Shown here one piece after another: positions 1 through 63,897 of a DNA stretch of 63,897 nt (positions are counted from its first letter, which is position 1; every line of letters starts with the position of its first letter). The notes beneath the pieces were generated by a model. That model saw only the letters and a list, made by a program, of their open reading frames with translations, did no database searches and had not been told where the DNA came from. The stretch covers positions 1 through 63,897 of the forward strand of contig DWWN01000043.1 of the NCBI GenBank assembly GCA_019119685.1. The letters run 5' to 3'. This DNA comes from Candidatus Faecalibacterium faecigallinarum (lineage in GTDB: Bacteria > Bacillota > Clostridia > Oscillospirales > Ruminococcaceae). The translations under genes and the position numbers were made by a program.

Positions 1-50
1 TGCAGAATTTCTTTCTCATATTGATTTATTTTCGTGTATTTTCTGGGCAT
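1..50 (-). CDS. Transposase OrfA-like N-terminus, cut by the window edge
   Basis: ATG at 50-48 opens a frame reading MPRKYTKINQYEKEIL and then runs off the window. This start is typical of the helix-turn-helix OrfA of IS3-family elements, which binds the IS ends. An AGGAGG ribosome site lies just upstream inside a hairpin. Only 16 residues are visible, so the family call rests on the short start and the IS end around it. It is identical to the frame at the right edge and points the opposite way. Confidence 0.7.
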   Translation of the reverse strand, partial: MPRKYTKINQYEKEIL

Positions 51-130
51 AGCAAAACCTCCTCGTGTAGTTCTATTATCCTACACGGGGAGGTTTTTTG
101 TCTATTGTCTACTTTTTACGGACCTGTTCA
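2..130 (-). mobile_element. End of an IS3-like insertion sequence (left edge)
   Basis: Bases 2-130 are the exact reverse complement of 63769-63897. Read inward on the minus strand the end begins TGAACAGGTCCG, the TG start usual for IS3-family ends, and carries a hairpin followed by the start of a transposase frame. The rest of the element lies outside the window. Base 131 also matches the other copy, probably by chance, because identity stops after it. No target duplication can be tested because the outer ends are not visible. Confidence 0.8.
54..97 (-). promoter_or_regulatory. Hairpin covering the transposase ribosome site (left copy)
   Basis: The arms around AACCTCCCCGTGTAG and CTACACGAGGAGGTT pair across a 10-nt loop with one mismatch. 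The right arm contains the AGGAGG of the transposase, so the ribosome site is buried when the RNA folds. Several IS elements are known to use such hairpins to block translation from transcripts that read in from outside. Confidence 0.65.
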
Positions 131-180
131 GTTTGCCGGGAAGCGGCTCGGTTTTTGTTTTGCTATTTACGATGTTCTCA

Positions 181-819
181 TCAGCGGCGGCCGTGCAGGA
201 TGGGGGACAGGGGCTTGTAGATCAGCATACACAGCACCGCGTCCAGCAGGCCCTTGGCCAGGGTCCAGGGCATATTGAAGATGACCAGGCATTCCAGCAG
301 GCTGCCCGCCGAGGGCAGGATGGCCTGGTACATCCCGATGATGGTGTCCAGCGGCATCCCGTAGATGACCACATAGGCCGGGTAGGTCAGGAAGTAGTTC
401 ACGGGGATGCTGGCAACGGCCATGGCCACAGCGCCCAGCACCGCGCCCAGCACGGCGGTGCGGCGGCTCTTATTGCGCTGGTAGACAAAACCTGCCACCC
501 AGGCGAACACCGCGCCCAGCAGGAAATTGCACAGCTCGCCCGCGCCATTGGTGGAACCGGCCAGCAGCAGGTGGATCAGGTTCTTGATGAGGCTGATCAA
601 AACGCCATACGCCGGCCCCAGCGCGAACGCGCCCAGCAGCTCGGGCAGGTCGGAAAAATCCATCTTGACAAAAGACGGCATCAGCATGGGGATGGGGAAA
701 TCCAGGAACATCAGCACGAAGGCCACCGCCGACAGCATGGCGGTGACGGTCAGCTTGCGGACCTGGTTGCGGTCGTGTCCGCCGGTGCGGACGGGTCGGG
801 CTTCACTGTTTGCTTGCAT
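181..819 (-). CDS. ribU: ECF transporter S component, riboflavin (RibU-like)
   Basis: A 212-residue membrane protein with about six hydrophobic segments, matching the substrate-binding S component of energy-coupling factor transporters. These bind riboflavin and work with a shared EcfA/A'/T module that is not in this window. The early motif MDFSDLPELLGAF is characteristic of the riboflavin members. The FMN riboswitch directly upstream supports riboflavin as the substrate. I start at the ATG at 819-817 because GGAGGT sits 7 nt before it; an ATG two codons earlier is too close to the ribosome site. It is a single gene; the IS end follows within 50 bp. Confidence 0.93.
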   Translation of the reverse strand: MQANSEARPVRTGGHDRNQVRKLTVTAMLSAVAFVLMFLDFPIPMLMPSFVKMDFSDLPELLGAFALGPAYGVLISLIKNLIHLLLAGSTNGAGELCNFLLGAVFAWVAGFVYQRNKSRRTAVLGAVLGAVAMAVASIPVNYFLTYPAYVVIYGMPLDTIIGMYQAILPSAGSLLECLVIFNMPWTLAKGLLDAVLCMLIYKPLSPILHGRR

Positions 820-890
820 AGTCATTACCTCCCGGGGCTTCGCCCTGTGTTAAAATGTGTGGAAAGCTCTTTTCACCAGGAGACAAACAG

Positions 891-936
891 AAAAACGCCC
901 TGCCGCCGCGGACACTTTCCGCGGTACAACAGGGCG
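891..936 (-). terminator. Riboswitch-controlled terminator before ribU
   Basis: On the minus strand, GCCCTGTTGTACCGCGG pairs with CCGCGGCGGCAGGGC and is followed by GTTTTTCTG. It lies between the aptamer and the ribU ribosome site, the usual place for the expression platform of an FMN riboswitch. Confidence 0.85.
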
Positions 937-961
937 CAACGATACAATAACTCTGTCCGTC

Positions 962-1078
962 GTCTCTTCCATCCAGACTTTACTGTCGGCCCCGGAGTTT
1001 CACCGAGTCAGCACCCTTGCGGGTGGTCGCGGGCTGTACCGCCGGTGGGGAATTTCACCCCGCCCTGAAACGAACTTT
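962..1078 (-). promoter_or_regulatory. FMN riboswitch (RFN element)
   Basis: Read on the minus strand the leader has the conserved RFN blocks: AGGGCGGGGTGAAATTCCCC, ACCGGCGGTA, the AGCCCGCGACC segment, TGAAACTCCGGGGCCGACAG and TAAAGTCTGGATG. FMN binding normally favours the terminator downstream and turns off riboflavin uptake. It lies between a good promoter (1088-1115) and the terminator at 891-936. Confidence 0.95.
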
Positions 1079-1087
1079 CTTACAGAC

Positions 1088-1115
1088 AGTATAGCATATC
1101 CCCGCCAAAAAGCAA
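1088..1115 (-). promoter_or_regulatory. Sigma-A-type promoter for the ribU transcript
   Basis: Minus strand TTGCTT, 16-bp spacer, TATACT, just upstream of the riboswitch aptamer. Confidence 0.65.
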
Positions 1116-1199
1116 GAGGGAAAACAGAAGTCATACTTTTTTCGAGGGACTTTAGGGGGAACCCATTTCGGCCCCGGCTTATCCACTTCGCTCCGCGCA

Positions 1200-1228
1200 T
1201 TGCCAGCGGGGCGGTTCTGTGATACAAT
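1200..1228 (+). promoter_or_regulatory. Promoter for the mscS-like gene
   Basis: TTGCCA, 17-bp spacer, TACAAT, about 33 bp before the start codon of the channel gene. Confidence 0.6.
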
Positions 1229-1261
1229 AAATCGAGTTTACACGAACAAAGGAGAACCGTC

Positions 1262-2365
1262 ATGCTGTTTGCGATCCAAAATCTGCAGTTCACCCTCGGG
1301 GGACTTTTGCTGGAAGGCTACCCCGCCTTCGCGGCCCGGTGCGCCTGCGCGGCGCTTTTGCTGGCGGCGGGGCTTTTGCTGCGGCGCTGGCTGCAGAAGT
1401 GGCTGTTCCCCCACCTGTCAAAGTTCCATTTGCCTTCCCGCGGGGCGGGCATCCTGATCGGCAGCTTTGCCCGGCCGGCCGCCCATCTGGCCGCCCTGAC
1501 CGGCCTGTACCTGGCCCTGGCCTCCCTGCCCTGGACGGCCGCGGCGGTGCGGCCCTTCCTGCTCAAACTGTTCCGGTTCGGGGCCATCCTGCTGCTGAGC
1601 TGGGGGCTGTACGGCGCTTCGGCGCTGACCGAGCTGCTCCTTGCGGGGACGCGGGAGGAAGTGCGCACCAACAAGACCCTGCGCAGCATTTTGGTCAAGG
1701 TGTACAAAGTGCTGGTGGTCATTTTGGGCGGGCTGATGGCGGCTCAGGAGCTGGGCCTGCCCATCACCGGCATTTTGACCAGCGCAGGCCTGGTCGGCCT
1801 GACCATCTCCCTGGCCGCCCAGGACACCGCCAGCAACCTCTTTGCCGGGATGATGATCCTGGTCGAGCGGCCCTTCCAGATCGGGGACTGGGTGGTCGTG
1901 GGCGACGTGGAGGGCAGCGTGGAGGACATCACTTTCCGTTCCACCAAGATCCGCGCGCTGGACAACTCCCTCTACATTCTGACCAACAGCGACGTTTGTT
2001 CCGCCACCATCAACAACGGCACCCAGCGTACCAAGCGGCTCTACCGGTTCACGCTGGGGGTGGAGTACAGCGCCACCCGCGCCCAGCTGGAAAAGCTGAT
2101 GGAGGACCTGCGGGCCATGCTGGCCGCCAGCCCTTATACCTATGAGGACTCGGTCATCGTGGAGGTGAGCGGCTTCGGGGCGTCCAGCATCGACCTGCTG
2201 GTGTCGGCCTATGTGCGCACCGCCGACGCCTCCTCTTTCTACCGGATGCGCAACGATTTGAACCTTGACCTGATGGACATCGTCCGGGCCGACGGGCTGG
2301 ACTTCGCTTTCCCGTCCACCAGCGTGTATATCAAGGACGGCGCGGCAGACACTAACAAGAAGTAA
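1262..2365 (+). CDS. Small-conductance mechanosensitive channel (MscS family)
   Basis: 367 residues, the usual size of a short MscS channel that opens under membrane tension to release solutes in hypo-osmotic shock. Three or four hydrophobic segments fill the first half. The pore helix and start of the beta domain read LVGLTISLAAQDTASNLFAG and then VERPFQIGDWVVVGDVEG, followed by VEDITFRSTKIR, all MscS hallmarks. The C-terminal half is the soluble cage. An AAAGGAG ribosome site precedes the ATG. The CYTH gene follows after 23 bp, so the two are probably co-transcribed. Confidence 0.93.
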   Translation: MLFAIQNLQFTLGGLLLEGYPAFAARCACAALLLAAGLLLRRWLQKWLFPHLSKFHLPSRGAGILIGSFARPAAHLAALTGLYLALASLPWTAAAVRPFLLKLFRFGAILLLSWGLYGASALTELLLAGTREEVRTNKTLRSILVKVYKVLVVILGGLMAAQELGLPITGILTSAGLVGLTISLAAQDTASNLFAGMMILVERPFQIGDWVVVGDVEGSVEDITFRSTKIRALDNSLYILTNSDVCSATINNGTQRTKRLYRFTLGVEYSATRAQLEKLMEDLRAMLAASPYTYEDSVIVEVSGFGASSIDLLVSAYVRTADASSFYRMRNDLNLDLMDIVRADGLDFAFPSTSVYIKDGAADTNKK

Positions 2366-2388
2366 ACGCATCAAGGAGGTTTTTTCTT

Positions 2389-2877
2389 ATGGAGATCGAG
2401 CGCAAATGGCTTGTGGAGGACTGGCCCAAGGGTCTGCCTCTGGTGGAGGAGCACACCATGCGGCAGGGCTACATCAGCGTGCGGCCCACCGTCCGCATCC
2501 GGGAGGAGGCCAAGACCGGCGGCGAGACCGCCTGGGTCCTCTGCTTCAAGTCGGCCGGCGGGCTGGCCCGGGAGGAGATCGAACGCCCCATCGACAAGGC
2601 CCTCTTTGACGACCTGGCCGCCAAGATCATCGCCCGGCCCCTGATCGAAAAGGTGCGCCGGACCTACCTGCTGCCCGACGGGAACCGCCTCGAGGTCAAC
2701 CATGTGGACGCCGGCCAGCCCGGCGCGTTCTGGTACGCCGAGATCGAATACCCCACCATTGCCGAGGCCGAAGCCTGGGCCCCGGGCTCCCCCGCCCTGG
2801 CCCGTTACCTGGGCAGCGAGGTGACCGGCCAGCCCGGCCAGAGCATGGGGGCCTACTGGGAGCGCACCCGCACCTGA
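2389..2877 (+). CDS. CYTH-domain protein (triphosphate tunnel enzyme)
   Basis: 162 residues, a single CYTH domain. It starts MEIERKWLV, giving the ExExK signature (E2, E4, K6) that binds the metal and triphosphate in this fold. Alternating charged strands (VRIREE, RRTYLLP, YAEIEYP) fit the eight-stranded tunnel. Family members hydrolyse inorganic triphosphate or thiamine triphosphate, or act as class IV adenylate cyclases; the sequence does not decide which, and a triphosphatase is the most likely. AAGGAGG lies 9 nt before the ATG. It follows the MscS-like gene closely. Confidence 0.88.
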   Translation: MEIERKWLVEDWPKGLPLVEEHTMRQGYISVRPTVRIREEAKTGGETAWVLCFKSAGGLAREEIERPIDKALFDDLAAKIIARPLIEKVRRTYLLPDGNRLEVNHVDAGQPGAFWYAEIEYPTIAEAEAWAPGSPALARYLGSEVTGQPGQSMGAYWERTRT

Positions 2878-2880
2878 GCC

Positions 2881-2909
2881 TTGACTTTCGCGGCACGGTC
2901 TGCTATACT
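2881..2909 (+). promoter_or_regulatory. Strong promoter before the NimA-like gene
   Basis: TTGACT, 17-bp spacer, TATACT. It begins four bases after the CYTH stop codon, and a leader of about 120 nt follows. Confidence 0.8.
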
Positions 2910-3037
2910 GTGCCCGTTTCAAACCATTTGCCGCCGGGCAAACGCCTTGCCGCCCTCTGCAGGCCATTGAAAGAGGGACGGTCCAGGGCGTTTTTTTCTT
3001 CTTTTCCTGTTTTGATCCATAAAAGGAGGAATATTCC

Positions 3038-3535
3038 ATGTATCCTGAAATGCGACGCAAAAAGCAGGCTTTGTCCCCCGCGGCCTGCGACGCCATCCTG
3101 CAGGCCGGCACCTCGGGGGTCCTGGCGCTGGCCGGGGCGGACGGGCAGCCTTACGCCGTCCCCCTGAGCTATGTGTACCACGAGGGCAAGGTCTACTTCC
3201 ACTGTGCCCGGGCCGGCCACAAGCTGGACCTGCTGGACCAGAACCCCAAAGCCTCTTTCTGCGTCATCGGGCAGGACCAGGTGGTGCCCGAAAAGTACAC
3301 CACCTATTACCGCAGCGTCATCCTGTTCGGGACAGTGCGCCGGCTGACCGCCGGGGAGGAAAAGCGGGCCGCCATCCTGGCGCTGGCCCGCCGCTACTCC
3401 CCCGATGAGCCGGCGGAAAAGGTGGATGCCGAAATCGCCCGCTACTGGGACGCCCTCTGTATGCTCGAGCTGACTCCCGGCCACATCAGCGGCAAGGAGT
3501 GCATCGAGCTGGTCAGGCAGGCCGGCCGGATGTAA
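3038..3535 (+). CDS. Pyridoxamine 5'-phosphate oxidase-fold protein, NimA-like
   Basis: 165 residues of the split-barrel flavin-binding fold. MRRKKQALS followed by GVLALAGADGQPYAVPLSYV and KVYFHCARAGHKLD match the subgroup usually annotated as nitroimidazole-resistance NimA-like or 5-nitroimidazole reductase. Such proteins bind FMN or a related cofactor, but most have no proven substrate, so antibiotic resistance should not be assumed. AAAGGAGG precedes the ATG. The gene is alone between its own promoter and a hairpin at 3549-3591. Confidence 0.88.
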   Translation: MYPEMRRKKQALSPAACDAILQAGTSGVLALAGADGQPYAVPLSYVYHEGKVYFHCARAGHKLDLLDQNPKASFCVIGQDQVVPEKYTTYYRSVILFGTVRRLTAGEEKRAAILALARRYSPDEPAEKVDAEIARYWDALCMLELTPGHISGKECIELVRQAGRM

Positions 3536-3548
3536 AATACCCACACAA

Positions 3549-3591
3549 AACAGTCCCGCCGGGGCGCTGCGTGCGTACCAGCGGGACTGTT
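3549..3591. terminator. Hairpin between convergent genes
   Basis: AACAGTCCCGC pairs with GCGGGACTGTT across a GC-rich loop between the NimA-like gene and carD. The T-run is weak on both sides. The loop contains TGCGTGCGTAC, slightly reminiscent of the 5' hairpin of the structured repeats at 27.7 and 58.4 kb. Confidence 0.55.
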
Positions 3592-3606
3592 CGTTTCGGC
3601 TCTTGG

Positions 3607-4122
3607 TCAGCTCTTGGCGTGGGCTGCGATGCGGCGGGAGATATAGGCGGGCACATCCTCCCGGGGGATGCCCAGGGCAATGGCAAATTCGCCGTTCAGG
3701 CTGTCCTTCGCCTTTTTCATAAAGTGCTCGTCCACCCGGCCCATCCGCTTTTTCCGGCTGGCGAGGTCCTGCTTTTTGGCGTAGATGGAGGCGGTCAGGC
3801 GGATCAGATCGGCGCAGTCGTGGGTGCGCAGGGCCTGCTCGTAGTGGACGCTCAGCTCCTGAGCGCTGCGGCTGTGGAATGCCTCCCCCTCGATGGTGGG
3901 GATGGCGTCGATCAGCCGGTTGGCCTCCTCGGCGCTGATGACCGCCCGCAGGCAAATGCGGGGGTTGTCCGCCGGGATATACAGCACCCCGCCCTGATAG
4001 ACCGGGGCCAGCACATAATACAGGTGGGCCGCATCCAACCCTTCAAACCTGCGCTGGGTGACGCCTTCCACCCGGCAGACACCCAGGTCCCCATACACCA
4101 CATATTCGCCTTCACAAAACAT
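3607..4122 (-). CDS. CarD-family transcriptional regulator
   Basis: 171 residues. It opens FCEGEYVVYGDLGVCRVEGV, the Tudor-like CarD/TRCF RNA polymerase interaction domain (about residues 1-65) that contacts the polymerase beta lobe and stabilises open promoter complexes. The rest is helical with a basic segment (KKQDLASRKKRMGRVDE), as expected for the DNA-contacting C-terminal domain. An AAGGAGG-type ribosome site precedes the ATG. It is transcribed alone from its own promoter, towards the NimA-like gene. Confidence 0.92.
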   Translation of the reverse strand: MFCEGEYVVYGDLGVCRVEGVTQRRFEGLDAAHLYYVLAPVYQGGVLYIPADNPRICLRAVISAEEANRLIDAIPTIEGEAFHSRSAQELSVHYEQALRTHDCADLIRLTASIYAKKQDLASRKKRMGRVDEHFMKKAKDSLNGEFAIALGIPREDVPAYISRRIAAHAKS

Positions 4123-4187
4123 GGACGCATCCCTCCTTCTTCGTCGTCCCGAACAGGCAGCAAAAAGCCATCATCGTATCTACGTTT

Positions 4188-4217
4188 ATTATACCACATT
4201 TTTGCAGGCGCGTCCAA
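4188..4217 (-). promoter_or_regulatory. Promoter for the CarD gene
   Basis: Minus strand TTGGAC, 18-bp spacer, TATAAT, about 65 bp before the start codon. Confidence 0.65.
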
Positions 4218-4280
4218 GGGCAAAACGTCGAAATTTCACGCTTTTGCGCCGTTTGGGATGCGCTTTTTGTCCCTTCCCGC

Positions 4281-4309
4281 TGGAAAGGCCCTCCAAAGTG
4301 TGCTACAAT
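4281..4309 (+). promoter_or_regulatory. Promoter for the rhomboid gene
   Basis: TGGAAA, 17-bp spacer, TACAAT. The -35 is poor and the -10 is good. It lies about 50 bp before the proposed ACG start. Confidence 0.5.
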
Positions 4310-4358
4310 AGAGCCGTTCCCTTTGCAACCCATGCCCGCCTGAAAGGAGCTGGCCGCT

Positions 4359-4955
4359 ACGAAACGCGCGAAATTCCACCTCACCTTCCAGTACAACGCC
4401 CCGGTGGTGCTCACCTTTTTCCTTTTGTCCTTCGGGGTGCTGCTGCTGGACGGCCTCACCGCCGGCTGGACCACCAGCCACCTGTTCTGCGTCTACCGTT
4501 CCTCCCTGAAAGACCCGCTGTTTTACATCCGGCTGTTCGGCCATGTGCTGGGCCACGCCGACCTGGACCACTTTTTGAACAATATGCTGCTGTTTCTGGT
4601 CATCGGCCCGCCCATGGAGGAAAAATACGGCAGCATCCCCCTGCTCAAAGCCATCATCCTGACGGCGCTGGTCTCGGGGGTGCTGCAGTGCCTGCTCTTT
4701 CCCGGGGTGGCCCTGCTGGGGGCCTCGGGCATCGTGTTCATGCTCATCATGCTGTCCTCCCTGGCGGGGATCAGCGGGGGCATCCCCGTCACCATGCTGC
4801 TGGTGGCAGCCCTCTACCTGGGGGACCAGATCTACGCCATCCTGTTCGTGCGGGACAACGTTGCCAACTTCATGCACATCGTGGGCGGCGTGTGCGGGAC
4901 CGCTTTCGGGTTTTACAGCGCCTATGCCCGCCCGCACCGGAAAAGAAAACACTGA
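4359..4955 (+). CDS. Rhomboid-family intramembrane serine protease
   Basis: A six-helix rhomboid that cuts proteins within the membrane. The catalytic serine is in GASGIVF and the partner histidine in NFMHIVGG; HADLDHFLNN supplies the conserved His/Asn of helix 2. No extra domain is present. The usual start codons place the beginning at GTG 4404, but AAAGGAG at 4343-4349 is 9 nt before an in-frame ACG at 4359, and the codons after it read KRAKFHLTFQYNAPVV, a plausible cytoplasmic N-terminus. I give the ACG start. The conservative alternative is GTG 4404 (183 residues), which lacks any ribosome site at the right distance. A terminator follows. Confidence 0.85.
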   Translation, partial: TKRAKFHLTFQYNAPVVLTFFLLSFGVLLLDGLTAGWTTSHLFCVYRSSLKDPLFYIRLFGHVLGHADLDHFLNNMLLFLVIGPPMEEKYGSIPLLKAIILTALVSGVLQCLLFPGVALLGASGIVFMLIMLSSLAGISGGIPVTMLLVAALYLGDQIYAILFVRDNVANFMHIVGGVCGTAFGFYSAYARPHRKRKH

Positions 4956-4957
4956 AA

Positions 4958-4999
4958 AACGCCCGGCCTCCGCATAAGGGAAGCCGGGCGTTCGTTTCA
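4958..4999 (+). terminator. Terminator after the rhomboid gene
   Basis: AACGCCCGGC pairs with GCCGGGCGTT and is followed by CGTTTC. It separates the rhomboid gene from the convergent toxin gene. Confidence 0.7.
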
Positions 5000-5069
5000 G
5001 TATGCCGAGAAAAGCAGCGTTTTTGAGAGGACAGCCTTTTCTGCCCGCATATGTGCGGAAGAATCCCCT

Positions 5070-5345
5070 TCAGAACAGGTCGCTGTGCGTCCCCGTCCGT
5101 ACCAGGTACAAAAACATTTCCTCCTGGTCGATCTCGTAAACCAGCAGCCAGTCGGGCGTGATATGGCATTCCCGGCAGCCGCTGTAGTCCCCGACAAGCG
5201 GGTGGTCATGGTATTTCTGCACCAGGGCCTGCCCTGCCGCCAGCTGCTTGAGCACAGCCGCCAGCAGGTCCAGGTCACAGCCTCTTTTCTGGGCCCGTTT
5301 GAGGTCTTTTTGGAACCGGGCCGTTGGGCGTATCTTATACATCAT
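5070..5345 (-). CDS. YafQ/RelE-family mRNA interferase toxin
   Basis: 91 residues of the RelE fold. FQKDLKRAQKRG, the central LVGDYSGCRECHITPDWLLVYEID and the C-terminal YLVRTGTHSDLF match YafQ-type toxins, which cut mRNA at the ribosome. The histidine and aspartate near HITPD and the terminal TGTHSDLF segment are the usual active-site elements. The antitoxin stop overlaps the toxin start by 11 bp, so translation is coupled. A second ATG one codon later (5342) is an equally good start. Confidence 0.92.
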   Translation of the reverse strand: MMYKIRPTARFQKDLKRAQKRGCDLDLLAAVLKQLAAGQALVQKYHDHPLVGDYSGCRECHITPDWLLVYEIDQEEMFLYLVRTGTHSDLF

Positions 5346-5619
5346 CGGAAAGCAGATCCTTCATCATCTGGTCTACATCGCTGTAGGTCCTGCTGGGAGC
5401 GCGCCCGGCTTTCATCTGCCTGACTTCCTCCATCGCCTCCAGAGTCTGCGCATTGGGGGTCTCGCCCCCCACCTCAAAGGGGATGCGGTATTCGCGCACC
5501 GCCTTTTTGGCAAAAATCGTAAACGCCGTCGTCATCGACATCCCCATATCTGCACAGAACGCTTCAAACTGCTGCTTCAGATCGGCATCCATACGGATAT
5601 TGATATTTGTGCTGGCCAT
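5335..5619 (-). CDS. DinJ/RelB-family antitoxin
   Basis: 94 residues. ASTNINIRMDADLKQQFEAF is the ribbon-helix-helix start of RelB/DinJ antitoxins, which bind the operator as dimers. The C-terminal half (EAMEEVRQMKAGRAPSRTYS, DVDQMMKDLL) is the helical toxin wrap. GAAAGGAG precedes the ATG. The gene is upstream of its toxin with an 11-bp overlap, and the pair is autoregulated in known cases. A clear promoter lies just upstream. Confidence 0.92.
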   Translation of the reverse strand: MASTNINIRMDADLKQQFEAFCADMGMSMTTAFTIFAKKAVREYRIPFEVGGETPNAQTLEAMEEVRQMKAGRAPSRTYSDVDQMMKDLLSDDV

Positions 5620-5651
5620 AGCCGGTGCTCCTTTCCTGATTTGCTAACTTT

Positions 5652-5680
5652 AGTATACAGCATATTATGTACAACGTCAA
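5652..5680 (-). promoter_or_regulatory. Promoter of the toxin-antitoxin operon
   Basis: Minus strand TTGACG, 17-bp spacer, TATACT. The spacer holds an imperfect dyad between GTAC and GTATAC (GTACATAATATGCTGTATAC), a plausible binding site for the antitoxin. Confidence 0.75.
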
Positions 5681-5821
5681 TACATTGTTTGCATTCTTTT
5701 TCCCACATCGAAACTGTAAAAGTCATACTTATCAGGCACAAAAAGCCGTCTTCCCGCGGGAATTCGGGCCCTTTGGCCGAAATTTGCGCGGCGTCCGGCG
5801 GCAAAATCGTAAATTTGTCTA

Positions 5822-5850
5822 TTGCGTTTTTTGCCGCGGGCAAGTATAAT
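5822..5850 (+). promoter_or_regulatory. Promoter of glnN
   Basis: TTGCGT, 17-bp spacer, TATAAT. Transcription from here would begin near 5857, just before the leader hairpin at 5869. Confidence 0.7.
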
Positions 5851-5868
5851 GCAACTATCGGCAGCAAC

Positions 5869-5903
5869 GGCGCTGTGAGTCCCACAGACTCGCAGCGCCT
5901 TTT
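5869..5903 (+). terminator. Leader terminator upstream of glnN
   Basis: GGCGCTGTGAGT pairs with ACTCGCAGCGCC (one wobble, 7-nt loop) and is followed by TTTT. It lies between the promoter and the start codon, so it would stop transcription before glnN unless opened. With an ANTAR protein encoded two genes downstream, antitermination is the likely control. An alternative small hairpin (CTGTG/CACAG) overlaps the 5' arm, but I could not find a clear pair of hexaloop ANTAR hairpins. Confidence 0.7.
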
Positions 5904-5970
5904 GTGTGTGTTCGGCACCCGTCTCCTGCGGCGGGTGAGACATCCCTGATGTGAGTAAGGAGTAGGATTT

Positions 5971-8064
<2,094 letters not shown>

Positions 8065-8256
8065 GCCCTCTCCGGCCCTGCGGGCCACGGTTGCGGTGCC
8101 CTGTTTTTGCTGCGCCCGTCGCTGCGGGCTTGCAAAAAACAGACCGCTGCCCCTGCTCCGCTTCGGCTGTCTCGTCCGCTGGACGCGCCTCAGCTGCGCA
8201 GTCCCGCACGCGGGGGAGCTGGCGAGCGAAGCGAGACTGAGAGGGCTCATCAACCA
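8065..8256. repeat. GC-rich mosaic intergenic repeat, copy 1
   Basis: Non-coding DNA filling the glnN-glnA gap. It contains CCCTCTCCGGCCCTGCGGGC, GGTTGCGGTGCCCTG, the CGCTTCGGCTGTCTCGTCCG segment and GCGAGCGAAGCGAGACTGAG. Parts recur near 25.5-25.9, 33.4, 56.1 and 58.5 kb; the 58.5 kb copy is inverted. No frame is supported here. Confidence 0.75.
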
Positions 8257-8258
8257 CC

Positions 8259-8300
8259 GGCCCGGACCTGCTGCGAGAGCGCGGGCCCCGGGCCTTTTTT
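8259..8300 (+). terminator. Leader terminator upstream of glnA
   Basis: GGCCCGG pairs with CCGGGCC and is followed by six Ts, only 18 bp before the glnA ATG. Such a terminator ends transcription from glnN or must be read through to express glnA. It parallels the leader terminator before glnN and is the natural target for the ANTAR protein encoded downstream. Confidence 0.75.
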
Positions 8301-8317
8301 GATGCGAGGACTAGCCT

Positions 8318-9643
8318 ATGAACTACACCACACAGCAGGACGTGCTCGACTTTGTGGAGGACAACAACGTCAAGTTCGTCCGGTTCGCCTTTACCGATAT
8401 CTTTGGCACCCAGAAGAATATCGCCGTCCTGGCCGGGGACCTGCCCAAGGCCCTGGAGGACGGGGTCTGCTTCGACGGCAGCGCCGTCCCCGGCTTCATG
8501 CAGGTGGAGGAGAGCGACCTGGTCCTCCGGCCCGACCTGTCCACCCTGACCATCCTGCCCTGGCGGCCCGCCGAGGGCCGGGTGATGCAGTTCTTCTGCG
8601 ACATCGAGCAGCCGGGCGGCAAGCCCTTTGGGGGCAACTGCCGGGGCTTCCTGCGGCAGATCGCCCGCCGGTTCCGCCAGCTGGGCCTGGTGTGCAACGT
8701 GGGGGCCGAGTGCGAGTTCTACCTCTTTGAGACGGACGAGCGGGGCCGCCCCACCCGCATCCCACTGGACCTCGGGGGCTACCTGGACGTCTATCCCCTG
8801 GACGCCGCCGAGAACCTGCGCCGGGACATCTGCCTGACCATGGAGCAGATGGGCCTTGCCCCCCAGCACAGCCACCACGAGAGCGGCCACGGCCAGAACG
8901 AGATCGACTTCCACCACGCCAGCCCCCTCAAGACCGCCGACAACGTGATGATGTTCAAGCAGATCGCGCGGGCGGTGGCAGGCCGCAACGGCCTGCACGC
9001 CAGCTTTATGCCCAAGCCCCTGGCCGGGCAGGCGGGCAGCGGGCTGCACATCAACATCTCCCTTTACCGGGACCGGCAGAACCTCTTTGAAGGGGATATC
9101 GCCCCCGACAGCCCCGCCGGCAGCTTTATGGCCGGTGTGCTGGCCCACAGCCGGGAGCTGACCGCCTTCACCAATCCCCTGCCCAACAGCTACCTCCGCT
9201 TTGGCTGCGACGAGGCCCCCCGCTATGTCAGCTGGAGCCGGCAGAACCGCAGCCAGCTGGTGCGCCTGCCCGCCGTGGAGGGGGACAACTGCCGGATGGA
9301 GCTGCGCAGCCCCGACCCCGCCTGCAACCCCTATCTTGCGGTGGGGCTGATCCTGGCGGCCGGGCTGGACGGCCTGGAGCACCGGATGGAGCTGTGCGCG
9401 CCGGTCAACCGCAACCTGTTCGAGCTGCAGCCCGGCGAGGCCGCCGCCCTGGGGCTGGAGGCCCTGCCCGCCACCCTGGAAGAAGCGGTGGCTGCCGCCC
9501 AGGCCAGCCCCTTCCTGGCCAAATACCTGCCCGAGGGGCTGGCCCAGCGGTACTACCAGCAGCAGCTGCGCCGCTGCGCCAAACTGCGGGACGCCGCCGA
9601 CCCCGCCGAGTTTGAGCGGGCGCAGTACTTCTGCGCCATCTGA
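8318..9643 (+). CDS. glnA: Glutamine synthetase type I
   Basis: 441 residues, the length of the Gram-positive GlnA-alpha type. FDGSAVPGF, ILPWRPAEGRVMQFFCDIE, the metal-binding GAECEFYLFE, HHESGHGQNEIDFHHA and MPKPLAGQAGSGLHINIS are all standard. NPYLAVGLILAAGLDGLE is near the C-terminus. There is no adenylylation site (not expected in the Gram-positive type). A terminator lies between the intergenic repeat and the start. The ANTAR gene follows 34 bp downstream, so the two form one transcript. Confidence 0.97.
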   Translation: MNYTTQQDVLDFVEDNNVKFVRFAFTDIFGTQKNIAVLAGDLPKALEDGVCFDGSAVPGFMQVEESDLVLRPDLSTLTILPWRPAEGRVMQFFCDIEQPGGKPFGGNCRGFLRQIARRFRQLGLVCNVGAECEFYLFETDERGRPTRIPLDLGGYLDVYPLDAAENLRRDICLTMEQMGLAPQHSHHESGHGQNEIDFHHASPLKTADNVMMFKQIARAVAGRNGLHASFMPKPLAGQAGSGLHINISLYRDRQNLFEGDIAPDSPAGSFMAGVLAHSRELTAFTNPLPNSYLRFGCDEAPRYVSWSRQNRSQLVRLPAVEGDNCRMELRSPDPACNPYLAVGLILAAGLDGLEHRMELCAPVNRNLFELQPGEAAALGLEALPATLEEAVAAAQASPFLAKYLPEGLAQRYYQQQLRRCAKLRDAADPAEFERAQYFCAI

Positions 9644-9677
9644 CCGGCCCTGTGTGGTATGAGAGAGGAGGGGTAGC

Positions 9678-10265
9678 ATGGGACGCGCGATGATCGTCAG
9701 CGCGGGCGCCAGCGCCAACGAATACCTGTCCGCCCGGCTGACCGAGCTCGGCTACCTGCGGCCGGTCATCGTCCCCAGCGGCACCGAGGCCCGCCGCCGG
9801 ATGCTGGCCGGGGGCTTTGAGCTGATCGTGGTGAACGCGCCGCTGCCCGACGAGTTCGGCCACGAGCTGTGCGCCGCCGCGGTGGAGCAGACCGACGCCG
9901 GGGTGATCCTGCTGGCCAAGGCCGCCGCCTGCGACGAACTGCGGGCCCCCATGAACGAGCAGGGGGTGCTGGTGGTGGCAAAGCCCTTTTCGGCGGCACT
10001 GTTTTTGCAGGCAGTGCACATGGCGGCCGCCAGCAACCACCGGCTGGCCCGGCTGCGGGCCGAGAACGACCGCATCCAGCAAAAGCTGGCTGAACTGCGG
10101 CTGACAGGCCGGGCCAAGTGCCTGCTGATCCAGTATAAGGGGATGAGCGAGGCCGAGGCCCACCGCTATCTGGAAAAAACAGCGATGGATACCCGGCAAA
10201 ACCGGGGCAAAGTGGCCCAGGAAGTCATTGATTCCCTTGACCCGGACGCCGTGGATGGTGTATAA
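9678..10265 (+). CDS. ANTAR-domain RNA-binding antiterminator
   Basis: 195 residues. Residues 1-120 are a receiver-like domain (IVSAGASANEYLSARLTELG, FELIVVNAPLPDEFG), but the acidic cluster and phosphorylation aspartate are not clear, so it may be a pseudo-receiver. The C-terminal segment KCLLIQYKGMSEAEAHRYLE then AMDTRQNRGKVAQEVID is an ANTAR domain, which binds paired small hairpins in mRNA leaders and prevents termination. In Firmicutes these control nitrogen and ethanolamine genes. Its position right after glnA, and the terminators before glnN and glnA, make both synthetase leaders its likely targets. GAGGAGGGG precedes the ATG. Confidence 0.9.
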   Translation: MGRAMIVSAGASANEYLSARLTELGYLRPVIVPSGTEARRRMLAGGFELIVVNAPLPDEFGHELCAAAVEQTDAGVILLAKAAACDELRAPMNEQGVLVVAKPFSAALFLQAVHMAAASNHRLARLRAENDRIQQKLAELRLTGRAKCLLIQYKGMSEAEAHRYLEKTAMDTRQNRGKVAQEVIDSLDPDAVDGV

Positions 10266-10266
10266 T
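10237..10266 (+). promoter_or_regulatory. Promoter of pyrG
   Basis: TTGACC, 18-bp spacer, TATAAT. It overlaps the last codons of the ANTAR gene. A hairpin GAAGGCG/CGCCTTC follows at 10290-10317. The predicted start region lacks the GGGC run needed for the CTP-sensing reiterative mechanism known in Bacillus pyrG. Confidence 0.7.
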
Positions 10267-10369
10267 AGAAGCTGTATGATTCTTGACGGAAGGCGTGCGG
10301 GGGTCACCGCGCGCCTTCTGTATGTTTTGCAACGGCCCCGGCGGACAAGCGGGGCAGATGGAGGAAACT

Positions 10370-12034
10370 ATGGCGACGAAATACATCTTTGTGACCGGCG
10401 GCGTGGTCTCTGGCCTGGGCAAGGGGATCACCGCGGCCAGCCTGGGGCGGCTGCTCAAATGCCGCGGCCTCAAGGTAGCCAGCCAGAAGCTGGACCCCTA
10501 TGTCAACGTGGACCCCGGCACCATGAGCCCCCTGCAGCACGGCGAGGTGTTCGTCACCGACGACGGCACCGAGACCGACCTGGACCTGGGCCACTATGAG
10601 CGCTTCATCGACGAGAACCTGAACAAGTACTCCAACCTGACCACCGGCAAGGTCTACTGGAACGTCCTGAACAAGGAGCGCCAGGGCGCGTATCTGGGCC
10701 AGACCGTCCAGATCATCCCCCACATCACCAACGAGATCAAGAGCTACATCTATAACCTGGCCGCCTCCACCGAGGCCGACGTGGTCATCACCGAGATCGG
10801 CGGCACCACCGGCGACATCGAGAGCCAGCCCTTCCTGGAGGCCATCCGCCAGGTGGGCATCGAGCAGGGCCACGAGAACTGCTGCTACATCCACGTGGTG
10901 CTGGTGCCCTACATCTCCGGCTCCAACGAGTACAAGTCGAAACCCGCCCAGCACTCGGTCAAGGAGCTGCAGGGCATGGGCATCAGCCCCGACATCATCA
11001 TCCTGCGGGCCGACGGCAGCGTGGGCAGCGACATCCGCCGCAAGATCAGCACCTTCTGCAACGTCAAGCCCGAATGCGTCATCGAGAACCTGACCATGCC
11101 CAGCCTGTACCAGTGCCCCCTGATGCTGCACTCCAACGGGCTGGACGACGTGGTGGTGGAAAAGCTCAGCCTGGACGTGCCCGCCGCCGACCTGACCGAG
11201 TGGAAGGACGTGGTGGCCCGCATCGCCTCCCGGTCCCGCACCTGCACCATCGCGCTGGTGGGCAAGTACGTCAAGCTCCACGACGCTTACCTGTCGGTGA
11301 TGGAGAGCCTCTACCACGCCGGCTTTGAGAACGACAGCCAGGTGGAGATCAAGTGGGTGGACAGCGAGGAGCTGCGCACCGACGCCGACTGCGCCGCCGC
11401 TTTCTGCGACGTGGACGGCATCATCGTGCCCGGCGGCTTCGGCGACCGCGGCATCGAGGGCATGGTGGCCGCCGCCCGCTGGGCCCGCGAGCACGAGGTG
11501 CCCTACTTCGGCATCTGCCTGGGTATGCAGATCATGGTGATCGAGTTTGCCCGCGGCGTGCTGGGCTACGCCGACGCCAATTCCAGCGAGTTCACCCCCG
11601 ACGGCGCCCACAACGTCATCGCCCTGATGGCCGACCAGCAGGGCAACATCCCCAAGGGCGGCACCATGCGCCTGGGCAAGTACCCCTGCAAGGTGGCGCC
11701 CGGCACCAAGATGGCCGCCTGCTATGGCGAGGACCTGATCTGGGAGCGCCACCGCCACCGCTACGAGTTCAACAACGAGTTCCGCGCCGAGATGGAGGCC
11801 GCCGGCCTGGTCATCTCGGGCACCAGCCCCGACGGCCGCCTGGTCGAGACGGTGGAGCTGCCCGGCCGCCCCTTCCACCTGGGCGCCCAGTTCCACCCCG
11901 AGTTCAAGAGCCGTCCCAACCGGGCCCACCCCTTGTTTAAGGCTTTCATCGCCGCCAGCCTGCAGAACCGCAAGTCTGCCGGGCGCAGCAGCATGGACCC
12001 CTACCTGGCCGCTGACAAGAAAGTGAACCGCTGA
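10370..12034 (+). CDS. pyrG: CTP synthase
   Basis: 554 residues. It converts UTP to CTP using ATP and glutamine. The N-terminal synthase domain has [17 protein letters not shown] and [15 protein letters not shown]; the C-terminal glutaminase has the nucleophile cysteine in FGICLGMQ and the His-Glu pair in [11 protein letters not shown] start at the ATG at 10370, preceded by GGAGG, because an upstream in-frame ATG adds residues that do not fit the family. The last 20 residues ([20 protein letters not shown]) extend a little past the usual end. It is monocistronic, with a terminator downstream. Confidence 0.97.
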
Positions 12035-12049
12035 ATCCCATAAGCAAGA

Positions 12050-12086
12050 AAGTCCGCCGCAGCGAGAAACTGCGGCGGACTTTTTA
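12050..12086. terminator. Bidirectional terminator between pyrG and eno
   Basis: AAGTCCGCCGCAG pairs with CTGCGGCGGACTT and is followed by TTTTA. A-residues on the other side allow it to serve the convergent enolase gene as well. Confidence 0.85.
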
Positions 12087-12109
12087 CGTTCTAAAGGGCG
12101 GCGAAAGGC

Positions 12110-13471
<1,362 letters not shown>

Positions 13472-13479
13472 TTAGTTAT

Positions 13480-13508
13480 AGTTTACCACTTTTCCCGCCT
13501 TTCGGCAA
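13480..13508 (-). promoter_or_regulatory. Promoter of eno
   Basis: Minus strand TTGCCG, 17-bp spacer, TAAACT, about 70 bp before the start codon. Confidence 0.65.
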
Positions 13509-13574
13509 GGGGTTTTTGGACCGCTCCATCCCCCTCCCTTCCGCCGCCTGTTCAAAGTATGCCTCGCCTGAGCG

Positions 13575-13608
13575 CAAAAAAACGCCGCACCCGGGCGGGC
13601 ACGGCGTT
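13575..13608 (-). terminator. Terminator after the lectin-like gene
   Basis: On the minus strand AACGCCG pairs with CGGCGTT, with GCCCG/CGGGT inside, followed by seven Ts. It ends transcription of the RICIN-domain gene before the eno promoter. Confidence 0.8.
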
Positions 13609-13613
13609 GGGGG

Positions 13614-14507
13614 TTACTTCTTAGAGCGGGTAGAGCGCTTTTTCGGAGCTGCTTCCCCGGCAGGAGCGGCAGCCTTTTTGGGCCGGCCGCCCCGCTTCTT
13701 GGGGGCGGGAGCCTCAGCGGCGGGGGCAGCGGGTTCGGCCTTGGGAGCCTCGGCAGCAGCCTCAGGGGCGGCAGGAGCGGCGGGCTGTGCCCCGGCAGGC
13801 TCCGCAGCCTTCTTGGTACGGCAGGCGCGGCGCTTGGGCTTGGCCTCCGCAGCTTCGGGGGCGGGCTCGGCCGCCTTTTCGGCAGCGGGCGCAGCCTCGG
13901 CGGCAGGGGCGGCAGCTTCGGCCTTGAGAGCCTCGGCAGCGGCCTCAGGCGCGGCAGGTTCCACAGCGGGGGCGGCAGGTTCGGCGGCGGGGGCCTCTGC
14001 GGGCTTTTCTGCGGCGGAGTCAGCGGCCTCGGGCGCGGCGGGTTTGCGGTCCTTGACGGGCCGGATGGTCCACAGCTGGTCCGCACCGGGGCTCTCCTGC
14101 CAGATCTGCAGGACGGCGCCCGCGGCGGTGCCGATGCCCACGGTATCCACACAGCGGCCGCTGGCCCACTGGCTGATGATGCGCACGGTGCCGTCGTTGA
14201 CCGGCACCAGGGTCCACATCTGGCTGCCGCCCAGCACATCGTCCCACAGCTGCAGCCAGGTGCCGTTGGCGGTGCCCGCCATGGCCAGGTCGATCACCTT
14301 GCCATTGGCCCGGCAGTGGATGCGGTAGCTGTTCTCGCCCACGCGGTCGAAAAGCCACTCCTGTTCGGGCTTGTGCTCGTACTTGCCCAGCCGCAGCTGA
14401 GCGCCGCCGGCGCCGTCGTCGCCCACATAGCCGATGACGTTGCCGCTGGCCGCAGCGATGGTGTAGGCGCGGCCGGCTTCGATCAAGGTCTGTTCGACTG
14501 TTCTCAT
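13614..14507 (-). CDS. RICIN-type beta-trefoil protein with basic Ala/Pro tail
   Basis: 297 residues in two parts. Residues 1 to about 152 are a ricin-B-like beta-trefoil with repeated QxW-type motifs (EQEWLF, LQLWDD, SQMWTL, LQIWQE, DQLWTI). The rest is low-complexity Ala/Pro/Glu sequence ending in basic clusters: KPKRRACRTKK, then KKRGGRPKK, which looks like an AT-hook, then KKRSTRSKK at the C-terminus. There is no signal peptide, membrane segment or cell-wall anchor, so it is probably cytoplasmic. The tail resembles those of histone H1-like and HU-extension proteins, so a nucleoid or nucleic-acid role is possible; a sugar ligand is equally untested. It has its own promoter and terminator. 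Confidence 0.75.
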   Translation of the reverse strand: MRTVEQTLIEAGRAYTIAAASGNVIGYVGDDGAGGAQLRLGKYEHKPEQEWLFDRVGENSYRIHCRANGKVIDLAMAGTANGTWLQLWDDVLGGSQMWTLVPVNDGTVRIISQWASGRCVDTVGIGTAAGAVLQIWQESPGADQLWTIRPVKDRKPAAPEAADSAAEKPAEAPAAEPAAPAVEPAAPEAAAEALKAEAAAPAAEAAPAAEKAAEPAPEAAEAKPKRRACRTKKAAEPAGAQPAAPAAPEAAAEAPKAEPAAPAAEAPAPKKRGGRPKKAAAPAGEAAPKKRSTRSKK

Positions 14508-14588
14508 GTTTTATCCCTCCATATACATTCTCTATCCAAACGCGCCCCGATGTGACCCAGGGCGCGGCAACCCCAGACTATACTCTGG

Positions 14589-14617
14589 ATTATACCACCC
14601 ATCGTAATTTTTCACAA
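14589..14617 (-). promoter_or_regulatory. Promoter of the RICIN-domain gene
   Basis: Minus strand TTGTGA, 17-bp spacer, TATAAT, about 80 bp before the start codon. Confidence 0.65.
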
Positions 14618-14692
14618 GCATATGGGCCGCGTTTTGGCGGGTTGCACAAAAGCTCCGGCGCATAACTCAAACTTTTTAGGTTTTTCAGGAAC

Positions 14693-16081
14693 TTATTCCG
14701 GCTGCTGCCCGGCGCGGACGCGGGCGTCCATCCGGTCCAGCTCGGCCAGGAACTGCGCCATGAAGGGCACCGCCACCACAAAGCTGAGCACGTCGGCGAT
14801 GGGCTGGCAGTACTGCACGCCGGCCAGACCCCACACGTTGGGCAGCACCAGAATCAGCGGGATGAAGCAGATGCCCTGCCGGCAGCAGGACAGGAAGGTG
14901 GCCCGGCCCGCCTTGCCCACGCTCTGGAACAGCATATTGCCGCAGACCAGCACCGGCTGCAGCACGGTGGCGATGCACTGCCACTGGAAGGCCGGCAGGG
15001 CGACGGCGGTGACGGCGTCGTCGTCCCGGAACAGGCGGACCAGCGCCTCGCCGTTGACGAGACAGACCCCGGCCAGCAGGGTCATCAGGACAAAGCTGGC
15101 CCCGATGGTGAACAGGCAGGCCGACCGCACCCGGTGGAACTTGTACGCCCCGTAGTTGTAGCTTGCCACCGGCTGGAAGCCCTGCCCCACGCCCAGCGCC
15201 ACCGACTGCAGGAACTGGAAGATGCGGGACACGATGCTCATGGCGGCCACTGCGGCGTCGCCGTAGGAGCGGGCCGCCACGTTCAGCATCATGCTGGCAA
15301 AGCTGGCCAGGCCCTGACGCCCAAAGCTGGGCAGGCCGATGGTCAAGATGGCCATGATATCCCGGCCGCTGCGGGTGTAGTTGCGGATGGACAACTTGCT
15401 GACTGTCTTGCCCCGCAGGTACATGGACAGCAGGATGCAAAAGCCGACGATCTGGCTCAGGCCGGTGGCCAGGCCCGCGCCGCCGGTGCCCATCCCCAGG
15501 CCGAAGATGAACACTGGGTCCAGCACCATGTTCAGCACGCCGCCGGTGACAAGGCCGATCATGGCAAAGCTGGCCTTGCCCTCATAGCGCAGGATGTTGT
15601 TCATCACCAGGCTGGACATCATAAAGGGAGCTGCCAGCAGGATGTAAAAGGCGTAGTCCCGGGCGTGGGGCAGGATGGTCTCGGTGCTGCCCAGCAGCCG
15701 CATGAGAGGGGTCAGCCCGGCAATACCGAACACGCCCAGCGCCGCGCCGGCCCCGATCGCCGTGAAAAAGCTGGTGGAGGCAAAGCGGGAGGCCGCGGGC
15801 GCGTCGCCGCTGCCCAAACTGCGGCTGATGATGCTGCCCGAGCCGTGCCCCAGCATGAACCCAATGGCCTGGATCACCGCCATCAGGCTGGACACCACCC
15901 CCACCGCGCCCGAAGCGCTGGTGGAGATCTGCCCCACAAAAAAGGTGTCGGCCAGGTTATAGATGCTGGTGATGAGCATACTGAGGATGGTGGGCACCGC
16001 CAGCCCCAGCACCAGCCGGGGGATGGGGGTCTTGGTCATCTTGTCGAACTGGGCCTGCTGCTGGGTCTGTTCCGCTGCCAT
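14693..16081 (-). CDS. MATE-family multidrug exporter
   Basis: 462 residues with about twelve membrane helices. MATE proteins expel drugs or metabolites using sodium or proton gradients. TPIPRLVLGLAVPTILSMLI and SIYNLADTFFVGQIS are the typical first helices, and GHGSGSIISRSLG follows. The second half repeats the pattern (QGLASFASMMLNVAARSYGD, QGFQPVASYNYGA). I start at MAAEQTQQ (ATG 16081); the frame is open further upstream but crosses the promoter. The ribosome site is weak. A palindrome overlaps the promoter, so repression by a dimeric regulator is likely. Confidence 0.92.
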   Translation of the reverse strand: MAAEQTQQQAQFDKMTKTPIPRLVLGLAVPTILSMLITSIYNLADTFFVGQISTSASGAVGVVSSLMAVIQAIGFMLGHGSGSIISRSLGSGDAPAASRFASTSFFTAIGAGAALGVFGIAGLTPLMRLLGSTETILPHARDYAFYILLAAPFMMSSLVMNNILRYEGKASFAMIGLVTGGVLNMVLDPVFIFGLGMGTGGAGLATGLSQIVGFCILLSMYLRGKTVSKLSIRNYTRSGRDIMAILTIGLPSFGRQGLASFASMMLNVAARSYGDAAVAAMSIVSRIFQFLQSVALGVGQGFQPVASYNYGAYKFHRVRSACLFTIGASFVLMTLLAGVCLVNGEALVRLFRDDDAVTAVALPAFQWQCIATVLQPVLVCGNMLFQSVGKAGRATFLSCCRQGICFIPLILVLPNVWGLAGVQYCQPIADVLSFVVAVPFMAQFLAELDRMDARVRAGQQPE

Positions 16082-16116
16082 GGTTATCCACACTTTCTGC
16101 CTGAAAAGGCTGTATG

Positions 16117-16156
16117 ATACTATCCATAGTATACAACCTAGGTCACTTTTTGTCGA
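16117..16156 (-). promoter_or_regulatory. Promoter with palindromic operator for the MATE gene
   Basis: Minus strand TCGACA, 17-bp spacer, TATACT. The -10 box is inside a perfect palindrome, ATACTATCCATAGTAT (16117-16132, 7-bp arms), in the position of a repressor site. No candidate repressor gene is adjacent. Confidence 0.65.
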
Positions 16157-16170
16157 GCCTGCCGGCACGC

Positions 16171-16198
16171 AAAAAGACCGCCTGACTGCCAGGCGGCC
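16171..16198 (-). terminator. Terminator after ferritin
   Basis: On the minus strand CCGCCTG pairs with CAGGCGG and is followed by TCTTTTTG. Confidence 0.85.
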
Positions 16199-16217
16199 TT
16201 GGTGTGCGTTTTGGTGT

Positions 16218-16730
16218 TTAGTCGAGTACGAGGGACGGCGCGGTGTAGGTGCGGGACAGCAGCTCGCTGTTCAGCATATACAGGCTGCGGGCGTCGCCGC
16301 CGTACAGCTCCATCTTGGTGATCTGGTCGGCGGAGTTCTTCTCCTCCTCGCCCTGCTCCTTGATGAACCAATCCAGGAACTGGACGGTGCGGTAGTCCTT
16401 GGCCTCGATGGCGGCGGCGTAGATGCCGTTGATGAGGCCGGTGACATACTGCTCGTGGCCCAGGGCGGCCTTGAGGGGGCCGATCAGGTCGCTGAAGTGG
16501 GTCTCGGGCTTGGCGATGCCCTCCAGCACCACCTGCTGGCCGTTGTTGTGCAGGTAGCGGTAGAAAAGCATGGCGTGGTCCTGCTCCTCTTTGGCCTGGA
16601 TCTCGTACCAGTTGGCAAAGCCGTCCAGGCCCTTGGCCTCGTAATAATTGGCGATTTCCAGATAGAGATAAGCGGAGTAGAACTCCTTGTTGATCTGGTC
16701 GTTGAGCAGCTGGTAAACTTTCTGGTCCAT
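16218..16730 (-). CDS. ftnA: Ferritin
   Basis: 170 residues of the non-heme ferritin type, which oxidises and stores iron in a 24-subunit shell. Ferroxidase ligands are visible: E in INKEFYSAYLYLEIANYY, E and H in IQAKEEQDHAMLF, and the later EQGEEEKNSAD. I start at MDQKVYQLL (ATG 16730) because GGAGG is 9 nt upstream; the frame extends six codons further through the ribosome site. It has its own promoter and terminator. It is the first gene of a metal block that continues with zinc transport. Confidence 0.96.
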   Translation of the reverse strand: MDQKVYQLLNDQINKEFYSAYLYLEIANYYEAKGLDGFANWYEIQAKEEQDHAMLFYRYLHNNGQQVVLEGIAKPETHFSDLIGPLKAALGHEQYVTGLINGIYAAAIEAKDYRTVQFLDWFIKEQGEEEKNSADQITKMELYGGDARSLYMLNSELLSRTYTAPSLVLD

Positions 16731-16795
16731 GGGATATCCTCCTGTCATAAGGTTTGAAAGGCTGCGGGCCGCAGCCGGATAGTTAGGTTAAACTT

Positions 16796-16824
16796 ATCAT
16801 AGCATACCGCCCCCTTCCTGTCAA
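16796..16824 (-). promoter_or_regulatory. Promoter of ferritin
   Basis: Minus strand TTGACA, 17-bp spacer, TATGAT. TTAACCTAACTATCC just downstream of the -10 recalls the ACTAACTATAAT portion of the two shared metal promoters at 20.9 and 21.3 kb. Confidence 0.75.
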
Positions 16825-16877
16825 CCGCCAGAGTGAGCGGGTCACGAAAGGGACAGGCTTTTCCTCCCTGTCCCCTA

Positions 16878-16906
16878 TTGACAACCCCCTGCCCGGTGTG
16901 TATAAT
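16878..16906 (+). promoter_or_regulatory. Promoter of the znuACB operon
   Basis: TTGACA, 17-bp spacer, TATAAT. Immediately downstream AATTTGCAGTCAAGTTGCAA forms most of an imperfect dyad (AATTTGCA against TGCAATTT), a possible site for a zinc-responsive repressor. It does not match the known Bacillus Zur consensus. Confidence 0.8.
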
Positions 16907-17009
16907 AATTTGCAGTCAAGTTGCAATTTCGCGGCGGGCGGGCTCCAAAGGGGCGGCCTGCCGCTCGTTTTGCGCGGGGGCGTTTTCCCCGCATGGAGGT
17001 TTTGAAAGC

Positions 17010-18020
17010 ATGAACAAACTGAAACGGATTCTGGCCGCCCTGGCGGCAGCCTGCCTGACCCTGGCCCTGCTGGCCGGGTGCAGCCCGTCCGCCCCCGAAA
17101 ACACCGGCGCGGCCTCCGCCCCCGGCGGCGGGGACGAAACCACCCTGCGGGTGGTGGCCACCATCTTCCCCATCTACGACTGGGCCCGGGAGGTGCTGGG
17201 CCAGGTGCCGGGCGTCGAGCTGGTCTGGCTGCAGGACACCGGCGTCGATATGCACAGCTACCAGCCCACCGCCGAGGATATGCTGCTGGTGTCCTCCTGC
17301 GACCTGTTCCTGTACGTGGGAGGCACCTCGGACAACTGGGTGGACGACGCCTTGCAGGAGGCCGTCAACCAGAATATGGAGGTGGTCAGCCTGCTGGACG
17401 TGCTGGGGGACGCCGCCCGCCTGGAAGAGCTGACCGAGGGGATGCAGGACGATCATGACCACGACGGCCACGACCACGAGGACGCCGAATACGACGAACA
17501 CGTCTGGCTCTCTCTGCGGAACGCCGAGGTCCTGACCGGCGCCATCGCCGACGCCATGGGCCGGCTGGACCCCGCCCACGCGGAGGATTTTGCCGCCAAT
17601 GCCGCCGCCTACACCGAACGGCTGGCCGCTCTGGACGGGGAATACCAGGCGGCGGTGGACGCTTCGCCGGTGCACACCCTGCTGTTCGGCGACCGGTTCC
17701 CCTTCCGCTATCTGGTGGAGGACTACGGCCTGGACTACTACGCGGCTTTCCCCGGCTGCTCGGCCGAGACCGAGGCCAGCTTTGAGACGGTGGCCTTCCT
17801 GGCCGGCAAGGTGAAAGAACTGGACCTGCCCGCCGTGCTGGCCATCGAGAACTCGGACCACCGGGTGGCCGAGACCATCGCCCAGAACGCCGGCAACGGC
17901 GCAAAGGTCCTGACGCTGGACTCGATGCAGGGCGTCACCAGCGAGGACGCCGCGGCCGGCACCACCTATCTCTCCATCATGGAGTCCAACCTGGAAGTAT
18001 TGAAGCAAGCGCTGGCTTGA
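17010..18020 (+). CDS. znuA: Zinc ABC transporter substrate-binding lipoprotein (ZnuA)
   Basis: 336 residues. The signal peptide ends in the lipobox LLAGC, so the mature protein is lipid-anchored outside the membrane. The body is the metal-binding SBP_bac_9/ZnuA fold: VVATIFPIYDWAREVLG, the ligand region TGVDMHSYQP and DEHVWLSLRNAEVL. A His/Asp-rich loop (HDHDGHDHEDAEYDEH) is the zinc-sensing or delivery loop typical of zinc rather than manganese binding members. GGAGG precedes the ATG. It is first in a three-gene operon with its ATPase and permease. Confidence 0.95.
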   Translation: MNKLKRILAALAAACLTLALLAGCSPSAPENTGAASAPGGGDETTLRVVATIFPIYDWAREVLGQVPGVELVWLQDTGVDMHSYQPTAEDMLLVSSCDLFLYVGGTSDNWVDDALQEAVNQNMEVVSLLDVLGDAARLEELTEGMQDDHDHDGHDHEDAEYDEHVWLSLRNAEVLTGAIADAMGRLDPAHAEDFAANAAAYTERLAALDGEYQAAVDASPVHTLLFGDRFPFRYLVEDYGLDYYAAFPGCSAETEASFETVAFLAGKVKELDLPAVLAIENSDHRVAETIAQNAGNGAKVLTLDSMQGVTSEDAAAGTTYLSIMESNLEVLKQALA

Positions 18021-18030
18021 GGAGGCACGC

Positions 18031-18768
18031 ATGGCCCTTATCACCTGTCAAGACGTGACCCTCGGGTATGAGAACACCCGGGTGGCCGAACACCTCTCCT
18101 TCACGGTGGAGGAGGGAGATTACCTGTGCATCGTGGGCGAGAACGGCTCGGGCAAGTCCACCCTGATGAAGACCCTGCTGGGCCTGCGGGCCCCGCTGGC
18201 GGGGCACATCGCCTTTGGGGACGGCCTGCGCAAAAACGAGATCGGCTACCTGCCCCAGCAGACCCCCATCCAGCGGGATTTCCCCGCCAGCGTGCAGGAA
18301 GTGGTGCTGTCGGGGTGCCTGGCCCGGTGCGGGCTGCGCCCCTTCTACTCCAAAGAGGAAAAGGCCCTGGCCGCCCGCAACATGGAGCGGCTGGGCATCA
18401 CGCCCCTGGCCCGCCGGTGCTACCGGGAACTGTCGGGCGGCCAGCAGCAGCGCGTGCTGCTGGCCCGGGCCCTCTGCGCCACCCGCAAGCTGCTGCTGCT
18501 GGACGAGCCGGTGGCCGGCCTGGACCCCAAAGTCACCGCGGAACTGTACGACCTGATCGCCGAGCTGAACCACGCCGACGGCATCACCGTCATCATGATC
18601 AGCCACGACATTGCGGCGGCAGTGCGGTACGCCAGCCATATCCTGCACATCGGGGAGGGCCAGCGCCTGTTCTTCGGGACGGCGGCGGCCTACCGCACCA
18701 GCCCGGTGGGGCAGATGTTCGTCCCCTGCACCCTGGAGGACGGCGCGAAAGGAGGGGACAACGCATGA
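18031..18768 (+). CDS. znuC: Zinc ABC transporter ATPase (ZnuC)
   Basis: 245 residues. Walker A is GENGSGKSTLMK, the signature is LSGGQQQRVLLARAL, and Walker B is LLLLDEPVAGLD with the switch histidine in MISHD. The Q-loop is GYLPQQT. It powers import of the metal delivered by ZnuA. It starts 10 bp after znuA and overlaps znuB by 4 bp (ATGA), so the operon is tightly coupled. Confidence 0.96.
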   Translation: MALITCQDVTLGYENTRVAEHLSFTVEEGDYLCIVGENGSGKSTLMKTLLGLRAPLAGHIAFGDGLRKNEIGYLPQQTPIQRDFPASVQEVVLSGCLARCGLRPFYSKEEKALAARNMERLGITPLARRCYRELSGGQQQRVLLARALCATRKLLLLDEPVAGLDPKVTAELYDLIAELNHADGITVIMISHDIAAAVRYASHILHIGEGQRLFFGTAAAYRTSPVGQMFVPCTLEDGAKGGDNA

Positions 18769-19613
18769 CGGCCCTGGAAACACTGCGCTATTACTTTGCT
18801 TTTCCCTTTGTCCGCTACGCCCTCATCGTGGGGGTGCTGATCGCCCTGTGCGCCTCCCTGTTCGGGGTGACGCTGGTGCTCAAGCGGTTTTCCTTCATCG
18901 GGGACGGTTTGTCCCATGTGGCCTTCGGGGCCCTGGCCATCGCCGCCGTGTTCAACCTGACCGACGAGATGCTGCTGGTCCTGCCGGTGACGGTGGCCGC
19001 GGCCATCCTGCTGCTGCGGGGCGGCCAGAGCGCCCGCCTGCAGGGCGACGCCGCCATTGCGGTGCTCTCGGTGGGCACCCTGGCGGTGGGCTATCTGCTG
19101 ATGCACCTGTTCTCCACCAGCACCAACCTCTCGGGCGACGTGTGCAGCACCCTGTTCGGCTCCACCTCCATCCTCACCCTGACCCAGGCGGAAGTCTGGC
19201 TGTGCGTGGTGCTGTCGGTGGCGGTCATCGCCCTGTTCCTGGTGTTTTACAACCGCATCTTCGCCGTCACCTTTGACGAGGCTTTCGCCACCGCCACCGG
19301 CCTGCCCGCCGGGCGGTACAGCCTGCTCATCGCGGTGGTCATCGCGGTCATCATCGTGCTGGCCATGAACCTGGTGGGCTCGCTGCTCATCTCGGCCCTT
19401 ATCATCTTCCCGGCGCTGTCGGCCATGCGGCTGTTCAAGAGCTTCAAGGCCGTCACCATCTGCTCCGCCGCCGTCTCGGTGGCGGGGGCTGCCGCCGGCA
19501 TCCTGATCTCCATCCTGGCCGGCACCCCGGTGGGCTCCACCATCGTCGCGGTGGACCTGGGGGCGTTCGCCCTCTTTGCCGTGCTGGGCGCCCTCACCGG
19601 CCGCACTGCCTGA
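18765..19613 (+). CDS. znuB: Zinc ABC transporter permease (ZnuB)
   Basis: 282 residues, about eight membrane helices, ABC-3 permease family. LVLKRFSFIGDGLSHVAFGALA is the cytoplasmic region that contacts the ATPase in this family. The ATG overlaps the znuC stop as ATGA, and GGAGGGG lies just before it inside znuC. A terminator closes the operon. Confidence 0.95.
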   Translation: MTALETLRYYFAFPFVRYALIVGVLIALCASLFGVTLVLKRFSFIGDGLSHVAFGALAIAAVFNLTDEMLLVLPVTVAAAILLLRGGQSARLQGDAAIAVLSVGTLAVGYLLMHLFSTSTNLSGDVCSTLFGSTSILTLTQAEVWLCVVLSVAVIALFLVFYNRIFAVTFDEAFATATGLPAGRYSLLIAVVIAVIIVLAMNLVGSLLISALIIFPALSAMRLFKSFKAVTICSAAVSVAGAAAGILISILAGTPVGSTIVAVDLGAFALFAVLGALTGRTA

Positions 19614-19627
19614 AACCAGACGCAAAA

Positions 19628-19655
19628 ACCGCTCCGCATGGGAGCGGTCTTTTTG
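19628..19655. terminator. Terminator between znuB and the HMA gene
   Basis: ACCGCTCC pairs with GGAGCGGT around GCATG, with a T-run on the plus side and an A-run on the other, so it can serve both convergent operons. Confidence 0.85.
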
Positions 19656-19667
19656 TTTGTCCTGTGT

Positions 19668-19916
19668 TCAGAACCCGAACAGCCCTTTCTTCCGGTAGGA
19701 CTCGCTCTCGGCCGAAAGCACCTTGTATCCGGTGGGGTCCAGCGCGGCGGCAAGCTCCGCCTGCCCCACCGGCTCCTCCGCAAGGATGACGCACTCCCCC
19801 TTCTTGTGGGAGGACGTCACCTTCTTCACCGGGAAAGCCCGCCGGACGGTCTCGTTGACATGGGCCTCGCACATCGAGCAGGCCATGCCGTCGATCTTTG
19901 CAGTCGTCTTGTACAT
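19668..19916 (-). CDS. Heavy-metal-associated (HMA) domain protein
   Basis: 82 residues, one ferredoxin-like HMA domain as in CopZ-type metallochaperones. The metal site is the CxxC in GMACSMCEAHV. The C-terminal tail KVLSAESESYRKKGLFGF is typical of small Firmicute members. I start at MYKTTAKIDG (ATG 19916), preceded by AAAGGAG; the longer open frame overlaps the upstream ZIP gene. It lies 28 bp after the ZIP transporter and shares its transcript. Copper, zinc or another soft metal is possible. Confidence 0.92.
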   Translation of the reverse strand: MYKTTAKIDGMACSMCEAHVNETVRRAFPVKKVTSSHKKGECVILAEEPVGQAELAAALDPTGYKVLSAESESYRKKGLFGF

Positions 19917-19944
19917 AAACGCTCCTTTCCTGACTGCCGGGGCG

Positions 19945-20733
19945 TCACCCCAGCGCCACATCCAACATCATCATGATGGTAAAACCCAGCGCAAAGGCCA
20001 GGGGCCCCGCGTCCGAGTGCTCGCCCTCGGCCATTTCGGGGATCAGTTCCTCCACCACCACATAGAGCATGGCCCCGGCGGCGAAAGCCAGCAGCCAGGG
20101 CAGCGCCGGCACCACCAGCTCAGCCGCCAGCAGGGTGACGGCGGCCGCCAGCGGCTCCACCACCCCGGAGGCCACCCCGCCGGCAAAGGCCCGGGGCCGC
20201 GACCCGCCTTCGGCCCGCAGGGGCAGGGAGACGATGGCTCCCTCCGGGAAGTTCTGGATGGCGATGCCCAGCGAGAGGGCCAGCGCCCCCGCCGCCGAAA
20301 TATCGGCCCCGCCGGTGAGCATCCCGGCGTAGACCACCCCCACCGCCATCCCTTCGGGGATGTTGTGCAGGGTGACGGCCAGCATCATCATGGTCAGGCG
20401 GGGCAGGCGTGCCGGAGGGCCTTCCGGCCGGCTGGCGTTCTGGTGCAGGTGGGGGATCAGGTGGTCCAGCAACAGCAGGAACAGCACCCCCACCCAGAAC
20501 CCGCCGGCGGCGGGCACAAAGGCCCAGACCCCCAGCCCGGCGGCCTCGGCTTCTTCCAGGGCGGGGATCAGCAGGCTCCACACCGACGCCGCCACCATGA
20601 CCCCGGCGGCAAAGCCGGACAGCACCCGCTGCACGCTGCGGCGCAGCTGCCGCCGCAGGAAGAACACGCACCCCGCGCCCAGCGATGTGCCCAAAAAAGG
20701 GATCAGCAATCCCCATGCGATCTGTGCAGTCAT
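19945..20733 (-). CDS. ZIP-family metal transporter
   Basis: 262 residues with about eight membrane helices. The metal-binding helices carry VTLHNIPEGMAVGVVYA and GIAIQNFPEGAIVSLPL, the two HN/QN-xPEG motifs of ZIP proteins that move zinc or iron inward. A short histidine patch (DHLIPHLHQN) is in the cytoplasmic loop. I use ATG 20733, 8 nt after GAGGT; a TTG two codons earlier is less likely. It forms an operon with the HMA gene, and its promoter nearly duplicates that of the next unit. Confidence 0.92.
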   Translation of the reverse strand: MTAQIAWGLLIPFLGTSLGAGCVFFLRRQLRRSVQRVLSGFAAGVMVAASVWSLLIPALEEAEAAGLGVWAFVPAAGGFWVGVLFLLLLDHLIPHLHQNASRPEGPPARLPRLTMMMLAVTLHNIPEGMAVGVVYAGMLTGGADISAAGALALSLGIAIQNFPEGAIVSLPLRAEGGSRPRAFAGGVASGVVEPLAAAVTLLAAELVVPALPWLLAFAAGAMLYVVVEELIPEMAEGEHSDAGPLAFALGFTIMMMLDVALG

Positions 20734-20906
20734 TGTCAAAACCTCGCTTTTCCGTGTGTTCTGCCTCTCCTCCTCACTCTATTCCGCAGCGGGGCCCGGC
20801 GTCCCCGGCCCGCTCTCTCTGTTCTCAGCGGCCCGCCCCGGTCAGGCCGCCCCCGGCTTTCGTTTGGCAGGGGCGGCCCGGCGTGCAGGCGCTCCGGCAT
20901 GGCTTT

Positions 20907-20935
20907 ATTATAGTTAGTTACAACATACTTGTCAA
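20907..20935 (-). promoter_or_regulatory. Promoter/operator of the ZIP-HMA operon (shared type)
   Basis: Minus strand TTGACA, 17-bp spacer, TATAAT. The spacer AGTATGTTGTAACTAAC matches the spacer at 21323-21339 (GGTATGTATAGACTAAC) outside the usual promoter boxes: GTATGT and ACTAAC are conserved and roughly inverted. This suggests one metal-responsive regulator for both units. Confidence 0.75.
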
Positions 20936-20939
20936 GCTG

Positions 20940-20973
20940 AAAACCGCCGCGCCCGGAACAAAGGGTGCGGCGG
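20940..20973 (-). terminator. Terminator after the small membrane protein gene
   Basis: Minus strand GCCGCCGC pairs with GCGGCGG and is followed by TTTTC. It lies between the gene end and the ZIP promoter. Confidence 0.8.
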
Positions 20974-20979
20974 CTGTTT

Positions 20980-21252
20980 TTATCTTTTCTTTTTCCGGTC
21001 CCGGGCCAGCCAGAGCAGGGCCCCCAGGATACAGACTGCGAAAGCAGCCCGGTGAAGGGTCCTGCCCCAGGCAGGCCGTGCCAGCAGACAGAACAGGCTC
21101 ACCAGCGCCATGGGCAAACTGATGCCGCACGCTGCTGCCGAAACGGTCCGCACCCGCCTGCCCATCGCGTCGTCCCAGCGCCGGGCGCTGAGGCCCAGCA
21201 CCGCAAAGAACCCAAAAGTGAGCAGCTCCGAAACAAAATAGATCTCATCCAT
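20980..21252 (-). CDS. Small three-helix membrane protein, unknown
   Basis: 90 residues from MDEIYFVSELL (ATG 21252), with three hydrophobic stretches (about residues 6-22, 40-60 and 66-83) and a basic C-terminus RDRKKKR. I do not recognise a family. The longer open frame upstream crosses the promoter and is not used. GCGAGGT precedes the start, the same context as the ZIP gene. The promoter is almost the same as that of the ZIP-HMA operon, so a role in metal handling is an inference from regulation only. Confidence 0.7.
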   Translation of the reverse strand: MDEIYFVSELLTFGFFAVLGLSARRWDDAMGRRVRTVSAAACGISLPMALVSLFCLLARPAWGRTLHRAAFAVCILGALLWLARDRKKKR

Positions 21253-21316
21253 GACAGAAAACCTCGCTGCGTGCCGGCAGCGGCACTCGCCGGCCGGCGC
21301 TCCTTTGCTGGTTCCC

Positions 21317-21345
21317 ATTATAGTTAGTCTATACATACCTGTCAA
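21317..21345 (-). promoter_or_regulatory. Promoter/operator of the small membrane protein (shared type)
   Basis: Minus strand TTGACA, 17-bp spacer GGTATGTATAGACTAAC, TATAAT. It parallels the ZIP-HMA promoter at 20907-20935. Confidence 0.75.
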
Positions 21346-21349
21346 CCCC

Positions 21350-21487
21350 AAAATCCGCCGCCCCTCTTTTGGGTGCGGCGGGTTTTTGCAGCCGGCGGAG
21401 CAGCCCCAGGACCGCGCAGGCCGCCATGAACAGGACAAGAGGTCGCCCTGCGGCGCACAGCAGCGGGGGTCTATCGCGGTCGCTGCT
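21350..21487 (-). pseudogene. Terminator and probable 3' remnant of a duplicated small membrane gene
   Basis: The terminator CCGCCGC/GCGGCGG at 21355-21381 mirrors the one at 20944-20973 in sequence and in distance from the promoter. Upstream of it one minus frame reads LVLFMAACAVLGLLRRLQ, similar to the C-terminal helix of the neighbouring protein (FAVCILGALLWLARDRKKKR). No complete frame remains. I read this as the tail of a second copy, cut off by the methyltransferase gene that ends at 21488. Confidence 0.4.
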
Positions 21488-23266
21488 TCATGACAGGATC
21501 TCCTTGCGGATGGCGGCGATCAGCTGTTCCATCAGCCCCACCCGGTTGAAGGGGGTCATCAGGTAGAAGCCGTCGGCATAGGGCGCGGCGGCTTTGGCGG
21601 CAGCCAGGGAGATTTCCAGCCCCAGAGCCTCCCCCTGGGCGCGGCCGGCCCCCTCGTAGCGCTGGATGAGGTTGGGGTCGATGTGGATGCCGTTGACCTC
21701 GTTTTCCATAAAGAGGGCGTTGCGGTGGCTGACCACCGGCAGGATGCCCGCCAGCAGTTTGGAGCCGGGCAGGGCGGCGCGGGCGGCGGCCAGGTTCTCC
21801 ACCGCCTGCCGCGAGAGGATGGGCTGGGTCAAAAAGCCGGCCATCCCGTTTGCGGCCTTTTCTTTCGCGCGGCGCAGCTCTACATCAAAGTTGCGGGCGT
21901 TCAGGTTCAGCGCCCCGAACACCGTCATACCCGGCAAAGCCTCGCCGGGGGCGGCCAGGGTGTGGATGTACTGCGCCAGCTTGCGGGAGTTGAACTGGTA
22001 GACGGTTTTCACCTCGTCCCGCTCGGCGGTGGGGATGGGGTCGCCGGTGATGGCCAGCACTTCCCGCACCCCTTCGGCGTACAGGCCCAGCAGCAGGGCT
22101 TTGGTGGCGTTCAGGTTGCGGTCCCGGCAGGTCATGTGGGGCATGGCGACCAGCCCCAGCTCCCGCCGCAGTTTGCAGGCCGTCAGGGACGAGTCCACCC
22201 GCGCCCGGGCGATGGGGCAGTCCGCGATGGTCACGGCGTCCGCGCCGGCCAGCTGCAGCCGCCGGGCCCCAGCCATGTAGCCGGACAGATCGGCGTCCCT
22301 GGGGCTGTCCAGCTCCACCGCGATGACCTTTTTCCCCTCCGCCAGCTTGCGCAGGAAGGGGTCGTCCAGCACGGGGGCGGGCGTTTCGGGCGCGGCGGGC
22401 GCGGGCGCAGGGGCCGCAGGCGCAATGGGCATGGGGGTGCGTTCCAGCAGCTGGCGCATGGCCCGGATGTGGGCCGGGGTGGTGCCGCAGCACCCGCCCA
22501 GGATGACCACGCCCTGCTGCCGGATGCGGCACATCTCCTGGGCAAAATAGTCGGGCCGGCCCTGGTAGACCACATGGTCCCGGGCCACCAGCGGGTAGCC
22601 GCCGTTGGGCATGGCGGCCGCCGGCAGCCCGCACCCCGCCAGCGCCGGCATCACCGACCGCATGGCATTGGGGGCCAGCAGGCAGTTGAGGCCCACCGCA
22701 TCCACCGCGCCGCAGGCGGCCATCCGGGCGGCCAGCGCCCGCACCGAGACCCCCTCCCGGGTATAGCCGTCGGGCAGGGAAGCGAAGGACACCAGAACAA
22801 ACGCTTCGGGCCGGCGGCTCTTGATGTAGGCGGCTGTCTCGGCCACGCCGGCGTCGGTGCTCAGCGTCTCGAACAGGAAGTTGACCGCCCCCAGCTCGAG
22901 GAACAGTTCTGCCGCCGCCCGGTAGCTGGCTCCGGCGGGACCGGCCTCCGTGTCGGGGGCGGGGCCCAGGTCGGCAAAGACGGCGGCGTCCTCCCCCGCC
23001 GCCTCGCAGGCCAGACGCCAGCCCTCCCGGGCCAGCTGCCGCCAGCCCTCGGCGCCCCCCGCCGCCATCCGGGGCAGGCCGAAGGTGTTGGTCTTGATCG
23101 CCTCAGCCCCGGCCTCGAGGTATTCCCGATGGACGGCCAAGACCCCTGCGGGGTCGGCGAGGTTGGCCTGTTCACATTCCAGGCCCGGCCGGCCTTTATA
23201 ATAGGTGCCCATCCCGCCGTCGAACAGCAGGACCCGCTGTGCAAGAATGTCGCGCGCGTTTCGCAT
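21488..23266 (-). CDS. Homocysteine S-methyltransferase / MTHFR fusion
   Basis: 592 residues. Residues 1 to about 290 are a homocysteine S-methyltransferase (LLFDGGMGTYY, EAIKTNTFGLPR, and the zinc-binding VILGGCCGTTPAHI). Residues about 310-592 are a methylenetetrahydrofolate reductase barrel (VIAVELDSPRDADLSGYMAG, GVREVLAITGDPIP, ANGMAGFLTQPI). The same fusion is known in Bacillus YitJ and in many Clostridia. It would make 5-methyl-THF and methylate homocysteine for methionine supply. No S-box or other SAM riboswitch is visible in the short leader; a promoter lies about 40 bp upstream. Confidence 0.95.
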   Translation of the reverse strand: MRNARDILAQRVLLFDGGMGTYYKGRPGLECEQANLADPAGVLAVHREYLEAGAEAIKTNTFGLPRMAAGGAEGWRQLAREGWRLACEAAGEDAAVFADLGPAPDTEAGPAGASYRAAAELFLELGAVNFLFETLSTDAGVAETAAYIKSRRPEAFVLVSFASLPDGYTREGVSVRALAARMAACGAVDAVGLNCLLAPNAMRSVMPALAGCGLPAAAMPNGGYPLVARDHVVYQGRPDYFAQEMCRIRQQGVVILGGCCGTTPAHIRAMRQLLERTPMPIAPAAPAPAPAAPETPAPVLDDPFLRKLAEGKKVIAVELDSPRDADLSGYMAGARRLQLAGADAVTIADCPIARARVDSSLTACKLRRELGLVAMPHMTCRDRNLNATKALLLGLYAEGVREVLAITGDPIPTAERDEVKTVYQFNSRKLAQYIHTLAAPGEALPGMTVFGALNLNARNFDVELRRAKEKAANGMAGFLTQPILSRQAVENLAAARAALPGSKLLAGILPVVSHRNALFMENEVNGIHIDPNLIQRYEGAGRAQGEALGLEISLAAAKAAAPYADGFYLMTPFNRVGLMEQLIAAIRKEILS

Positions 23267-23302
23267 AGTGATGCTTCCCTTCCCTTTTTACTCTGTTCTA
23301 CC

Positions 23303-23330
23303 AGTTTAGCGGTTTCGGGGCGAATGTCAA
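23303..23330 (-). promoter_or_regulatory. Promoter of the methyltransferase/MTHFR gene
   Basis: Minus strand TTGACA, 16-bp spacer, TAAACT. It is back to back with the GNAT promoter. Confidence 0.7.
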
Positions 23331-23337
23331 GCGGCTC

Positions 23338-23366
23338 TTGCATAAAAGGCGCATATATGCTATATT
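23338..23366 (+). promoter_or_regulatory. Promoter of the GNAT-hflX pair
   Basis: TTGCAT, 17-bp spacer, TATATT, about 30 bp before the GNAT start. Confidence 0.55.
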
Positions 23367-23398
23367 TGTCTCCACACCATGAGAGGGAGGAATGCACC

Positions 23399-24013
23399 AT
23401 GCGCCATGCTGGCACACACGACATCGAAACGCCCCGGCTGCTTCTCCGCCGCCTTACCCCGGCGGATGCCCCGGCCATGTACCGCAACTGGGCCAACGAC
23501 CCCGCCGTCACCCGCTTTCTGCGGTGGGAACCCCACAAGGACGAAACCGAGACCTTCGCCCTGCTGACGGCCTGGGAAGAGCTGTACCAAAACCCCGACT
23601 ACTACCAGTGGTGCATGGTGGACAAGGCCACCGGCGAGGTGTTCGGCTCCATAAGCATCTGCAACGGCCTGGCGGGAGAGCCTGAGGCCGCCGCCACCTG
23701 GCGCCGCCTCGGCTTCGACATATCGCAGGGCGAGTGGGAACCGGGCTACTGCATCGGCCGGGCCTGGTGGGGCAAAGGCTACACCACCGAGGCGCTGAAC
23801 GCCGTGGTGGACTACTGGTTCACCCGGACGGACAGCACATGGCTGGCCTGCTTCCACGCGGTGGGCAACCCCGCCAGCGGCGCGGTGATGCAGAAGGCAG
23901 GCTTTGTCTACGACCACGACGACATATACCATAAATTTGACGGCAAGCCGGTGCCCTGCCATACCTATCTTTTGACGCGGGACGCCTGGCAGGCAAGAAA
24001 GGACACACTTTGA
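23399..24013 (+). CDS. GNAT-family N-acetyltransferase (RimJ/RimL type)
   Basis: 204 residues. ETPRLLLRRLTPADAPAMYRNW is the standard start of the RimJ/RimL-like GNATs. The acetyl-CoA loop is in YCIGRAWWGKGYTTEALNAVV, followed by ACFHAVGNPASGAVMQKAGF. The substrate may be a protein N-terminus, an amino acid or a drug; the sequence does not tell. GGGAGG precedes the ATG. Its TGA overlaps the TTG start of hflX, so the two genes are translationally coupled. Confidence 0.92.
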   Translation: MRHAGTHDIETPRLLLRRLTPADAPAMYRNWANDPAVTRFLRWEPHKDETETFALLTAWEELYQNPDYYQWCMVDKATGEVFGSISICNGLAGEPEAAATWRRLGFDISQGEWEPGYCIGRAWWGKGYTTEALNAVVDYWFTRTDSTWLACFHAVGNPASGAVMQKAGFVYDHDDIYHKFDGKPVPCHTYLLTRDAWQARKDTL

Positions 24014-25272
24014 GCGAATTATACGATATTTTGGTGGAAACGCCCCCCACCTCCACCCTGCTGCTGGCGCTGGACCAGGGGGCCTTTGACTGCGAGCGCA
24101 GCCTGAAAGAGCTGGCCGCCCTGTGCGAAGCCAACCATATGCAGGCGGTGGGCGAGGTGGTGCAAAAGCGCTCCACCCCCGAGACCGGCACCGTCCTGGG
24201 CAGCGGCAAGCTGGAGGAAGCCCGCCTCGCCGCCGAGCAGCTGGGGGCCCAGTGCGCCGTCTTTGACGGGGAGCTGACCGGCAGCCAGCTGCGGAACATC
24301 TCGTCGGCGGTGGGCATCGAGGTCATCGACCGCACCATGCTGATCTTGGAGATCTTCCGCAGCCGGGCCGTGACCAACGAGGGCAAACTGCAGACCGAGC
24401 TGGCCCTGCTGAAGTACCGTCTGCCCCGCCTGCAGGGCATGGGCGAAAGCCTGAGCCGCCAGGGCGGCGGCGGGGGCGGCGGGGCCGGCGCGCGCCGTGG
24501 CGCAGGCGAGACCAAGCTGGAACTGGACCGCCGCCACATCCACGCCCGCATCGACACCCTGGCCGCCCGGCTGGCCGAGATGGAAAAGCGCCGGGGCGAG
24601 AGCCGCCGCGCCCGGGCCAAGACCGGGATGCCGGTGGTCAGCCTGGTGGGCTACACCAACGTGGGCAAGTCCAGCCTGATGAACGCCCTCTGCGGCCCCA
24701 GCGTGGCCGAAGCGGATATGCTGTTTGCCACCCTGGACCCCACCAGCCGCAAGCTGGTGCTGCCCAGCGGGATGGCGGTGCTGCTGGTGGACACGGTCGG
24801 CTTTGTCTCCCGGCTGCCCCACAACCTGGTGGAAGCCTTCAAGAGCACCCTCGAGGAGGCCGCCTGGTCGGACGTCATCGTCCAGGTGGCGGACGCCTCC
24901 GACCCCCAGCGGGAGGAACAGCTTGCCGTCACCGCCCAGGTGCTGGACAGCCTGGACTGCGCCGATATCCCCCGTCTCACCGTCTACAACAAGTGCGACA
25001 AGCCCGGCGCGGCCGCCTTCGACCCCGGCATCCTGCTCACCAGCGCCAAGACCGGGCTGGGGCTCGGCCATCTGCTGGCCCGTCTGGACGAGCTTTTGAG
25101 CGACCGTGTGCGGACCATCAAGGTCCTTTTGCCCTACGACGCGCTGGGCCTGGCGGCCCCCCTGCGGGACCGCGGCAGCGTCCAGACCGAGGAATACCGC
25201 CCCGACGGCCTCTATCTCGAGGCCATCGCCAAGCGGGAGGAACTGCACCTGTTTGAAAAGTATCTGGTCTGA
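24010..25272 (+). CDS. hflX: GTPase HflX
   Basis: 420 residues. HflX binds the large ribosomal subunit and can split stalled ribosomes. The N-terminal domain has the TGTVLGSGKLEEARL-type motif, then a coiled region with a Gly-rich stretch (SRQGGGGGGGAGARRG). G1 is GYTNVGKSSLMN, G3 DTVGFVSRLPHNLVEAFKST and G4 NKCD. It starts with TTG 24010 overlapping the stop of the GNAT gene; no ATG fits the N-terminus. Confidence 0.95.
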   Translation: MSELYDILVETPPTSTLLLALDQGAFDCERSLKELAALCEANHMQAVGEVVQKRSTPETGTVLGSGKLEEARLAAEQLGAQCAVFDGELTGSQLRNISSAVGIEVIDRTMLILEIFRSRAVTNEGKLQTELALLKYRLPRLQGMGESLSRQGGGGGGGAGARRGAGETKLELDRRHIHARIDTLAARLAEMEKRRGESRRARAKTGMPVVSLVGYTNVGKSSLMNALCGPSVAEADMLFATLDPTSRKLVLPSGMAVLLVDTVGFVSRLPHNLVEAFKSTLEEAAWSDVIVQVADASDPQREEQLAVTAQVLDSLDCADIPRLTVYNKCDKPGAAAFDPGILLTSAKTGLGLGHLLARLDELLSDRVRTIKVLLPYDALGLAAPLRDRGSVQTEEYRPDGLYLEAIAKREELHLFEKYLV

Positions 25273-25305
25273 CCCCGGCGCTTCCCGCCGCAGGCCCTGC
25301 AAAGC

Positions 25306-25419
25306 GTACAAACCCTACAAAAGCTACAATTTCTACAGTTTTGATACCCCCTCTGGAGGCTGGAATGGCTCTGGAGGGGGTGTTCATTTTGTAGGAATTG
25401 TAGGGATTGTAGCGTTCCT
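25306..25419. repeat. Palindromic 9-nt periodic array, copy A
   Basis: The left arm has 9-nt units TACA/CTACANNNN (CTACAAAAG, CTACAATTT, CTACAGTTT at 25315-25341). The centre is a C-rich/G-rich stretch. The right arm has TGTAGGAAT, TGTAGGGAT and TGTAGCGTT (25390-25416) and then CCT. The arms are complementary, so the unit can fold as a long hairpin, but the 9-nt period is a separate signal. No coding frame is present. Confidence 0.7.
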
Positions 25420-25462
25420 ATCCGGTCTTATAGGCCAGCCCTCCCGGAGGGGGTGTCGTTTT

Positions 25463-25492
25463 TGTAGGAATTGTAGGGATTGTAGCGTTCCT
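25463..25492. repeat. 9-nt periodic array, right arm only, copy B
   Basis: TGTAGGAAT, TGTAGGGAT and TGTAGCGTT then CCT repeat the right arm of copy A exactly. The left arm is absent. The preceding CCCTCCCGGAGGGGGTGTCG matches the centre of copy A loosely. Confidence 0.65.
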
Positions 25493-25498
25493 CTTAGG

Positions 25499-25725
25499 CT
25501 CGCCTGCCGGTTGCCCTCTCCGTCATGTCGCTTCGCTCCATGCCACCTCTCCCACGGGGCGAGGCAAGTGCACGCCCGTGGGTGGCGGTCAGGCGGTGGT
25601 AAGGCGCACTTGCTCACAGCTTTGCCTTACAGCACAGTTTACCGTGTTTGACGGTGGTACACTTGGCTCCCCCCGCGGGGGAGCTGGCACAGGGTGCGCA
25701 AGCGCCCTGTGACTGAGAGGGGAGA
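25499..25725. repeat. GC-rich mosaic intergenic repeat, copy 2
   Basis: Contains CCCTCTCCGTCATGTCGCTT then CGCTCCATGCCACCTCTCCC, and later CGCGGGGGAGCTGGCACAGG with GTGACTGAGAGGGG. These are modules of the mosaic family seen at 8.1, 33.4 and 56.1 kb. No protein frame is supported. Confidence 0.7.
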
Positions 25726-25762
25726 AAGGCGCACCTGCCCATCAAAGCGAAAAGCCCCACAT

Positions 25763-25948
25763 AACACAAAAACCCGCCTGGCAGCGGGCAGTGCCGCCGA
25801 CCGCGTCCGGCGGACGAGGCAGGGAGGCGGCGCTGGGGCCGCGGTCTGCTCTTTTCAAGCGCCAGCTTATGGCGCGCAGAAAAGGCAGGGCACCGCAACC
25901 CGTTTTCCTATAAAACACAAAAACCCGCCTGGCAGCGGGTTTTTGTGT
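25763..25948. repeat. 26-bp direct repeats flanking a repeat insert, with terminator
   Basis: The same 26 bases, beginning AACACAAAAACCCGCC, occur at 25763-25788 and 25914-25939. Between them (25789-25913) is mosaic-repeat DNA, including GGCAGGGCACCGCAACCCG as at 8.1 and 58.7 kb. The second copy continues into a perfect terminator, CACAAAAACCCGC/GCGGGTTTTTGTG (25916-25947). The first copy lacks the right arm, so the insert looks as if it duplicated or split the hairpin. Confidence 0.65.
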
Positions 25949-26095
25949 ATAGAGGGGTGGGAAAGTATATAAAGCAGTAAATCTCAACTTTAACGGCGCT
26001 CCGCAGCCTTGTGCGGCGGCGCTCTGTGATTTGTATTATACCCAATTTTGATTTATTGTCAAATTGTAAATTTTTCAAATGCCTTATTATTTCAC

Positions 26096-26124
26096 TTTAC
26101 ATTTGAGGCAAAACTTTATATAAT
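26096..26124 (+). promoter_or_regulatory. Promoter of the Lrp-type regulator
   Basis: TTTACA, 17-bp spacer, TATAAT within an unusually AT-rich 200-bp stretch upstream of the regulator. Lrp proteins usually bind AT-rich DNA at their own promoters. Confidence 0.65.
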
Positions 26125-26247
26125 TAATTTCAGAACAAGTCGCTTGCGCCTTTTAGGCTGCTTTTGTGATTTTTTACAACTGAAAACTTTATTTACAGAA
26201 AATTTTATCTATTTCACCAGAAATAGAGCATTGGAGGTAACCCTACT

Positions 26248-26688
26248 ATGGATGATTTGGACCGAAAGATCCTTTCCCTGCTGGCCCACAACGCGCGGAT
26301 GCCCGTCAAGGAGATCGCCGAGCACGTCTCGCTGACCAGCCCCGCCGTTTCCAGCCGCATCCACAAGCTGGAGGCCGACGGCATCATCGGCGGGTACACC
26401 GTCGTCCTCAAGCGGCCGGCCAACCGCCTGTATGTGGACGCCCTCATCAGCCTGTCGGTGGCCCCCTCCGAGCGGGAGGGCCTTTTGAACCTTTTGCAGA
26501 ACAGCAAAGAGGTGCTGCAGTGCTACCACGTCACCGGTGAGTACACCTTCCTGATCAAGGTCAGCTGCGGCAGCATGATGCAGCTGGAACAGCTGATCTT
26601 GCAGTTCCAGAAGCTGGGCAGCACCTGCACCCAGATCATCCTGTCCACCCCGGTGGATCACGGGCCGCTGGACGCGCTGCAGCTGTAA
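26248..26688 (+). CDS. Lrp/AsnC-family transcriptional regulator
   Basis: 146 residues. DDLDRKILSLLAHNARMPVKEIAEHVSLTSPAVSSRIHKLEADGII is the N-terminal helix-turn-helix. The C-terminal half is the RAM ligand-binding domain (CYHVTGEYTFLIKVSC) that senses amino acids and sets oligomer state. GGAGG precedes the ATG. It stands alone between two clusters of non-coding repeats, so its targets cannot be inferred from neighbours. Confidence 0.94.
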   Translation: MDDLDRKILSLLAHNARMPVKEIAEHVSLTSPAVSSRIHKLEADGIIGGYTVVLKRPANRLYVDALISLSVAPSEREGLLNLLQNSKEVLQCYHVTGEYTFLIKVSCGSMMQLEQLILQFQKLGSTCTQIILSTPVDHGPLDALQL

Positions 26689-26713
26689 CGCCGCGCCCTG
26701 CGCCGGGCGTCCC

Positions 26714-26825
26714 CTACAAAAGCTACAATTCCTACAGTTTCTACACCCCCTCCCACACCCGGGACGGGGGTATCGTTTTGTAAAACTGTAGAAACTGTAT
26801 AAACTGTAGGATTTGTAGCGCTCCT
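26714..26825. repeat. Palindromic 9-nt periodic array, copy C
   Basis: Left arm CTACAAAAG, CTACAATTC, CTACAGTTT, CTACACCCC (26714-26749). Centre CTCCCACACCCGGGACGGGG. Right arm TGTAGAAAC, TGTATAAAC, TGTAGGATT, TGTAGCGCT (26787-26822). It has one unit more than copy D (TGTATAAAC), so the array length varies. Confidence 0.75.
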
Positions 26826-26847
26826 ATTGCGCAGAGGGCTTTGCCCC

Positions 26848-26950
26848 CTACAAACACTACAATTCCTACAATTTGCACACCCCCTCCCACACCCGGGACG
26901 GGGGTACCGTTTTGTAAAACTGTAGAAACTGTAGGATTTGTAGCGCTCCT
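26848..26950. repeat. Palindromic 9-nt periodic array, copy D
   Basis: Left arm CTACAAACA, CTACAATTC, CTACAATTT (26848-26874). The same centre as copy C, CTCCCACACCCGGGACGGGG. Right arm TGTAGAAAC, TGTAGGATT, TGTAGCGCT (26921-26947) followed by CCTATTGC, also as in copy C. C and D form a tandem pair. Confidence 0.75.
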
Positions 26951-27127
26951 ATTGCCCGGGAAAATTTCCTCCGCTTTTGGGGCGAGGGTCGCAATTTCAG
27001 CCGCGTGTCATTCGTATAGCATATGACGGCGCCCGACAGGACGCATAAACAGGGCCGCTGCGGCCCATCCTGTGAGCATACGCCGCACAAAACAATTTTC
27101 AGGATATACGAAAGGAACCGCCCTTCT

Positions 27128-27700
27128 ATGAAGATGAAAAAGCTTTTGACCGCCGCTGCCGCCGCCTCGCTGGCCCTGTTCGCCCTGGTGGGCTGCGGGG
27201 ACAAAGACGCCGCTTCGTCCGGCTCCGCCGGGGCCAAGGACTACGCCCAGATCATCCACGACGCCCGCACCGACGAGTACAACGAGGCCATGATGATCCT
27301 CTCCTCCGACGGGGAGGGCGCGCTCACCGCCATCGACGGCCCCGCCGCCGACATGACCGAGGACGACATCAAGGCCCAGGCCGACAACTTCATCCTGCCC
27401 ATGCTGGGGCTGGAGGCGGGCGACTATGAGGAGTTTGCCGCCTCGGTATCCACCATGAACGTCCGCAGCTACGGCATCGCCATCGTCAAGCCCGCCGAGG
27501 GCAAGGCCGCCGACGTCCAGGCCGCCCTGGAGAACTACGTCACCAGCCAGCAGCTTTCGATGCAGAACTACCTGGCCGACCAGTACGAGATCGCCAAGGC
27601 AGCCACCGTCACCACCGTCCCCTCGGGCGAGGTGGTGCTGGTCTGCTGCGAGGATTCCGACACCGTCCTCGCCGCCATCGAAGATGCTCTGGCAGCCTAA
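27128..27700 (+). CDS. DUF4358-like lipoprotein
   Basis: 190 residues. The signal peptide MKMKKLLTAAAAASLALFAL ends in the lipobox LVGC, so it is lipid-anchored outside the cell. The mature part (YAQIIHDARTDEYNEAMMI, MNVRSYGIAIVKPAEGKA, QNYLADQYEIAKAATVTTV) matches the DUF4358 family common in gut Clostridia. Its function is unknown. GAAAGGAA precedes the ATG. It is a single gene between 9-nt arrays and the structured element. Confidence 0.85.
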   Translation: MKMKKLLTAAAAASLALFALVGCGDKDAASSGSAGAKDYAQIIHDARTDEYNEAMMILSSDGEGALTAIDGPAADMTEDDIKAQADNFILPMLGLEAGDYEEFAASVSTMNVRSYGIAIVKPAEGKAADVQAALENYVTSQQLSMQNYLADQYEIAKAATVTTVPSGEVVLVCCEDSDTVLAAIEDALAA

Positions 27701-27735
27701 ACGTCCCTTTGCAGCCCGCAGAACGAGCTTATTGT

Positions 27736-27936
27736 AAAAAGTCCCGCCCGGACGACATGTGCGTACGGGCGGGACACATACAGGGAAATGGAGCGCTGAG
27801 AGTGTGCGAGGCCCCTCGGGCCGAGTGCGCGGTTCAGCGCTTCATTTTGTCTAAAAGGGGGATACCAGGGGGGAAGAATTTCTGACCTGCGTATGCAGGC
27901 AGAAATTGGTCCACCCTGGAGCGTGGCGCAAGCCAC
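27736..27936 (+). ncRNA. Structured RNA-like element, HEARO/omega-RNA-like, intact copy
   Basis: About 200 nt without a coding frame. GTCCCGCCCG pairs with CGGGCGGGAC around the loop GACGACATGTGCGTA. Then CTGAGAGTGTGCGAGGCC and GGGCCGAGTGCGCGG form the next helices, closed by AGCGCTGA/TCAGCGCT. The 3' part is AATTTCTG-CCTGC/GCAGG-CAGAAATT. The copy at 58.4 kb keeps the loops but changes the first stem to GTCCAGACT/AGTCTGGAC, so pairing is conserved and sequence is not. The layout recalls the HEARO RNA that guides IscB nucleases; no iscB is in the window. I judge 'structured RNA' likely and 'HEARO-like' tentative. Confidence 0.55.
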
Positions 27937-28014
27937 ACTTGGCGGGCTGTTTTTTTGCGGCAAAATATGGTATACTACTGCCAGTGTCACCAACAACCGA
28001 AGGCAGGAGCGGCT

Positions 28015-29013
28015 ATGAAAGCAACCATCATCATCCCCAATATCAACGGCAAGGGCTGGCTGAAAGACTCCATCGAGTCGGTCTACGCCCAGACCGAACA
28101 GGACTTCCACCTCATCGTGGTGGATAACGGTTCCACCGACGAGAGCCTCGAGCAGGCCCGCAGCTACTGCGGCAGGCCCAACTTCACCCTGATCGAAAAC
28201 GGTAAGAACACCGGCTTTTCCCACGCGGTGAATCAGGGCATCGCCCTGGCCGGCAGCGAGTATGTGGTCCTGTTCAACAACGACGCTTTCGCCGAGCCCG
28301 ACTGGCTGGAACAGCTGATCCGCACCGCCGACCGCGACGAGCGCATCTTTGCCGTCCAGAGCCTGATGATCCGCCACTTTGAGCGGGAGCTGGCCGACGA
28401 TGCCGGGGACTATGTCACCTGGATGGGCTTTGCCTGCAAGACCGGCGACGGCCGCCTTGCCAGCCGCTACGCAAAGCAAAAGCGCATCTTCTCGGCCTGC
28501 GGGGGGGCGGCCCTCTACCGCAAGCGCATTTTGGACGAGATCGGGGTCTTTGACGAGAACTTCTTTGCCTATTTCGAGGACGTGGACCTGAGCTGGCGGG
28601 CCAACAACGCCGGCTACAAGTGCGTGCTCTGCCCGGCCGCCCGCTGCTACCACATCTGCGGGGCCAGCACCGGCGCGGTACGGTACAACGCCTTCAAGAG
28701 CCGCCAGAGCGGCCGCAACAGCATCCTTCTGCCCCTGAAAAACGAGCCCGCCCTCATGCTGCTGGTCAACGCCCTGCCCCTGCTGGCGGGGTATCTGCTC
28801 AAGTGCTACAAGTTCCACAAACAGGGCTTCGGCGAGGCGTGGGACGCCGGGATGCGGGAGGCCTTCGCCATTTTGCGGGAGGGCAAGCTGGGCAAGCGGC
28901 CTTTCCGCCTGCGGGACCTGCCCCACTACCTGCGGATGGAAGTGTGGATGATCTGGAACATGGTCCCCTACCTGTGGTACCGCCTCGTCATCGTGCCCCT
29001 GAAACTGAAATGA
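28015..29013 (+). CDS. Glycosyltransferase family 2
   Basis: 332 residues. MKATIIIPNINGKGWLKDSI and VVDNGSTDESLE are the GT-A nucleotide-sugar start, FNNDAF takes the DXD place, and YFEDVDLSWRANNAGY is typical of rhamnosyltransferase-like GT2 proteins. The C-terminal 70 residues are hydrophobic or aromatic and may sit on the membrane. I start at ATG 28015 after GGCAGGAG. It is a lone glycosyltransferase, not in a polysaccharide cluster; a terminator follows. Donor and acceptor are unknown. Confidence 0.92.
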   Translation: MKATIIIPNINGKGWLKDSIESVYAQTEQDFHLIVVDNGSTDESLEQARSYCGRPNFTLIENGKNTGFSHAVNQGIALAGSEYVVLFNNDAFAEPDWLEQLIRTADRDERIFAVQSLMIRHFERELADDAGDYVTWMGFACKTGDGRLASRYAKQKRIFSACGGAALYRKRILDEIGVFDENFFAYFEDVDLSWRANNAGYKCVLCPAARCYHICGASTGAVRYNAFKSRQSGRNSILLPLKNEPALMLLVNALPLLAGYLLKCYKFHKQGFGEAWDAGMREAFAILREGKLGKRPFRLRDLPHYLRMEVWMIWNMVPYLWYRLVIVPLKLK

Positions 29014-29018
29014 ACCGC

Positions 29019-29058
29019 AAAACGCCCCGCCGCAGTTTACCGCTGCGGCGGGGGTTTG
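29019..29058 (+). terminator. Terminator after the glycosyltransferase
   Basis: CCCCGCCGCAG pairs with CTGCGGCGGGG and is followed by GTTTGC. A close relative occurs at 29556-29587. Confidence 0.75.
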
Positions 29059-29068
29059 CACTTTAAGG

Positions 29069-29419
29069 CTATTCAACAAAAATGCAGTAAATGGTCACAT
29101 AGGTATAAGGGCCGGTGGCCAAAACCTGTCCGTTGGAAATGACGGTGATCTTATCTCCGCGCTCCAAACTGGACAATTCAATACGGTGAAAAGATTTATT
29201 TCGCAGATAATCTTTTGTCATCGGTATGTAATAACTAGGAGGTTCATCCAAATTGCTTCCTGCATAAATAGCTGAACCACCAGGACCGGTTGTTATATCC
29301 AAAATATAAAGGTGTTCGACCGAAGGATGAAGAACGAACCGATACAAAAGCACCGCCAAAACAGCTAAAAGCAGGAAGATAACAACTTTTTTTGCAGGGA
29401 AAGAATGAACTTTTTTCAT
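29069..29419 (-). CDS. Small membrane-anchored protein, unknown
   Basis: 116 residues with one N-terminal membrane helix (about residues 12-30: VVIFLLLAVLAVLLYRFVL) and a polar outer part, with no recognised motif. A short strand-rich segment (GDKITVISNGQVLATGPYTYV) may form a small beta barrel. The gene is clearly AT-richer than its neighbours and is oriented against them. GGGGGAATAAGG precedes the ATG. It lies between two similar terminators and may have been acquired. Confidence 0.6.
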   Translation of the reverse strand: MKKVHSFPAKKVVIFLLLAVLAVLLYRFVLHPSVEHLYILDITTGPGGSAIYAGSNLDEPPSYYIPMTKDYLRNKSFHRIELSSLERGDKITVISNGQVLATGPYTYVTIYCIFVE

Positions 29420-29555
29420 ACCTTATTCCCCCTTTTATGAATCGCCGATCCCTTCTGCATTTAATTGTATAGGAAGATAGAAAAAAGTAAATGACCGCAA
29501 TCAATAAAAAGAGAGAAAAAAACTGTCCGGGTCAAAAAAGATATACCAATCAAAA

Positions 29556-29587
29556 CGCCCCGCCGTTCCATTGCGGCGGGGTTTTTC
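29556..29587 (+). terminator. Terminator without an obvious upstream gene
   Basis: CCCCGCCG pairs with CGGCGGGG and is followed by TTTTT. It lies between the starts of two divergent genes, so nothing intact upstream needs it. It resembles the terminator at 29019-29058. Confidence 0.7.
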
Positions 29588-29703
29588 AGCTTGAGCAGGC
29601 AGACCCGGAAAAGGACAGCTTGCAGTATGTTTCTTTGTGTGCTATCCTTTTATCGATTTCAGCAGAACAGCTAAGGGTGTATCTGAGAAGGAGGTGTCAT
29701 TTC

Positions 29704-29934
29704 TTGAAACGAGCAATGTTTGGAGGATTTCTTTCGATCGTTGGAAGCATCTGGGCGCTGGCTGCCGTTATAGCGGCAAACGGTTATTTTGTGGAGGGGT
29801 GGTCCGATCCGCCCGGGAAACTTTTGACCCAGATGTCGGAATCTGGTCTTTTGGTATGGTTTGTTGTTTCCGTTGGAACCGTCCTGCTGGGGCTCGTTCT
29901 CATGGCAGCAGAGTACGTTCGGAAAGACGATTGA
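29704..29934 (+). CDS. Small two-helix membrane protein, unknown
   Basis: 76 residues from a TTG at 29704, chosen because AAGGAGGT ends 8 nt before it; the frame is open further upstream but passes through a terminator. Two hydrophobic helices (GGFLSIVGSIWALAAVIA and LLVWFVVSVGTVLLGLVLMA) flank a short loop, and the C-terminus is charged (EYVRKDD). No family is recognised. Base composition is lower in GC than the surrounding genes. A terminator follows at 29970. Confidence 0.6.
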   Translation: MKRAMFGGFLSIVGSIWALAAVIAANGYFVEGWSDPPGKLLTQMSESGLLVWFVVSVGTVLLGLVLMAAEYVRKDD

Positions 29935-29969
29935 CCTTCCATCGGCAGCACCCCTTGCCCCGGCAGAAC

Positions 29970-30008
29970 AACAGCTCCCCCGGCAGACAGATCCGGAGGA
30001 GCTGTTTT
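29970..30008. terminator. Terminator between the small membrane gene and the Clp gene
   Basis: AACAGCTCC pairs with GGAGCTGTT and is followed by TTG. It can end the plus-strand gene; the A-run on the other side is weak. Confidence 0.65.
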
Positions 30009-30022
30009 GTGTCACGCTGTGC

Positions 30023-32335
30023 TCAGACGGTGGCCGTGTCGTCCGCGATCAGCAGCACGCTGCCGTCGGCGGAACAGTCGGCGGTGTAGTGGGCGCCGGG
30101 TCGGGCCGTGCCCGAGGCGATGCGGTCGGCCAGGGCCTGCTCCACCGCACGGTCCACCTGGCGGCGCAGTTCCCGCGCGCCGTAGGGGCTGGCGGCTTTG
30201 GCCGCGAGGGCCCGGCAGACCTTGGGGGTGTGGGTCAGGGTGTAGCCGCTGCGGGCGGCACGCTGCTCCAGCTGGCCCAAAAGCCGGTCGGCAATGGCCG
30301 AAAGGCTCTCGGGGCCCAGCGGGCGGAACACGATCATGTCGTCCAGACGGCCCAGCAGCTCGGGGCGGAAAAAGCTCTTGGCCTCGGCGATGGCCTGCTG
30401 GGCCTGCTTTTCAAACACGGCCTCCTGCCCGGCGGCAAAGCCCAGAGGCGCGGCCTGCCCGGCCAGAAAGCGCGCCCCGAGGTTGGCCGTCAGCAGGACG
30501 ATGGTGTTGGTGAAATCCGCCTTGCGGCCGGCGGCGTCGGTGAGACAGCCGTCCTCCAAAAGCTGCAAAAGGATGTTCTGGATGTCGGGGTGGGCCTTTT
30601 CGATCTCGTCGAACAGCACCACGCTGTAGGGCCTGCGGCGGACCGCCTCGGTCAGCTGGCCGCCCTCGTCGTGGCCCAGATAGCCCGGCGGCGCGCCCAG
30701 CAGGCGGGCCACCGTGTGGGCCTCCTGGTATTCGGACATATCAAATTTGAGCAGCGCCTTGTCGCTGCCAAACCAGCTGCGGGCCAGCGCCTTCGACAGG
30801 GCGGTCTTGCCCACGCCGGTGGGCCCCAAGAACAGCAGCGCCCCGATGGGCCGGCCCGGCTCGCCCAGGCCGGTGCGGCTGCGTCGGATGGCGGCGGCTA
30901 CGGCGGCCACCGCCTTTTCCTGCCCCACCACCTCCTGCGCGAGACGGCATTCCAGCAGGGCCAGACGCTCCCGCTCGGCCTCCCCCACCCGCTCGGCGGG
31001 GATGCCGCTGGCCCGGGCCACCACCCGCGCCATGTCCTCCCTTGTCAGGGCGGGGGCGCTGCGGCCCTCCTTTTCGGCCCGGATGCGGGCGGCGGCGCAG
31101 GCTTCGTCCATCAGGTCGATGGCCTTGTCGGGCAGACAGCGCCCCGGCAAATACCGCACCGACAGTTCCACCGCGTCGTCCAGCGCCTCGGGCGGGATCA
31201 GCACCCCGTGATAGCGCTCGTAGCGGGGGGCCAGCCCTTCCAGGATGCCCCGGGCCTGCTCGGGGGTGGGCTCCTCGATCTGCACCCGGCCGAACCGCCG
31301 CTCGAGGGCGGGGTCCTTCTGGATGTGGGTGCGGAACTCCTGGTTGGTGGTCGCGCCGATCATCTGCAGCTCGCCCCGGGCCAGCACCGGCTTTAAGATG
31401 TTGGCCGCGTCGATGGCTCCTTCGGCCGCGCCGGCCCCCACGATGGTGTGGAACTCGTCCACGAACAGGATGACCCCGCCGTCCCGCACCAGTTCTTCCA
31501 GCAGGCTTTTGAGGCGCTCCTCAAAGTCGCCGCGGTACTTGGTGCCGGCCACCAGGCTGGCCATGTCCAGCGCCAGCAGCCGCCGGCCCTTGAGGGCCCG
31601 GGGCACCTGCCCCGCCGCGATGCGCTGGGCCAGCCCCTCGGCCAGGGCGGTCTTGCCCACGCCGGGCTCCCCCACCAGGCAGGGGTTATTCTTCTGCCGC
31701 CGGCAGAGGATCTCGATCATCCGGTCCAGCTCCCTGTCCCGGCAAAAGACGGGGTCCAGTTCCCCGTCGGCGGCGCGGCGGGTCAGGTCCCGGCAGTATT
31801 TGTCGCTGGCGCGGCTGCCCCTGGGCGCGCCGGACGCCGCCCGGGGCTGGACCGGCAGGGTCAGCTGTCCCGACATCTGGCGGCACTCCCGCACGGCCTC
31901 GCTCAGCTGCAGCCCCATCGAGGCCAGCATCACCCCCGCCGTGCACCCGCCGTCCTCCATCATGGCGCACAGCAGATGTTCCGGCTCGGCCCGGGGCTGC
32001 CGGGCGTTCTGGGCGTCGATCAGGGCGTAGTCGATGGCCCGGCGCAGCTCGGGGGCTAGGTCCTGCCGGCGCAGCCGCCGGGGCATGCCCTGCCGGCCCT
32101 CGGCCAGCTGGCGGCGCACCTCCTGTTCCCGGATGTTCTTCCCGGCCAGAAAGCGGCCCGCGGGCCCGTGGTCCTGCTGCAAAATGGCCAGCAGCAGGTG
32201 GCCGGTGTCGGCGCGGTCGCAGCCGTAGTTGCCGGCCAGCTCCACCGCGCCCTCCAGCACCCGGCCCGCCTCCCGCGAAAAGCCCTTGCCCCATCCTGCG
32301 CTGAAACGATCCAAAATTCCCATTGCCTGCTCCAT
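30023..32335 (-). CDS. Clp-family AAA+ ATPase (ClpC/ClpB-like)
   Basis: 770 residues. The Clp-N double repeat fills about residues 5-150 (LEGAVELAGNYGCDRADTGHLLLAIL and ALIDAQNARQPRAEPEHLLCAMM). Two AAA+ modules follow: Walker A GEPGVGKTALAEG near residue 223 with Walker B ILFVDEFHTIVGAG, and GPTGVGKTALSKAL near 502 with VVLFDEIEKAHP. The linker between them is short, which favours ClpC over the long-middle ClpB. LGF in AAPLGFAAG is at the place of the ClpP-docking loop. It would unfold proteins for ClpP, which is not in the window. The start is uncertain: a second ATG is four codons in. No CtsR or McsAB genes are adjacent. Confidence 0.88.
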   Translation of the reverse strand: MEQAMGILDRFSAGWGKGFSREAGRVLEGAVELAGNYGCDRADTGHLLLAILQQDHGPAGRFLAGKNIREQEVRRQLAEGRQGMPRRLRRQDLAPELRRAIDYALIDAQNARQPRAEPEHLLCAMMEDGGCTAGVMLASMGLQLSEAVRECRQMSGQLTLPVQPRAASGAPRGSRASDKYCRDLTRRAADGELDPVFCRDRELDRMIEILCRRQKNNPCLVGEPGVGKTALAEGLAQRIAAGQVPRALKGRRLLALDMASLVAGTKYRGDFEERLKSLLEELVRDGGVILFVDEFHTIVGAGAAEGAIDAANILKPVLARGELQMIGATTNQEFRTHIQKDPALERRFGRVQIEEPTPEQARGILEGLAPRYERYHGVLIPPEALDDAVELSVRYLPGRCLPDKAIDLMDEACAAARIRAEKEGRSAPALTREDMARVVARASGIPAERVGEAERERLALLECRLAQEVVGQEKAVAAVAAAIRRSRTGLGEPGRPIGALLFLGPTGVGKTALSKALARSWFGSDKALLKFDMSEYQEAHTVARLLGAPPGYLGHDEGGQLTEAVRRRPYSVVLFDEIEKAHPDIQNILLQLLEDGCLTDAAGRKADFTNTIVLLTANLGARFLAGQAAPLGFAAGQEAVFEKQAQQAIAEAKSFFRPELLGRLDDMIVFRPLGPESLSAIADRLLGQLEQRAARSGYTLTHTPKVCRALAAKAASPYGARELRRQVDRAVEQALADRIASGTARPGAHYTADCSADGSVLLIADDTATV

Positions 32336-32466
32336 TCCCGGCGTATGCCGATGCTTTCAACACCTACAGTATAGTCCCCCGGCACGGGAAAAAATCAGTT
32401 CTTTCTGTCAAAGCGCACAAACAAACCGGCGGCCCTTCTGTTCAGGAAAATGTTACAATTTCCGTC

Positions 32467-32495
32467 TTGAACCCCTCCGCCCGCTGTGCTAGAGT
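32467..32495 (+). promoter_or_regulatory. Promoter of the small membrane protein at 32.5 kb
   Basis: TTGAAC, 17-bp spacer, TAGAGT, about 50 bp before the start codon. A TATAAT at 32506 without a matching -35 is an alternative. Confidence 0.55.
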
Positions 32496-32543
32496 GAAAT
32501 AGTCATATAATCTGTCACAAACATCATCCAGAGAGGTTCCTCC

Positions 32544-32945
32544 ATGCGTCTTGTCCATCTTGCTGTCCTGTTCTTTGTCCATTATGCCCTGTCATCGTTG
32601 GTGTTTGTGGGGCTGTTCCTGGCTGCGTCTTGGTTCAAAGGCCGGCAGCTCCGCTTTCGCGCCGAGGCTTGGGATGACTTTTTCCTCACCTTCCCGGCGG
32701 AAAAAGCGGAACAGTTTTTCCTCTGGCTCTATCTCGCAGCAGATATCTTGACCGGCTGTGTGGACTATATGTTGCTGCGGGCAGGTGGCTTCGTCTGGGC
32801 CCTGCCGCTGGCCCTCTCTTTCTTCCTAGTCTGGACGGCCTTCTTTGCCTGGAAGTGGCAGCGCAAGGGAGGCAAACTCATGGACCGCTACCAGACCATG
32901 CTCGACGACATCCGCCGGCACCGCGAAGAACAGCACAAACCTTGA
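32544..32945 (+). CDS. Three-helix membrane protein, unknown
   Basis: 133 residues. Hydrophobic helices lie near residues 5-28, 58-80 and 84-105, with an amphipathic stretch between the first two (FRAEAWDDFFLTFPAEKAEQ) and a charged C-terminal tail (MLDDIRRHREEQHKP). I recognise no family. AGAGAGG precedes the ATG. It is a single gene with its own promoter and a terminator, divergent from the Clp gene. Confidence 0.65.
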   Translation: MRLVHLAVLFFVHYALSSLVFVGLFLAASWFKGRQLRFRAEAWDDFFLTFPAEKAEQFFLWLYLAADILTGCVDYMLLRAGGFVWALPLALSFFLVWTAFFAWKWQRKGGKLMDRYQTMLDDIRRHREEQHKP

Positions 32946-32965
32946 CCTTCCCCCGCACAGACTGT

Positions 32966-33011
32966 TAAAAAGTCCCGTCCAGCCGACCTGCGCGGATGGA
33001 CGGGACACATA
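32966..33011 (+). repeat. Hairpin related to the 5' end of the structured element
   Basis: AAAAAGTCCCGTCCAG and GGACGGGACACATAAA match the 5' hairpin of the element at 27736 (AAAAAGTCCCGCCCGG and GGGCGGGACACATACA), again with compensated stem changes. The rest of the element is missing. It may be a remnant. Confidence 0.5.
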
Positions 33012-33012
33012 A

Positions 33013-33060
33013 ACCGGCGGCCCCCATCCTTTCGGGACAGGAGCCGCCGGCCGTTTTTTC
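33013..33060 (+). terminator. Terminator after the three-helix membrane protein
   Basis: CCGGCGGC pairs with GCCGCCGG around a CCCATCCTTTCGGGA stem-loop and is followed by CCGTTTTTT. Confidence 0.85.
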
Positions 33061-33063
33061 TGT

Positions 33064-33327
33064 TTACTGGTTTTCCATCGCGGCCAGGGCCTTTTTCAGG
33101 TTCTGGGCGATCTGGTCGGGGCAGCTGGTGGGCTTGGGGCCGCAGGTGACGCCCTCCATCCGGGCGATGGCGTCCTCCGCCTTCATGCCCTTGAGCAGGC
33201 TGGCGATGCCTTTCAGGTTGCCGTTGCAGCCGCCCATCACCTCGATGGACTCAATGGTGTGGTCGGGCGCGAGCTCGATCTTGGTCATGCGGGAGCAGGT
33301 GCCCTGGTTGGGATATGCAAAAGTCAT
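33064..33327 (-). CDS. TSCPD-domain protein (TIGR03905 type)
   Basis: 87 residues. The name-giving motif TSCPDQIAQNLKKAL is near the C-terminus, with GGCNGNLKGIASLLKGM in the centre and PNQGTCSRMT near the start; conserved cysteines suggest a metal or redox site. The family also occurs as the C-terminal domain of some ribonucleotide reductases; its free-standing role is unknown. I start at MTFAYPNQ (ATG 33327), preceded by AAAGGA. A mosaic repeat lies upstream. Confidence 0.9.
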   Translation of the reverse strand: MTFAYPNQGTCSRMTKIELAPDHTIESIEVMGGCNGNLKGIASLLKGMKAEDAIARMEGVTCGPKPTSCPDQIAQNLKKALAAMENQ

Positions 33328-33369
33328 GGGATACGTCCTTTCTTTTCTGTTGAATATGTTGCGCGGCCC

Positions 33370-33577
33370 GCAGGCGCGCCTGTCGGTTGCCCTCTCCGGC
33401 CCTGCGGGCACGGTTGCGGTACCCTGTTCAGCTTCGCAGTCCCGTAAACGCGGCCCTCTCCGGCCCTGCGGGCCACCTCCCCCGTAAACGTGGGAGGCCG
33501 AAACCTATAGGTTACGTTAGCCTCTCCCGCGTGCGGGAGAGGTGGCATGGAGCGAAGCGACATGACGGAGAGGGCCA
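33370..33577. repeat. GC-rich mosaic intergenic repeat, copy 3
   Basis: Contains CCTCTCCGGCCCTGCGGGC twice, GGTTGCGGTACCCTG, and CTCCCGCGTGCGGGAGAGGT followed by GGCATGGAGCGAAGCGACAT and GACGGAGAGGGC. The module order differs from copies 1 and 2. It fills the gap between the TSCPD gene and the stop of the PHP gene. Confidence 0.75.
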
Positions 33578-33580
33578 ATA

Positions 33581-34426
33581 TTACTTCTGATACTGCTTTG
33601 CCAGCGCGTTGATCCGCTCGATCTGGTCGTCCGCGGTGGTGCAGGTGCCCACCGGGTGGGGGTGGGCGGTGTTCGAGCCGTGGAAGTCGGTGCCGCCGGT
33701 CACGATCAGACCGTACTGCTCGCACAGGGCGCGGCATTCGGCCTTGTCGGCCTCGCTGTTGCGGGGGTGGTCGATCTCGATGCCGTCCAGCTTGCCCTCC
33801 GCCACGAGCTGCCGCACCAGCGGCATACTCTTGTAGACGGTGGGGTGGGCAAACACCAGCACGGCCTTGGCCGCCCGGGCGGTGGCGATGACCTCCTCCA
33901 CCGGCGGGTACTCGGGGCTGTGCAGGACGATGCCCCGCGGTTCCCAGCCGAACAGGTAGTGGTACACCTCGCCGTAGATGCTGTCGGCCAGGCCCAGCTC
34001 ATGCAGCGCCTGCATGATGCCGCTTTTGAACAGCACGCCGCTGTCTTTGGCGTACTCCAGCGCCTGCTCGGTGCGGAACTGCGGGTACAGCGCTTCCAGC
34101 TCCCGCGCGCTCTGCAGGCAGCACTCGTTGCGGCGGCGGCGCATGGTGTCGCAGTGGGCCCGCAGCTCGGGGCAGTCCTGCGGCCAGTAGCACAGCAGGT
34201 GGACCCGGTGTTTGCGCTCGTAATCGTAGCCGGTCAGCTCGGTGGCAGGGATCAGGCGCACCCCGTCCTGGACCGGGTGCCGGTAACAGTATTCGGCGCT
34301 CAGCAGGGTGTCATGGTCCGAGATGGCCATGGTGTCCAGCCCGGCCCGGGCCGCCATCACCGCCAGGCGGTGGATGGGCACCGACCCATCCGAACAGGTG
34401 GAATGATTGTGCAGGTCGCCAGCCAT
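33581..34426 (-). CDS. PHP-domain phosphoesterase
   Basis: 281 residues. The PHP fold's metal ligands are visible: DLHNHSTCSDGS, ISDHDT, the central E in PATELTGYDY, HPTVY and TGGTDFHGSN. Related proteins (YciV/TrpH type) hydrolyse 3',5'-nucleoside bisphosphate or short RNA; this one may do so, but the substrate is not set by sequence. A weak ribosome site precedes the ATG. The aconitase-family gene lies 80 bp upstream on the same strand. Confidence 0.88.
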   Translation of the reverse strand: MAGDLHNHSTCSDGSVPIHRLAVMAARAGLDTMAISDHDTLLSAEYCYRHPVQDGVRLIPATELTGYDYERKHRVHLLCYWPQDCPELRAHCDTMRRRRNECCLQSARELEALYPQFRTEQALEYAKDSGVLFKSGIMQALHELGLADSIYGEVYHYLFGWEPRGIVLHSPEYPPVEEVIATARAAKAVLVFAHPTVYKSMPLVRQLVAEGKLDGIEIDHPRNSEADKAECRALCEQYGLIVTGGTDFHGSNTAHPHPVGTCTTADDQIERINALAKQYQK

Positions 34427-34506
34427 GGCGAAGCCTCCGCCTCCTTTGCGTTTTCAAGAATCCGTCCGGCCCGAAAGCCGAATGCCCCCGGACCGGACGC
34501 TTGCGT

Positions 34507-36774
34507 TTAGTGCTTGTAGAAGTTGATGAGGCAGCCGTCCGCCAAAATCTGCCGCTCGTCGCTGGTCAGCGGCGCGATGGACAGGGTGAAGGCGGCGGGC
34601 TGGTCGCCCAGCACATAGGCCGCGATCTCGGACAGGTCGCCGGCCAGGGCCTTGCGGGCGTTCGGGATCAGGATATAGTCCCCCAGGCCGAAGGGGGTGG
34701 GCCCGGCGATCTGGAAGGGCAGCATACCCCAGTTGATGAGGTTGGAGCGGTAGCGCTTGGTCGCGTACTCCACTGCGATGTTGGCCCCCGCGCCCAGCAC
34801 GCGCTGGCAGCTGGCAGCCTGTTCGCGGGCCGAGCCGTCGCCCGGCTTGACCGCAAAGATGGTGGACGCGATCTGGACGTCGTCCCAGGTCAGCGCCTCG
34901 CAGCCGGGCACCGCGCGGATCCTGGCCAGCAGGGCCTCGTCCCCCTTGCCGGCGCGGCGGGCGGCCTCCTCGGCCTGGACCTCTTTCGCGCGGCCCACAT
35001 AGGCGGGGTCCTTGCGGCTGAGGGTGAACTCGGCCAGGCCCAGGGGGTTGGAGCGGTAGGAACTGGTCTCGCCCGAGGGGATCAGCTCGTCGGTGGTGGT
35101 GACGGGGTCGGTGATGTAGGACGCCACCTTTAGCAGCAGGTTATCCCCCAGCGGGGCGATCTCGGGCCAGTCCTTGATGTTGGGGCCCAGCTTGAGCAGG
35201 GCGTCGTAATCCCCGCGGCCAAAGCCCTGGTAAACGCGGGCCTGGTAGCTCGCGTCGTCGAACTCGTAGTCGGGGACGGTGGGGTCGTAGTCGATGGCGG
35301 TGGCCGGAGTCAGGATGCCGCCGTTGGCCGTGGTGGCCGCGATGCTGCGGGCATCCATCAGGGCGACGCCCGCCAGCTGGCCCGCGCCCGGCTTGGAGCC
35401 CTCGCGGCTGGGGAAGTTGCGGGTGGTGTGCCGGATGGACAGCGCCCCGTTGAACGGCACGTCGCCCGCGCCGAAGCACGGCCCGCAGAAGGCGGTGCGG
35501 ATGGTGGCGCCCGAAGCCATCAGGCTGGACAGGGCCCCGGCCTTGTCCAGAGCCATCATGACCGGCTGGCTGGCGGGGTAGACGCTGAGGGAATACTCGT
35601 CGCAGCCGCCGGTGTGGCCCTTGAGGATGGACGCCGCCTCGATGATGCTGTCGTACAGGCCGCCGGCGCAGCCCGCGATGACGCCCTGGTCCACCCGCAG
35701 CTTGCCGTTCTCGATCTTGGAGCACAGGTCCAGCTTGACGTCGGTGCGGCCCACCAGCTTCTGGACGTCCTGCTCGCAGGCGTGGAGGATGTCCTCCAGG
35801 TTGGCGTTCAGCTCCTCGATGGTGTAGGCGTTGGAGGGGTGCATGGGCAGGGCGATCATGGGCCGGATGGACGACAGGTCCACCTTGACCACGCCGTCGT
35901 AGTAGGCCAGGTCGGCCGGGGCCAGGGGCTTGTAGTCCCCCGCGCGGCCGTGGACGGCCAGATACCGCCGGGTGGTCTCGTCCGTCTCCCAGATGGAGGA
36001 CAGGCAGGTGGTCTCGGTGGTCATGGCGTCGATGGCGTTGCGGGTGTCCTGCCGCAGGCTGGCCACGCCGGGGCCGATGAACTCCATCACCTTGTTCTTG
36101 ACATAGCCACTCTTGAACAGCGCGCCCACCAGGGCGATGGCCACGTCGTGGGGGCCGCAGCCCACCGGCAGCGCGCCGGTCAGATAGACCGCCACCACGC
36201 CGGGGCGGGCCACGTCGTAGGTGCGGCCCAGCAGCTGCTTTGCCAGCTCGCCGCCGCCCTCGCCGATGGCCATGGTGCCCAGCGCGCCGTAGCGGGTGTG
36301 AGAGTCGGAGCCCAGGATCATCTTGCCGCAGCCCGCGAACTTCTCCCGCATATACTGGTGGATGACGGCCAGGTGAGGCGGCACGAAGATGCCGCCGTAC
36401 TTTTTGGCCGCCGACAGGCCGAACCGGTGGTCGTCCTCGTTGATGGTGCCGCCCACCGCGCACAGGCTGTTGTGGCAGTTGGTCAAAACGTAAGGCAGGG
36501 GGAACTTTTCCAGCCCCGAAGCCCGCGCCGTCTGGATGATGCCTACGAAGGTGATATCGTGGCTGGCCATCGCGTCAAACTTGATCTTGAGGTTGTCCTC
36601 GTCGCCGCTGGTGTTGTGGTCCTGCAGGATGCCCCATGCGATGGTGCCCTTTTTGGCCCCGGCCACAGCCGCAGCGTCAAAACCCAGGGCTGCCAGCGCC
36701 TCCGGCGCATGGCCGTCCGCCGGGACCCACTGTCCGCGCGCCAGATACGCGCCGGTGCTCGTGCACTCGATCAT
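34507..36774 (-). CDS. Aconitase-family hydratase
   Basis: 755 residues. The [4Fe-4S] aconitase fold is shown by [35 protein letters not shown]-like sequence around residue 270, and the cluster cysteines in [11 protein letters not shown]. The C-terminal swivel domain ([17 protein letters not shown]) is present. It is closest to the YbhJ-like group annotated simply as hydratase, so citrate/isocitrate activity is likely but not certain. No citrate synthase or isocitrate dehydrogenase is nearby. I start at MIECTSTG (ATG 36774) after GAGAGG; an upstream in-frame extension is unlikely. Confidence 0.88.
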
Positions 36775-36948
36775 TTCATTCGCCTCTCTCTCAAAATTTT
36801 TACTTTCCACACAAGACCCCGCCCGCATCCGCTGCGTGCCGGCCCCTGATTTTTATAGTATACCACGGTTTTACGAACAGGAAAAGAGGGCGCGGGCAAG
36901 GTTTTTGGGTTCCGCCTTCTCTGTCCCCAAAAACTTTTGCCAAACCGG

Positions 36949-36977
36949 TTGACAAACCCCGCCCGGTCTGCTAGAAT
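36949..36977 (+). promoter_or_regulatory. Promoter of tRNA-Gly
   Basis: TTGACA, 17-bp spacer, TAGAAT, 15 bp before the tRNA. Confidence 0.8.
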
Positions 36978-36992
36978 AATAAAGCACCTTAT

Positions 36993-37068
36993 GCAGGGTT
37001 AGCTCATCCGGTAGAGCGACTGCTTCCCAAGCAGTAGGCGGCGGGTTCGAGTCCCGTATCCTGCTCCA
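36993..37068 (+). tRNA. tRNA-Gly (anticodon CCC)
   Basis: A full cloverleaf of 76 nt with CCA encoded. Acceptor GCAGGGT/ATCCTGC (one G-U), D-arm TAGCTCATCCGGTAGAGC, anticodon arm CTGCTTCCCAAGCAG with anticodon CCC, T-arm GCGGGTTCGAGTCCCGT. CCC reads GGG glycine codons. Confidence 0.95.
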
Positions 37069-37141
37069 TTTCAACAGCCCGTGTGAGCATCCGCTCACAT
37101 GGGTTTTTCTTTTTTGTCTGCCACGAAAGGAGGCGCCGTCC

Positions 37142-37495
37142 ATGCTGGATCTGCCGCGGCTGCTGTTTTTCCAGAATAAAAATTCCTATTCGGCCAGCCA
37201 GGCCGAGATGCGTTACCGCGCCGTGCCCGGCAAGCGCAAAACCGGGGAGGGCGGCGAGGAAGCCGTCCTGACGGTGGACATCTGGCCGGGCCCCTGGACC
37301 ATCGACTACACCGACCCCGCCCTGCGCGCCCAGCAGGTCTTTCCCCTCACCGAGGAGGGCCGTGCCGCGGCCGCAGCCTGGATCAGCGGCACTTACCACA
37401 GCGACCCCGAGCGCTGGCAGTCCGCACCGTCCATCCTGGACTGCGAGCCCTGGACCGCCCCGCCCGCAGAACAGGGAGAGGAGGGCGAAGGATGA
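37142..37495 (+). CDS. Conserved-context hypothetical protein before the dnaD-like gene
   Basis: 117 residues, soluble, no recognised domain. It is acidic at the end (EQGEEGEG), with a central strand-rich part (AVLTVDIWPGPWTIDYTD). AAAGGAGG lies 9 nt before the ATG. Its stop overlaps the next start by 4 bp (ATGA), so it is made with the DnaD-like and DnaC-like proteins and may act with them. Confidence 0.7.
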   Translation: MLDLPRLLFFQNKNSYSASQAEMRYRAVPGKRKTGEGGEEAVLTVDIWPGPWTIDYTDPALRAQQVFPLTEEGRAAAAAWISGTYHSDPERWQSAPSILDCEPWTAPPAEQGEEGEG

Positions 37496-38406
37496 TCTAC
37501 CGCCTGAAACCCCAGCAGGGCGACACCGTCGCGGTACCGCAGCTGGTCTTTGCACGGCTGGGCGCGGCCGAGGAGGCCAGCGTCCGGGTGGCTTTGTATG
37601 TGCTGGCCACCGGCGTCACCGACCCCGACAAGCTCTGCGCCGACTTGAAGCTGCGCAGCCGCATCACCGCCGAGAGCGCCCTGGCCTACTGGGCCGGGGC
37701 CGGCCTGCTGGAACGCTACGACGAGAACGCGGCCCCCGGCGGCGGCGAGCCCGCCCCCACCCCCATGCGCTGGACCGAGATCGCCGCGGCCTCCCGCACC
37801 GACCCCATGATCGCCAGCCTGATCGACTGCGCCCAGACCACCTTCGCGCGGGCTTTGACCCACAGCGAGATGGAAAAGCTGGTGGCGCTCTACCTGCAGG
37901 AGGGCTTCGAGCCCGAGACGGTCATGCTCTGCCTGGCCTACCTGGCCGGCAAGGGCAAGCGGACCATGGGCGCTTTGAGCCACGAGCTGAAAGTCTGGCG
38001 GGCCGAAGGCGTCGAGACCGGCGAGGAGGCGGACGCCCACCTCAAACTGCTGGCCCTGCGGGAAAAGCGGGAGGCCTATGTGGCCAGCCTGCTGGAGACC
38101 GAGCCCGCCGCCCTGACCCTGGGCGGCAAAAAGGCCATCGCCCGCTGGTACGAGGTCTACGGCTACGACGACGCCATGGTCCAGGAAGCCGCCGTCCAGG
38201 CTGGCCCCAAGCGGGACCTGTGGTACTGGAACAGCATCCTCAAGACCTGGAACGCCAAGGGCCTGCGCACCGTGCGGGATGTGCGCGGCCCCGCCCCGGT
38301 GGCCGGGGCCAGCCGGAACATCCGGGTGGACCGCGAGACCCCCAGCGGCAACGATTTCCTGCAGGGGGCGCTGGACCGTCCCCGCCGGCACAAGAGGAAA
38401 GAGTAA
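37492..38406 (+). CDS. DnaD-domain replication protein
   Basis: 304 residues. The N-terminal winged-helix-like part is about residues 15-110 (FARLGAAEEASVRVALYVLA). Two DnaB_2/DnaD-type domains follow: FARALTHSEMEKLVALYLQEG with CLAYLAGKGKRTMGAL, and KAIARWYEVYGYDDAMVQEAA with YWNSILKTWNAKGLRT. The C-terminus is basic (RPRRHKRKE). In Bacillus, DnaD helps load the replicative helicase. It overlaps the upstream gene by 4 bp and precedes the DnaC/DnaI-like loader. Confidence 0.9.
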   Translation: MIYRLKPQQGDTVAVPQLVFARLGAAEEASVRVALYVLATGVTDPDKLCADLKLRSRITAESALAYWAGAGLLERYDENAAPGGGEPAPTPMRWTEIAAASRTDPMIASLIDCAQTTFARALTHSEMEKLVALYLQEGFEPETVMLCLAYLAGKGKRTMGALSHELKVWRAEGVETGEEADAHLKLLALREKREAYVASLLETEPAALTLGGKKAIARWYEVYGYDDAMVQEAAVQAGPKRDLWYWNSILKTWNAKGLRTVRDVRGPAPVAGASRNIRVDRETPSGNDFLQGALDRPRRHKRKE

Positions 38407-38463
38407 CCCAACTCCCCGCCCTTTCCCCGCCGGGGACCTTTACGAAACGAAAGGACAGAGACC

Positions 38464-39444
38464 ATGCGCACACGAAACGAGCTGTATCAGGCGGCCATGC
38501 GGACGGTGTCGGCCCGGCGGCAGATGGCCCGGGCCGCCGCCCAGGATGCCCGCGCCGAAGCCGAAGCCGCCGTGCCGGGCCTGCGGGCCGCTGAGGACGC
38601 CGTCCGCACCTGCGGGGTGCGCTGCGCCCTGGCCGGGGCCCGCGGCGCAGACCGGGCGGCAGCCACCGCCGCCCTGGCCGAGGCCCGCCAGAAGCGGGAC
38701 GCCCTGCTGACCGCCAGCGGGCGGTCTCCCCTGGCACTGGAACCCAAATTCACCTGCCCTCTCTGCCAGGACACCGGCGTTGCGGAGGGCAAGACCTGCC
38801 AGTGCGTCCGCCGGGAGATGCAGCGGCTCCGCCGGGAAGAGATCGAGGCCATGTCCAGCCTGTCTGTGACCAGCTTCGACACCATGAAGCTGGACTACTA
38901 CCCCAACACCCGCGACCCCCAGACCGGCCGCACCGTCCGCCAGTACATGGCCGAGCTGCTGGCCGACCTGCAGGACTACGCCGCCGCGTTCGACCTCGAC
39001 AGCGAAAACCTGATGCTCACCGGCAACGCCGGCCTGGGCAAGACCCACGCCGCCCTGGCGGTGGCGGGCTCCGCCCTCGACAAGGGCTTTGACGTCATCT
39101 ACATTTCCAGCCCCGACTTTTTCAGCCGGGTGGAAACGCTGCATTTCGGCTCCGATCCCGCCGGCGAAAAGGACGCCCTGCTGGAGACCGTCTCCGGGGC
39201 CGACTTGCTGATTTTGGACGACCTGGGCACCGAGTTCAATTCCAGCTTCGTCATCAGCACCCTGTACAGCCTGCTGAATGACCGTCTGGGCCGCCGCCGG
39301 CCCACCATCCTCACCACCAACATCACCGACGGCACCCTGCTGGAAAAGCTCTACACCGAAAAGGTGGCCAGCCGCATCTCCGCCTTCGTCCCCTACCGCT
39401 TTCTGGGCGAGGACATCCGCCTGAAAAAAGCGATGGAGGAGTGA
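38464..39444 (+). CDS. DnaC/DnaI-like helicase loader ATPase
   Basis: 326 residues. The N-terminal 90 residues are helical and Ala/Arg-rich, followed by a zinc-binding CPLCQDTGVAEGKTCQC motif as in DnaI. The AAA+ core has Walker A GNAGLGKTHAAL near residue 187, Walker B LLILDDLGTEF near 248 and the arginine finger region VASRISAFVPYRF. It would load the DnaB-type helicase with the DnaD-like protein upstream. A 57-bp gap with GAAAGGA separates the two. Confidence 0.93.
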   Translation: MRTRNELYQAAMRTVSARRQMARAAAQDARAEAEAAVPGLRAAEDAVRTCGVRCALAGARGADRAAATAALAEARQKRDALLTASGRSPLALEPKFTCPLCQDTGVAEGKTCQCVRREMQRLRREEIEAMSSLSVTSFDTMKLDYYPNTRDPQTGRTVRQYMAELLADLQDYAAAFDLDSENLMLTGNAGLGKTHAALAVAGSALDKGFDVIYISSPDFFSRVETLHFGSDPAGEKDALLETVSGADLLILDDLGTEFNSSFVISTLYSLLNDRLGRRRPTILTTNITDGTLLEKLYTEKVASRISAFVPYRFLGEDIRLKKAMEE

Positions 39445-39447
39445 GCC

Positions 39448-40365
39448 TTACCGCAGGGACAGGCCCAGATACTCTTCTGCTTCCCGGCGGATGATCTCTG
39501 TGTCATCCTGCCTGCCGATCGCTTTGCTAATATAGTACGCCTGGGTATAGGCTTCAGCGCTTTCTGCTTCTTCTCCTAGAAAGTAGCAGCACTCCGCATA
39601 AATTTCGAGACAGCCGCCCAGTACATCATAACTTCCCCACCGGGTGCAGGCTTGTTTGCCTTCCAAGGCGAAATGAGCCCCTTCCCGGTAGTGTCCAGCC
39701 AAATCCAGGGCGCGGGCGTAATCAAAATAAATCATAGGAACCAGACCACCGCCCGACGTGACGGCTTCGTCCAGGTGTTTGTCTATGTATTCCAGCAACT
39801 GGCTGAAAATGCCAGTTGCTTTTTCATGTTCGCCAGAATCCGAATATAGGTTGGCAATCTGCGCAATGATCTTGATTTCATCCACGGTATACAGGCACTT
39901 TTGAAGGTGATCCAGATCAAAGCGCGGGCAAGTGATCCGGATTGCCTCCTCCAGCAGAGCCATTTGTTCTTCCAAGCTGTAACTTCCATCAATGTCTTCC
40001 AACACGGCTTTTGCACGAAGAATAAACTGTCTGGTCAGATGGTCGCCGGGAGACGTCAGCTTTTGCAGCTCAGCCACTTTTGCAAAGCCGAGCGCTGCAT
40101 TCCGGGTCACATTGCAGGCAATGATCTTCCGTTTGAGTCCATCAATGGCCAGTTCTTCCGGAGAACTAAGGATATAGTAGCGGCTGTCCGGCATCCCCAG
40201 CCGCTGCATCAAAGCATCCAGGATTGCCCGTCCTGGCGTCTGTTTGTTGTTTTCAATGCGGGACAAACTGACCGGGTCGCAGATACCGTCGCAGACCTGT
40301 TCCTGCGTCAGCCCCAGATTTTTCCGCCGCTCCCGAATAAAAGAACCGATTCGTATGTTTTCCAC
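39448..40365 (-). CDS. XRE-family regulator with TPR-like domain (Rgg/PlcR-like)
   Basis: 305 residues. IGSFIRERRKNLGLTQEQVCDGICDPVSLSRIENNKQTPG is the N-terminal XRE helix-turn-helix. The remaining 230 residues are helical repeats of the kind that bind signalling peptides in Rgg, PlcR and related proteins. It starts with GTG after AAGGGGAG. It is divergent from a secreted-type S41 protease gene and lower in GC than the replication genes. No pheromone gene is obvious nearby. The stop is four bases from the stop of dnaC. Confidence 0.85.
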   Translation of the reverse strand: MENIRIGSFIRERRKNLGLTQEQVCDGICDPVSLSRIENNKQTPGRAILDALMQRLGMPDSRYYILSSPEELAIDGLKRKIIACNVTRNAALGFAKVAELQKLTSPGDHLTRQFILRAKAVLEDIDGSYSLEEQMALLEEAIRITCPRFDLDHLQKCLYTVDEIKIIAQIANLYSDSGEHEKATGIFSQLLEYIDKHLDEAVTSGGGLVPMIYFDYARALDLAGHYREGAHFALEGKQACTRWGSYDVLGGCLEIYAECCYFLGEEAESAEAYTQAYYISKAIGRQDDTEIIRREAEEYLGLSLR

Positions 40366-40511
40366 TTGCTTTTCTCCCCTTCCTCATCTTGCGCCAGATG
40401 TTATGGCATCGGACAGTGTTTTATGATATATTGGAACCGCTGCCAATCACAGTATAAAACGCCGACACAGATAAAACAAGGATACTGCCGGCGCAAGGAG
40501 GAGTTTGCCCT

Positions 40512-41912
40512 ATGATCAAAACACGATGGGCCGTCAAAGCGTGCAGTCTGGCCCTCTGTCTGTGCCTGGCCGGCTGCACTGCCGCGCCCGACATCCCCCA
40601 ACCCACCCTGGACGAGCTGCTGGCCGAGGTGAACGCCGAACACCAGAGCATCCAGCGGGGCGAACTGGACCCAACGCCCTATCTGCGCACCAGTCTGTCA
40701 CAGGAGGACTGGTCGAAGGCTGCCGAATACACGACTGAAACGTACAGTGACTACGACCCTGACAAGTCTCTGACCCATGATGAAGCTGTGGAGGATGTCA
40801 ACTACCTGTTTGAGGCCTGCTACTATGCCTATGGGCTCTACGATTACTTTGGCGGGCACTCGGCGTTTGATGCCGCGCAGGAGGCTATTTTACAGGTTCT
40901 GGAAGATCAGGACACCGTGACTTGCCAGCAGCTGGAACAGATCATAGCCAGTCACCTAGGCTTTATCAAGGATGGGCATTTCAGCATCAACCAGAACCAT
41001 CCGGCGCCATTTCAAATCCCGTTTTTCTTCCGGCAGACAGCCTTTCTCAAAACAGAGGACGGTTATCAGACCGTAAACGGCAAAGTGGTAGAATCAGTCG
41101 AAAACCACGAGGATTTGGACGAACTGTTCAAGCGCTCCATCTCCAAGCAGGGGCAACTGGTCTATTATCCGGTGCTGCTGAAAGAGGCGCTGTTTGATGG
41201 GCAGTCAGAATTTGAAAAGCACACCTGTGATGAAGAATTGACCGTTCATTATACCGACGGCACCACTGAAACGCTGACAGCTGAACCCTGGAAACAGTAT
41301 TTTGAACATCTGCCCAAGAACAAAAATACAGAACTGCGGCAGACAAAGGGAATCCCTGTCTTCCAGTTCAACAATTTTAACACAGAATATAGAGACGAGA
41401 TCCTGGATGGTGCAGAGCAGCTTAAGGATGCACCCGTTTCCATACTGGATTTGCGTTCCAATACGGGCGGGAACAGCACCATTGGCAACCAGTGGCTGCG
41501 TGCCTACGGAAATACCGAGCGGAGCTTTCCCTCCAACAATGAATCTTTCAGTACGTTGAATGGTAAGTGTACGGGACTATCTCTGCCGGACAAATGGATT
41601 CCTCATGATAACCTGTTGATTCTTCTGTCTGGAAAAGCATCTGCATCATCAGCTGAGGATCTGATTGAGAATGCCTGCAACCTTGAAAATGTTCTGATTG
41701 TTGGAGAGAATACGTTAGGCTGCATGCTGGCCAATGCGGGATACATTGAACTGCCCAACAGCAAATGCAGTGTGACCATGTCAGCATCCAGCGTTTTTCT
41801 TCGCCCGGACAGTGACCCGTTTGAAGAGTTCCGGGGTTTTGAACCGGACATCTGGGTGCCCGCCGACGAGGCGGAGGAATTGGCAGCCAAACTGATCGAG
41901 CGGCTCCTATAA
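40512..41912 (+). CDS. S41-family peptidase lipoprotein
   Basis: 466 residues. The signal peptide ends in the lipobox CLAGC, so it is anchored outside the membrane. The C-terminal half is the tail-specific protease (S41) core: VSILDLRSNTGGNS and the catalytic-serine region LLSGKASASSAEDLIENA, then VGENTLGCMLANAGY. The usual PDZ domain is not clear. AAGGAGG precedes the ATG. It shares an intergenic region with the Rgg-like regulator, which may control it. GC content is lower than average for the window. Confidence 0.85.
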   Translation: MIKTRWAVKACSLALCLCLAGCTAAPDIPQPTLDELLAEVNAEHQSIQRGELDPTPYLRTSLSQEDWSKAAEYTTETYSDYDPDKSLTHDEAVEDVNYLFEACYYAYGLYDYFGGHSAFDAAQEAILQVLEDQDTVTCQQLEQIIASHLGFIKDGHFSINQNHPAPFQIPFFFRQTAFLKTEDGYQTVNGKVVESVENHEDLDELFKRSISKQGQLVYYPVLLKEALFDGQSEFEKHTCDEELTVHYTDGTTETLTAEPWKQYFEHLPKNKNTELRQTKGIPVFQFNNFNTEYRDEILDGAEQLKDAPVSILDLRSNTGGNSTIGNQWLRAYGNTERSFPSNNESFSTLNGKCTGLSLPDKWIPHDNLLILLSGKASASSAEDLIENACNLENVLIVGENTLGCMLANAGYIELPNSKCSVTMSASSVFLRPDSDPFEEFRGFEPDIWVPADEAEELAAKLIERLL

Positions 41913-41918
41913 AAGCAA

Positions 41919-41951
41919 AAGGCCCGGGCGACAAAACCCGGGCCTCTTTTT
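41919..41951. terminator. Terminator between the S41 protease and prfB
   Basis: AGGCCCGGG pairs with CCCGGGCCT and is followed by CTTTTTG; A-rich sequence on the other side lets it act in both directions. Confidence 0.9.
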
Positions 41952-41969
41952 GTTTGGTTTTGTGCGCGG

Positions 41970-43091
41970 TCAGGCGTCCTGCAGCTCGCCGCGGCTGGCG
42001 GCTTTCAGGTAGGCAAAGATGAAGCCGTCCAGATCGCCGTCCATGACGGCGTTGACGTTGCTGGTCTCGTAGCCGGTGCGGTGGTCCTTGACCATGGTGT
42101 AGGGCATAAAGACATAGCTGCGGATCTGGTGGCCCCAGGCGATCTCGTTTTGAACGCCCTTGATGTCCTCGATCTTGTCCATGTGCTGCTGCTGGGCGAT
42201 CTGGTAGAGCTTGGCTTTCAGCATCTGCATGGCGTAGTCGCGGTTCTGGAACTGGCTGCGCTGGGTCTGGCAGCTGACCACGATGCCGGTGGGCTTGTGG
42301 ATCAGGCGGACCGCGCTGGAAGTCTTGTTGATGTGCTGGCCGCCCGCGCCGGAGGAGCGGTAGACCTGCATCTCGATATCCTCGGGGCGGATGTTCACCT
42401 CGATGGTGTTGTCCAGTTCAGGCATGACTTCCAGCGAAGCAAAGCTGGTCTGCCGCCGGGCGTTGGAGTCGAACGGGCTGACCCGCACCAGGCGGTGGAC
42501 GCCGTTCTCGCTCTTGAGCAGGCCGTAGGCGTTGGCGCCCTTGACCATGATGGACGCGCTCTTGATGCCGGCCTCGTCGCCGTCCTGGTAGTCCAGCACT
42601 TCCACGTTCATGCCGTGGTTGGCGGCCCAGCGGGTGTACATCCGGTACAGCATTTCGGCCCAGTCCTGGGCCTCGGTGCCGCCGGTGCCGGCGTGGAAGG
42701 TCAGGATGGCGTTGGAGTGGTCGTACTCGCCGTTCAGCATGGTCATCAGCTGCAGCTCGTCCACGGCCTTGCCCACGGCCTCCACGGCCTGCTCCCCTTC
42801 GGGGATCAGAGAGGGGTCGTTCTCCTCCTCCAGCATCACCAGCATGGTCTGGGCGTCCTCGTAAAGGCCCTGCAGCTTTTCAAAGCGGCCCAGCTTGCCC
42901 TTCAAATCGCCCACTTCGTCAAACACTTTTTTGCTGGCCTCGGCGTCGTCGTAAAAGCCGGGCCGGGTCATGGTGTGCTCCAGCTCCTGCACACGCTTTT
43001 TGCTGGCGTCGATGGCCAGCGCCTCCTCCAGATCCTGGACCGACTTGCCGTATTCGGCCAGCTGGACCTTCAGTTCGTCAATCGTGATCAT
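41970..43091 (-). CDS. prfB: Peptide chain release factor 2
   Basis: 373 residues in one continuous frame. RF2 ends translation at UGA and UAA. The codon-recognition tripeptide SPF is in VRVSPFDSNARRQTS, and the peptidyl-release GGQ is in SSGAGGQHINKTSSAVRL. The programmed +1 frameshift common in prfB, an in-frame UGA near codon 25, is not present. GAGAGGT precedes the ATG. Its promoter overlaps the end of the sugar transferase gene. Confidence 0.97.
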   Translation of the reverse strand: MITIDELKVQLAEYGKSVQDLEEALAIDASKKRVQELEHTMTRPGFYDDAEASKKVFDEVGDLKGKLGRFEKLQGLYEDAQTMLVMLEEENDPSLIPEGEQAVEAVGKAVDELQLMTMLNGEYDHSNAILTFHAGTGGTEAQDWAEMLYRMYTRWAANHGMNVEVLDYQDGDEAGIKSASIMVKGANAYGLLKSENGVHRLVRVSPFDSNARRQTSFASLEVMPELDNTIEVNIRPEDIEMQVYRSSGAGGQHINKTSSAVRLIHKPTGIVVSCQTQRSQFQNRDYAMQMLKAKLYQIAQQQHMDKIEDIKGVQNEIAWGHQIRSYVFMPYTMVKDHRTGYETSNVNAVMDGDLDGFIFAYLKAASRGELQDA

Positions 43092-43137
43092 AGCTACCTC
43101 TCACATCCGTGTCGTGCATTTTATGCGTATCTTATAT

Positions 43138-43166
43138 AGTATACCTGATGGCGCGGACAAAATCAA
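43138..43166 (-). promoter_or_regulatory. Promoter of prfB
   Basis: Minus strand TTGATT, 17-bp spacer, TATACT, overlapping the stop codon of the upstream sugar transferase. Confidence 0.65.
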
Positions 43167-43780
43167 TCCTCGCCTTTCTCGTGGTGCAAAGTGCCGGTGC
43201 CGCCTTCCACCACGCCGTCGTGGCGCACCACCGCGCCAATGGTGCCGAAAAAGCACTTCAAGTCTCCCCACAGGGTGATATTGGCCACGTATTCGCCGTC
43301 CAGCCGCGCCTTCTCGGGGATCTCCAGCTCGTCCCGGCCGTGGATCTGGGCCAGGCCGGTCAGCCCCGGGCGGACGTCGTTGGCGCCGTATTTGTCCCGC
43401 TCGGCCAAAAGGTCGTACTGGTTCCACAGGGCGGGCCGCGGCCCGATCACCGCCATATCCCCCTTCAGGATGTTCCACAGCTGGGGCAGTTCGTCCAGGC
43501 TGGTCTTGCGCAGAAAGCGCCCCACCCGGGTGATATACTGGTCGGGGTCGGCCAGCAGATGGGTGGGCATATCGTGGGGGGTGTCGGCGCGCATGGTGCG
43601 GAACTTGTAGATCTCAAAGTGGGTCTTGTGGATGCCCACCCGCTTCTGCTTGAAAAACACCGGGCCGGGGCTGTCCAGCTTGATGGCCACCGCCAGCCCC
43701 AGCAAAAGCCAGGACAGGCAGACGATGCCCCCCAGCGACAGGATAAAATCCAGCGCCCGCTTGCCGTACTTTTGATACAT
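43163..43780 (-). CDS. Undecaprenyl-phosphate sugar-1-phosphate transferase
   Basis: 205 residues of the WcaJ/PglC-like short type. One N-terminal membrane helix ([20 protein letters not shown]) is followed by the conserved [40 protein letters not shown] and VIGPRPAL, ending with [16 protein letters not shown]. It would start a lipid-linked glycan by moving a sugar phosphate to undecaprenyl phosphate. It is alone, with no glycan cluster next to it. Confidence 0.94.
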
Positions 43781-43843
43781 AACCTGCGCACCTCTCCCCG
43801 CATGGCGTTTTGCCTTTTGCCTTCAGTATGGGCATACATTTGT

Positions 43844-43872
43844 AGTATAGCACAGTTTATGCAATCCAGCAA
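43844..43872 (-). promoter_or_regulatory. Promoter of the sugar transferase
   Basis: Minus strand TTGCTG, 17-bp spacer, TATACT, about 65 bp before the start codon. Confidence 0.6.
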
Positions 43873-43940
43873 GATTTTGGCAGCAATAAAAACAGGAGGT
43901 CCGAAGGCCCCCTGTCCCGGAAAACGTTCCGCATGGCCGG

Positions 43941-44768
43941 TCAGTCCTGCCCATACTTTTCCATCAGTTCCTCGCAGGGGCCGTAGGTGCGGCCGAAGCG
44001 GGGGCTGAGGGGCGCGCCGCGGAAGATATGCGCGCAGTAGTTGTCGATCAGGTCCAGCGCCACCGGCACCGCCCCGTCGAACAGATAGCCCAGCTCGTCG
44101 CTGCTGGCGGCGTAAGCGGGCCGGTCCAGCGCAGTGACCAGCAGGCCGCCGAGCGCCTCCCACTTGCCGGCCAGGCGCAGCGCCCCTTCCACCAGCGCGC
44201 TGCGCAGGGGGCTGCCCGGCATCAGCAGCCGGTTGACCAGCTTCATGTTGCTCAGGCACTGGCGCACCTGTTCCCGGCCCGCCGGCACAACGCGGGCGAT
44301 GGTGCGGGCGGTGACTTCACTGACTACGATGTAGCCCGCGGGGTTCGCGGTGCGCCAGTCTACCCCGTCCTTTTCCATCAGGGCGCCGTCCAGCGCCGTT
44401 TCGATGGCCACATGGCGGTGGCCGCTGCGGCCGATCTCGTATTCGATGTAGCTGTGGCACTCGCTGTCCAGCGCAAAGTGGCACAGAAAGCCCAGCAGAT
44501 AGCTCAGCAGGGCCTGGCCCTCAGGGCGGCCGTTCACATGGGCGGCCCCCGCCTCGAAGAAGGGCGCGGCCGGGGCGTTGTGCATGGCGTCGCCGGCGGC
44601 TTTATAGGCGTTCTTGCGCAGGGGGTCGTAATAAAACAGGATGTCGGGCCCCTGCAGGCCGATGTTGTACAGGTCGGGATAGCTTTCGATGGCGGTGCGG
44701 GCCACGTCGTTCTGACAGGCGGCCAACACCTTTTCGCCAAAGCGGCGGTGTGCATAGACAGCAGGCAT
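43941..44768 (-). CDS. Zinc-dependent phospholipase C-like protein
   Basis: 275 residues. MPAVYAHRRFGEKVL, GLQGPDILFYYDP, GFLCHFALDSECHSY and IETALDGALMEKDG hold the conserved His/Asp residues of the zinc-dependent phospholipase C-like family. There is no signal peptide, so it is probably intracellular, unlike the secreted enzymes; the substrate is unknown. I start at the second ATG (44768), 7-8 nt after GAGGTG. It follows the MFS gene by 34 bp and is probably in the same transcript. Confidence 0.87.
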   Translation of the reverse strand: MPAVYAHRRFGEKVLAACQNDVARTAIESYPDLYNIGLQGPDILFYYDPLRKNAYKAAGDAMHNAPAAPFFEAGAAHVNGRPEGQALLSYLLGFLCHFALDSECHSYIEYEIGRSGHRHVAIETALDGALMEKDGVDWRTANPAGYIVVSEVTARTIARVVPAGREQVRQCLSNMKLVNRLLMPGSPLRSALVEGALRLAGKWEALGGLLVTALDRPAYAASSDELGYLFDGAVPVALDLIDNYCAHIFRGAPLSPRFGRTYGPCEELMEKYGQD

Positions 44769-44802
44769 AAACATTCACCTCAATTCATTGGATCGCAAGC
44801 GG

Positions 44803-46056
44803 TCACGCTTCGTTTTTGCGTCCCTCGCGGACGGCGCGGCGGAAGGCGAAGAAGCCCAGCAAAATCAGCGGCGCGATGACCATGACGCCGGTGGACGTGC
44901 TGCCCGAAAGCTGGGTCAGGGCGCTGACCAGGAAGGTGCCCACAAAGGACGCCCCCTTGCCGCAGATGTCCAGCAGGCCGTAGTATTCGCCCGAGCGCTC
45001 AGGCGGGATGATCTTGCCGAAGTAGGAGCGGGACAAAGACTGGATGCCGCCCTGGAACATCCCCACGCAGACAGCCAGCACCCAGAACTGGCCCTGGGTG
45101 CGCAGGAAGATGGCGTAGGCCGCGATGCCCACATAGGCCAGGATGCCCACCGAGACAAGGAGGGCCGTGTCCACCCTGCGGGACAGCCAGCCGAACAGCA
45201 GCGCAAAGGGAAACGCCACGATCTGGGTCACCAGCAGCGCCAGCAGCAGCCCGGTGCTGTCCAGGCCCAAAGCCTGGCCGTAGGCGGTGGCCATGTCGAT
45301 GATGGTGTACACGCCGTCGATGTAGAGGAAAAAGGCGACAAGGAACCAGAACACCTGTTTGTTGCCGCGGATCTCCCGCAGCGTCTCGCCCAGGCGGCGG
45401 AAAGCCCCCCGCACCAGGTGCCCGCCGCCCCGGACGCTGTACCGCTGCCGGTAGCTGCGCAGCAGGGGCAGGGTGCAGCACAGCCACCAGGCCGCATTCA
45501 GCAGAAAGGCGGCCAGCATGGCGGTGTTGAGGGTGAGCCCCATCGCCTCGTACCCCAGCACGATGGCCAGGCTGACCACGAAGGGGATGCAGCTGCCGGC
45601 GTAGCCGAAAGCGTACCCCACCGACGAGACCTTGTCCATCCGCTCGGGGGTGGTGGCGTCGGTGAGCATCGAGTCATAAAAGACCAGACTGGCGCTGTAG
45701 CCGATCTTGGCGATGACGAAACAGCCCAGAAACCACACCCAGGACTGGAGCAGGCCCATCACCGCGCAGCCGGCGACGCCCACCGCCACGCACAGCACAA
45801 AGAGCTTCTTTTTCATGCCGGGCAGGTCGGCCACCGCGCCCAGGGTGGGCCCCAGCACGGCCACCACCACCGTCACAAAGGACGCCGCATACCCCCAGAA
45901 GGCCAGGTATTCGGCGTCGCTCAGGCCCGCCGCCCCGGCCAGCCCGTTGAAATAGATGGGCAGGATGGTGGAGATCAGCAAAGTGAACGCCGAGTTGCCC
46001 ACGTCGTACAGGACCCAGCGCTTTTCCAGGCTGGTCATTTTTTGTGATTGTTCCAT
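44803..46056 (-). CDS. MFS transporter, UMF1/Atg22-like
   Basis: 417 residues with about twelve helices. KRWVLYDVGNSAFTLLISTI is the hallmark start of the UMF1 group related to yeast Atg22, and GPTLGAVADLPGMKKKLF is the first cytoplasmic loop motif. The substrate is unknown; amino acid or peptide efflux is possible by analogy. I start at MEQSQKMTS (ATG 46056), preceded by AAAAGGTGG. It leads the operon with the phospholipase-like gene. Confidence 0.9.
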   Translation of the reverse strand: MEQSQKMTSLEKRWVLYDVGNSAFTLLISTILPIYFNGLAGAAGLSDAEYLAFWGYAASFVTVVVAVLGPTLGAVADLPGMKKKLFVLCVAVGVAGCAVMGLLQSWVWFLGCFVIAKIGYSASLVFYDSMLTDATTPERMDKVSSVGYAFGYAGSCIPFVVSLAIVLGYEAMGLTLNTAMLAAFLLNAAWWLCCTLPLLRSYRQRYSVRGGGHLVRGAFRRLGETLREIRGNKQVFWFLVAFFLYIDGVYTIIDMATAYGQALGLDSTGLLLALLVTQIVAFPFALLFGWLSRRVDTALLVSVGILAYVGIAAYAIFLRTQGQFWVLAVCVGMFQGGIQSLSRSYFGKIIPPERSGEYYGLLDICGKGASFVGTFLVSALTQLSGSTSTGVMVIAPLILLGFFAFRRAVREGRKNEA

Positions 46057-46195
46057 TGGTACCACCTTTTGCAATGAGATTTCGGTTTTATCCAGTATAG
46101 CACACAAATGTAAAAAAGACAGTCCTGTCCTTGCAAAATCCATGTAGATCCATGTGTATGATACCATGGAACGCCGCCGGGCGCAAGCGCGCCCC

Positions 46196-46224
46196 TTGAC
46201 ACTGCCCGCGGAATGTGGTACAGT
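46196..46224 (+). promoter_or_regulatory. Promoter of the ABC-F gene
   Basis: TTGACA, 17-bp spacer, TACAGT. A long leader of about 240 nt follows before the ABC-F start. Confidence 0.75.
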
Positions 46225-46256
46225 ATCGCTGAAAAAGAAACGAAAGGGGTGGAAGG

Positions 46257-46277
46257 ATGCGTCATTTTTCCTGCTGA
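46257..46277 (+). CDS. Leader peptide MRHFSC upstream of the ABC-F gene
   Basis: A six-codon frame, MRHFSC then TGA, about 30 nt after the promoter. AAAGGGG lies 7 nt before its ATG, a fair ribosome site. Short leader peptides before ABC-F resistance genes are known to couple drug-stalled ribosomes to read-through of a terminator. The terminator at 46422 makes this frame plausible, but nothing else proves translation. Confidence 0.5.
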   Translation: MRHFSC

Positions 46278-46421
46278 ACGAACCAAACTGCACAGCGCGC
46301 CGTTTGACGGCATCGCTGTGCCCGGTTGCAGGAAATGACCCATCCCGTCCGCCCTTTTACCATACAGGGGAGCAAAGCGCCTGTCCGCCCGCCGGCGGCA
46401 GGGGCTGCTTTGCGCACAGAT

Positions 46422-46452
46422 GGCCGCGGGAACCTTCCTGCGGCCTGTTTTT
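46422..46452 (+). terminator. Attenuator terminator before the ABC-F gene
   Basis: GGCCGCGGG pairs with CCTGCGGCC around AACCTT and is followed by TGTTTTT. It ends 5 bp before the ribosome site of the ABC-F gene. Upstream hairpins (GCACAGCG/CGCTGTGC near 46293, and AGCAAAGCGCC with GGGGCTGCTTTGC near 46373) could take part in alternative folds. Confidence 0.8.
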
Positions 46453-46472
46453 GTGCAAAGGAGGGTTGCCCC

Positions 46473-47933
46473 TTGGCATTGATCCAGATCGAACATCTGT
46501 CGTTTTCCTACCCGTCCAGCTTCGACCCCATCTTTGAGGACGTGAGCCTGCAGCTGGACACCCGCTGGAAGCTGGGTTTCATCGGCCGCAACGGCCGCGG
46601 CAAGACCACGTTTTTCAAGCTGCTGCTGGGCGAATATGAATACAGCGGCTCCATCCGCGCCCCTGTCGCCTTCGACTACTTCCCCTACCCCGTCCCCGAC
46701 AAGGACCGGCCCACCCGGGCGGTGCTGGAAGGCGTCTGCCCCGGCGCGGCCAGCTGGCAGCTAGAGCGGGAGCTCTCCCTGCTGGGGGTGCGGCCCGACG
46801 TGCTGGACCGCGCTTTCGCAAGCCTCTCCAACGGGGAGCAGACCAAGGTCCTGCTGGCCGCCCTGTTTTTGAACGAGGGGCACTTTTTGCTCATCGACGA
46901 GCCCACCAACCACCTGGACGCCAAAGCGCGCGCCATGGTGGCGGCCTACCTGCAGAAAAAGCAGGGCTTCATCCTGGTGTCCCACGACCGGCGCTTCCTG
47001 GACGGCTGCGTGGACCACATCCTCTCCCTCAACCGGGCGGACATCGAGGTCCAGAGCGGCAATTTTTCTTCGTGGTTCGCCAACTTCCAGCAGCGTCAGG
47101 CTTTGGAGCAGGCCCAGGACCAGCGCCTGCGCAAGGACATCAAGCGGCTGGAACAGTCGGCCCGGCGCACCGCCGTCTGGTCCGACCGAGTGGAGGCCAG
47201 CAAGAAGGGCGCCGCCGACAAGGGCTATGTGGGCCACATGGCCGCCAAAATGATGAAGCGCTCCAAGTGCATCGAAGCCCGCCAGCACAAGGCCATCGAG
47301 GAAAAGTCCGCCCTGCTGAAAAACGTCGAGACCGCCGAGGACCTTCGCGTCACTCCCCTGCTCCACTACGCCGACCTGCTGGCCGCCTTTGACAGCGTGT
47401 CGGTCCAGTACGGCGGGCGGACGGTCTGCGGGCCGGTACGCTTCGAGGTGCGCCGTGGGGAGCGCGTCGCCCTGGACGGCGGCAACGGCAGCGGCAAGTC
47501 CAGCCTGCTCAAGCTGCTCTGCGGCCAGGACATCCCCCACACCGGCCTTGTCCGCACCGCCCCCGGCCTCATCCTCTCCTATGTGCCGCAGGACACCGCC
47601 GGCCTTGCCGGGGACCTGTCCGCCTTCGCCCGGGCGCACGGCCTGGACGAGAGCCTGTTCAAGGCCATCCTGCGCAAGATGGATTTTTCCCGCGTCCAGT
47701 TTGAAAAGGACATGGCCAGCTTTTCCAGCGGCCAGAAAAAGAAGGTGCTGCTGGCCAAAAGCCTCTGCGAAAAAGCCCACCTCTACGTCTGGGACGAGCC
47801 GCTCAACTTCATCGACATCTACACCCGGATGCAGATCGAAAAGCTGATCGGCGCTTCGGCCCCCGCCATGCTCTTTGTGGAGCACGACGCGGCCTTCCGC
47901 CAGGCCGTCGCCACCCGCACCGTCCGCCTCTGA
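46473..47933 (+). CDS. ABC-F ATPase, Lsa-like ribosomal protection type
   Basis: 486 residues, two ABC domains and no membrane part. IQIEHLSFSYPSSFDPIFED followed by WKLGFIGRNGRGKTTFFKLL is characteristic of the Lsa group, which releases lincosamides, streptogramin A and pleuromutilins from the ribosome. Walker A sites are GRNGRGKTT and GGNGSGKSS, signatures are LSNGEQTKVLLA and FSSGQKKKVLLA, and Walker B sites are LLIDEPTNHLD and YVWDEPLNFID. I start at TTG 46473, after AAAGGAGG; the open frame upstream is the leader. Resistance is an inference from family. Confidence 0.9.
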   Translation: MALIQIEHLSFSYPSSFDPIFEDVSLQLDTRWKLGFIGRNGRGKTTFFKLLLGEYEYSGSIRAPVAFDYFPYPVPDKDRPTRAVLEGVCPGAASWQLERELSLLGVRPDVLDRAFASLSNGEQTKVLLAALFLNEGHFLLIDEPTNHLDAKARAMVAAYLQKKQGFILVSHDRRFLDGCVDHILSLNRADIEVQSGNFSSWFANFQQRQALEQAQDQRLRKDIKRLEQSARRTAVWSDRVEASKKGAADKGYVGHMAAKMMKRSKCIEARQHKAIEEKSALLKNVETAEDLRVTPLLHYADLLAAFDSVSVQYGGRTVCGPVRFEVRRGERVALDGGNGSGKSSLLKLLCGQDIPHTGLVRTAPGLILSYVPQDTAGLAGDLSAFARAHGLDESLFKAILRKMDFSRVQFEKDMASFSSGQKKKVLLAKSLCEKAHLYVWDEPLNFIDIYTRMQIEKLIGASAPAMLFVEHDAAFRQAVATRTVRL

Positions 47934-47938
47934 GCCGG

Positions 47939-47979
47939 GCCGCCGCAAGGTCTTACCGCCTCGCGGCGGCCTGTTCTTA
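47939..47979 (+). terminator. Hairpin after the ABC-F gene
   Basis: GCCGCCGC pairs with GCGGCGGC, followed by CTGTTCTTA, a modest T-run. Confidence 0.55.
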
Positions 47980-47998
47980 TTTATACGGGTTACGGGCC

Positions 47999-48027
47999 TT
48001 TACAGTCAAAAAACTTCATGGTATCAT
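47999..48027 (+). promoter_or_regulatory. Promoter of the DUF4160 gene pair
   Basis: TTTACA, 17-bp spacer, TATCAT, about 34 bp before the first start codon. Confidence 0.6.
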
Positions 48028-48060
48028 AAAGGCAGAGAAATGCGAGGGAGGTGCACTGTT

Positions 48061-48333
48061 ATGATGTATCCATTTCTCACCCTGGACGACGGCACCGAGA
48101 TCGTCCACTCCGAAATGCACAGCGACGGCACTGTTAAAGTCTATATGGAAAAGCCGGACGCCAAAGACGGCTTTCATCACGCCGTCTGCTGGCTGCCCTC
48201 GTACCGGTGGGAGGACATCTCCGGTTTCACCCAGCCGGAGCTGTCCCGCTGCGCGGAGGTCATCCGCTCGACCGCCCACTTGATCCTTCGCTTTGCCCAG
48301 GAAGGGGGCTTTGATAGTGCCGCAAATCTTTAA
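48061..48333 (+). CDS. Small hypothetical protein paired with a DUF4160 gene
   Basis: 90 residues, soluble, no recognised domain. The first half looks beta-rich (DGTEIVHSEMHSDGTVKVYMEK) and the second helical (CAEVIRSTAHLILRFAQEGG). GGGAGGT precedes a double ATG. It overlaps the next gene by about 17 bp, so the two are translated together. DUF4160 genes often pair with a small partner (usually DUF2442) in toxin-antitoxin-like modules; this partner does not look like DUF2442. Confidence 0.65.
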   Translation: MMYPFLTLDDGTEIVHSEMHSDGTVKVYMEKPDAKDGFHHAVCWLPSYRWEDISGFTQPELSRCAEVIRSTAHLILRFAQEGGFDSAANL

Positions 48334-48595
48334 GATCGGCCCTTACTGGGTCTATTTCTGGTCAAACGAGGGAGACCCTCTCGAGCCGGTCCACGTCCAT
48401 GTAGCGCAGGGTGCGCCCAGCAGCAACGCCACCAAGATCTGGATCACTTCGGCGGGCGGGTGCTTTTTATGCAACAATCATTCCCACATCCCTGAACGCA
48501 CCCTGCGCAATATCATGGCGATTCTGGAGGCCCGCAGCAGCGAGATCATTGCCAAGTGGCGGGATTATTTCGGCCAGGCAAAGTTTTATTGCTGA
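48317..48595 (+). CDS. DUF4160-domain protein
   Basis: 92 residues from a GTG. PQIFKIGPYWVYFWSNEGDP followed by PVHVHVAQG is the DUF4160 start; the HVHV motif is its hallmark. The rest (ILEARSSEIIAKWRDYFG) is the usual C-terminal helix. A TTG two codons upstream is also possible. It overlaps the upstream partner gene. The family has been proposed to be part of toxin-antitoxin pairs, but its activity is unknown. Confidence 0.8.
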   Translation: MPQIFKIGPYWVYFWSNEGDPLEPVHVHVAQGAPSSNATKIWITSAGGCFLCNNHSHIPERTLRNIMAILEARSSEIIAKWRDYFGQAKFYC

Positions 48596-48608
48596 ACCTG
48601 CCTTCCTC

Positions 48609-48637
48609 TTGCATTCCGGGGCAAAATATGATAAAAT
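48609..48637 (+). promoter_or_regulatory. Promoter of the SRP RNA
   Basis: TTGCAT, 17-bp spacer, TAAAAT. Transcription would begin near 48645. Confidence 0.75.
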
Positions 48638-48644
48638 ACTGAAA

Positions 48645-48860
48645 GCATACAGCTTTGCTGTGATGCTTGCCATGTCGGACAGCGCCTGCTGCGCGGTTCG
48701 GCATACGGATGCGGGCCCTGTACGACTGGGCCGCTGTGAACCAGGTCAGGTGGGGAACCAAGCAGCCTTAAGCGGCGTGCACGGTGCGTTTCAGCCAGCC
48801 TGCATTCGTATGCCGAGCTTCGCAAGGCGGGGGACAACCCCGCGGCGCTGTCCGTATTTT
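48645..48860 (+). ncRNA. ffs: Signal recognition particle RNA (SRP RNA)
   Basis: The conserved domain IV is clear: CCAGGTCAGG, TGGGGAACCA, AGCAGCCTTAA. The long hairpin closes through GGCATACGGATGC/GCATTCGTATGCC and CGGACAGCGCC/GGCGCTGTCCG, ending in TATTTTTA. A 5' hairpin (AAGCAT/ATGCTT) belongs to the same transcript. The RNA scaffolds Ffh for membrane targeting of ribosomes. As in Bacillus, it lies directly before dnaX. Exact ends are approximate. Confidence 0.88.
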
Positions 48861-48891
48861 TATGCTTTTCTGCCGGAAGGAGGCTCGGGCC

Positions 48892-50760
48892 ATGTATCGT
48901 GCCCTTTACCGCAAGTGGCGGCCCCAGCGGTTCGAGGATGTGGTGGGCCAGCGGGCCATCGTGGCGGCCCTGAAAAACCAGATCGCCGCCGGCCGGGTGG
49001 GCCACGCCTATCTGTTCACCGGCGTGCGCGGCACCGGCAAGACCACCTGCGCCAAGATCTTCGCCAAGGCGGTCAACTGCCTGGACCCGCAAAACGGCGA
49101 CCCCTGCGGCCAGTGCCCGGTCTGCCGTGGCATCGACGACGGCAGCATCCTGGACGTGGTGGAGATGGACGCCGCCTCCAACAACGGCGTGGACGACATC
49201 CGCGACCTGCGGGACGAGACCGCCTACACCCCCAGCACCTGCCGCTATAAAGTGTACATCATCGACGAGGTGCATATGCTCTCCACGGCGGCCTTCAACG
49301 CCCTGCTGAAGACCCTGGAGGAGCCTCCGGCCCACGTCATTTTCATCCTGGCCACCACCGAGATCCAGAAGGTGCCGGCCACCATCCGTTCCCGCTGCCA
49401 GCGGTACGACTTCACCCGCATCAGCCCGGAGGACATTGCCGGGCGGGTGGCCCAGGTGGCCGGGGCCGAGGGCCTCTCCCTCACCGAAGGGGCGGCGGGG
49501 CTCATCGCCCGGCTGGCTGACGGCGCTTTGCGGGACGCGTTGTCCATCCTGGACACCTGCGCCGGCGTCACCAATCAGATCGACGAGACGGTGGTCCGGC
49601 AGATGGCCGGCGTCACCGACCGCAGCTACCTGTTCCGTATGTCGGACGCCTTGTCGGCCCGGGACGCCGCGTCGGCCCTGGCCGAGCTGGCCGCCCTGCG
49701 CCAGCAGTCGGTGGACATCAAGCGGCTGACCGAGGAGCTGATCGCCCACTACCGCAGCCTGATGCTGGCGGCCCTGCCCGGCGGGCGGGAGCTGCTCAGC
49801 GGCGTCTCCCCCGAGGAGGAGGCTCTGTATCTTGAAAAAGGCCCCGCGCTCGGCCGGCGGGAAGCCGTGCGGGCCATCCGGGCTCTGGGCAGCGCCCTTG
49901 AGCACATGGCCCGGGGCAGCGACCAGCGGATCGAGCTGGAACTGGCCCTCTTTGCCCTGACCGAACCAGAGGCGCAGGCCGCCGCACCGGCCGCCCAGAC
50001 CGCTCCGGCGGCGCGCCCTGCACGTCTTGAGACAGCCGAACCTGCGGCCCAGCCCGCCGTCCGGCCCTTTGCCAGCGGGCCCGTCGCCTCTGCCCCCTCC
50101 CCTGCCCCGGCAGCACAGCCCGCCCAGCCTGCACCGTCCGCGCAGGCGGCGGCCCAGCCTGCCCCCGCCGCGGAGAAGGCCCCCGACCTGCCCCCCTGGG
50201 ACGATCCCCAGCCGGTCCGGCAGGCCCCCCAGAGCGCGCCCCCGGCCGAGGCCCTGCCCTGGGACGAACCTGCCCCGCCGCCTCCCGAACCGGAGGACGC
50301 CTATATCCCGCCCGAGCCGCCCGCCCCCATCCAGGAGGAAGCGGCCCCGGCGGCACAGCCCGCCTTTGCGGCCGACCCCCAGCTGGACAAGCCCCGCCGG
50401 GTGGCGGGCCGAGAGATCAACCCCTACCCCCAGTGGGCCGACGTGGTGGACCGCATCCGGGACACCGACCCCATGCTGTACGGCTACCTGAAAAAGTCGA
50501 AGGCCTACTTCGACGGGGTGCGGGTGCTGATCGACGGGGGCAAGACTTTCCGGGACTTTATCCGGGTCAACAAGGGCAGCCAGCGGCTGATCAAAAAGCT
50601 GATCGCCGAAGTGTCGGGCATCGCGGTGCCCATCGGCCCCTATGAGCCTGAAAAGGCCGCCAGCCGCCCCAAGGCCAGCGCAGAGGAATCCCTGCACAAG
50701 CTGGAGGCTTTGGGGCTGGACATTACCATCGACGACGGCGCCGTCCGGCGCCGCTCATAA
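48892..50760 (+). CDS. dnaX: DNA polymerase III subunits gamma/tau
   Basis: 622 residues. The clamp-loader AAA+ domain has Walker [10 protein letters not shown] (residues 44-52), the zinc cysteines C63, C72, C75 and C78, [24 protein letters not shown] and the arginine finger in [11 protein letters not shown]. Residues about 360-505 are a disordered Ala/Pro linker. The last 110 residues ([20 protein letters not shown]) form a tau-like C-terminal domain. GGAAGGAGG precedes the ATG. It heads dnaX-ybaB-recR, the standard Firmicute order. Confidence 0.97.
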
Positions 50761-50804
50761 ACCGGCACAGCGGTGCCCATACTTTCCATGGAGGAACTGT
50801 TGCA

Positions 50805-51149
50805 ATGAAAGCAAGAATGCCCGGCGGCTACGGCCGTCCCGATATGAACAGCCTGATGCGTCAGGCCCAGAAGATGCAGAGCGATATGCAGGCCAAGCAG
50901 GCTGAGCTGGAGCAGACCGAGTACACCGCCAGCGCCCCCGGCGAGATGGTCACGGTCAAGATGAACGGCAAGCATGAGGTGCTGTCCGTCGCCATCAAGC
51001 CCGAGGCCGTGGACCCCGACGACGTGGAGATGCTGCAGGACCTGGTGGCCGCCGCGGTCAACGCCGCGGTGCAGGCGGTGGACGAGGCCGCCGCCGCTGA
51101 GATGGGCAAGCTGACCGGCGGGCTGAACATCCCCGGCCTGGGCCTGTAA
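50805..51149 (+). CDS. YbaB/EbfC nucleoid-associated protein
   Basis: 114 residues. The N-terminal coiled helix ([24 protein letters not shown]) and [34 protein letters not shown] match YbaB/EbfC, a small DNA-binding dimer. GGAGG precedes the ATG. It is between dnaX and recR as usual and probably helps their DNA work, though its role is poorly known. Confidence 0.95.
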
Positions 51150-51164
51150 GCGGGAGGCGCGTCC

Positions 51165-51764
51165 ATGAGCAACGCCGCCGCGCCGCTGGAAGTGCTGATC
51201 GACGAGCTGAAGCGGCTGCCCGGCATCGGCGACAAGAGCGCCACCCGGCTGGCCTATCAGCTGATGAACCTGTCGGCCGAACAGACCGAAAAGCTGGTGC
51301 AGGCCATCCGCGGGGTGCACACCAAGCTGAACCGCTGCCGCCAGTGCCAGAACTATACCGAGGGCGATCTGTGCCCCATCTGCGCCGACCCCAAGCGGGA
51401 CCACTCCATCATCTGTGTGGTGGAGACCGCCCGGGACGTCCAGGCCATCGAGCGCACGAGGGAATACCGCGGGCTGTACCATGTCCTGTACGGGCTCATC
51501 AGCCCGGTGAAGGGGGTCGGGCCCGAGGACCTGACCATCCGCGAGCTGGTCGGCCGCCTGGCCGACGGCCAGGTCAAGGAGGTCATCATGGGGCTGCCCC
51601 CCAGCGTGGAGGGGGACGCCACTTCCATCTACCTGGCCCGCACCGTCAAGCCGCTGGGGGTGCGCGCCACCCGCCTGGCCTCCGGCGTGCCGGTGGGCTC
51701 CCGGCTGGAACAGGCCGACCGCCAGACCATTTTCCGCGCCCTGGAGGGCCGGCTCGAACTGTAA
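51165..51764 (+). CDS. recR: Recombination mediator RecR
   Basis: 199 residues. The helix-hairpin-helix region LKRLPGIGDKSATRLAYQL is followed by the zinc finger (C58, C61, C70, C73 in RCRQCQNYTEGDLCPIC) and the Toprim domain (IICVVETARDVQAIERTREY). RecR works with RecF and RecO to load RecA at gaps. It starts 15 bp after ybaB, preceded by GGGAGG. Confidence 0.97.
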   Translation: MSNAAAPLEVLIDELKRLPGIGDKSATRLAYQLMNLSAEQTEKLVQAIRGVHTKLNRCRQCQNYTEGDLCPICADPKRDHSIICVVETARDVQAIERTREYRGLYHVLYGLISPVKGVGPEDLTIRELVGRLADGQVKEVIMGLPPSVEGDATSIYLARTVKPLGVRATRLASGVPVGSRLEQADRQTIFRALEGRLEL

Positions 51765-51809
51765 AGGCTCGATAAAGCGAAAATTTACAGTTTCTTCATC
51801 CGTTTTCTC

Positions 51810-51837
51810 TTGCGCTTTTGGAAAATTGTGGTACAAT
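51810..51837 (+). promoter_or_regulatory. Promoter of smpB and possibly ssrA
   Basis: TTGCGC, 16-bp spacer, TACAAT, about 35 bp before smpB. Confidence 0.65.
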
Positions 51838-51872
51838 ATTCCTGCGTCTGAAAGAAAGGAGGCGTGCTGCGG

Positions 51873-52352
51873 ATGGCAGTCAAAGAAAAACCGGCGACCA
51901 AGACCATCGCCACCAACCGCGAAGCGCGCCACGAATATTTCGTGATGGAAGCGCTGGAGACCGGCATCGAGCTGAAAGGCACCGAAGTCAAGAGCCTGCG
52001 GGCCGGCGGGGTCAACCTGAAAGACAGCTGGGTGGACATCGACGGCGGCGAGCTGATCGTCAAGGGGATGCATATCACCCCCTACGACCACGGCAACATC
52101 TTCAACGCCGACCCCACCCGGGAGCGGCGGCTCCTGGCCCACAAAAGCGAGATCCGCCGCCTGGGCCAGCAGTGCAAGCTGCAGGGCTACACCCTGGTGC
52201 CCCTCTCGCTCTACTTCAAGCACGGGCGGGTCAAGATGGAGCTGGGACTGTGCAAAGGCAAAAAGCTCTACGATAAGCGGGCCGACGCGGCCAAGCGGGA
52301 CGCCAAGCGTTCCATCGACCGGGCCCTGAAATCCAACGGACGCTATTACTGA
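51873..52352 (+). CDS. smpB: tmRNA-binding protein SmpB
   Basis: 159 residues. ATNREARHEYFVMEALETGI, LKGTEVKSLRAGGVNLKDSW and the basic tail KRADAAKRDAKRSIDRALK are the SmpB pattern. It carries tmRNA to stalled ribosomes, and the tmRNA gene follows after 67 bp. I use the ATG at 51873, 11 nt after AAGGAGG; the frame is open three codons upstream. Confidence 0.97.
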   Translation: MAVKEKPATKTIATNREARHEYFVMEALETGIELKGTEVKSLRAGGVNLKDSWVDIDGGELIVKGMHITPYDHGNIFNADPTRERRLLAHKSEIRRLGQQCKLQGYTLVPLSLYFKHGRVKMELGLCKGKKLYDKRADAAKRDAKRSIDRALKSNGRYY

Positions 52353-52419
52353 GTCCATTCAACCGGGCAGAAATGCCCCTTCGTCTTACTTTCCCCGCGC
52401 CTTTCGGGGCGCGTTTCAT

Positions 52420-52769
52420 GGGGGCGTAAAGGTTTCGACGGGGGGAGCGAGGCCTGGGCAGCGGGTAGCAGCGGGGGACCTGCTCTAAAATCCTCCAAAA
52501 CAATAACTGACAACAATCGTTATCAGCTCCAGGCAGCCTGAGTGCTGCCTCGTTCCGCCCACATTTGTGTCGTGTGGGGCCGGGGCGTCCTTTAGACACA
52601 GCACGTGAACGGACCTAAGCTTTGCGGACCGTCATGAACTTATGAAGCTACTGAAGCGTTAGCCTGGCGACCGGCGTGACGCAGAGGGAATGTCGTTGAT
52701 CGCCTGCACCCGGAGATACTCACGCTGAACTCTTTTCGGACATGGGTTCGACTCCCATCGCCTCCACCA
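52420..52769 (+). ncRNA. ssrA: Transfer-messenger RNA (tmRNA)
   Basis: The tRNA-like ends pair as GGGGGCG/CGCCTCC, followed by ACCA, with TAAAGGTTTCGACGGGGG at the 5' side and the T-arm CATGGGTTCGACTCCCATCG at the 3' side. The tag frame reads about TITDNNRYQLQAA and stops at the TGA at 52539-52541, inside the usual hairpin (GGCAG/CTGCC). The ending QLQAA is a variant of the common LAA. It tags proteins on stalled ribosomes together with SmpB. Confidence 0.95.
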
Positions 52770-52772
52770 GCA

Positions 52773-52814
52773 AAAAGCACCTGGAAACGCTGTTTCCGGG
52801 TGCTTTTCTTTTTA
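52773..52814 (+). terminator. Terminator after tmRNA
   Basis: AAAAGCAC pairs with GTGCTTTT, with GGAAAC/GTTTCC inside, followed by CTTTTT. Confidence 0.85.
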
Positions 52815-52947
52815 ACGTTTCATCTGCGGTGTGGGGCGGCATCAAAATGTCAAAAACCGGAGGCGGGCGCCTCCGGCTTTTGACTTGCAGGGTTTAGGGA
52901 TGTGGGATTTTTCTATGCAGGGATCAGGTACTCTTGTGCTGAGGGGA

Positions 52948-53295
52948 TCACTTTTCCATGATGTGGATGGCAAAGCCGCCGTATTCGCCGTCAAGGTAGA
53001 CGTTCTTCAGCCGGCCGTCGTCAAAGTAGGCGGCGGTGTCCATGTTGAAGGTGAAACCCTTTTCCTTCAGCTCAGCCACAGCGGCGGTCAGGTCCGGGGT
53101 GCGCATGGCAATATGCCCGTTGGTGCCCAGGAAGGGCGCCTTCATGCACTCGAAGTAGGGGCCGCCGAACTCGGACTTCTGGCCGTGGCGGGGCTCCAGA
53201 TTGAACATCATGCTCAGCAGCTGGGCGAGCTTTGCGGCCTCGTCCGCGTTGGGGGTGTTGACGCCGATGTGCTCCAGTTCAAATTTGCAGGCCAT
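52948..53295 (-). CDS. VOC-family (glyoxalase/dioxygenase fold) protein
   Basis: 115 residues, one VOC module. CKFELEHIGVNTPNADEAAKLAQLL and FLGTNGHIAMRTPDLTAAVAELKEKG show the paired beta-alpha-beta units, with His and Glu residues that could hold a metal. Such proteins isomerise or cleave small acids or act as fosfomycin or glyoxal enzymes. It follows the permease by 31 bp in one transcript, so it is probably part of the acid-sugar pathway. AAAAAGGAG precedes the ATG. Confidence 0.85.
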   Translation of the reverse strand: MACKFELEHIGVNTPNADEAAKLAQLLSMMFNLEPRHGQKSEFGGPYFECMKAPFLGTNGHIAMRTPDLTAAVAELKEKGFTFNMDTAAYFDDGRLKNVYLDGEYGGFAIHIMEK

Positions 53296-53326
53296 AAGAG
53301 TCTCCTTTTTAAGCAGAAATGGTTTC

Positions 53327-54601
53327 TCACTTCATGGGGAAGATCAGGACCGCGCCGGCGGTCAGGGCCAGCAGGCGGATGAAGTACTGGGGAATGGTAA
53401 ACTTCCAGAACTCGCCGATCTTGTAGTCGCCGGCGCCCATGATCATGGCGGGCATACCGTCGATGGGCAGGAAGTGTCCGCACCAGCCAGAGATGACGAT
53501 GGCGGCAGCCGCGGCCGTGGGGTCAAGGCCCAGGTTCAAGCAGGTGGCGATGGCCATGGGGGCAAAGACGTAGACGGTGCCGATGGTGGAACCGGTCAGG
53601 GTGGCCAGGACGCTGGTCAGGATGCAGAACACGAAGATCAGGACGAAGGGGTTGACGTTGTCGCCCAGCATACCGGCGACAGTCTCGCCCACCAGGTTGG
53701 TCAGGCCGGTGCTGCCCAGGGCGTCGGCGATGCCGATGACGCCGGCAGACATCAGGATGATGGGGGCGCTGATGGCGTTGCGGATCTCGTTGAAATCCAT
53801 GATGCCGAAGATCAGCAGGGCTGCGACAGCCAGGCCGGTGATGGCGTAGCCGGCGTCGCCGATGTTGCTCTGCAGGATCATGCCGATGACGGCGACCACA
53901 AAGCAGATGTAGGTGATGATCTCTTTCTGCTTGGTCAGGGTGACTTCGTGGTTATCCGCGGCAGTCTCCTGCGCGGCGGCGATGGGGTGGTCGGGCATCA
54001 GCTTGTAGGCCAGCAGGCACCAGACCAGGAAGCCGATGGACAGCGCCAGGTTGACGAAGGAGAACTTGACCAGGTTGACCTCCGAGGAAGCGCCGGCGCT
54101 CTGCAGCACCGCGATGACGATGCCGTACTGCAGTGCGGTGTTGAACGGCAGCAGCGGGTGGTTTGCAGCAAAGCCCGCGGGCATCAGCACCTTGGAGGGG
54201 GGCAGGCTCTTGCTGTAGGGCAGGTTGGACAGCAGGCCGATGACCAGCACATAGTAGGCGGTGGAGCCGGTGCCGAACAGGCTGCAGCCCAGCATGACGA
54301 TGAGGATCAGCAGGACATAAGCAAGAAAGCCGCCTTTGCTTGCCATTTTGAAGATGGCGTCCTTGAATTTTACGATGAAGCTGGTCTTTTGCAGCGCGGC
54401 GATGATCGCCATGAACGAGGCGAGCATCACGATGGTGGAGTTGGAGAAGCCGCCGAACGCAGTCTTGATGTCGGTCACGCCGAAAACGACCAACAGCAGA
54501 AGCGCCAGCAGCGGCGGCGCACCAAAAGGCAGTTTGTCCATCATGATCAGGATGATCATGAAGACGGTCACAGCCAGAGCAATGATCATGGGTGTTGTCA
54601 T
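53327..54601 (-). CDS. SLC13/DASS-like anion permease
   Basis: 424 residues with about eleven helices. FGGFSNSTIVMLASFMAIIA, FGTGSTAYYVLVIG and LATLTGSTIGTVYVFAPMAIA resemble the divalent anion/sodium symporter and related ion-transporter families. It likely imports a carboxylate or acid sugar for the cluster upstream. I start at MTTPMII (ATG 54601), preceded by AAAGGAGG; the longer frame crosses the leader. It has its own promoter and heads the permease-VOC unit. Confidence 0.85.
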   Translation of the reverse strand: MTTPMIIALAVTVFMIILIMMDKLPFGAPPLLALLLLVVFGVTDIKTAFGGFSNSTIVMLASFMAIIAALQKTSFIVKFKDAIFKMASKGGFLAYVLLILIVMLGCSLFGTGSTAYYVLVIGLLSNLPYSKSLPPSKVLMPAGFAANHPLLPFNTALQYGIVIAVLQSAGASSEVNLVKFSFVNLALSIGFLVWCLLAYKLMPDHPIAAAQETAADNHEVTLTKQKEIITYICFVVAVIGMILQSNIGDAGYAITGLAVAALLIFGIMDFNEIRNAISAPIILMSAGVIGIADALGSTGLTNLVGETVAGMLGDNVNPFVLIFVFCILTSVLATLTGSTIGTVYVFAPMAIATCLNLGLDPTAAAAAIVISGWCGHFLPIDGMPAMIMGAGDYKIGEFWKFTIPQYFIRLLALTAGAVLIFPMK

Positions 54602-54686
54602 GTAGATGGACCTCCTTTTTTCAAACCCTCTTCCGCATATGCAGGTTTCGGCATCCTGCACAGTTCGGTTTGATCTTTGTGTCTAA

Positions 54687-54715
54687 ATTATATCCGAATC
54701 TGCGGTTTGCCTCAA
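54687..54715 (-). promoter_or_regulatory. Promoter of the permease-VOC unit
   Basis: Minus strand TTGAGG, 17-bp spacer, TATAAT, about 85 bp before the permease start. The 200 bp upstream is AT-richer than its surroundings and has several GTTT/AAAC-rich stretches that may bind a regulator. Confidence 0.7.
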
Positions 54716-54913
54716 TCGGCCATGCGGGAAAATCCGTTTCAGCAGGGAACAGAATCAAAATTTGTTCAAATTTGTCCTTCGCATTCTGTCGCTTTTTGAA
54801 ACATTTGCGGGCAGCTCGCCCGTTTTCGTTCCATTTCAGAACGTTTTGGTTCGCTTTGACAAACGCGGAGCTCTCCCCTTCCCCGCGCTGCAGCCGTTTC
54901 GTTTTGCAATAAA

Positions 54914-54946
54914 CGCAAAAAGGGCGGAGCCTTCTGCCCCGCCCCC
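54914..54946 (-). terminator. Terminator after pdxA2
   Basis: Minus strand GGGGCGGGG pairs imperfectly with CCGCCC and is followed by TTTTTGCG. It separates the five-gene operon from the permease promoter. Confidence 0.7.
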
Positions 54947-54973
54947 TAAAGCGTGCCGCCAGACACGCCGTGT

Positions 54974-56047
54974 TTATGCTTTTTTGCGTCCGTTGGCCAT
55001 CCGCACGGCATAGTCGATGGCGTTGACCAGGCTCAGCTCGTTGCTGGTGCCCTTGCCCGCCAGGGCAAAGCCGGTGCCGTGGTCCACACTGGTGCGGATG
55101 ATGGGCAGGCCCAGCGTCACATTGACGCCCTCCACGGCCTTCCACGCCTGCTTTTCACGGTCGTACACGAAGCCCACCGTCTTGAGGGGGATGTGCCCCT
55201 GGTCGTGGTACATACAGACCACGATGTCGTACCAGCCGCCCAGTGCCTCGCTGAACACGCTGTCGGGCGGGATGGGCCCGATGGCATTGATCCCTTCGGC
55301 CTTGGCCGCCTCGATGGCGGGCTTGATCTCTTCGATCTCCTCGGTGCCGAACAGGCCGTTTTCGCCGCAGTGGGGGTTCAGGCCGGCCACCGCCACTTTG
55401 GGCTGCTCGATGCCCATATCCCGGCAGGCCTGGTTGGCGATCTCGATCACCTCCAGCACACGGGCCTTTTTGACCCGGTCGCAGGCCTCCCGCAGGGAGC
55501 AGTGGGTGGAGACATGGACCACCCGCAGGTCGTGGTGGGCCAGCATCATGGTGTACTTTTTGGTGTAGGTGTAGGTGGCGTAGATCTCGGTATGACCGTC
55601 AAAATGGGTGTATCCGTCCGAATGGGCGCCGCCGTCCGCCTCCAGGGCCTTGTTCATGGCCTCCTTGTTCAGGGCGTTGGTGCAGGTGGCGTCCACCTCG
55701 CCGGCCAAAGCCAGCTCGATCACCTTTTTGACGCACTGGAAAGCCGCATTGCCGCCCTCCACGCTCACCTTGCCCAGCTCAAACCTGCTCACATCGGGGA
55801 TCAGCTCCATGTGCAGCACGTCGATGGTGCCGGGGGTGAACCGGGCGTCCGACACCTTTTCGCAGCGGTGGATCTGGATGTCCGGCCGGCCCACGAAACC
55901 TTTGGCCTGCTCCAGCATTTTGGCGTCCCCCACCACGATGGGGCGGCAGCGGTCGTAGATATCTGCATGGGCCAGCGCCTTGACGGTGATCTCGGGGCCG
56001 TTGCCGGCCGGATCGCCCATGGTGATGCCGACGATGGGTTTCTTCAT
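54974..56047 (-). CDS. pdxA2: 4-phospho-acid-sugar dehydrogenase (PdxA2-like)
   Basis: 357 residues of the PdxA fold. GITMGDPAGNGPEITVKAL, the metal histidines in DGHTEIYA and AHHDLRVVHVSTH, and MYHDQGHIPLKTVGF are diagnostic. With a DUF1537 kinase in the same operon, it is more likely PdxA2, which oxidises and decarboxylates 4-phospho-D-threonate or -erythronate to dihydroxyacetone phosphate, than the vitamin B6 enzyme. I start at MKKPIVG (ATG 56047). A mosaic repeat separates it from the lyase gene upstream. Confidence 0.9.
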   Translation of the reverse strand: MKKPIVGITMGDPAGNGPEITVKALAHADIYDRCRPIVVGDAKMLEQAKGFVGRPDIQIHRCEKVSDARFTPGTIDVLHMELIPDVSRFELGKVSVEGGNAAFQCVKKVIELALAGEVDATCTNALNKEAMNKALEADGGAHSDGYTHFDGHTEIYATYTYTKKYTMMLAHHDLRVVHVSTHCSLREACDRVKKARVLEVIEIANQACRDMGIEQPKVAVAGLNPHCGENGLFGTEEIEEIKPAIEAAKAEGINAIGPIPPDSVFSEALGGWYDIVVCMYHDQGHIPLKTVGFVYDREKQAWKAVEGVNVTLGLPIIRTSVDHGTGFALAGKGTSNELSLVNAIDYAVRMANGRKKA

Positions 56048-56086
56048 AAATACACTCCCTCCAATGATTCTGGGAAAATTCGCCGG

Positions 56087-56256
56087 CACGCTCCCCTCTC
56101 CGTCACGGCGCAAAGCGCCGCGACACCTCCTCGCACGCGCGGGAGGCAAGGAGCAACCTACAGGTTCGTTTCAGCTCCCCCGCGTGTGGGGGAGCTGTCG
56201 AGCGAAGCGAGACTGAGAGGGCTGCAGAGCAGCCGGCAAAGCGAGACTGAGAGGGT
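56087..56256. repeat. GC-rich mosaic intergenic repeat, copy 4
   Basis: Inserted within an operon, between the DapA-like gene and pdxA2. It contains CTCCCCCGCGTGTGGGGGAG, GAGCGAAGCGAGACTGAGAG (56199) and again AAAGCGAGACTGAGAGGG (56240). It stops exactly at the stop codon of the lyase gene. Confidence 0.75.
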
Positions 56257-56258
56257 CC

Positions 56259-57167
56259 TCAGCACATACCCTTCTCGGCGTTCTCCTTCAAGACCTTTTC
56301 CAGGGCCTTGATGCCTTCCTCGGGCACCTGGTTGAAGGGTGCGCGGCACTTGCCCACGTTGTAGCCCAGCATGGCCACCGCCGTCTTGACGATGGTGTTG
56401 GGGTTGCCGTACTTGAAGCAGGCGCGGAAGGAAGCAATGCTGGCGTTGGCCGCCTTGGCCTCCTCGATCTTGCCCTCCATGAACAGGTTGTAGATGGAAG
56501 CCATCACATGGGGGTAGACGTTGGCACAGCCCGCGATGCCGCCGGTGCCGCCGGCCAGCAGGTTCCAGATGATGAGCTGGTCGTTGCCGGACAGGGTGGA
56601 GAAGGTGCCGTTCTTTTTGCTCTTGCCGGCGTCGATGTAGGCCAGGATGTTGGTAAAGTTGCCGGAGGAATCCTTGGCGCCCACGATGTTGTCGATCTGG
56701 GCCAGCTTGGCCACGGTGGCGGGGGCCAGGGCGTTGCCGGTGCGGGCGGGGATGTTGTACAGGACGATGGGCATATCCACCGCCTCGGCCACAGCCTTAT
56801 AGTGCTCGTACAGCTCGTTCTGGCTGGCAGCGGCAAAGCTGGGGGTGATGATGGACAGCACGTCCGCACCCAGGGACTGGGCCATCTTGCTCTGCTCGAT
56901 GGTCTCTTTGGTGGAGATGCAGCCGGTGCCGGCATAGACGGGGACGCGGCCGTTGGTCTCCTCGATGACGGTGCGCAGGACCAGCTCCTTTTCCTTGCCG
57001 TTCAGGATGTAGCCCTCGCCATTGGTGCCGAAGCAGAAAATGGCGTGGACCCCGCCCTCGATCTGGCGGTTGACCTGGGCCCGCAGCTCGGCCACGTTGA
57101 TGGACTCGTCATCGTTCATCGGGGTAATGATCGGGGGGATGATGCCTTTGATTTCGACTGCCTTCAT
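56259..57167 (-). CDS. DapA-family lyase/aldolase
   Basis: 302 residues of the DHDPS/N-acetylneuraminate lyase barrel. GIIPPIITPMNDDESIN, the CFGTNGEGYIL loop, the Tyr in IVLYNIPARTGN and the Schiff-base lysine in NIVGAKDSSGNF are visible. Family members split or join keto acids (pyruvate-dependent). The cluster suggests it cleaves a 2-keto-3-deoxy acid, not that it makes lysine. AGGAGAAC precedes the ATG. It lies 52 bp after the alcohol dehydrogenase gene. Confidence 0.92.
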   Translation of the reverse strand: MKAVEIKGIIPPIITPMNDDESINVAELRAQVNRQIEGGVHAIFCFGTNGEGYILNGKEKELVLRTVIEETNGRVPVYAGTGCISTKETIEQSKMAQSLGADVLSIITPSFAAASQNELYEHYKAVAEAVDMPIVLYNIPARTGNALAPATVAKLAQIDNIVGAKDSSGNFTNILAYIDAGKSKKNGTFSTLSGNDQLIIWNLLAGGTGGIAGCANVYPHVMASIYNLFMEGKIEEAKAANASIASFRACFKYGNPNTIVKTAVAMLGYNVGKCRAPFNQVPEEGIKALEKVLKENAEKGMC

Positions 57168-57219
57168 GGTAGGTTCTCCTTTATTTTTTCTTGATTGTAT
57201 TTGCGGGTAACGCAGCGCG

Positions 57220-58386
57220 TTACATCACTTCCTGGTACAGCTTGCGGGCGTCGTCCGGCGTGACCGGCCGCATATTGTTCACCAGCAGCCGCTGCACCTG
57301 CATGCCGGCCTCCACCAGGCCCTCCAGATCTTCCTCGGGCACGCCGAACTCTTTCAGGCTGGTGGGGATGTCCAGGTGCCTGACGATCTGCTCCAGGCGG
57401 GCGATCATCCAGGCGGCCTTTTCCTCCACGGTGGTGCAGGTCTTTTCCTCATGGCAGCAGCGGTCATAGGCCACGGCCAGCCGCTCCCTGACGGCGGGGT
57501 GCCCGCTGTTGAACCGCATCACCGGGGCCAGCAGGATGGCGTTGGACACGCCGTGGGCGATGTGGTACTTGCCGCCCAGCGGGTAGCTCAGGGCGTGGAC
57601 GGCGGTGGTGCCCGATGCGGTGATGGCCAGGCCGCCGTAGTAGGCCGCGATCTGCATCCGGTTCTTTTCTTCCATGGCCTCGGGGTCGTCGCAGGCTTTT
57701 TCGATGTTGTTCAGGATCAGGTCCAGGCCCTCCAGGGCGTACAGGTCGCTGAAGGGGTTGGCCTTGTTGCTGGTGAAGCACTCGATGCAGTGGGCCAGGG
57801 CGTCCACGCCGGTGGCCGCTGCGATCTTGCGGGGCAGGTTCTTGATCATCCGGGCGTCCAGGATGACGTAGTCGGCGATCATGTGCTCGTTGACGATGCC
57901 CACCTTCAGCTCCTTTTCGGGGACGGCGACGATGGCGTTGGGGGTGACCTCGGCGCCGGTGCCGGCGGTGGTGGGGATCAGGACGATGGGCACGCACTTT
58001 TGGGCCATGCCGGGATCGTCCAGCAGCTCCTTGACGCCGTATTCGTCGGTGACCAGGACGCTGGCCAGCTTGGCGGCATCCATGACGCTGCCGCCGCCGC
58101 AGGCCACGATCAGGTCGGCGCCGCTGTGCTTGAACTCGTCCACCAGCTTCTGGACCGCCATATAGTTGGGCTCGGCGGGCAGGTCGTCCAGGACGTAGTA
58201 GCTGGCGCCGGCGGCCTTGACGGCCTCCTCGGGCAGGGTGAACAGGCCGGCGGCCTCGATGCCCTTATCGGTGAACATGGCCACCTTTTTGGCGCCCCGC
58301 GCCTTGATGATGGCGGTGATGTTGTCCATGGCGTTCTCGCCGCCGTAGACGGCGTGGGGCATCTTCAGGTTGTATTGGGTCAGCAT
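57220..58386 (-). CDS. Iron-containing alcohol dehydrogenase
   Basis: 388 residues. The NAD-binding GGGSVMDAAKLA and the metal ligands in ATGVDALAHCIECF and YHIAHGVSNAILL define the family (group III alcohol dehydrogenases). Its place next to the kinase, PdxA2 and lyase suggests oxidation or reduction of a hydroxy acid or aldehyde in that pathway. GGGAGGAG precedes the ATG. Confidence 0.94.
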   Translation of the reverse strand: MLTQYNLKMPHAVYGGENAMDNITAIIKARGAKKVAMFTDKGIEAAGLFTLPEEAVKAAGASYYVLDDLPAEPNYMAVQKLVDEFKHSGADLIVACGGGSVMDAAKLASVLVTDEYGVKELLDDPGMAQKCVPIVLIPTTAGTGAEVTPNAIVAVPEKELKVGIVNEHMIADYVILDARMIKNLPRKIAAATGVDALAHCIECFTSNKANPFSDLYALEGLDLILNNIEKACDDPEAMEEKNRMQIAAYYGGLAITASGTTAVHALSYPLGGKYHIAHGVSNAILLAPVMRFNSGHPAVRERLAVAYDRCCHEEKTCTTVEEKAAWMIARLEQIVRHLDIPTSLKEFGVPEEDLEGLVEAGMQVQRLLVNNMRPVTPDDARKLYQEVM

Positions 58387-58422
58387 AAAAATCTCCTCCC
58401 TATGATATTTTCATTCCAATCC

Positions 58423-58818
58423 GTCCAGACTGGACGACATGTGCGTACAGTCTGGACACCGACAGGGAAATTTTCCGGTGAGAGTGTGCGAGGCCGAAGG
58501 CCGAGTGCGCGGTTCGGCGCTAAATTTTGTCCCCAGGGCAGCGGCGGCGAAGCGCGTCCAGTGGACGAAGCAGCGAGCCGCCGCTGGCTGCGCAGCTGAG
58601 GCGCGTCCTGCGGACGAAACAGCCGAAGCAGAGCAGGGGCCGCGGTCTGTCTTTTGTGAGGGCGCTGCGGCGCCCGAAGCAAAAGCAGGGCACCGCAACC
58701 CGGAGCAGCGCTCCGATTTTCGCAAGCGCTTGCGCGCCGCGAAAACCGGCTAAGCGCAAGAGGATTAGGGGGAAGGAATTTCTGTCCTGCGCAGCAGGCA
58801 GAAATGGGTTTCCCCTGG
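58423..58818 (+). ncRNA. Structured RNA-like element, split copy
   Basis: The same element as at 27736, in the gap between the sialidase-like and dehydrogenase genes and antisense to them. 58423-58534 holds the 5' part: GTCCAGACT/AGTCTGGAC around GACGACATGTGCGTA, then GTGAGAGTGTGCGAGGCC and GGCCGAGTGCGCGGTTC. 58758-58818 holds the 3' part: GGGGGAAGG, AATTTCTG-CCTGC/GCAGG-CAGAAAT, GGGTTTCCCC. About 220 bp of mosaic-repeat DNA sits between them. The interruption falls where the intact copy has a short linker (AAAAGGGGGATACCAGG). Confidence 0.5.
58535..58757 (-). repeat. GC-rich mosaic repeat, copy 5, inserted in the structured element
   Basis: Inverted relative to copy 1 at 8.1 kb: CAGGGCACCGCAACC here is the reverse complement of GGTTGCGGTGCCCTG there, and CGGACGAAACAGCCGAAGC matches GCTTCGGCTGTCTCGTCCG with one change. 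No coding frame is supported. Confidence 0.75.
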
Positions 58819-58838
58819 AAAGCGCGCTTTTGCGCGCT

Positions 58839-60002
58839 TTATTTGGTTCCCTGGGCGGCGGTGGGGTTGTACAGGCCCACCCGCTCCCGTTTGGCGCCCA
58901 GCACGTCCTCCTCGCGGAAGCGGACGTACTTGATCCCCTGCCGGGTGCGGGCGGCGTAGGCCAGGTGCAGCGTGCCGTCTCTGCCCTGCATGAGATAGGG
59001 GTACTCATACTGTTTGTTGTTGGTGCGGTTTTCCTCCCCCATGAAGCCCTCGCCCCGCTCCATCCAGCGGATGAGGGGGAAGGTCAGGCCGCCGTCCTCG
59101 GACAGGGCCACCGCCACCGGGCAGCGCAGGCCGGGCCAGGCCGCCTTGCCGGGCTGGGGGTCGGGGGTGCAGGTGGGGTTGCAGGCGATGGCGATGCGCC
59201 CACTGGCCAGCTTGACGGCGCTGATGCTGGAGTTGTTGTTGGGCAGCGGGGTGGGCTTGGGCTCGGTCCAGCTGTCGCCCCAGTCGAAGGACTCGCTGCG
59301 GTGGATGCGGTAGGCCTCGCGGTTGCGCATGAAGGCCACCAGATGGCCCGGCTCTAGCTCCACCACGTTGGCGTGAACATGGCCGTTGGACTTGGGCATC
59401 ATGACCATCCGCCAGGTCTTGCCCTCATCGTCCGAAATGCGGAAGGCGGTGGGGTCCCCCGACAGGCCGTCGGCCGAGTCGGTGCAGAGCCAGTTGGAGA
59501 AGATCCACCGGCCGTTGGACAGCACCTGGATAGGCTGGCGGCAGAAGGTGCCCTCCTCGGGGAACACCGTCTCATAGGGGCCCCAGGTGCGGCCGCCGTC
59601 AAAGCTCTTCTGGCAGCGGACCACCGAGGTGAACTGCATATTGTCCTTGCCGGGCACCCGGTCCAGCTGGGCGGTGTACATGGCCCAGACCGCGCCGTCG
59701 GGCCCGTAGAACAGGGACGGGTTCTGTTCGCTGCGGGTGGGGTCCCCCGAGATGTCCACCGGGGGCAGCCAGGCGGGGGCGTCCTTGGGCAGCAGCGAGC
59801 AGATGATGTGGATGTCGGCGCTGCCCTCATAGGTGCCGGCAAACCAGCAGCAGAGCAGGTCGCCGCCGGGCAGCTCCACCATGGCGGGGGCATGGGCCGT
59901 GGGCCAGCCGCCGGTGGGCAGCAGGGCTTCCACCGTGCCCATCTCGTCGTTCTGATACAGGGTGCCGTCCCAGGTCAGGCCGGGCAGTTTCGGATAAGTC
60001 AT
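58839..60002 (-). CDS. Sialidase-fold (BNR repeat) protein, cytoplasmic
   Basis: 387 residues. Asp-box repeats of a six-bladed propeller are seen: SFDGGRTWGPYE, SDDEGKTWRMV, SESFDWGDSWTEP and SEDGGLTFPLI. FCRQPIQVLSNGRWIFSNW and PYLMQGRDGTLHLAYAAR fit the exo-sialidase BNR_2 type. There is no signal peptide, unlike secreted sialidases, so it acts inside the cell, perhaps on an imported uronic or sialic-like sugar. I start at MTYPKLPG (ATG 60002), 8 nt after AAAGGA; ATG 60008 is too close. It follows the kinase by 19 bp. Confidence 0.85.
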   Translation of the reverse strand: MTYPKLPGLTWDGTLYQNDEMGTVEALLPTGGWPTAHAPAMVELPGGDLLCCWFAGTYEGSADIHIICSLLPKDAPAWLPPVDISGDPTRSEQNPSLFYGPDGAVWAMYTAQLDRVPGKDNMQFTSVVRCQKSFDGGRTWGPYETVFPEEGTFCRQPIQVLSNGRWIFSNWLCTDSADGLSGDPTAFRISDDEGKTWRMVMMPKSNGHVHANVVELEPGHLVAFMRNREAYRIHRSESFDWGDSWTEPKPTPLPNNNSSISAVKLASGRIAIACNPTCTPDPQPGKAAWPGLRCPVAVALSEDGGLTFPLIRWMERGEGFMGEENRTNNKQYEYPYLMQGRDGTLHLAYAARTRQGIKYVRFREEDVLGAKRERVGLYNPTAAQGTK

Positions 60003-60021
60003 GTCCATCGTCCTTTCTCTG

Positions 60022-61305
60022 TCAAATCGTTCCGGTTGCTTCGAGTTCGTATCCATTTGCCTGTGCGGCCAGGCGGGCAGCCAGGCCGGTCAGCAGCGTG
60101 GCCTGTCCGAACCCGCCCGATTTGGTGATGACGTGCCTGGTGCAGCCGTTGTAGGTGCACCGGGCCAGAACGACCCCTTTTTCCAGCTCGCAGAGGGGTT
60201 CCAGCTCCCGGACGCCGGCGCAGCGCATCACCTGCAGCAGGGTATCCCCGCCGGTCATCAGGATGGTGCCCACCGCCGGGCTGTGGAACAGGCTGGCCAC
60301 CAGGTCCCCGATGCTGGATGCGATCCGCACCCGCATATCCTCCAGCCCGCAGCCAAGGCCCGCGGCATAGTCCGCGGTCAGGCTGTTGCCTCCGGCGTCG
60401 TTACTGTCGAGGATGGCGCAGCGGTTCTGTTCCAGCATGGCCTCGATCCCGGCGCGGGCGGCCCGGCCTTCTTCGCTGTGCCAGTAGCCCGGTTCCAGCT
60501 TCTGCCGGGGGGACAGCCGCATCCGGGCAAAGCCGGCCTGTTCGGCTGCGTCCAGCTGGGCCACTGTGATGGGGTTGACGCTGCCGCAGACCACCAGCAG
60601 CCGGGGGTCCAGCCGGGGCTCGGGCGCACATTCTTTTCCGCCCAGGCCCAGCAGCCGGGGCAGCACCGCGCCGAACCCGGCGCAGCCCGCCGAGATATGC
60701 AGCCGGCCCGCCGCGGCCAGGGTGCGGCCGGTCTGTTCCAGGTCCTCGAGGGAGCAGGCGTCGTAGACGTAGATGCCCTGCCCGCTAGGGGCCGGGCCGT
60801 CCGCCGGCAGGCTGTGCACCGGCACACTGCTCTGGGCCCCGATCAATCCGGCCAGGTCGGAATGGCGCACCGGCTCAAACGGGTCGATGCCAAAGACGCT
60901 TTCGGCCACCGGCTGCCCGTCGATGTAGTGGACGCCCCCTTTGGTGCACCGGCCGATCTGCGGGTAAGCCGGCAGGAAAGGCAGGGCCTTTTCTCCGCTG
61001 GCTGCCAGCAGGGCGCCCAGCTCGGCCCCCACGTTGCCCCGCAGGGCCGAATCGGTCTTTTTATAGATGTACGGCACCTTTTGTTCCACCGCGCGGCGGA
61101 CGATGTCCCCGACGATGTCTGCCGCCTGGGCGGGGGGCAGGTGTCTGGTCTCGGCGTCGATCACGAGCACCTCGGCCCCCTCCGCGCTCTGGGGGGAAAA
61201 ATCCGGGTCTGTCACCACGCGGGTGCGCGCGCCGCTGCCCGCCAGCTGGACGCCCGTGTCCAGCGCGCCGGTGAAGTCATCCGCAACGATCAGTAACGTG
61301 ATCAT
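60022..61305 (-). CDS. Four-carbon acid sugar kinase (DUF1537)
   Basis: 427 residues. TLLIVADDFTGALDTGVQLA and YKKTDSALRGNVGAEL are the N-terminal substrate-binding motifs, and ILMTGGDTLLQVMRCAG is the C-terminal nucleotide-binding part. Characterised members (OtnK, DtnK, DenK) phosphorylate four-carbon acid sugars at C4 to feed PdxA2, which is in the same operon. It is the first gene of the operon; AGGAGGT precedes the ATG. Confidence 0.93.
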   Translation of the reverse strand: MITLLIVADDFTGALDTGVQLAGSGARTRVVTDPDFSPQSAEGAEVLVIDAETRHLPPAQAADIVGDIVRRAVEQKVPYIYKKTDSALRGNVGAELGALLAASGEKALPFLPAYPQIGRCTKGGVHYIDGQPVAESVFGIDPFEPVRHSDLAGLIGAQSSVPVHSLPADGPAPSGQGIYVYDACSLEDLEQTGRTLAAAGRLHISAGCAGFGAVLPRLLGLGGKECAPEPRLDPRLLVVCGSVNPITVAQLDAAEQAGFARMRLSPRQKLEPGYWHSEEGRAARAGIEAMLEQNRCAILDSNDAGGNSLTADYAAGLGCGLEDMRVRIASSIGDLVASLFHSPAVGTILMTGGDTLLQVMRCAGVRELEPLCELEKGVVLARCTYNGCTRHVITKSGGFGQATLLTGLAARLAAQANGYELEATGTI

Positions 61306-61358
61306 GGTTCCACCTCCTGGTTTGGGGCGGCCCTGCCGGCCGCCCTTTTGGTACCTTT

Positions 61359-61387
61359 AGCTTATCACGTTTGCCTTCCGGGAGCAA
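61359..61387 (-). promoter_or_regulatory. Promoter of the acid-sugar operon
   Basis: Minus strand TTGCTC, 17-bp spacer, TAAGCT, about 55 bp before the kinase start. Confidence 0.5.
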
Positions 61388-61428
61388 CGGCCCGCCGCGC
61401 AAAACTGTAACAATTTGAAATGTATGCT

Positions 61429-61458
61429 CATATTTTTGTGAATGCCGCGGCAAATATG
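61429..61458. promoter_or_regulatory. Inverted repeat between the operon and its regulator
   Basis: CATATTT at 61429-61435 and AAATATG at 61452-61458 form a perfect 7-bp dyad with a 16-bp centre, midway between the divergent kinase and regulator genes. It is the best candidate for the regulator's binding site. Confidence 0.45.
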
Positions 61459-61562
61459 TTCTATATTGCAACGTTTTAGCTCGGTCTGCCCTTTTCTTTT
61501 TGTATCAAAATGCTACAATAGGATCAGAGAGCACATCCGGTACACGAGAAGGGAGTTTCACA

Positions 61563-63377
61563 ATGGAAGGACAGGTCACGCACATTCTGGGCATTGCGCC
61601 CTACGACGGGATGCAGACCGCCATGGAGCGGGTGGCGGAGGAGTTCCCCAACATCCAGCTCGACGCCTATACCGGCGATCTGGAGGCCGGCGCGTCCATC
61701 GTCCGGTCGGTCCAGCTGGAAAACTACGACGTCATCATCTCCCGCGGCGGCACCGCCGACCGCATCCGGGAAGTGACCGACCTGCCGGTGGTGTCCATCC
61801 AGCTGTCGGTCTACGACGTGCTGCGGGCCATCAAAATGGCCGAGAACTACTCCAACCTCTACGCCATCGTGGGCTTTCCCAGCATCACCGAGCCGGCCCA
61901 CACCCTGTGCGACCTGCTGCGGCTGGATATGGATATCATCACCATCCACAGCATGGACGAGACCAACCGCGCCCTGGACCGCCTGCGGGAGGGCGGCTAC
62001 AAAATGGTGGTCAGCGACATGGTCACCCACACCCTGGCCCGGCAGAAGGGCTTCGACGCTTTCCTCATCACCTCGGGGGTGGAAAGCCTCCACGACGCTT
62101 TCGCCCAGGCCGTCCAGATCAGCGACCGTTTCCGCCAGCTGCGGCGGCAAAACCAGCTTTTGGAGGGCATCGCCCGCACCCGCAGCGGCAACACCGTCGT
62201 TCTGGACAAGGACGGCCAGCTGGTCTATGCCGCCCGGGAGACCCCTTCCCCCAAGCTGTTGGAACTGCTGCGGGCCAAGATCCCCGACATCTCGCCGGCG
62301 TCTCCCCTGCGCTTTTTCCACAGCGAAGGGAGCGAGTTCACCCGCGTGACCGCCCACCGGCTGCGGGCCGGCTGGGAGCACTACTATGTGTTCCACTGCC
62401 AGCTGTCCCAGATCCCGCTGCGCTCGTCCAAAAACGGGCTGCGCTTTTTCGATGAGGCCGAGGCCATGCAGCAGTTCATGCACAGCTTTTACAGCATCAG
62501 CGGGGCCATGGGCGTGCTGGAAGAACAGGTCAACGCCATTGCGCCCACCCGCCAGCCGGTGATGATCCTGGGCGAGGTGGGCACCGGCAAAGAGCAGATC
62601 GCCCGGGCGCTGTACCTGCGCAGCCCGCTGGTGAACAGCCCCCTTGCGGTGGTGGACTGCAGCCTGATGACCGACAAAAATTGGGAGTACCTGTTCAACC
62701 ACTACGCTTCGCCCCTGAACGAGGGCGGGTGCACCGTCTATTTCCAGCATTTGGAACTGTTGTCCCACCAGTACCAGCAGGAACTTCTGGCGGTGGCCAC
62801 CGAGACCAATCTCCCCCGCCGCGTCCGGCTGCTGTTTTCGGCGGCCTGCGTCGAGGGCCAGCCCCTGCCCGAGCCGGTGCAGGTGCTGCGCGGCCAGCTG
62901 GGCTGCCTGACGCTGCAGCTGCCCACCCTGCGCAGCCGCCGCGACGAGCTGCCCAGTCTGGCCAGCCTCTACCTCAGCAGCCTGAATGCCGAGCTGGGCA
63001 AACAGATCATCGGGTTCGACCCCCGCGCCTCCGAGCAGCTGCTGCAATACGACTGGCCCAACAACTACACCCAGTTCAAGCAGGTGCTGCAGGAGCTTGT
63101 CACCCTGACCGACTCGGCCTACATCCGGGGCAGCGCGGTGGCCGAGGTGCTGGCCCGGGAGCGCAGCACCTACCATTCGGAGGCCGCCGTCTCCGCCCCG
63201 GCCGCCGAGGCGGCTTCCGGCACCCTGGACGAGATCGTCATGAACGCCATCTACCGCACCCTGGCCGCGGTGGGCGGCAACCAGACCGCAGCGGCCAAAC
63301 GGCTGGGCATCAGCCGTACCACGCTGTGGCGGTATCTGAATCCGCAAAAAACAGCGCAGGACAAAAAGAAGGCATGA
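61563..63377 (+). CDS. PrpR-sensor AAA+ Fis-type regulator
   Basis: 604 residues. Residues about 5-190 are a PrpR N-terminal sensor (AMERVAEEFPNIQLDAYTGD, DVIISRGGTADRIRE). About 195-300 are PAS-like. The AAA+ region has Walker A GEVGTGKEQIARALY near residue 336, but no GAFTGA loop where sigma-54 activators have one, and the Walker B region is degenerate (GGCTVYFQHLEL). The C-terminus is a Fis HTH (NQTAAAKRLGISRTTLWRYL). It is therefore probably not a sigma-54 activator. It is divergent from the acid-sugar operon and likely controls it. GAAGGGAG precedes the ATG. Confidence 0.9.
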   Translation: MEGQVTHILGIAPYDGMQTAMERVAEEFPNIQLDAYTGDLEAGASIVRSVQLENYDVIISRGGTADRIREVTDLPVVSIQLSVYDVLRAIKMAENYSNLYAIVGFPSITEPAHTLCDLLRLDMDIITIHSMDETNRALDRLREGGYKMVVSDMVTHTLARQKGFDAFLITSGVESLHDAFAQAVQISDRFRQLRRQNQLLEGIARTRSGNTVVLDKDGQLVYAARETPSPKLLELLRAKIPDISPASPLRFFHSEGSEFTRVTAHRLRAGWEHYYVFHCQLSQIPLRSSKNGLRFFDEAEAMQQFMHSFYSISGAMGVLEEQVNAIAPTRQPVMILGEVGTGKEQIARALYLRSPLVNSPLAVVDCSLMTDKNWEYLFNHYASPLNEGGCTVYFQHLELLSHQYQQELLAVATETNLPRRVRLLFSAACVEGQPLPEPVQVLRGQLGCLTLQLPTLRSRRDELPSLASLYLSSLNAELGKQIIGFDPRASEQLLQYDWPNNYTQFKQVLQELVTLTDSAYIRGSAVAEVLARERSTYHSEAAVSAPAAEAASGTLDEIVMNAIYRTLAAVGGNQTAAAKRLGISRTTLWRYLNPQKTAQDKKKA

Positions 63378-63407
63378 TCTTTCTTTTCTGAATGATGCTC
63401 CGCAGGG

Positions 63408-63456
63408 CCAGAGGGCCAGGGAGGGGGTTTCGATTCCCCCTCCCTAGGCCCTCTGG
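63408..63456. terminator. Very long hairpin after the PrpR-type regulator
   Basis: CCAGAGGGCC and AGGGAGGGGG pair with CCCCCTCCCT and GGCCCTCTGG, a 20-bp stem with one bulged T and an 8-nt loop. There is no strong T-run, so it may be a terminator or an extragenic palindrome. Confidence 0.5.
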
Positions 63457-63479
63457 ACACCCTACCCACCCCTAAACGA

Positions 63480-63498
63480 CCAGGGGGTGTCCCCCTGG
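63480..63498. repeat. Perfect small palindrome
   Basis: CCAGGGGG and CCCCCTGG around TGT. It shares its arms' motif with the large hairpin 24 bp upstream. Confidence 0.5.
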
Positions 63499-63768
63499 AC
63501 CCAAAAGCGGAAAGTCGCTCCGGGCGTCTGGCTGAAAAAGCTCTTTACTGCGCAATAGAGGAAATGCGCATCGCTTTTTCCGGGCGCCAGCCGCCCGCCG
63601 CTCCTATCTGTATGCGCCCGCCTCAGCGGGCGCGGCTCCGTCGTTATCCATCAAGAACTGCAGCCGGCACACCGGGAGCCCACCCGCCCACCCCAGAGGA
63701 AGTCCCCCGCGGCTGTGCCGCCGCCCCCTTGGGGCTGCAAAACAAAAACAGCATCTTCTTCCACAGCC
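63499..63768. other. Non-coding stretch before the right IS end
   Basis: 270 bp with no supported gene. It holds one clear hairpin, GCGCCCGC/GCGGGCGC near 63617, and is GC-rich. It may contain the 3' edge of something disrupted by the IS, but no frame or known motif supports that. Confidence 0.4.
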
Positions 63769-63801
63769 TGAACAGGTCCGTAAAAAGTAGACAATAGACA
63801 A

Positions 63802-63845
63802 AAAACCTCCCCGTGTAGGATAATAGAACTACACGAGGAGGTTTT
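63802..63845 (+). promoter_or_regulatory. Hairpin covering the transposase ribosome site (right copy)
   Basis: Same fold as at 54-97. AACCTCCCCGTGTAG pairs with CTACACGAGGAGGTT, and the latter holds the AGGAGG that ends 8 nt before the ATG at 63849. Confidence 0.65.
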
Positions 63846-63848
63846 GCT

Positions 63849-63897
63849 ATGCCCAGAAAATACACGAAAATAAATCAATATGAGAAAGAAATTCTGC
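63849..63897 (+). CDS. Transposase OrfA-like N-terminus, cut by the window edge
   Basis: ATG 63849 opens MPRKYTKINQYEKEIL and runs off the window, identical to the left-edge copy. It is probably the HTH protein OrfA of an IS3-family element. The two copies point outward from the 63.6 kb between them. Confidence 0.7.
   Translation, partial: MPRKYTKINQYEKEIL

What the first reader, a model, noticed from the sequence alone, without database searches (positions are those of the whole stretch)
27736..27936. Structured RNA-like element with covarying stems, possibly an orphan HEARO/omega RNA
Seen: about 200 nt of non-coding DNA whose second copy at 58423-58818 keeps the loop GACGACATGTGCGTA exactly while the stem changes from CCGCCCG/CGGGCGG to CCAGACT/AGTCTGG. 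At least five paired positions change together, which is strong evidence for RNA structure. Later blocks (CTGAGAGTGTGCGAGGCC, GGGGGAAG, the AATTTCTG hairpin, a closing GGGTTTCCCC in copy two) are also kept. Known: HEARO RNAs, the omega RNAs of IscB nucleases, are of this size, are often found without iscB, and have a 5' hairpin, a GGCC-based helix and a GGGUUUC-type 3' part. Inference: these are non-autonomous copies served in trans by an IscB elsewhere in the genome.
Basis: partly seen in the sequence, partly recalled or inferred. Interest (0 to 1): 0.72.

Follow-up and report, generated by a model that had tools for sequence, protein, structure and literature searches.

The report
Mobile RNA-folding repeat at gene terminators
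A short non-coding DNA element that folds like an RNA has copied itself dozens of times into the ends of genes in some gut Faecalibacterium; it looks like a miniature transposon that lands on transcription-terminator hairpins, not an orphan guide RNA.

Summary
In detail: both window copies are real, strongly structured, and belong to a large dispersed family. The HEARO/omega-RNA reading is not supported: no Rfam match to it even at E 10, and no HEARO or IscB signal in 31 genus genomes (weak, their controls were silent). The element is about 178 nt in three hairpins plus short ends. At least 45 copies were read in the host genome, a Faecalibacterium; relatives occur in other Oscillospiraceae. 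Covariation is strong (32 of 62 pairs with double changes across genera), and the fold is conserved mainly on one strand. It moves: of 26 orthologous sites in a sister species, 18 lack it, 4 hold it in the same and 4 in the opposite orientation. In 16 of 120 copies duplicated sequence, mostly whole hairpins, abuts both ends (1.1 expected); elsewhere it seems to replace, or splits, terminator hairpins, as in window copy 1. Published IS1272 (IS1182 family) transposition replaces stem-loops, and its authors' model allows the other outcomes. Best reading: a MITE moved by an IS1182-type transposase, with a strand-specific RNA-like core of unknown role. The transposase is inferred; no partner with matching ends was found in element-rich genomes. 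New variant of a known kind.

The parts
27713..27719 (+). left arm (AGCCCGC) of the terminator hairpin that copy 1 has split
   Evidence: The orthologous site in G010 (L135/L286) has an intact GCCCGCAGC..GCTGCGGGC hairpin plus a T run and no element
27741..27775 (+). copy 1, hairpin H1 with conserved loop; an A run lies before it, so its reverse complement plus TTTTT resembles an intrinsic terminator
   Evidence: A run before H1 in 41 of 47 G000 loci and 41 of 57 G010 copies
27780..27851 (+). copy 1, hairpin H2 with the core motif GAGAGUGUGCGAG..CGAGUGCGCGGUU (G-U rich, + strand specific)
   Evidence: (H2 consensus energy -39.8 on the + strand, -23.2 on the - strand)
27865..27919 (+). copy 1, hairpin H3
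   Evidence: model match 27741-27919
27920..27939 (+). copy 1, end hairpin H4 (right-end inverted repeat)
   Evidence: read; H4-like right end in 29 of 42 G000 and 27 of 51 G010 copies whose H3 was found
27942..27956 (+). right arm (GCGGGCT) and T run of the split terminator
58423..58457 (+). copy 2, H1
58462..58531 (+). copy 2, H2 (some pairs broken)
58540..58764 (+). insert between H2 and H3 of copy 2: module gamma interrupted by module beta (about 58586-58700)
58765..58818 (+). copy 2, H3
58819..58840 (+). copy 2, H4-like end hairpin

Best explanation
The element is a miniature transposable element (MITE) of about 215 nt. Its ends, CAGACTGTC(A/G)AAAA on the left and a hairpin ending GCGACACGCTG on the right (reverse complement CAGCGTGTCGC), form an imperfect inverted repeat. 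A DDE transposase of the IS1182/IS1272 type, acting in trans, recognises stem-loops, often the intrinsic terminator just after a gene, and inserts the element so that the hairpin is duplicated, replaced or split. Shown here: many copies, turnover between species, duplications (mostly whole hairpins) abutting the ends in a minority of copies, placement at gene 3' ends, and a fold conserved on one strand. Inferred: the transposase family, and that the folded + strand (as RNA or single-stranded DNA) is kept because it helps the element spread. The role of the H2 core is not known.
For: Copies: 47 G000 loci laid out; 50 matches at E 1e-18 or better in 1.33 Mb of G010. Model match in 11 of 31 genus genomes, none in the other 20. 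Sites: of 26 orthologous sites found in G010, 18 lack the element, 4 hold it in the same and 4 in the opposite orientation (in L025 the opposite copy lies across a 2.7 kb gap). Duplications of 18-43 bp: 16 of 120 copies at score 14 or more against 1.1 expected, 10 of 120 at 20 or more against 0. The same by eye in other genera: L365, L368, L109, L124, L162. Replacement by eye at L005, L040, L041 and splitting at window copy 1. Context: 0 of 46 G010 copies in divergent gaps (25% of intergenic length) or inside genes; in 40 of 46 the right-hand gene ends towards the element, median distance 18 nt. IS1272, filed in the IS1182 family, was seen to replace stem-loops of 21-85 bp without target duplications; its authors' model adds pathways in which the whole stem-loop or only the loop is duplicated (PMC5678879: outline, abstract, passages). 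IS1182-family transposases occur in 8 of 31 genus genomes (three loci above the NCBIfam cut-off), and one (L336, G003) has ends CAGACTGTCTAAC. Strand: + strand more stable in 32 of 32 and 42 of 42 copies; G-U against A-C deviations 29:5 and 68:19 in cells, and 2:15 when the structure is taken from the minus strand.
Against: No IS with ends like the element's was seen among the 9 PF13751 and 16 PF01609 matches whose loci were looked at in part, except in element-free G003. The IS1182 family does not track the element: PF13751 is in 5 of 11 element genomes and 3 of 20 others, and is missing from element-rich G010. The G000 copy has an internal stop. The IS1272 paper reports no duplications for its new insertions, so the duplications here match only its model. 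104 of 120 copies show no clear duplication. A CAGACTGTC-like left end is seen in only 24 of 47 and 14 of 57 copies, against 4.5% by chance. Empty sites were not richer in terminator-like hairpins than ordinary gene ends: 10 of 16, against 48% (tandem), 81% (convergent) and 43% (divergent) of controls. Counted by alignment column the strand bias is weaker: 15:4 (p 0.02) and 20:11 (p 0.15). Orthologous copies gave too few informative changes to show selection in place.
Confidence: 0.65

Rival explanations
1. Orphan HEARO/omega RNA copies served by an IscB elsewhere.
For: Similar size, multi-copy, no gene inside, several hairpins.
Against: No HEARO match at E up to 10 for either copy; none at gathering threshold for the relatives scanned; HEARO 0 of 31 and RRXRR 0 of 31 (controls silent); long duplications at the ends, not known to me for IscB elements (recalled).
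Confidence: 0.03
2. A host-beneficial 3'-UTR or terminator module: selection keeps the fold in place to end or stabilise transcripts, and mobility is secondary.
For: Sits just after stop codons; H1 read on the bottom strand with its T run looks like a terminator; 0 of 46 copies divergent in G010 and 1 of 38 in G000.
Against: Most sites turn over between sister species (18 of 26 empty); the strand with the conserved H2 fold is the opposite of the H1-plus-T-run strand; in tandem gene pairs the orientation bias is 21:6 in G010 but 11:11 in G000.
Confidence: 0.17
3. IS110-type (bridge RNA) derivative: a roughly 178-nt RNA with a 5' stem-loop and two further stem-loops guiding a DEDD recombinase.
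For: Size and hairpin order resemble bridge RNAs (recalled, not tested); IS110 transposases are present in element-rich G001, G006 and G010.
Against: IS110 does not track the element: 5 of 11 element genomes and 5 of 20 others, 0 in G000, which is 85% complete; long duplications do not fit (recalled).
Confidence: 0.06
4. Covariation comes from mutation, not selection: template switching in quasi-palindromes copies one arm onto the other.
For: Hairpins are long and GC rich; copy L024 has lost its H2 apex cleanly.
Against: Imperfections are conserved: six consensus G-U pairs and the internal loops of H2 are kept, and deviations favour one strand. Arm-copying should erase these and should not favour a strand.
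Confidence: 0.1

Closest known systems
IS1182 family / IS1272 and its stem-loop-replacing transposition (PMC5678879; outline, abstract and passages read)
   Same: Targets inverted repeats or stem-loops by shape; replacement of the stem-loop; a model that also allows duplication of stem-loop or loop; inverted-repeat ends
   Different: No transposase gene; about 215 nt; duplications are actually seen here, while the paper's new IS1272 insertions had none; has a conserved RNA-like core; matching ends found only in one IS of an element-free species
bcr1-bcr18 repeats of the Bacillus cereus group (PMC3446304, passages)
   Same: Dispersed intergenic MITE-like or structured repeats, often within UTRs or operons
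   Different: In the passages read, the MITE-like repeats (bcr1-3) and those with conserved secondary structure (bcr10, bcr18) are named as different families; here one element shows both. No sequence relation was tested
BOX, RUP and SPRITE elements of Streptococcus pneumoniae (PMC10969869, passages)
   Same: Intergenic elements inserted into one another; terminator-like motifs
   Different: No sequence relation tested; here modules beta and gamma sit inside the element
HEARO (RF02033) / omega RNA
   Same: Size, multi-copy, non-coding
   Different: No model match, no IscB found, duplications at the ends

Membership tests
HEARO / IscB omega RNA | match to the RF02033 covariance model | tested here: not met
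   E up to 10; 0 of 31; controls silent
HEARO / IscB omega RNA | iscB gene in cis or in the genome | tested here: inconclusive
   PF14239 0 of 31 genomes, but no control genome rang; window genome 85% complete
IS1182-type MITE | multi-copy non-coding element with turnover between relatives | tested here: met
IS1182-type MITE | insertion aimed at stem-loops | tested here: met
   Duplication statistics (16 of 120 against 1.1); replacement and splitting by eye. Against: one search shows no enrichment of terminator-like hairpins at empty sites over other gene ends
IS1182-type MITE | terminal inverted repeats shared with an autonomous IS1182 member | tested here: inconclusive
   Imperfect inverted repeat; nine-base match to the ends of the L336 IS in G003 only
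IS1182-type MITE | IS1182 transposase tracks the element across genomes | tested here: inconclusive
   PF13751 in 5 of 11 element genomes and 3 of 20 others
IS1182-type MITE | moved by the transposase | not testable with these tools
   needs an assay
REP / RAYT (Y1 transposase) | Y1_Tnp in element-rich genomes | tested here: not met
   PF01797: 0 in G000, G001, G006, G010 and 2 of 11 element genomes in all (G005 a 22-position fragment, G016 interrupted by a stop)
IS110 bridge RNA | IS110 transposase tracks the element | tested here: inconclusive
   5 of 11 element genomes (G001, G005, G006, G010, G016) and 5 of 20 others; 0 in G000

The most novel reading that the evidence does not exclude
A bacterial selfish element whose spread depends on its own folded + strand RNA: a MITE whose conserved H2 core is a trans- or cis-acting RNA part of a stem-loop-targeting transposition reaction (or of its escape from host control), conserved across several genera of Oscillospiraceae while much of the rest has changed.
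Probability: 0.15. Interest if true: 0.88.

Novelty: new variant of a known kind. Interest (0 to 1): 0.6.

Why it matters
It joins two things that the papers I saw describe apart: MITE-style spread into terminator hairpins, and a deeply covarying, strand-specific RNA-like core. If the core is needed for mobility it would be an RNA part in a DDE transposition system. If it serves the host, dozens of gene 3' ends per genome carry a swappable RNA module. Either way it gives a natural series of occupied, empty, duplicated and apparently replaced sites for testing how stem-loop-targeting transposition works, a mechanism for which the one detailed study I found is on IS1272.

Tried and rejected
Transposase families tested as mobiliser across 31 genus genomes: RRXRR/IscB, Y1, IS1182 PF13751, IS110, DDE_Tnp_1 PF01609 (6 of 11 element genomes and 2 of 20 others, partly the same IS1182 genes). 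A 229-aa IS5-like transposase in G000, G010 and G001 looked promising by distribution, but its ends GAGCACCTAACAAAAC do not match the element (ends read in L349 and L350 only). No copy with a gene in the cargo site between H2 and H3 was seen in the named and G010 loci; two long gaps there were not read further. The first home-made gene caller was wrong on the window and was discarded; the second was used. An early ungapped flank comparison was replaced. No relative was found in phage or plasmid records by blastn, nor an exact core-motif match in viral contigs. Literature searches. None of the papers listed looked like a description of this element, but I saw only the listed part of the results (15 of 25, 5 of 5, 12 of 325, 12 of 207, 0, 5 of 5, 10 of 1490, 0) and the library holds open-licence papers only, so this is not proof that it is not in print.

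Corrections made on checking: an earlier count gave 17 empty and 5 same-orientation sites; the recount is 18, 4 and 4. I also restated the IS110 and Y1 distributions, which the draft gave one-sidedly, and raised the IS110 rival slightly. Model match counts (74, 48, 90, 76 and so on) probably include weak reverse-strand shadows of the palindromic hairpins, as one search shows, so I use loci read by eye for G000.

Full report
What is there. Both window copies are as described. Copy 1: H1 27741-27775, H2 27780-27851, H3 27865-27919, H4 27920-27939. Copy 2: H1 58423-58457, H2 58462-58531, an insert, H3 58765-58818, H4 58819-58840. The quoted stem has three compensated pairs between the two copies, not five; two more are in H2, where about three pairs are also broken. 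Both fold far better than shuffles (z -8.1 and -6.7).

Not a known RNA family. The Rfam scan of the window finds tmRNA, an FMN riboswitch, a tRNA and SRP RNA but nothing here. The copies searched alone up to E = 10 give one and six hits, all far below the gathering scores and none of them HEARO. Eight loci with relatives or modules give none at the element at gathering threshold (its one match, malK-I in L124, lies elsewhere). HEARO 0 of 31 and the IscB domain RRXRR 0 of 31 genus genomes; no control genome rang in either, so these two are weak.

A dispersed family. The H1 loop has 13 exact matches in the genome and 55 with up to two mismatches (reversed control 4), and GCCGACATGTGCGGA has 28. 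I laid out 47 loci: 32 insert-free, 10 with inserts, 5 cut or without a recognisable 3' end (one of them, L003, keeps only part of H1). L002 and L004, at two contig ends, are probably one copy, which leaves at least 45. A covariance model from the 32 matches 11 of 31 genus genomes and none of the other 20, among them all eight single-contig genomes (at most 88 candidates scored per genome). In the family sample 5 of 247 genomes match, three of them outside the genus (stricter filters and at most 11 candidates scored per genome, so a lower bound). Named records with the core motif are Faecalibacterium (several with chicken in the name), Gemmiger avistercoris, and Oscillospiraceae MAGs whose names point to rabbit and goat. 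Two of its hits (L115 Planctomycetaceae, L136) have no model match and look like chance.

Structure and strand. RNAalifold on 32 copies: 64 pairs, 19 with double changes. Across 18 sequences of several genera: 62 pairs, 32 with double changes, 95.4% of cells paired (78.7% in shuffles), covariation 0.441 against 0.151, slid controls at most 0.106. The structure counted there came from the Faecalibacterium alignment, which favours the nine rows of that genus. H3 keeps its hairpin although its sequence is largely replaced in the other genera (85-96% of cells paired). The fold belongs to the + strand. It is more stable than the complement in 32 of 32 and 42 of 42 copies (means -105 against about -89 to -90 kcal/mol; 42 of the 50 rows of A4 were folded, those of 166-184 nt), almost all of it from H2. 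One-sided G-U deviations outnumber A-C ones 29:5 and 68:19 in cells; by column the bias is 15:4 (p 0.02) and 20:11 (p 0.15). With a structure predicted from the minus strand the ratio is 2:15. Related copies are not independent, so these p-values are rough. Palindromic DNA alone, or arm-copying mutation, would not favour a strand.

Mobility. Orthologous sites were found for 26 of the 47 loci: 18 without the element (no core-motif match), 4 with it in the same and 4 in the opposite orientation, one of these across a 2.7 kb gap. Of the 18, one (L033) may hold a remnant and two (L017, L042) hold other inserted sequence. The site of window copy 1 is empty in G010, which has an intact terminator there. 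Two other Faecalibacterium MAGs (L103, L128) have the element in the opposite orientation a short way beyond an intact terminator. In the window the terminator arms AGCCCGC and GCGGGCT now lie on either side of the element.

How it inserts. In 120 copies with usable flanks (39 G000, 48 G010, 33 from named records), direct duplications abut the two ends in 16 (score 14 or more; 1.1 expected from mismatched flank pairs), 12 at 18 or more (0.05 expected) and 10 at 20 or more (0). They are 18-43 bp and by eye mostly whole hairpins. The same is seen by eye in L365 and L368 and L109, L124 and L162. At L005, L040 and L041 the terminator of the empty site seems replaced (by eye). IS1272, which the paper says was placed in the IS1182 family, was found to replace inverted repeats of 21-85 bp with no target duplications; the authors' model adds pathways that duplicate the whole stem-loop or only the loop (PMC5678879: outline, abstract and passages). 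So replacement here matches what was observed for IS1272, and duplication and splitting match only its model. IS1182-family transposases occur in 8 of 31 genus genomes, 5 of the 11 with the element and 3 of the 20 without; three checked proteins pass the NCBIfam NF033551 cut-off. The IS in L336 begins CAGACTGTCTAAC at both ends, sharing nine bases with the element's left end, but that genome lacks the element. G010, rich in the element, has no PF13751 match. The partner is therefore inferred.

Where it sits. With a home-made gene caller checked on the window: G010, 46 copies away from edges: 19 convergent, 27 tandem, 0 divergent, 0 inside genes; the right-hand gene ends towards the element in 40 of 46, median 18 nt. 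Divergent gaps make up 43,345 of 170,905 intergenic bases. G000, 38 copies: 15 convergent, 22 tandem, 1 divergent (8 and 4 edge copies left out, and 5 of the 47 G000 loci not recognised by that script). H1 read on the other strand with its T run resembles an intrinsic terminator. Against over-reading: the empty sites are no richer in terminator-like hairpins (10 of 16, L017 and L042 left out; two more by eye) than ordinary tandem (48%), convergent (81%) or divergent (43%) gaps.

Modules. Some copies carry inserts between H2 and H3. Module beta (about 115 nt, 40 distinct copies, 18 of 37 predicted pairs with double Watson-Crick changes) also occurs alone, and its seed pattern is found nine times in G009, which has no model match for the element.

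Open point. Why a MITE should keep an RNA-like core across genera is unexplained. Orthologous copies are too few to show selection in place: of eight pairs tried one failed and two are the same loci, and the two closest showed three pair-keeping and two pair-breaking changes in all. I favour a role in spread, as RNA or folded single-stranded DNA, over host benefit, because individual sites turn over while the core persists.

Noticed in passing
window 58586-58700 (+) and around 8155-8173 (-); L049-L073: Module beta: a second dispersed structured repeat of about 115 nt (GAAACAGCCGAAGCGGAGC core), found alone and inserted inside the first element; 40 distinct copies, 18 of 37 predicted pairs with double changes.
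   Followed up: partly
window 58540-58585 and 58701-58764; L018, L038, L040, L043, L044, L047: Module gamma: a third repeat inserted at the same point between H2 and H3; in window copy 2 it is itself interrupted by beta.
   Followed up: no
L024: A copy whose H2 has lost its whole apex, leaving a perfect short palindrome, as expected of hairpin-driven deletion.
   Followed up: no
L019: A copy with beta inserted inside H2; it lies between a promoter-like sequence and the next gene's start, in the sense orientation (promoter by eye).
   Followed up: no
L109, L124, L162, L132: Oscillospiraceae MAGs named for rabbit and goat samples carry elements sharing mainly the H2 core motif; the three rabbit ones also have A-rich ends and are flanked by duplicated hairpins: perhaps a related but distinct MITE family.
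   Followed up: partly
L089 (DVON01000080.1): A contig filed under Candidatus Pullilachnospira holds a Faecalibacterium-type copy (202.7 bits); perhaps mis-binned.
   Followed up: no
G000 contig ends (L002, L004, L011, L021, L027): Several contigs break in or beside the element, so copy numbers in draft genomes may be off in either direction.
   Followed up: no
window 52420-52769, 957-1076, 48709-48808: tmRNA, FMN riboswitch and SRP RNA in the window.
   Followed up: no
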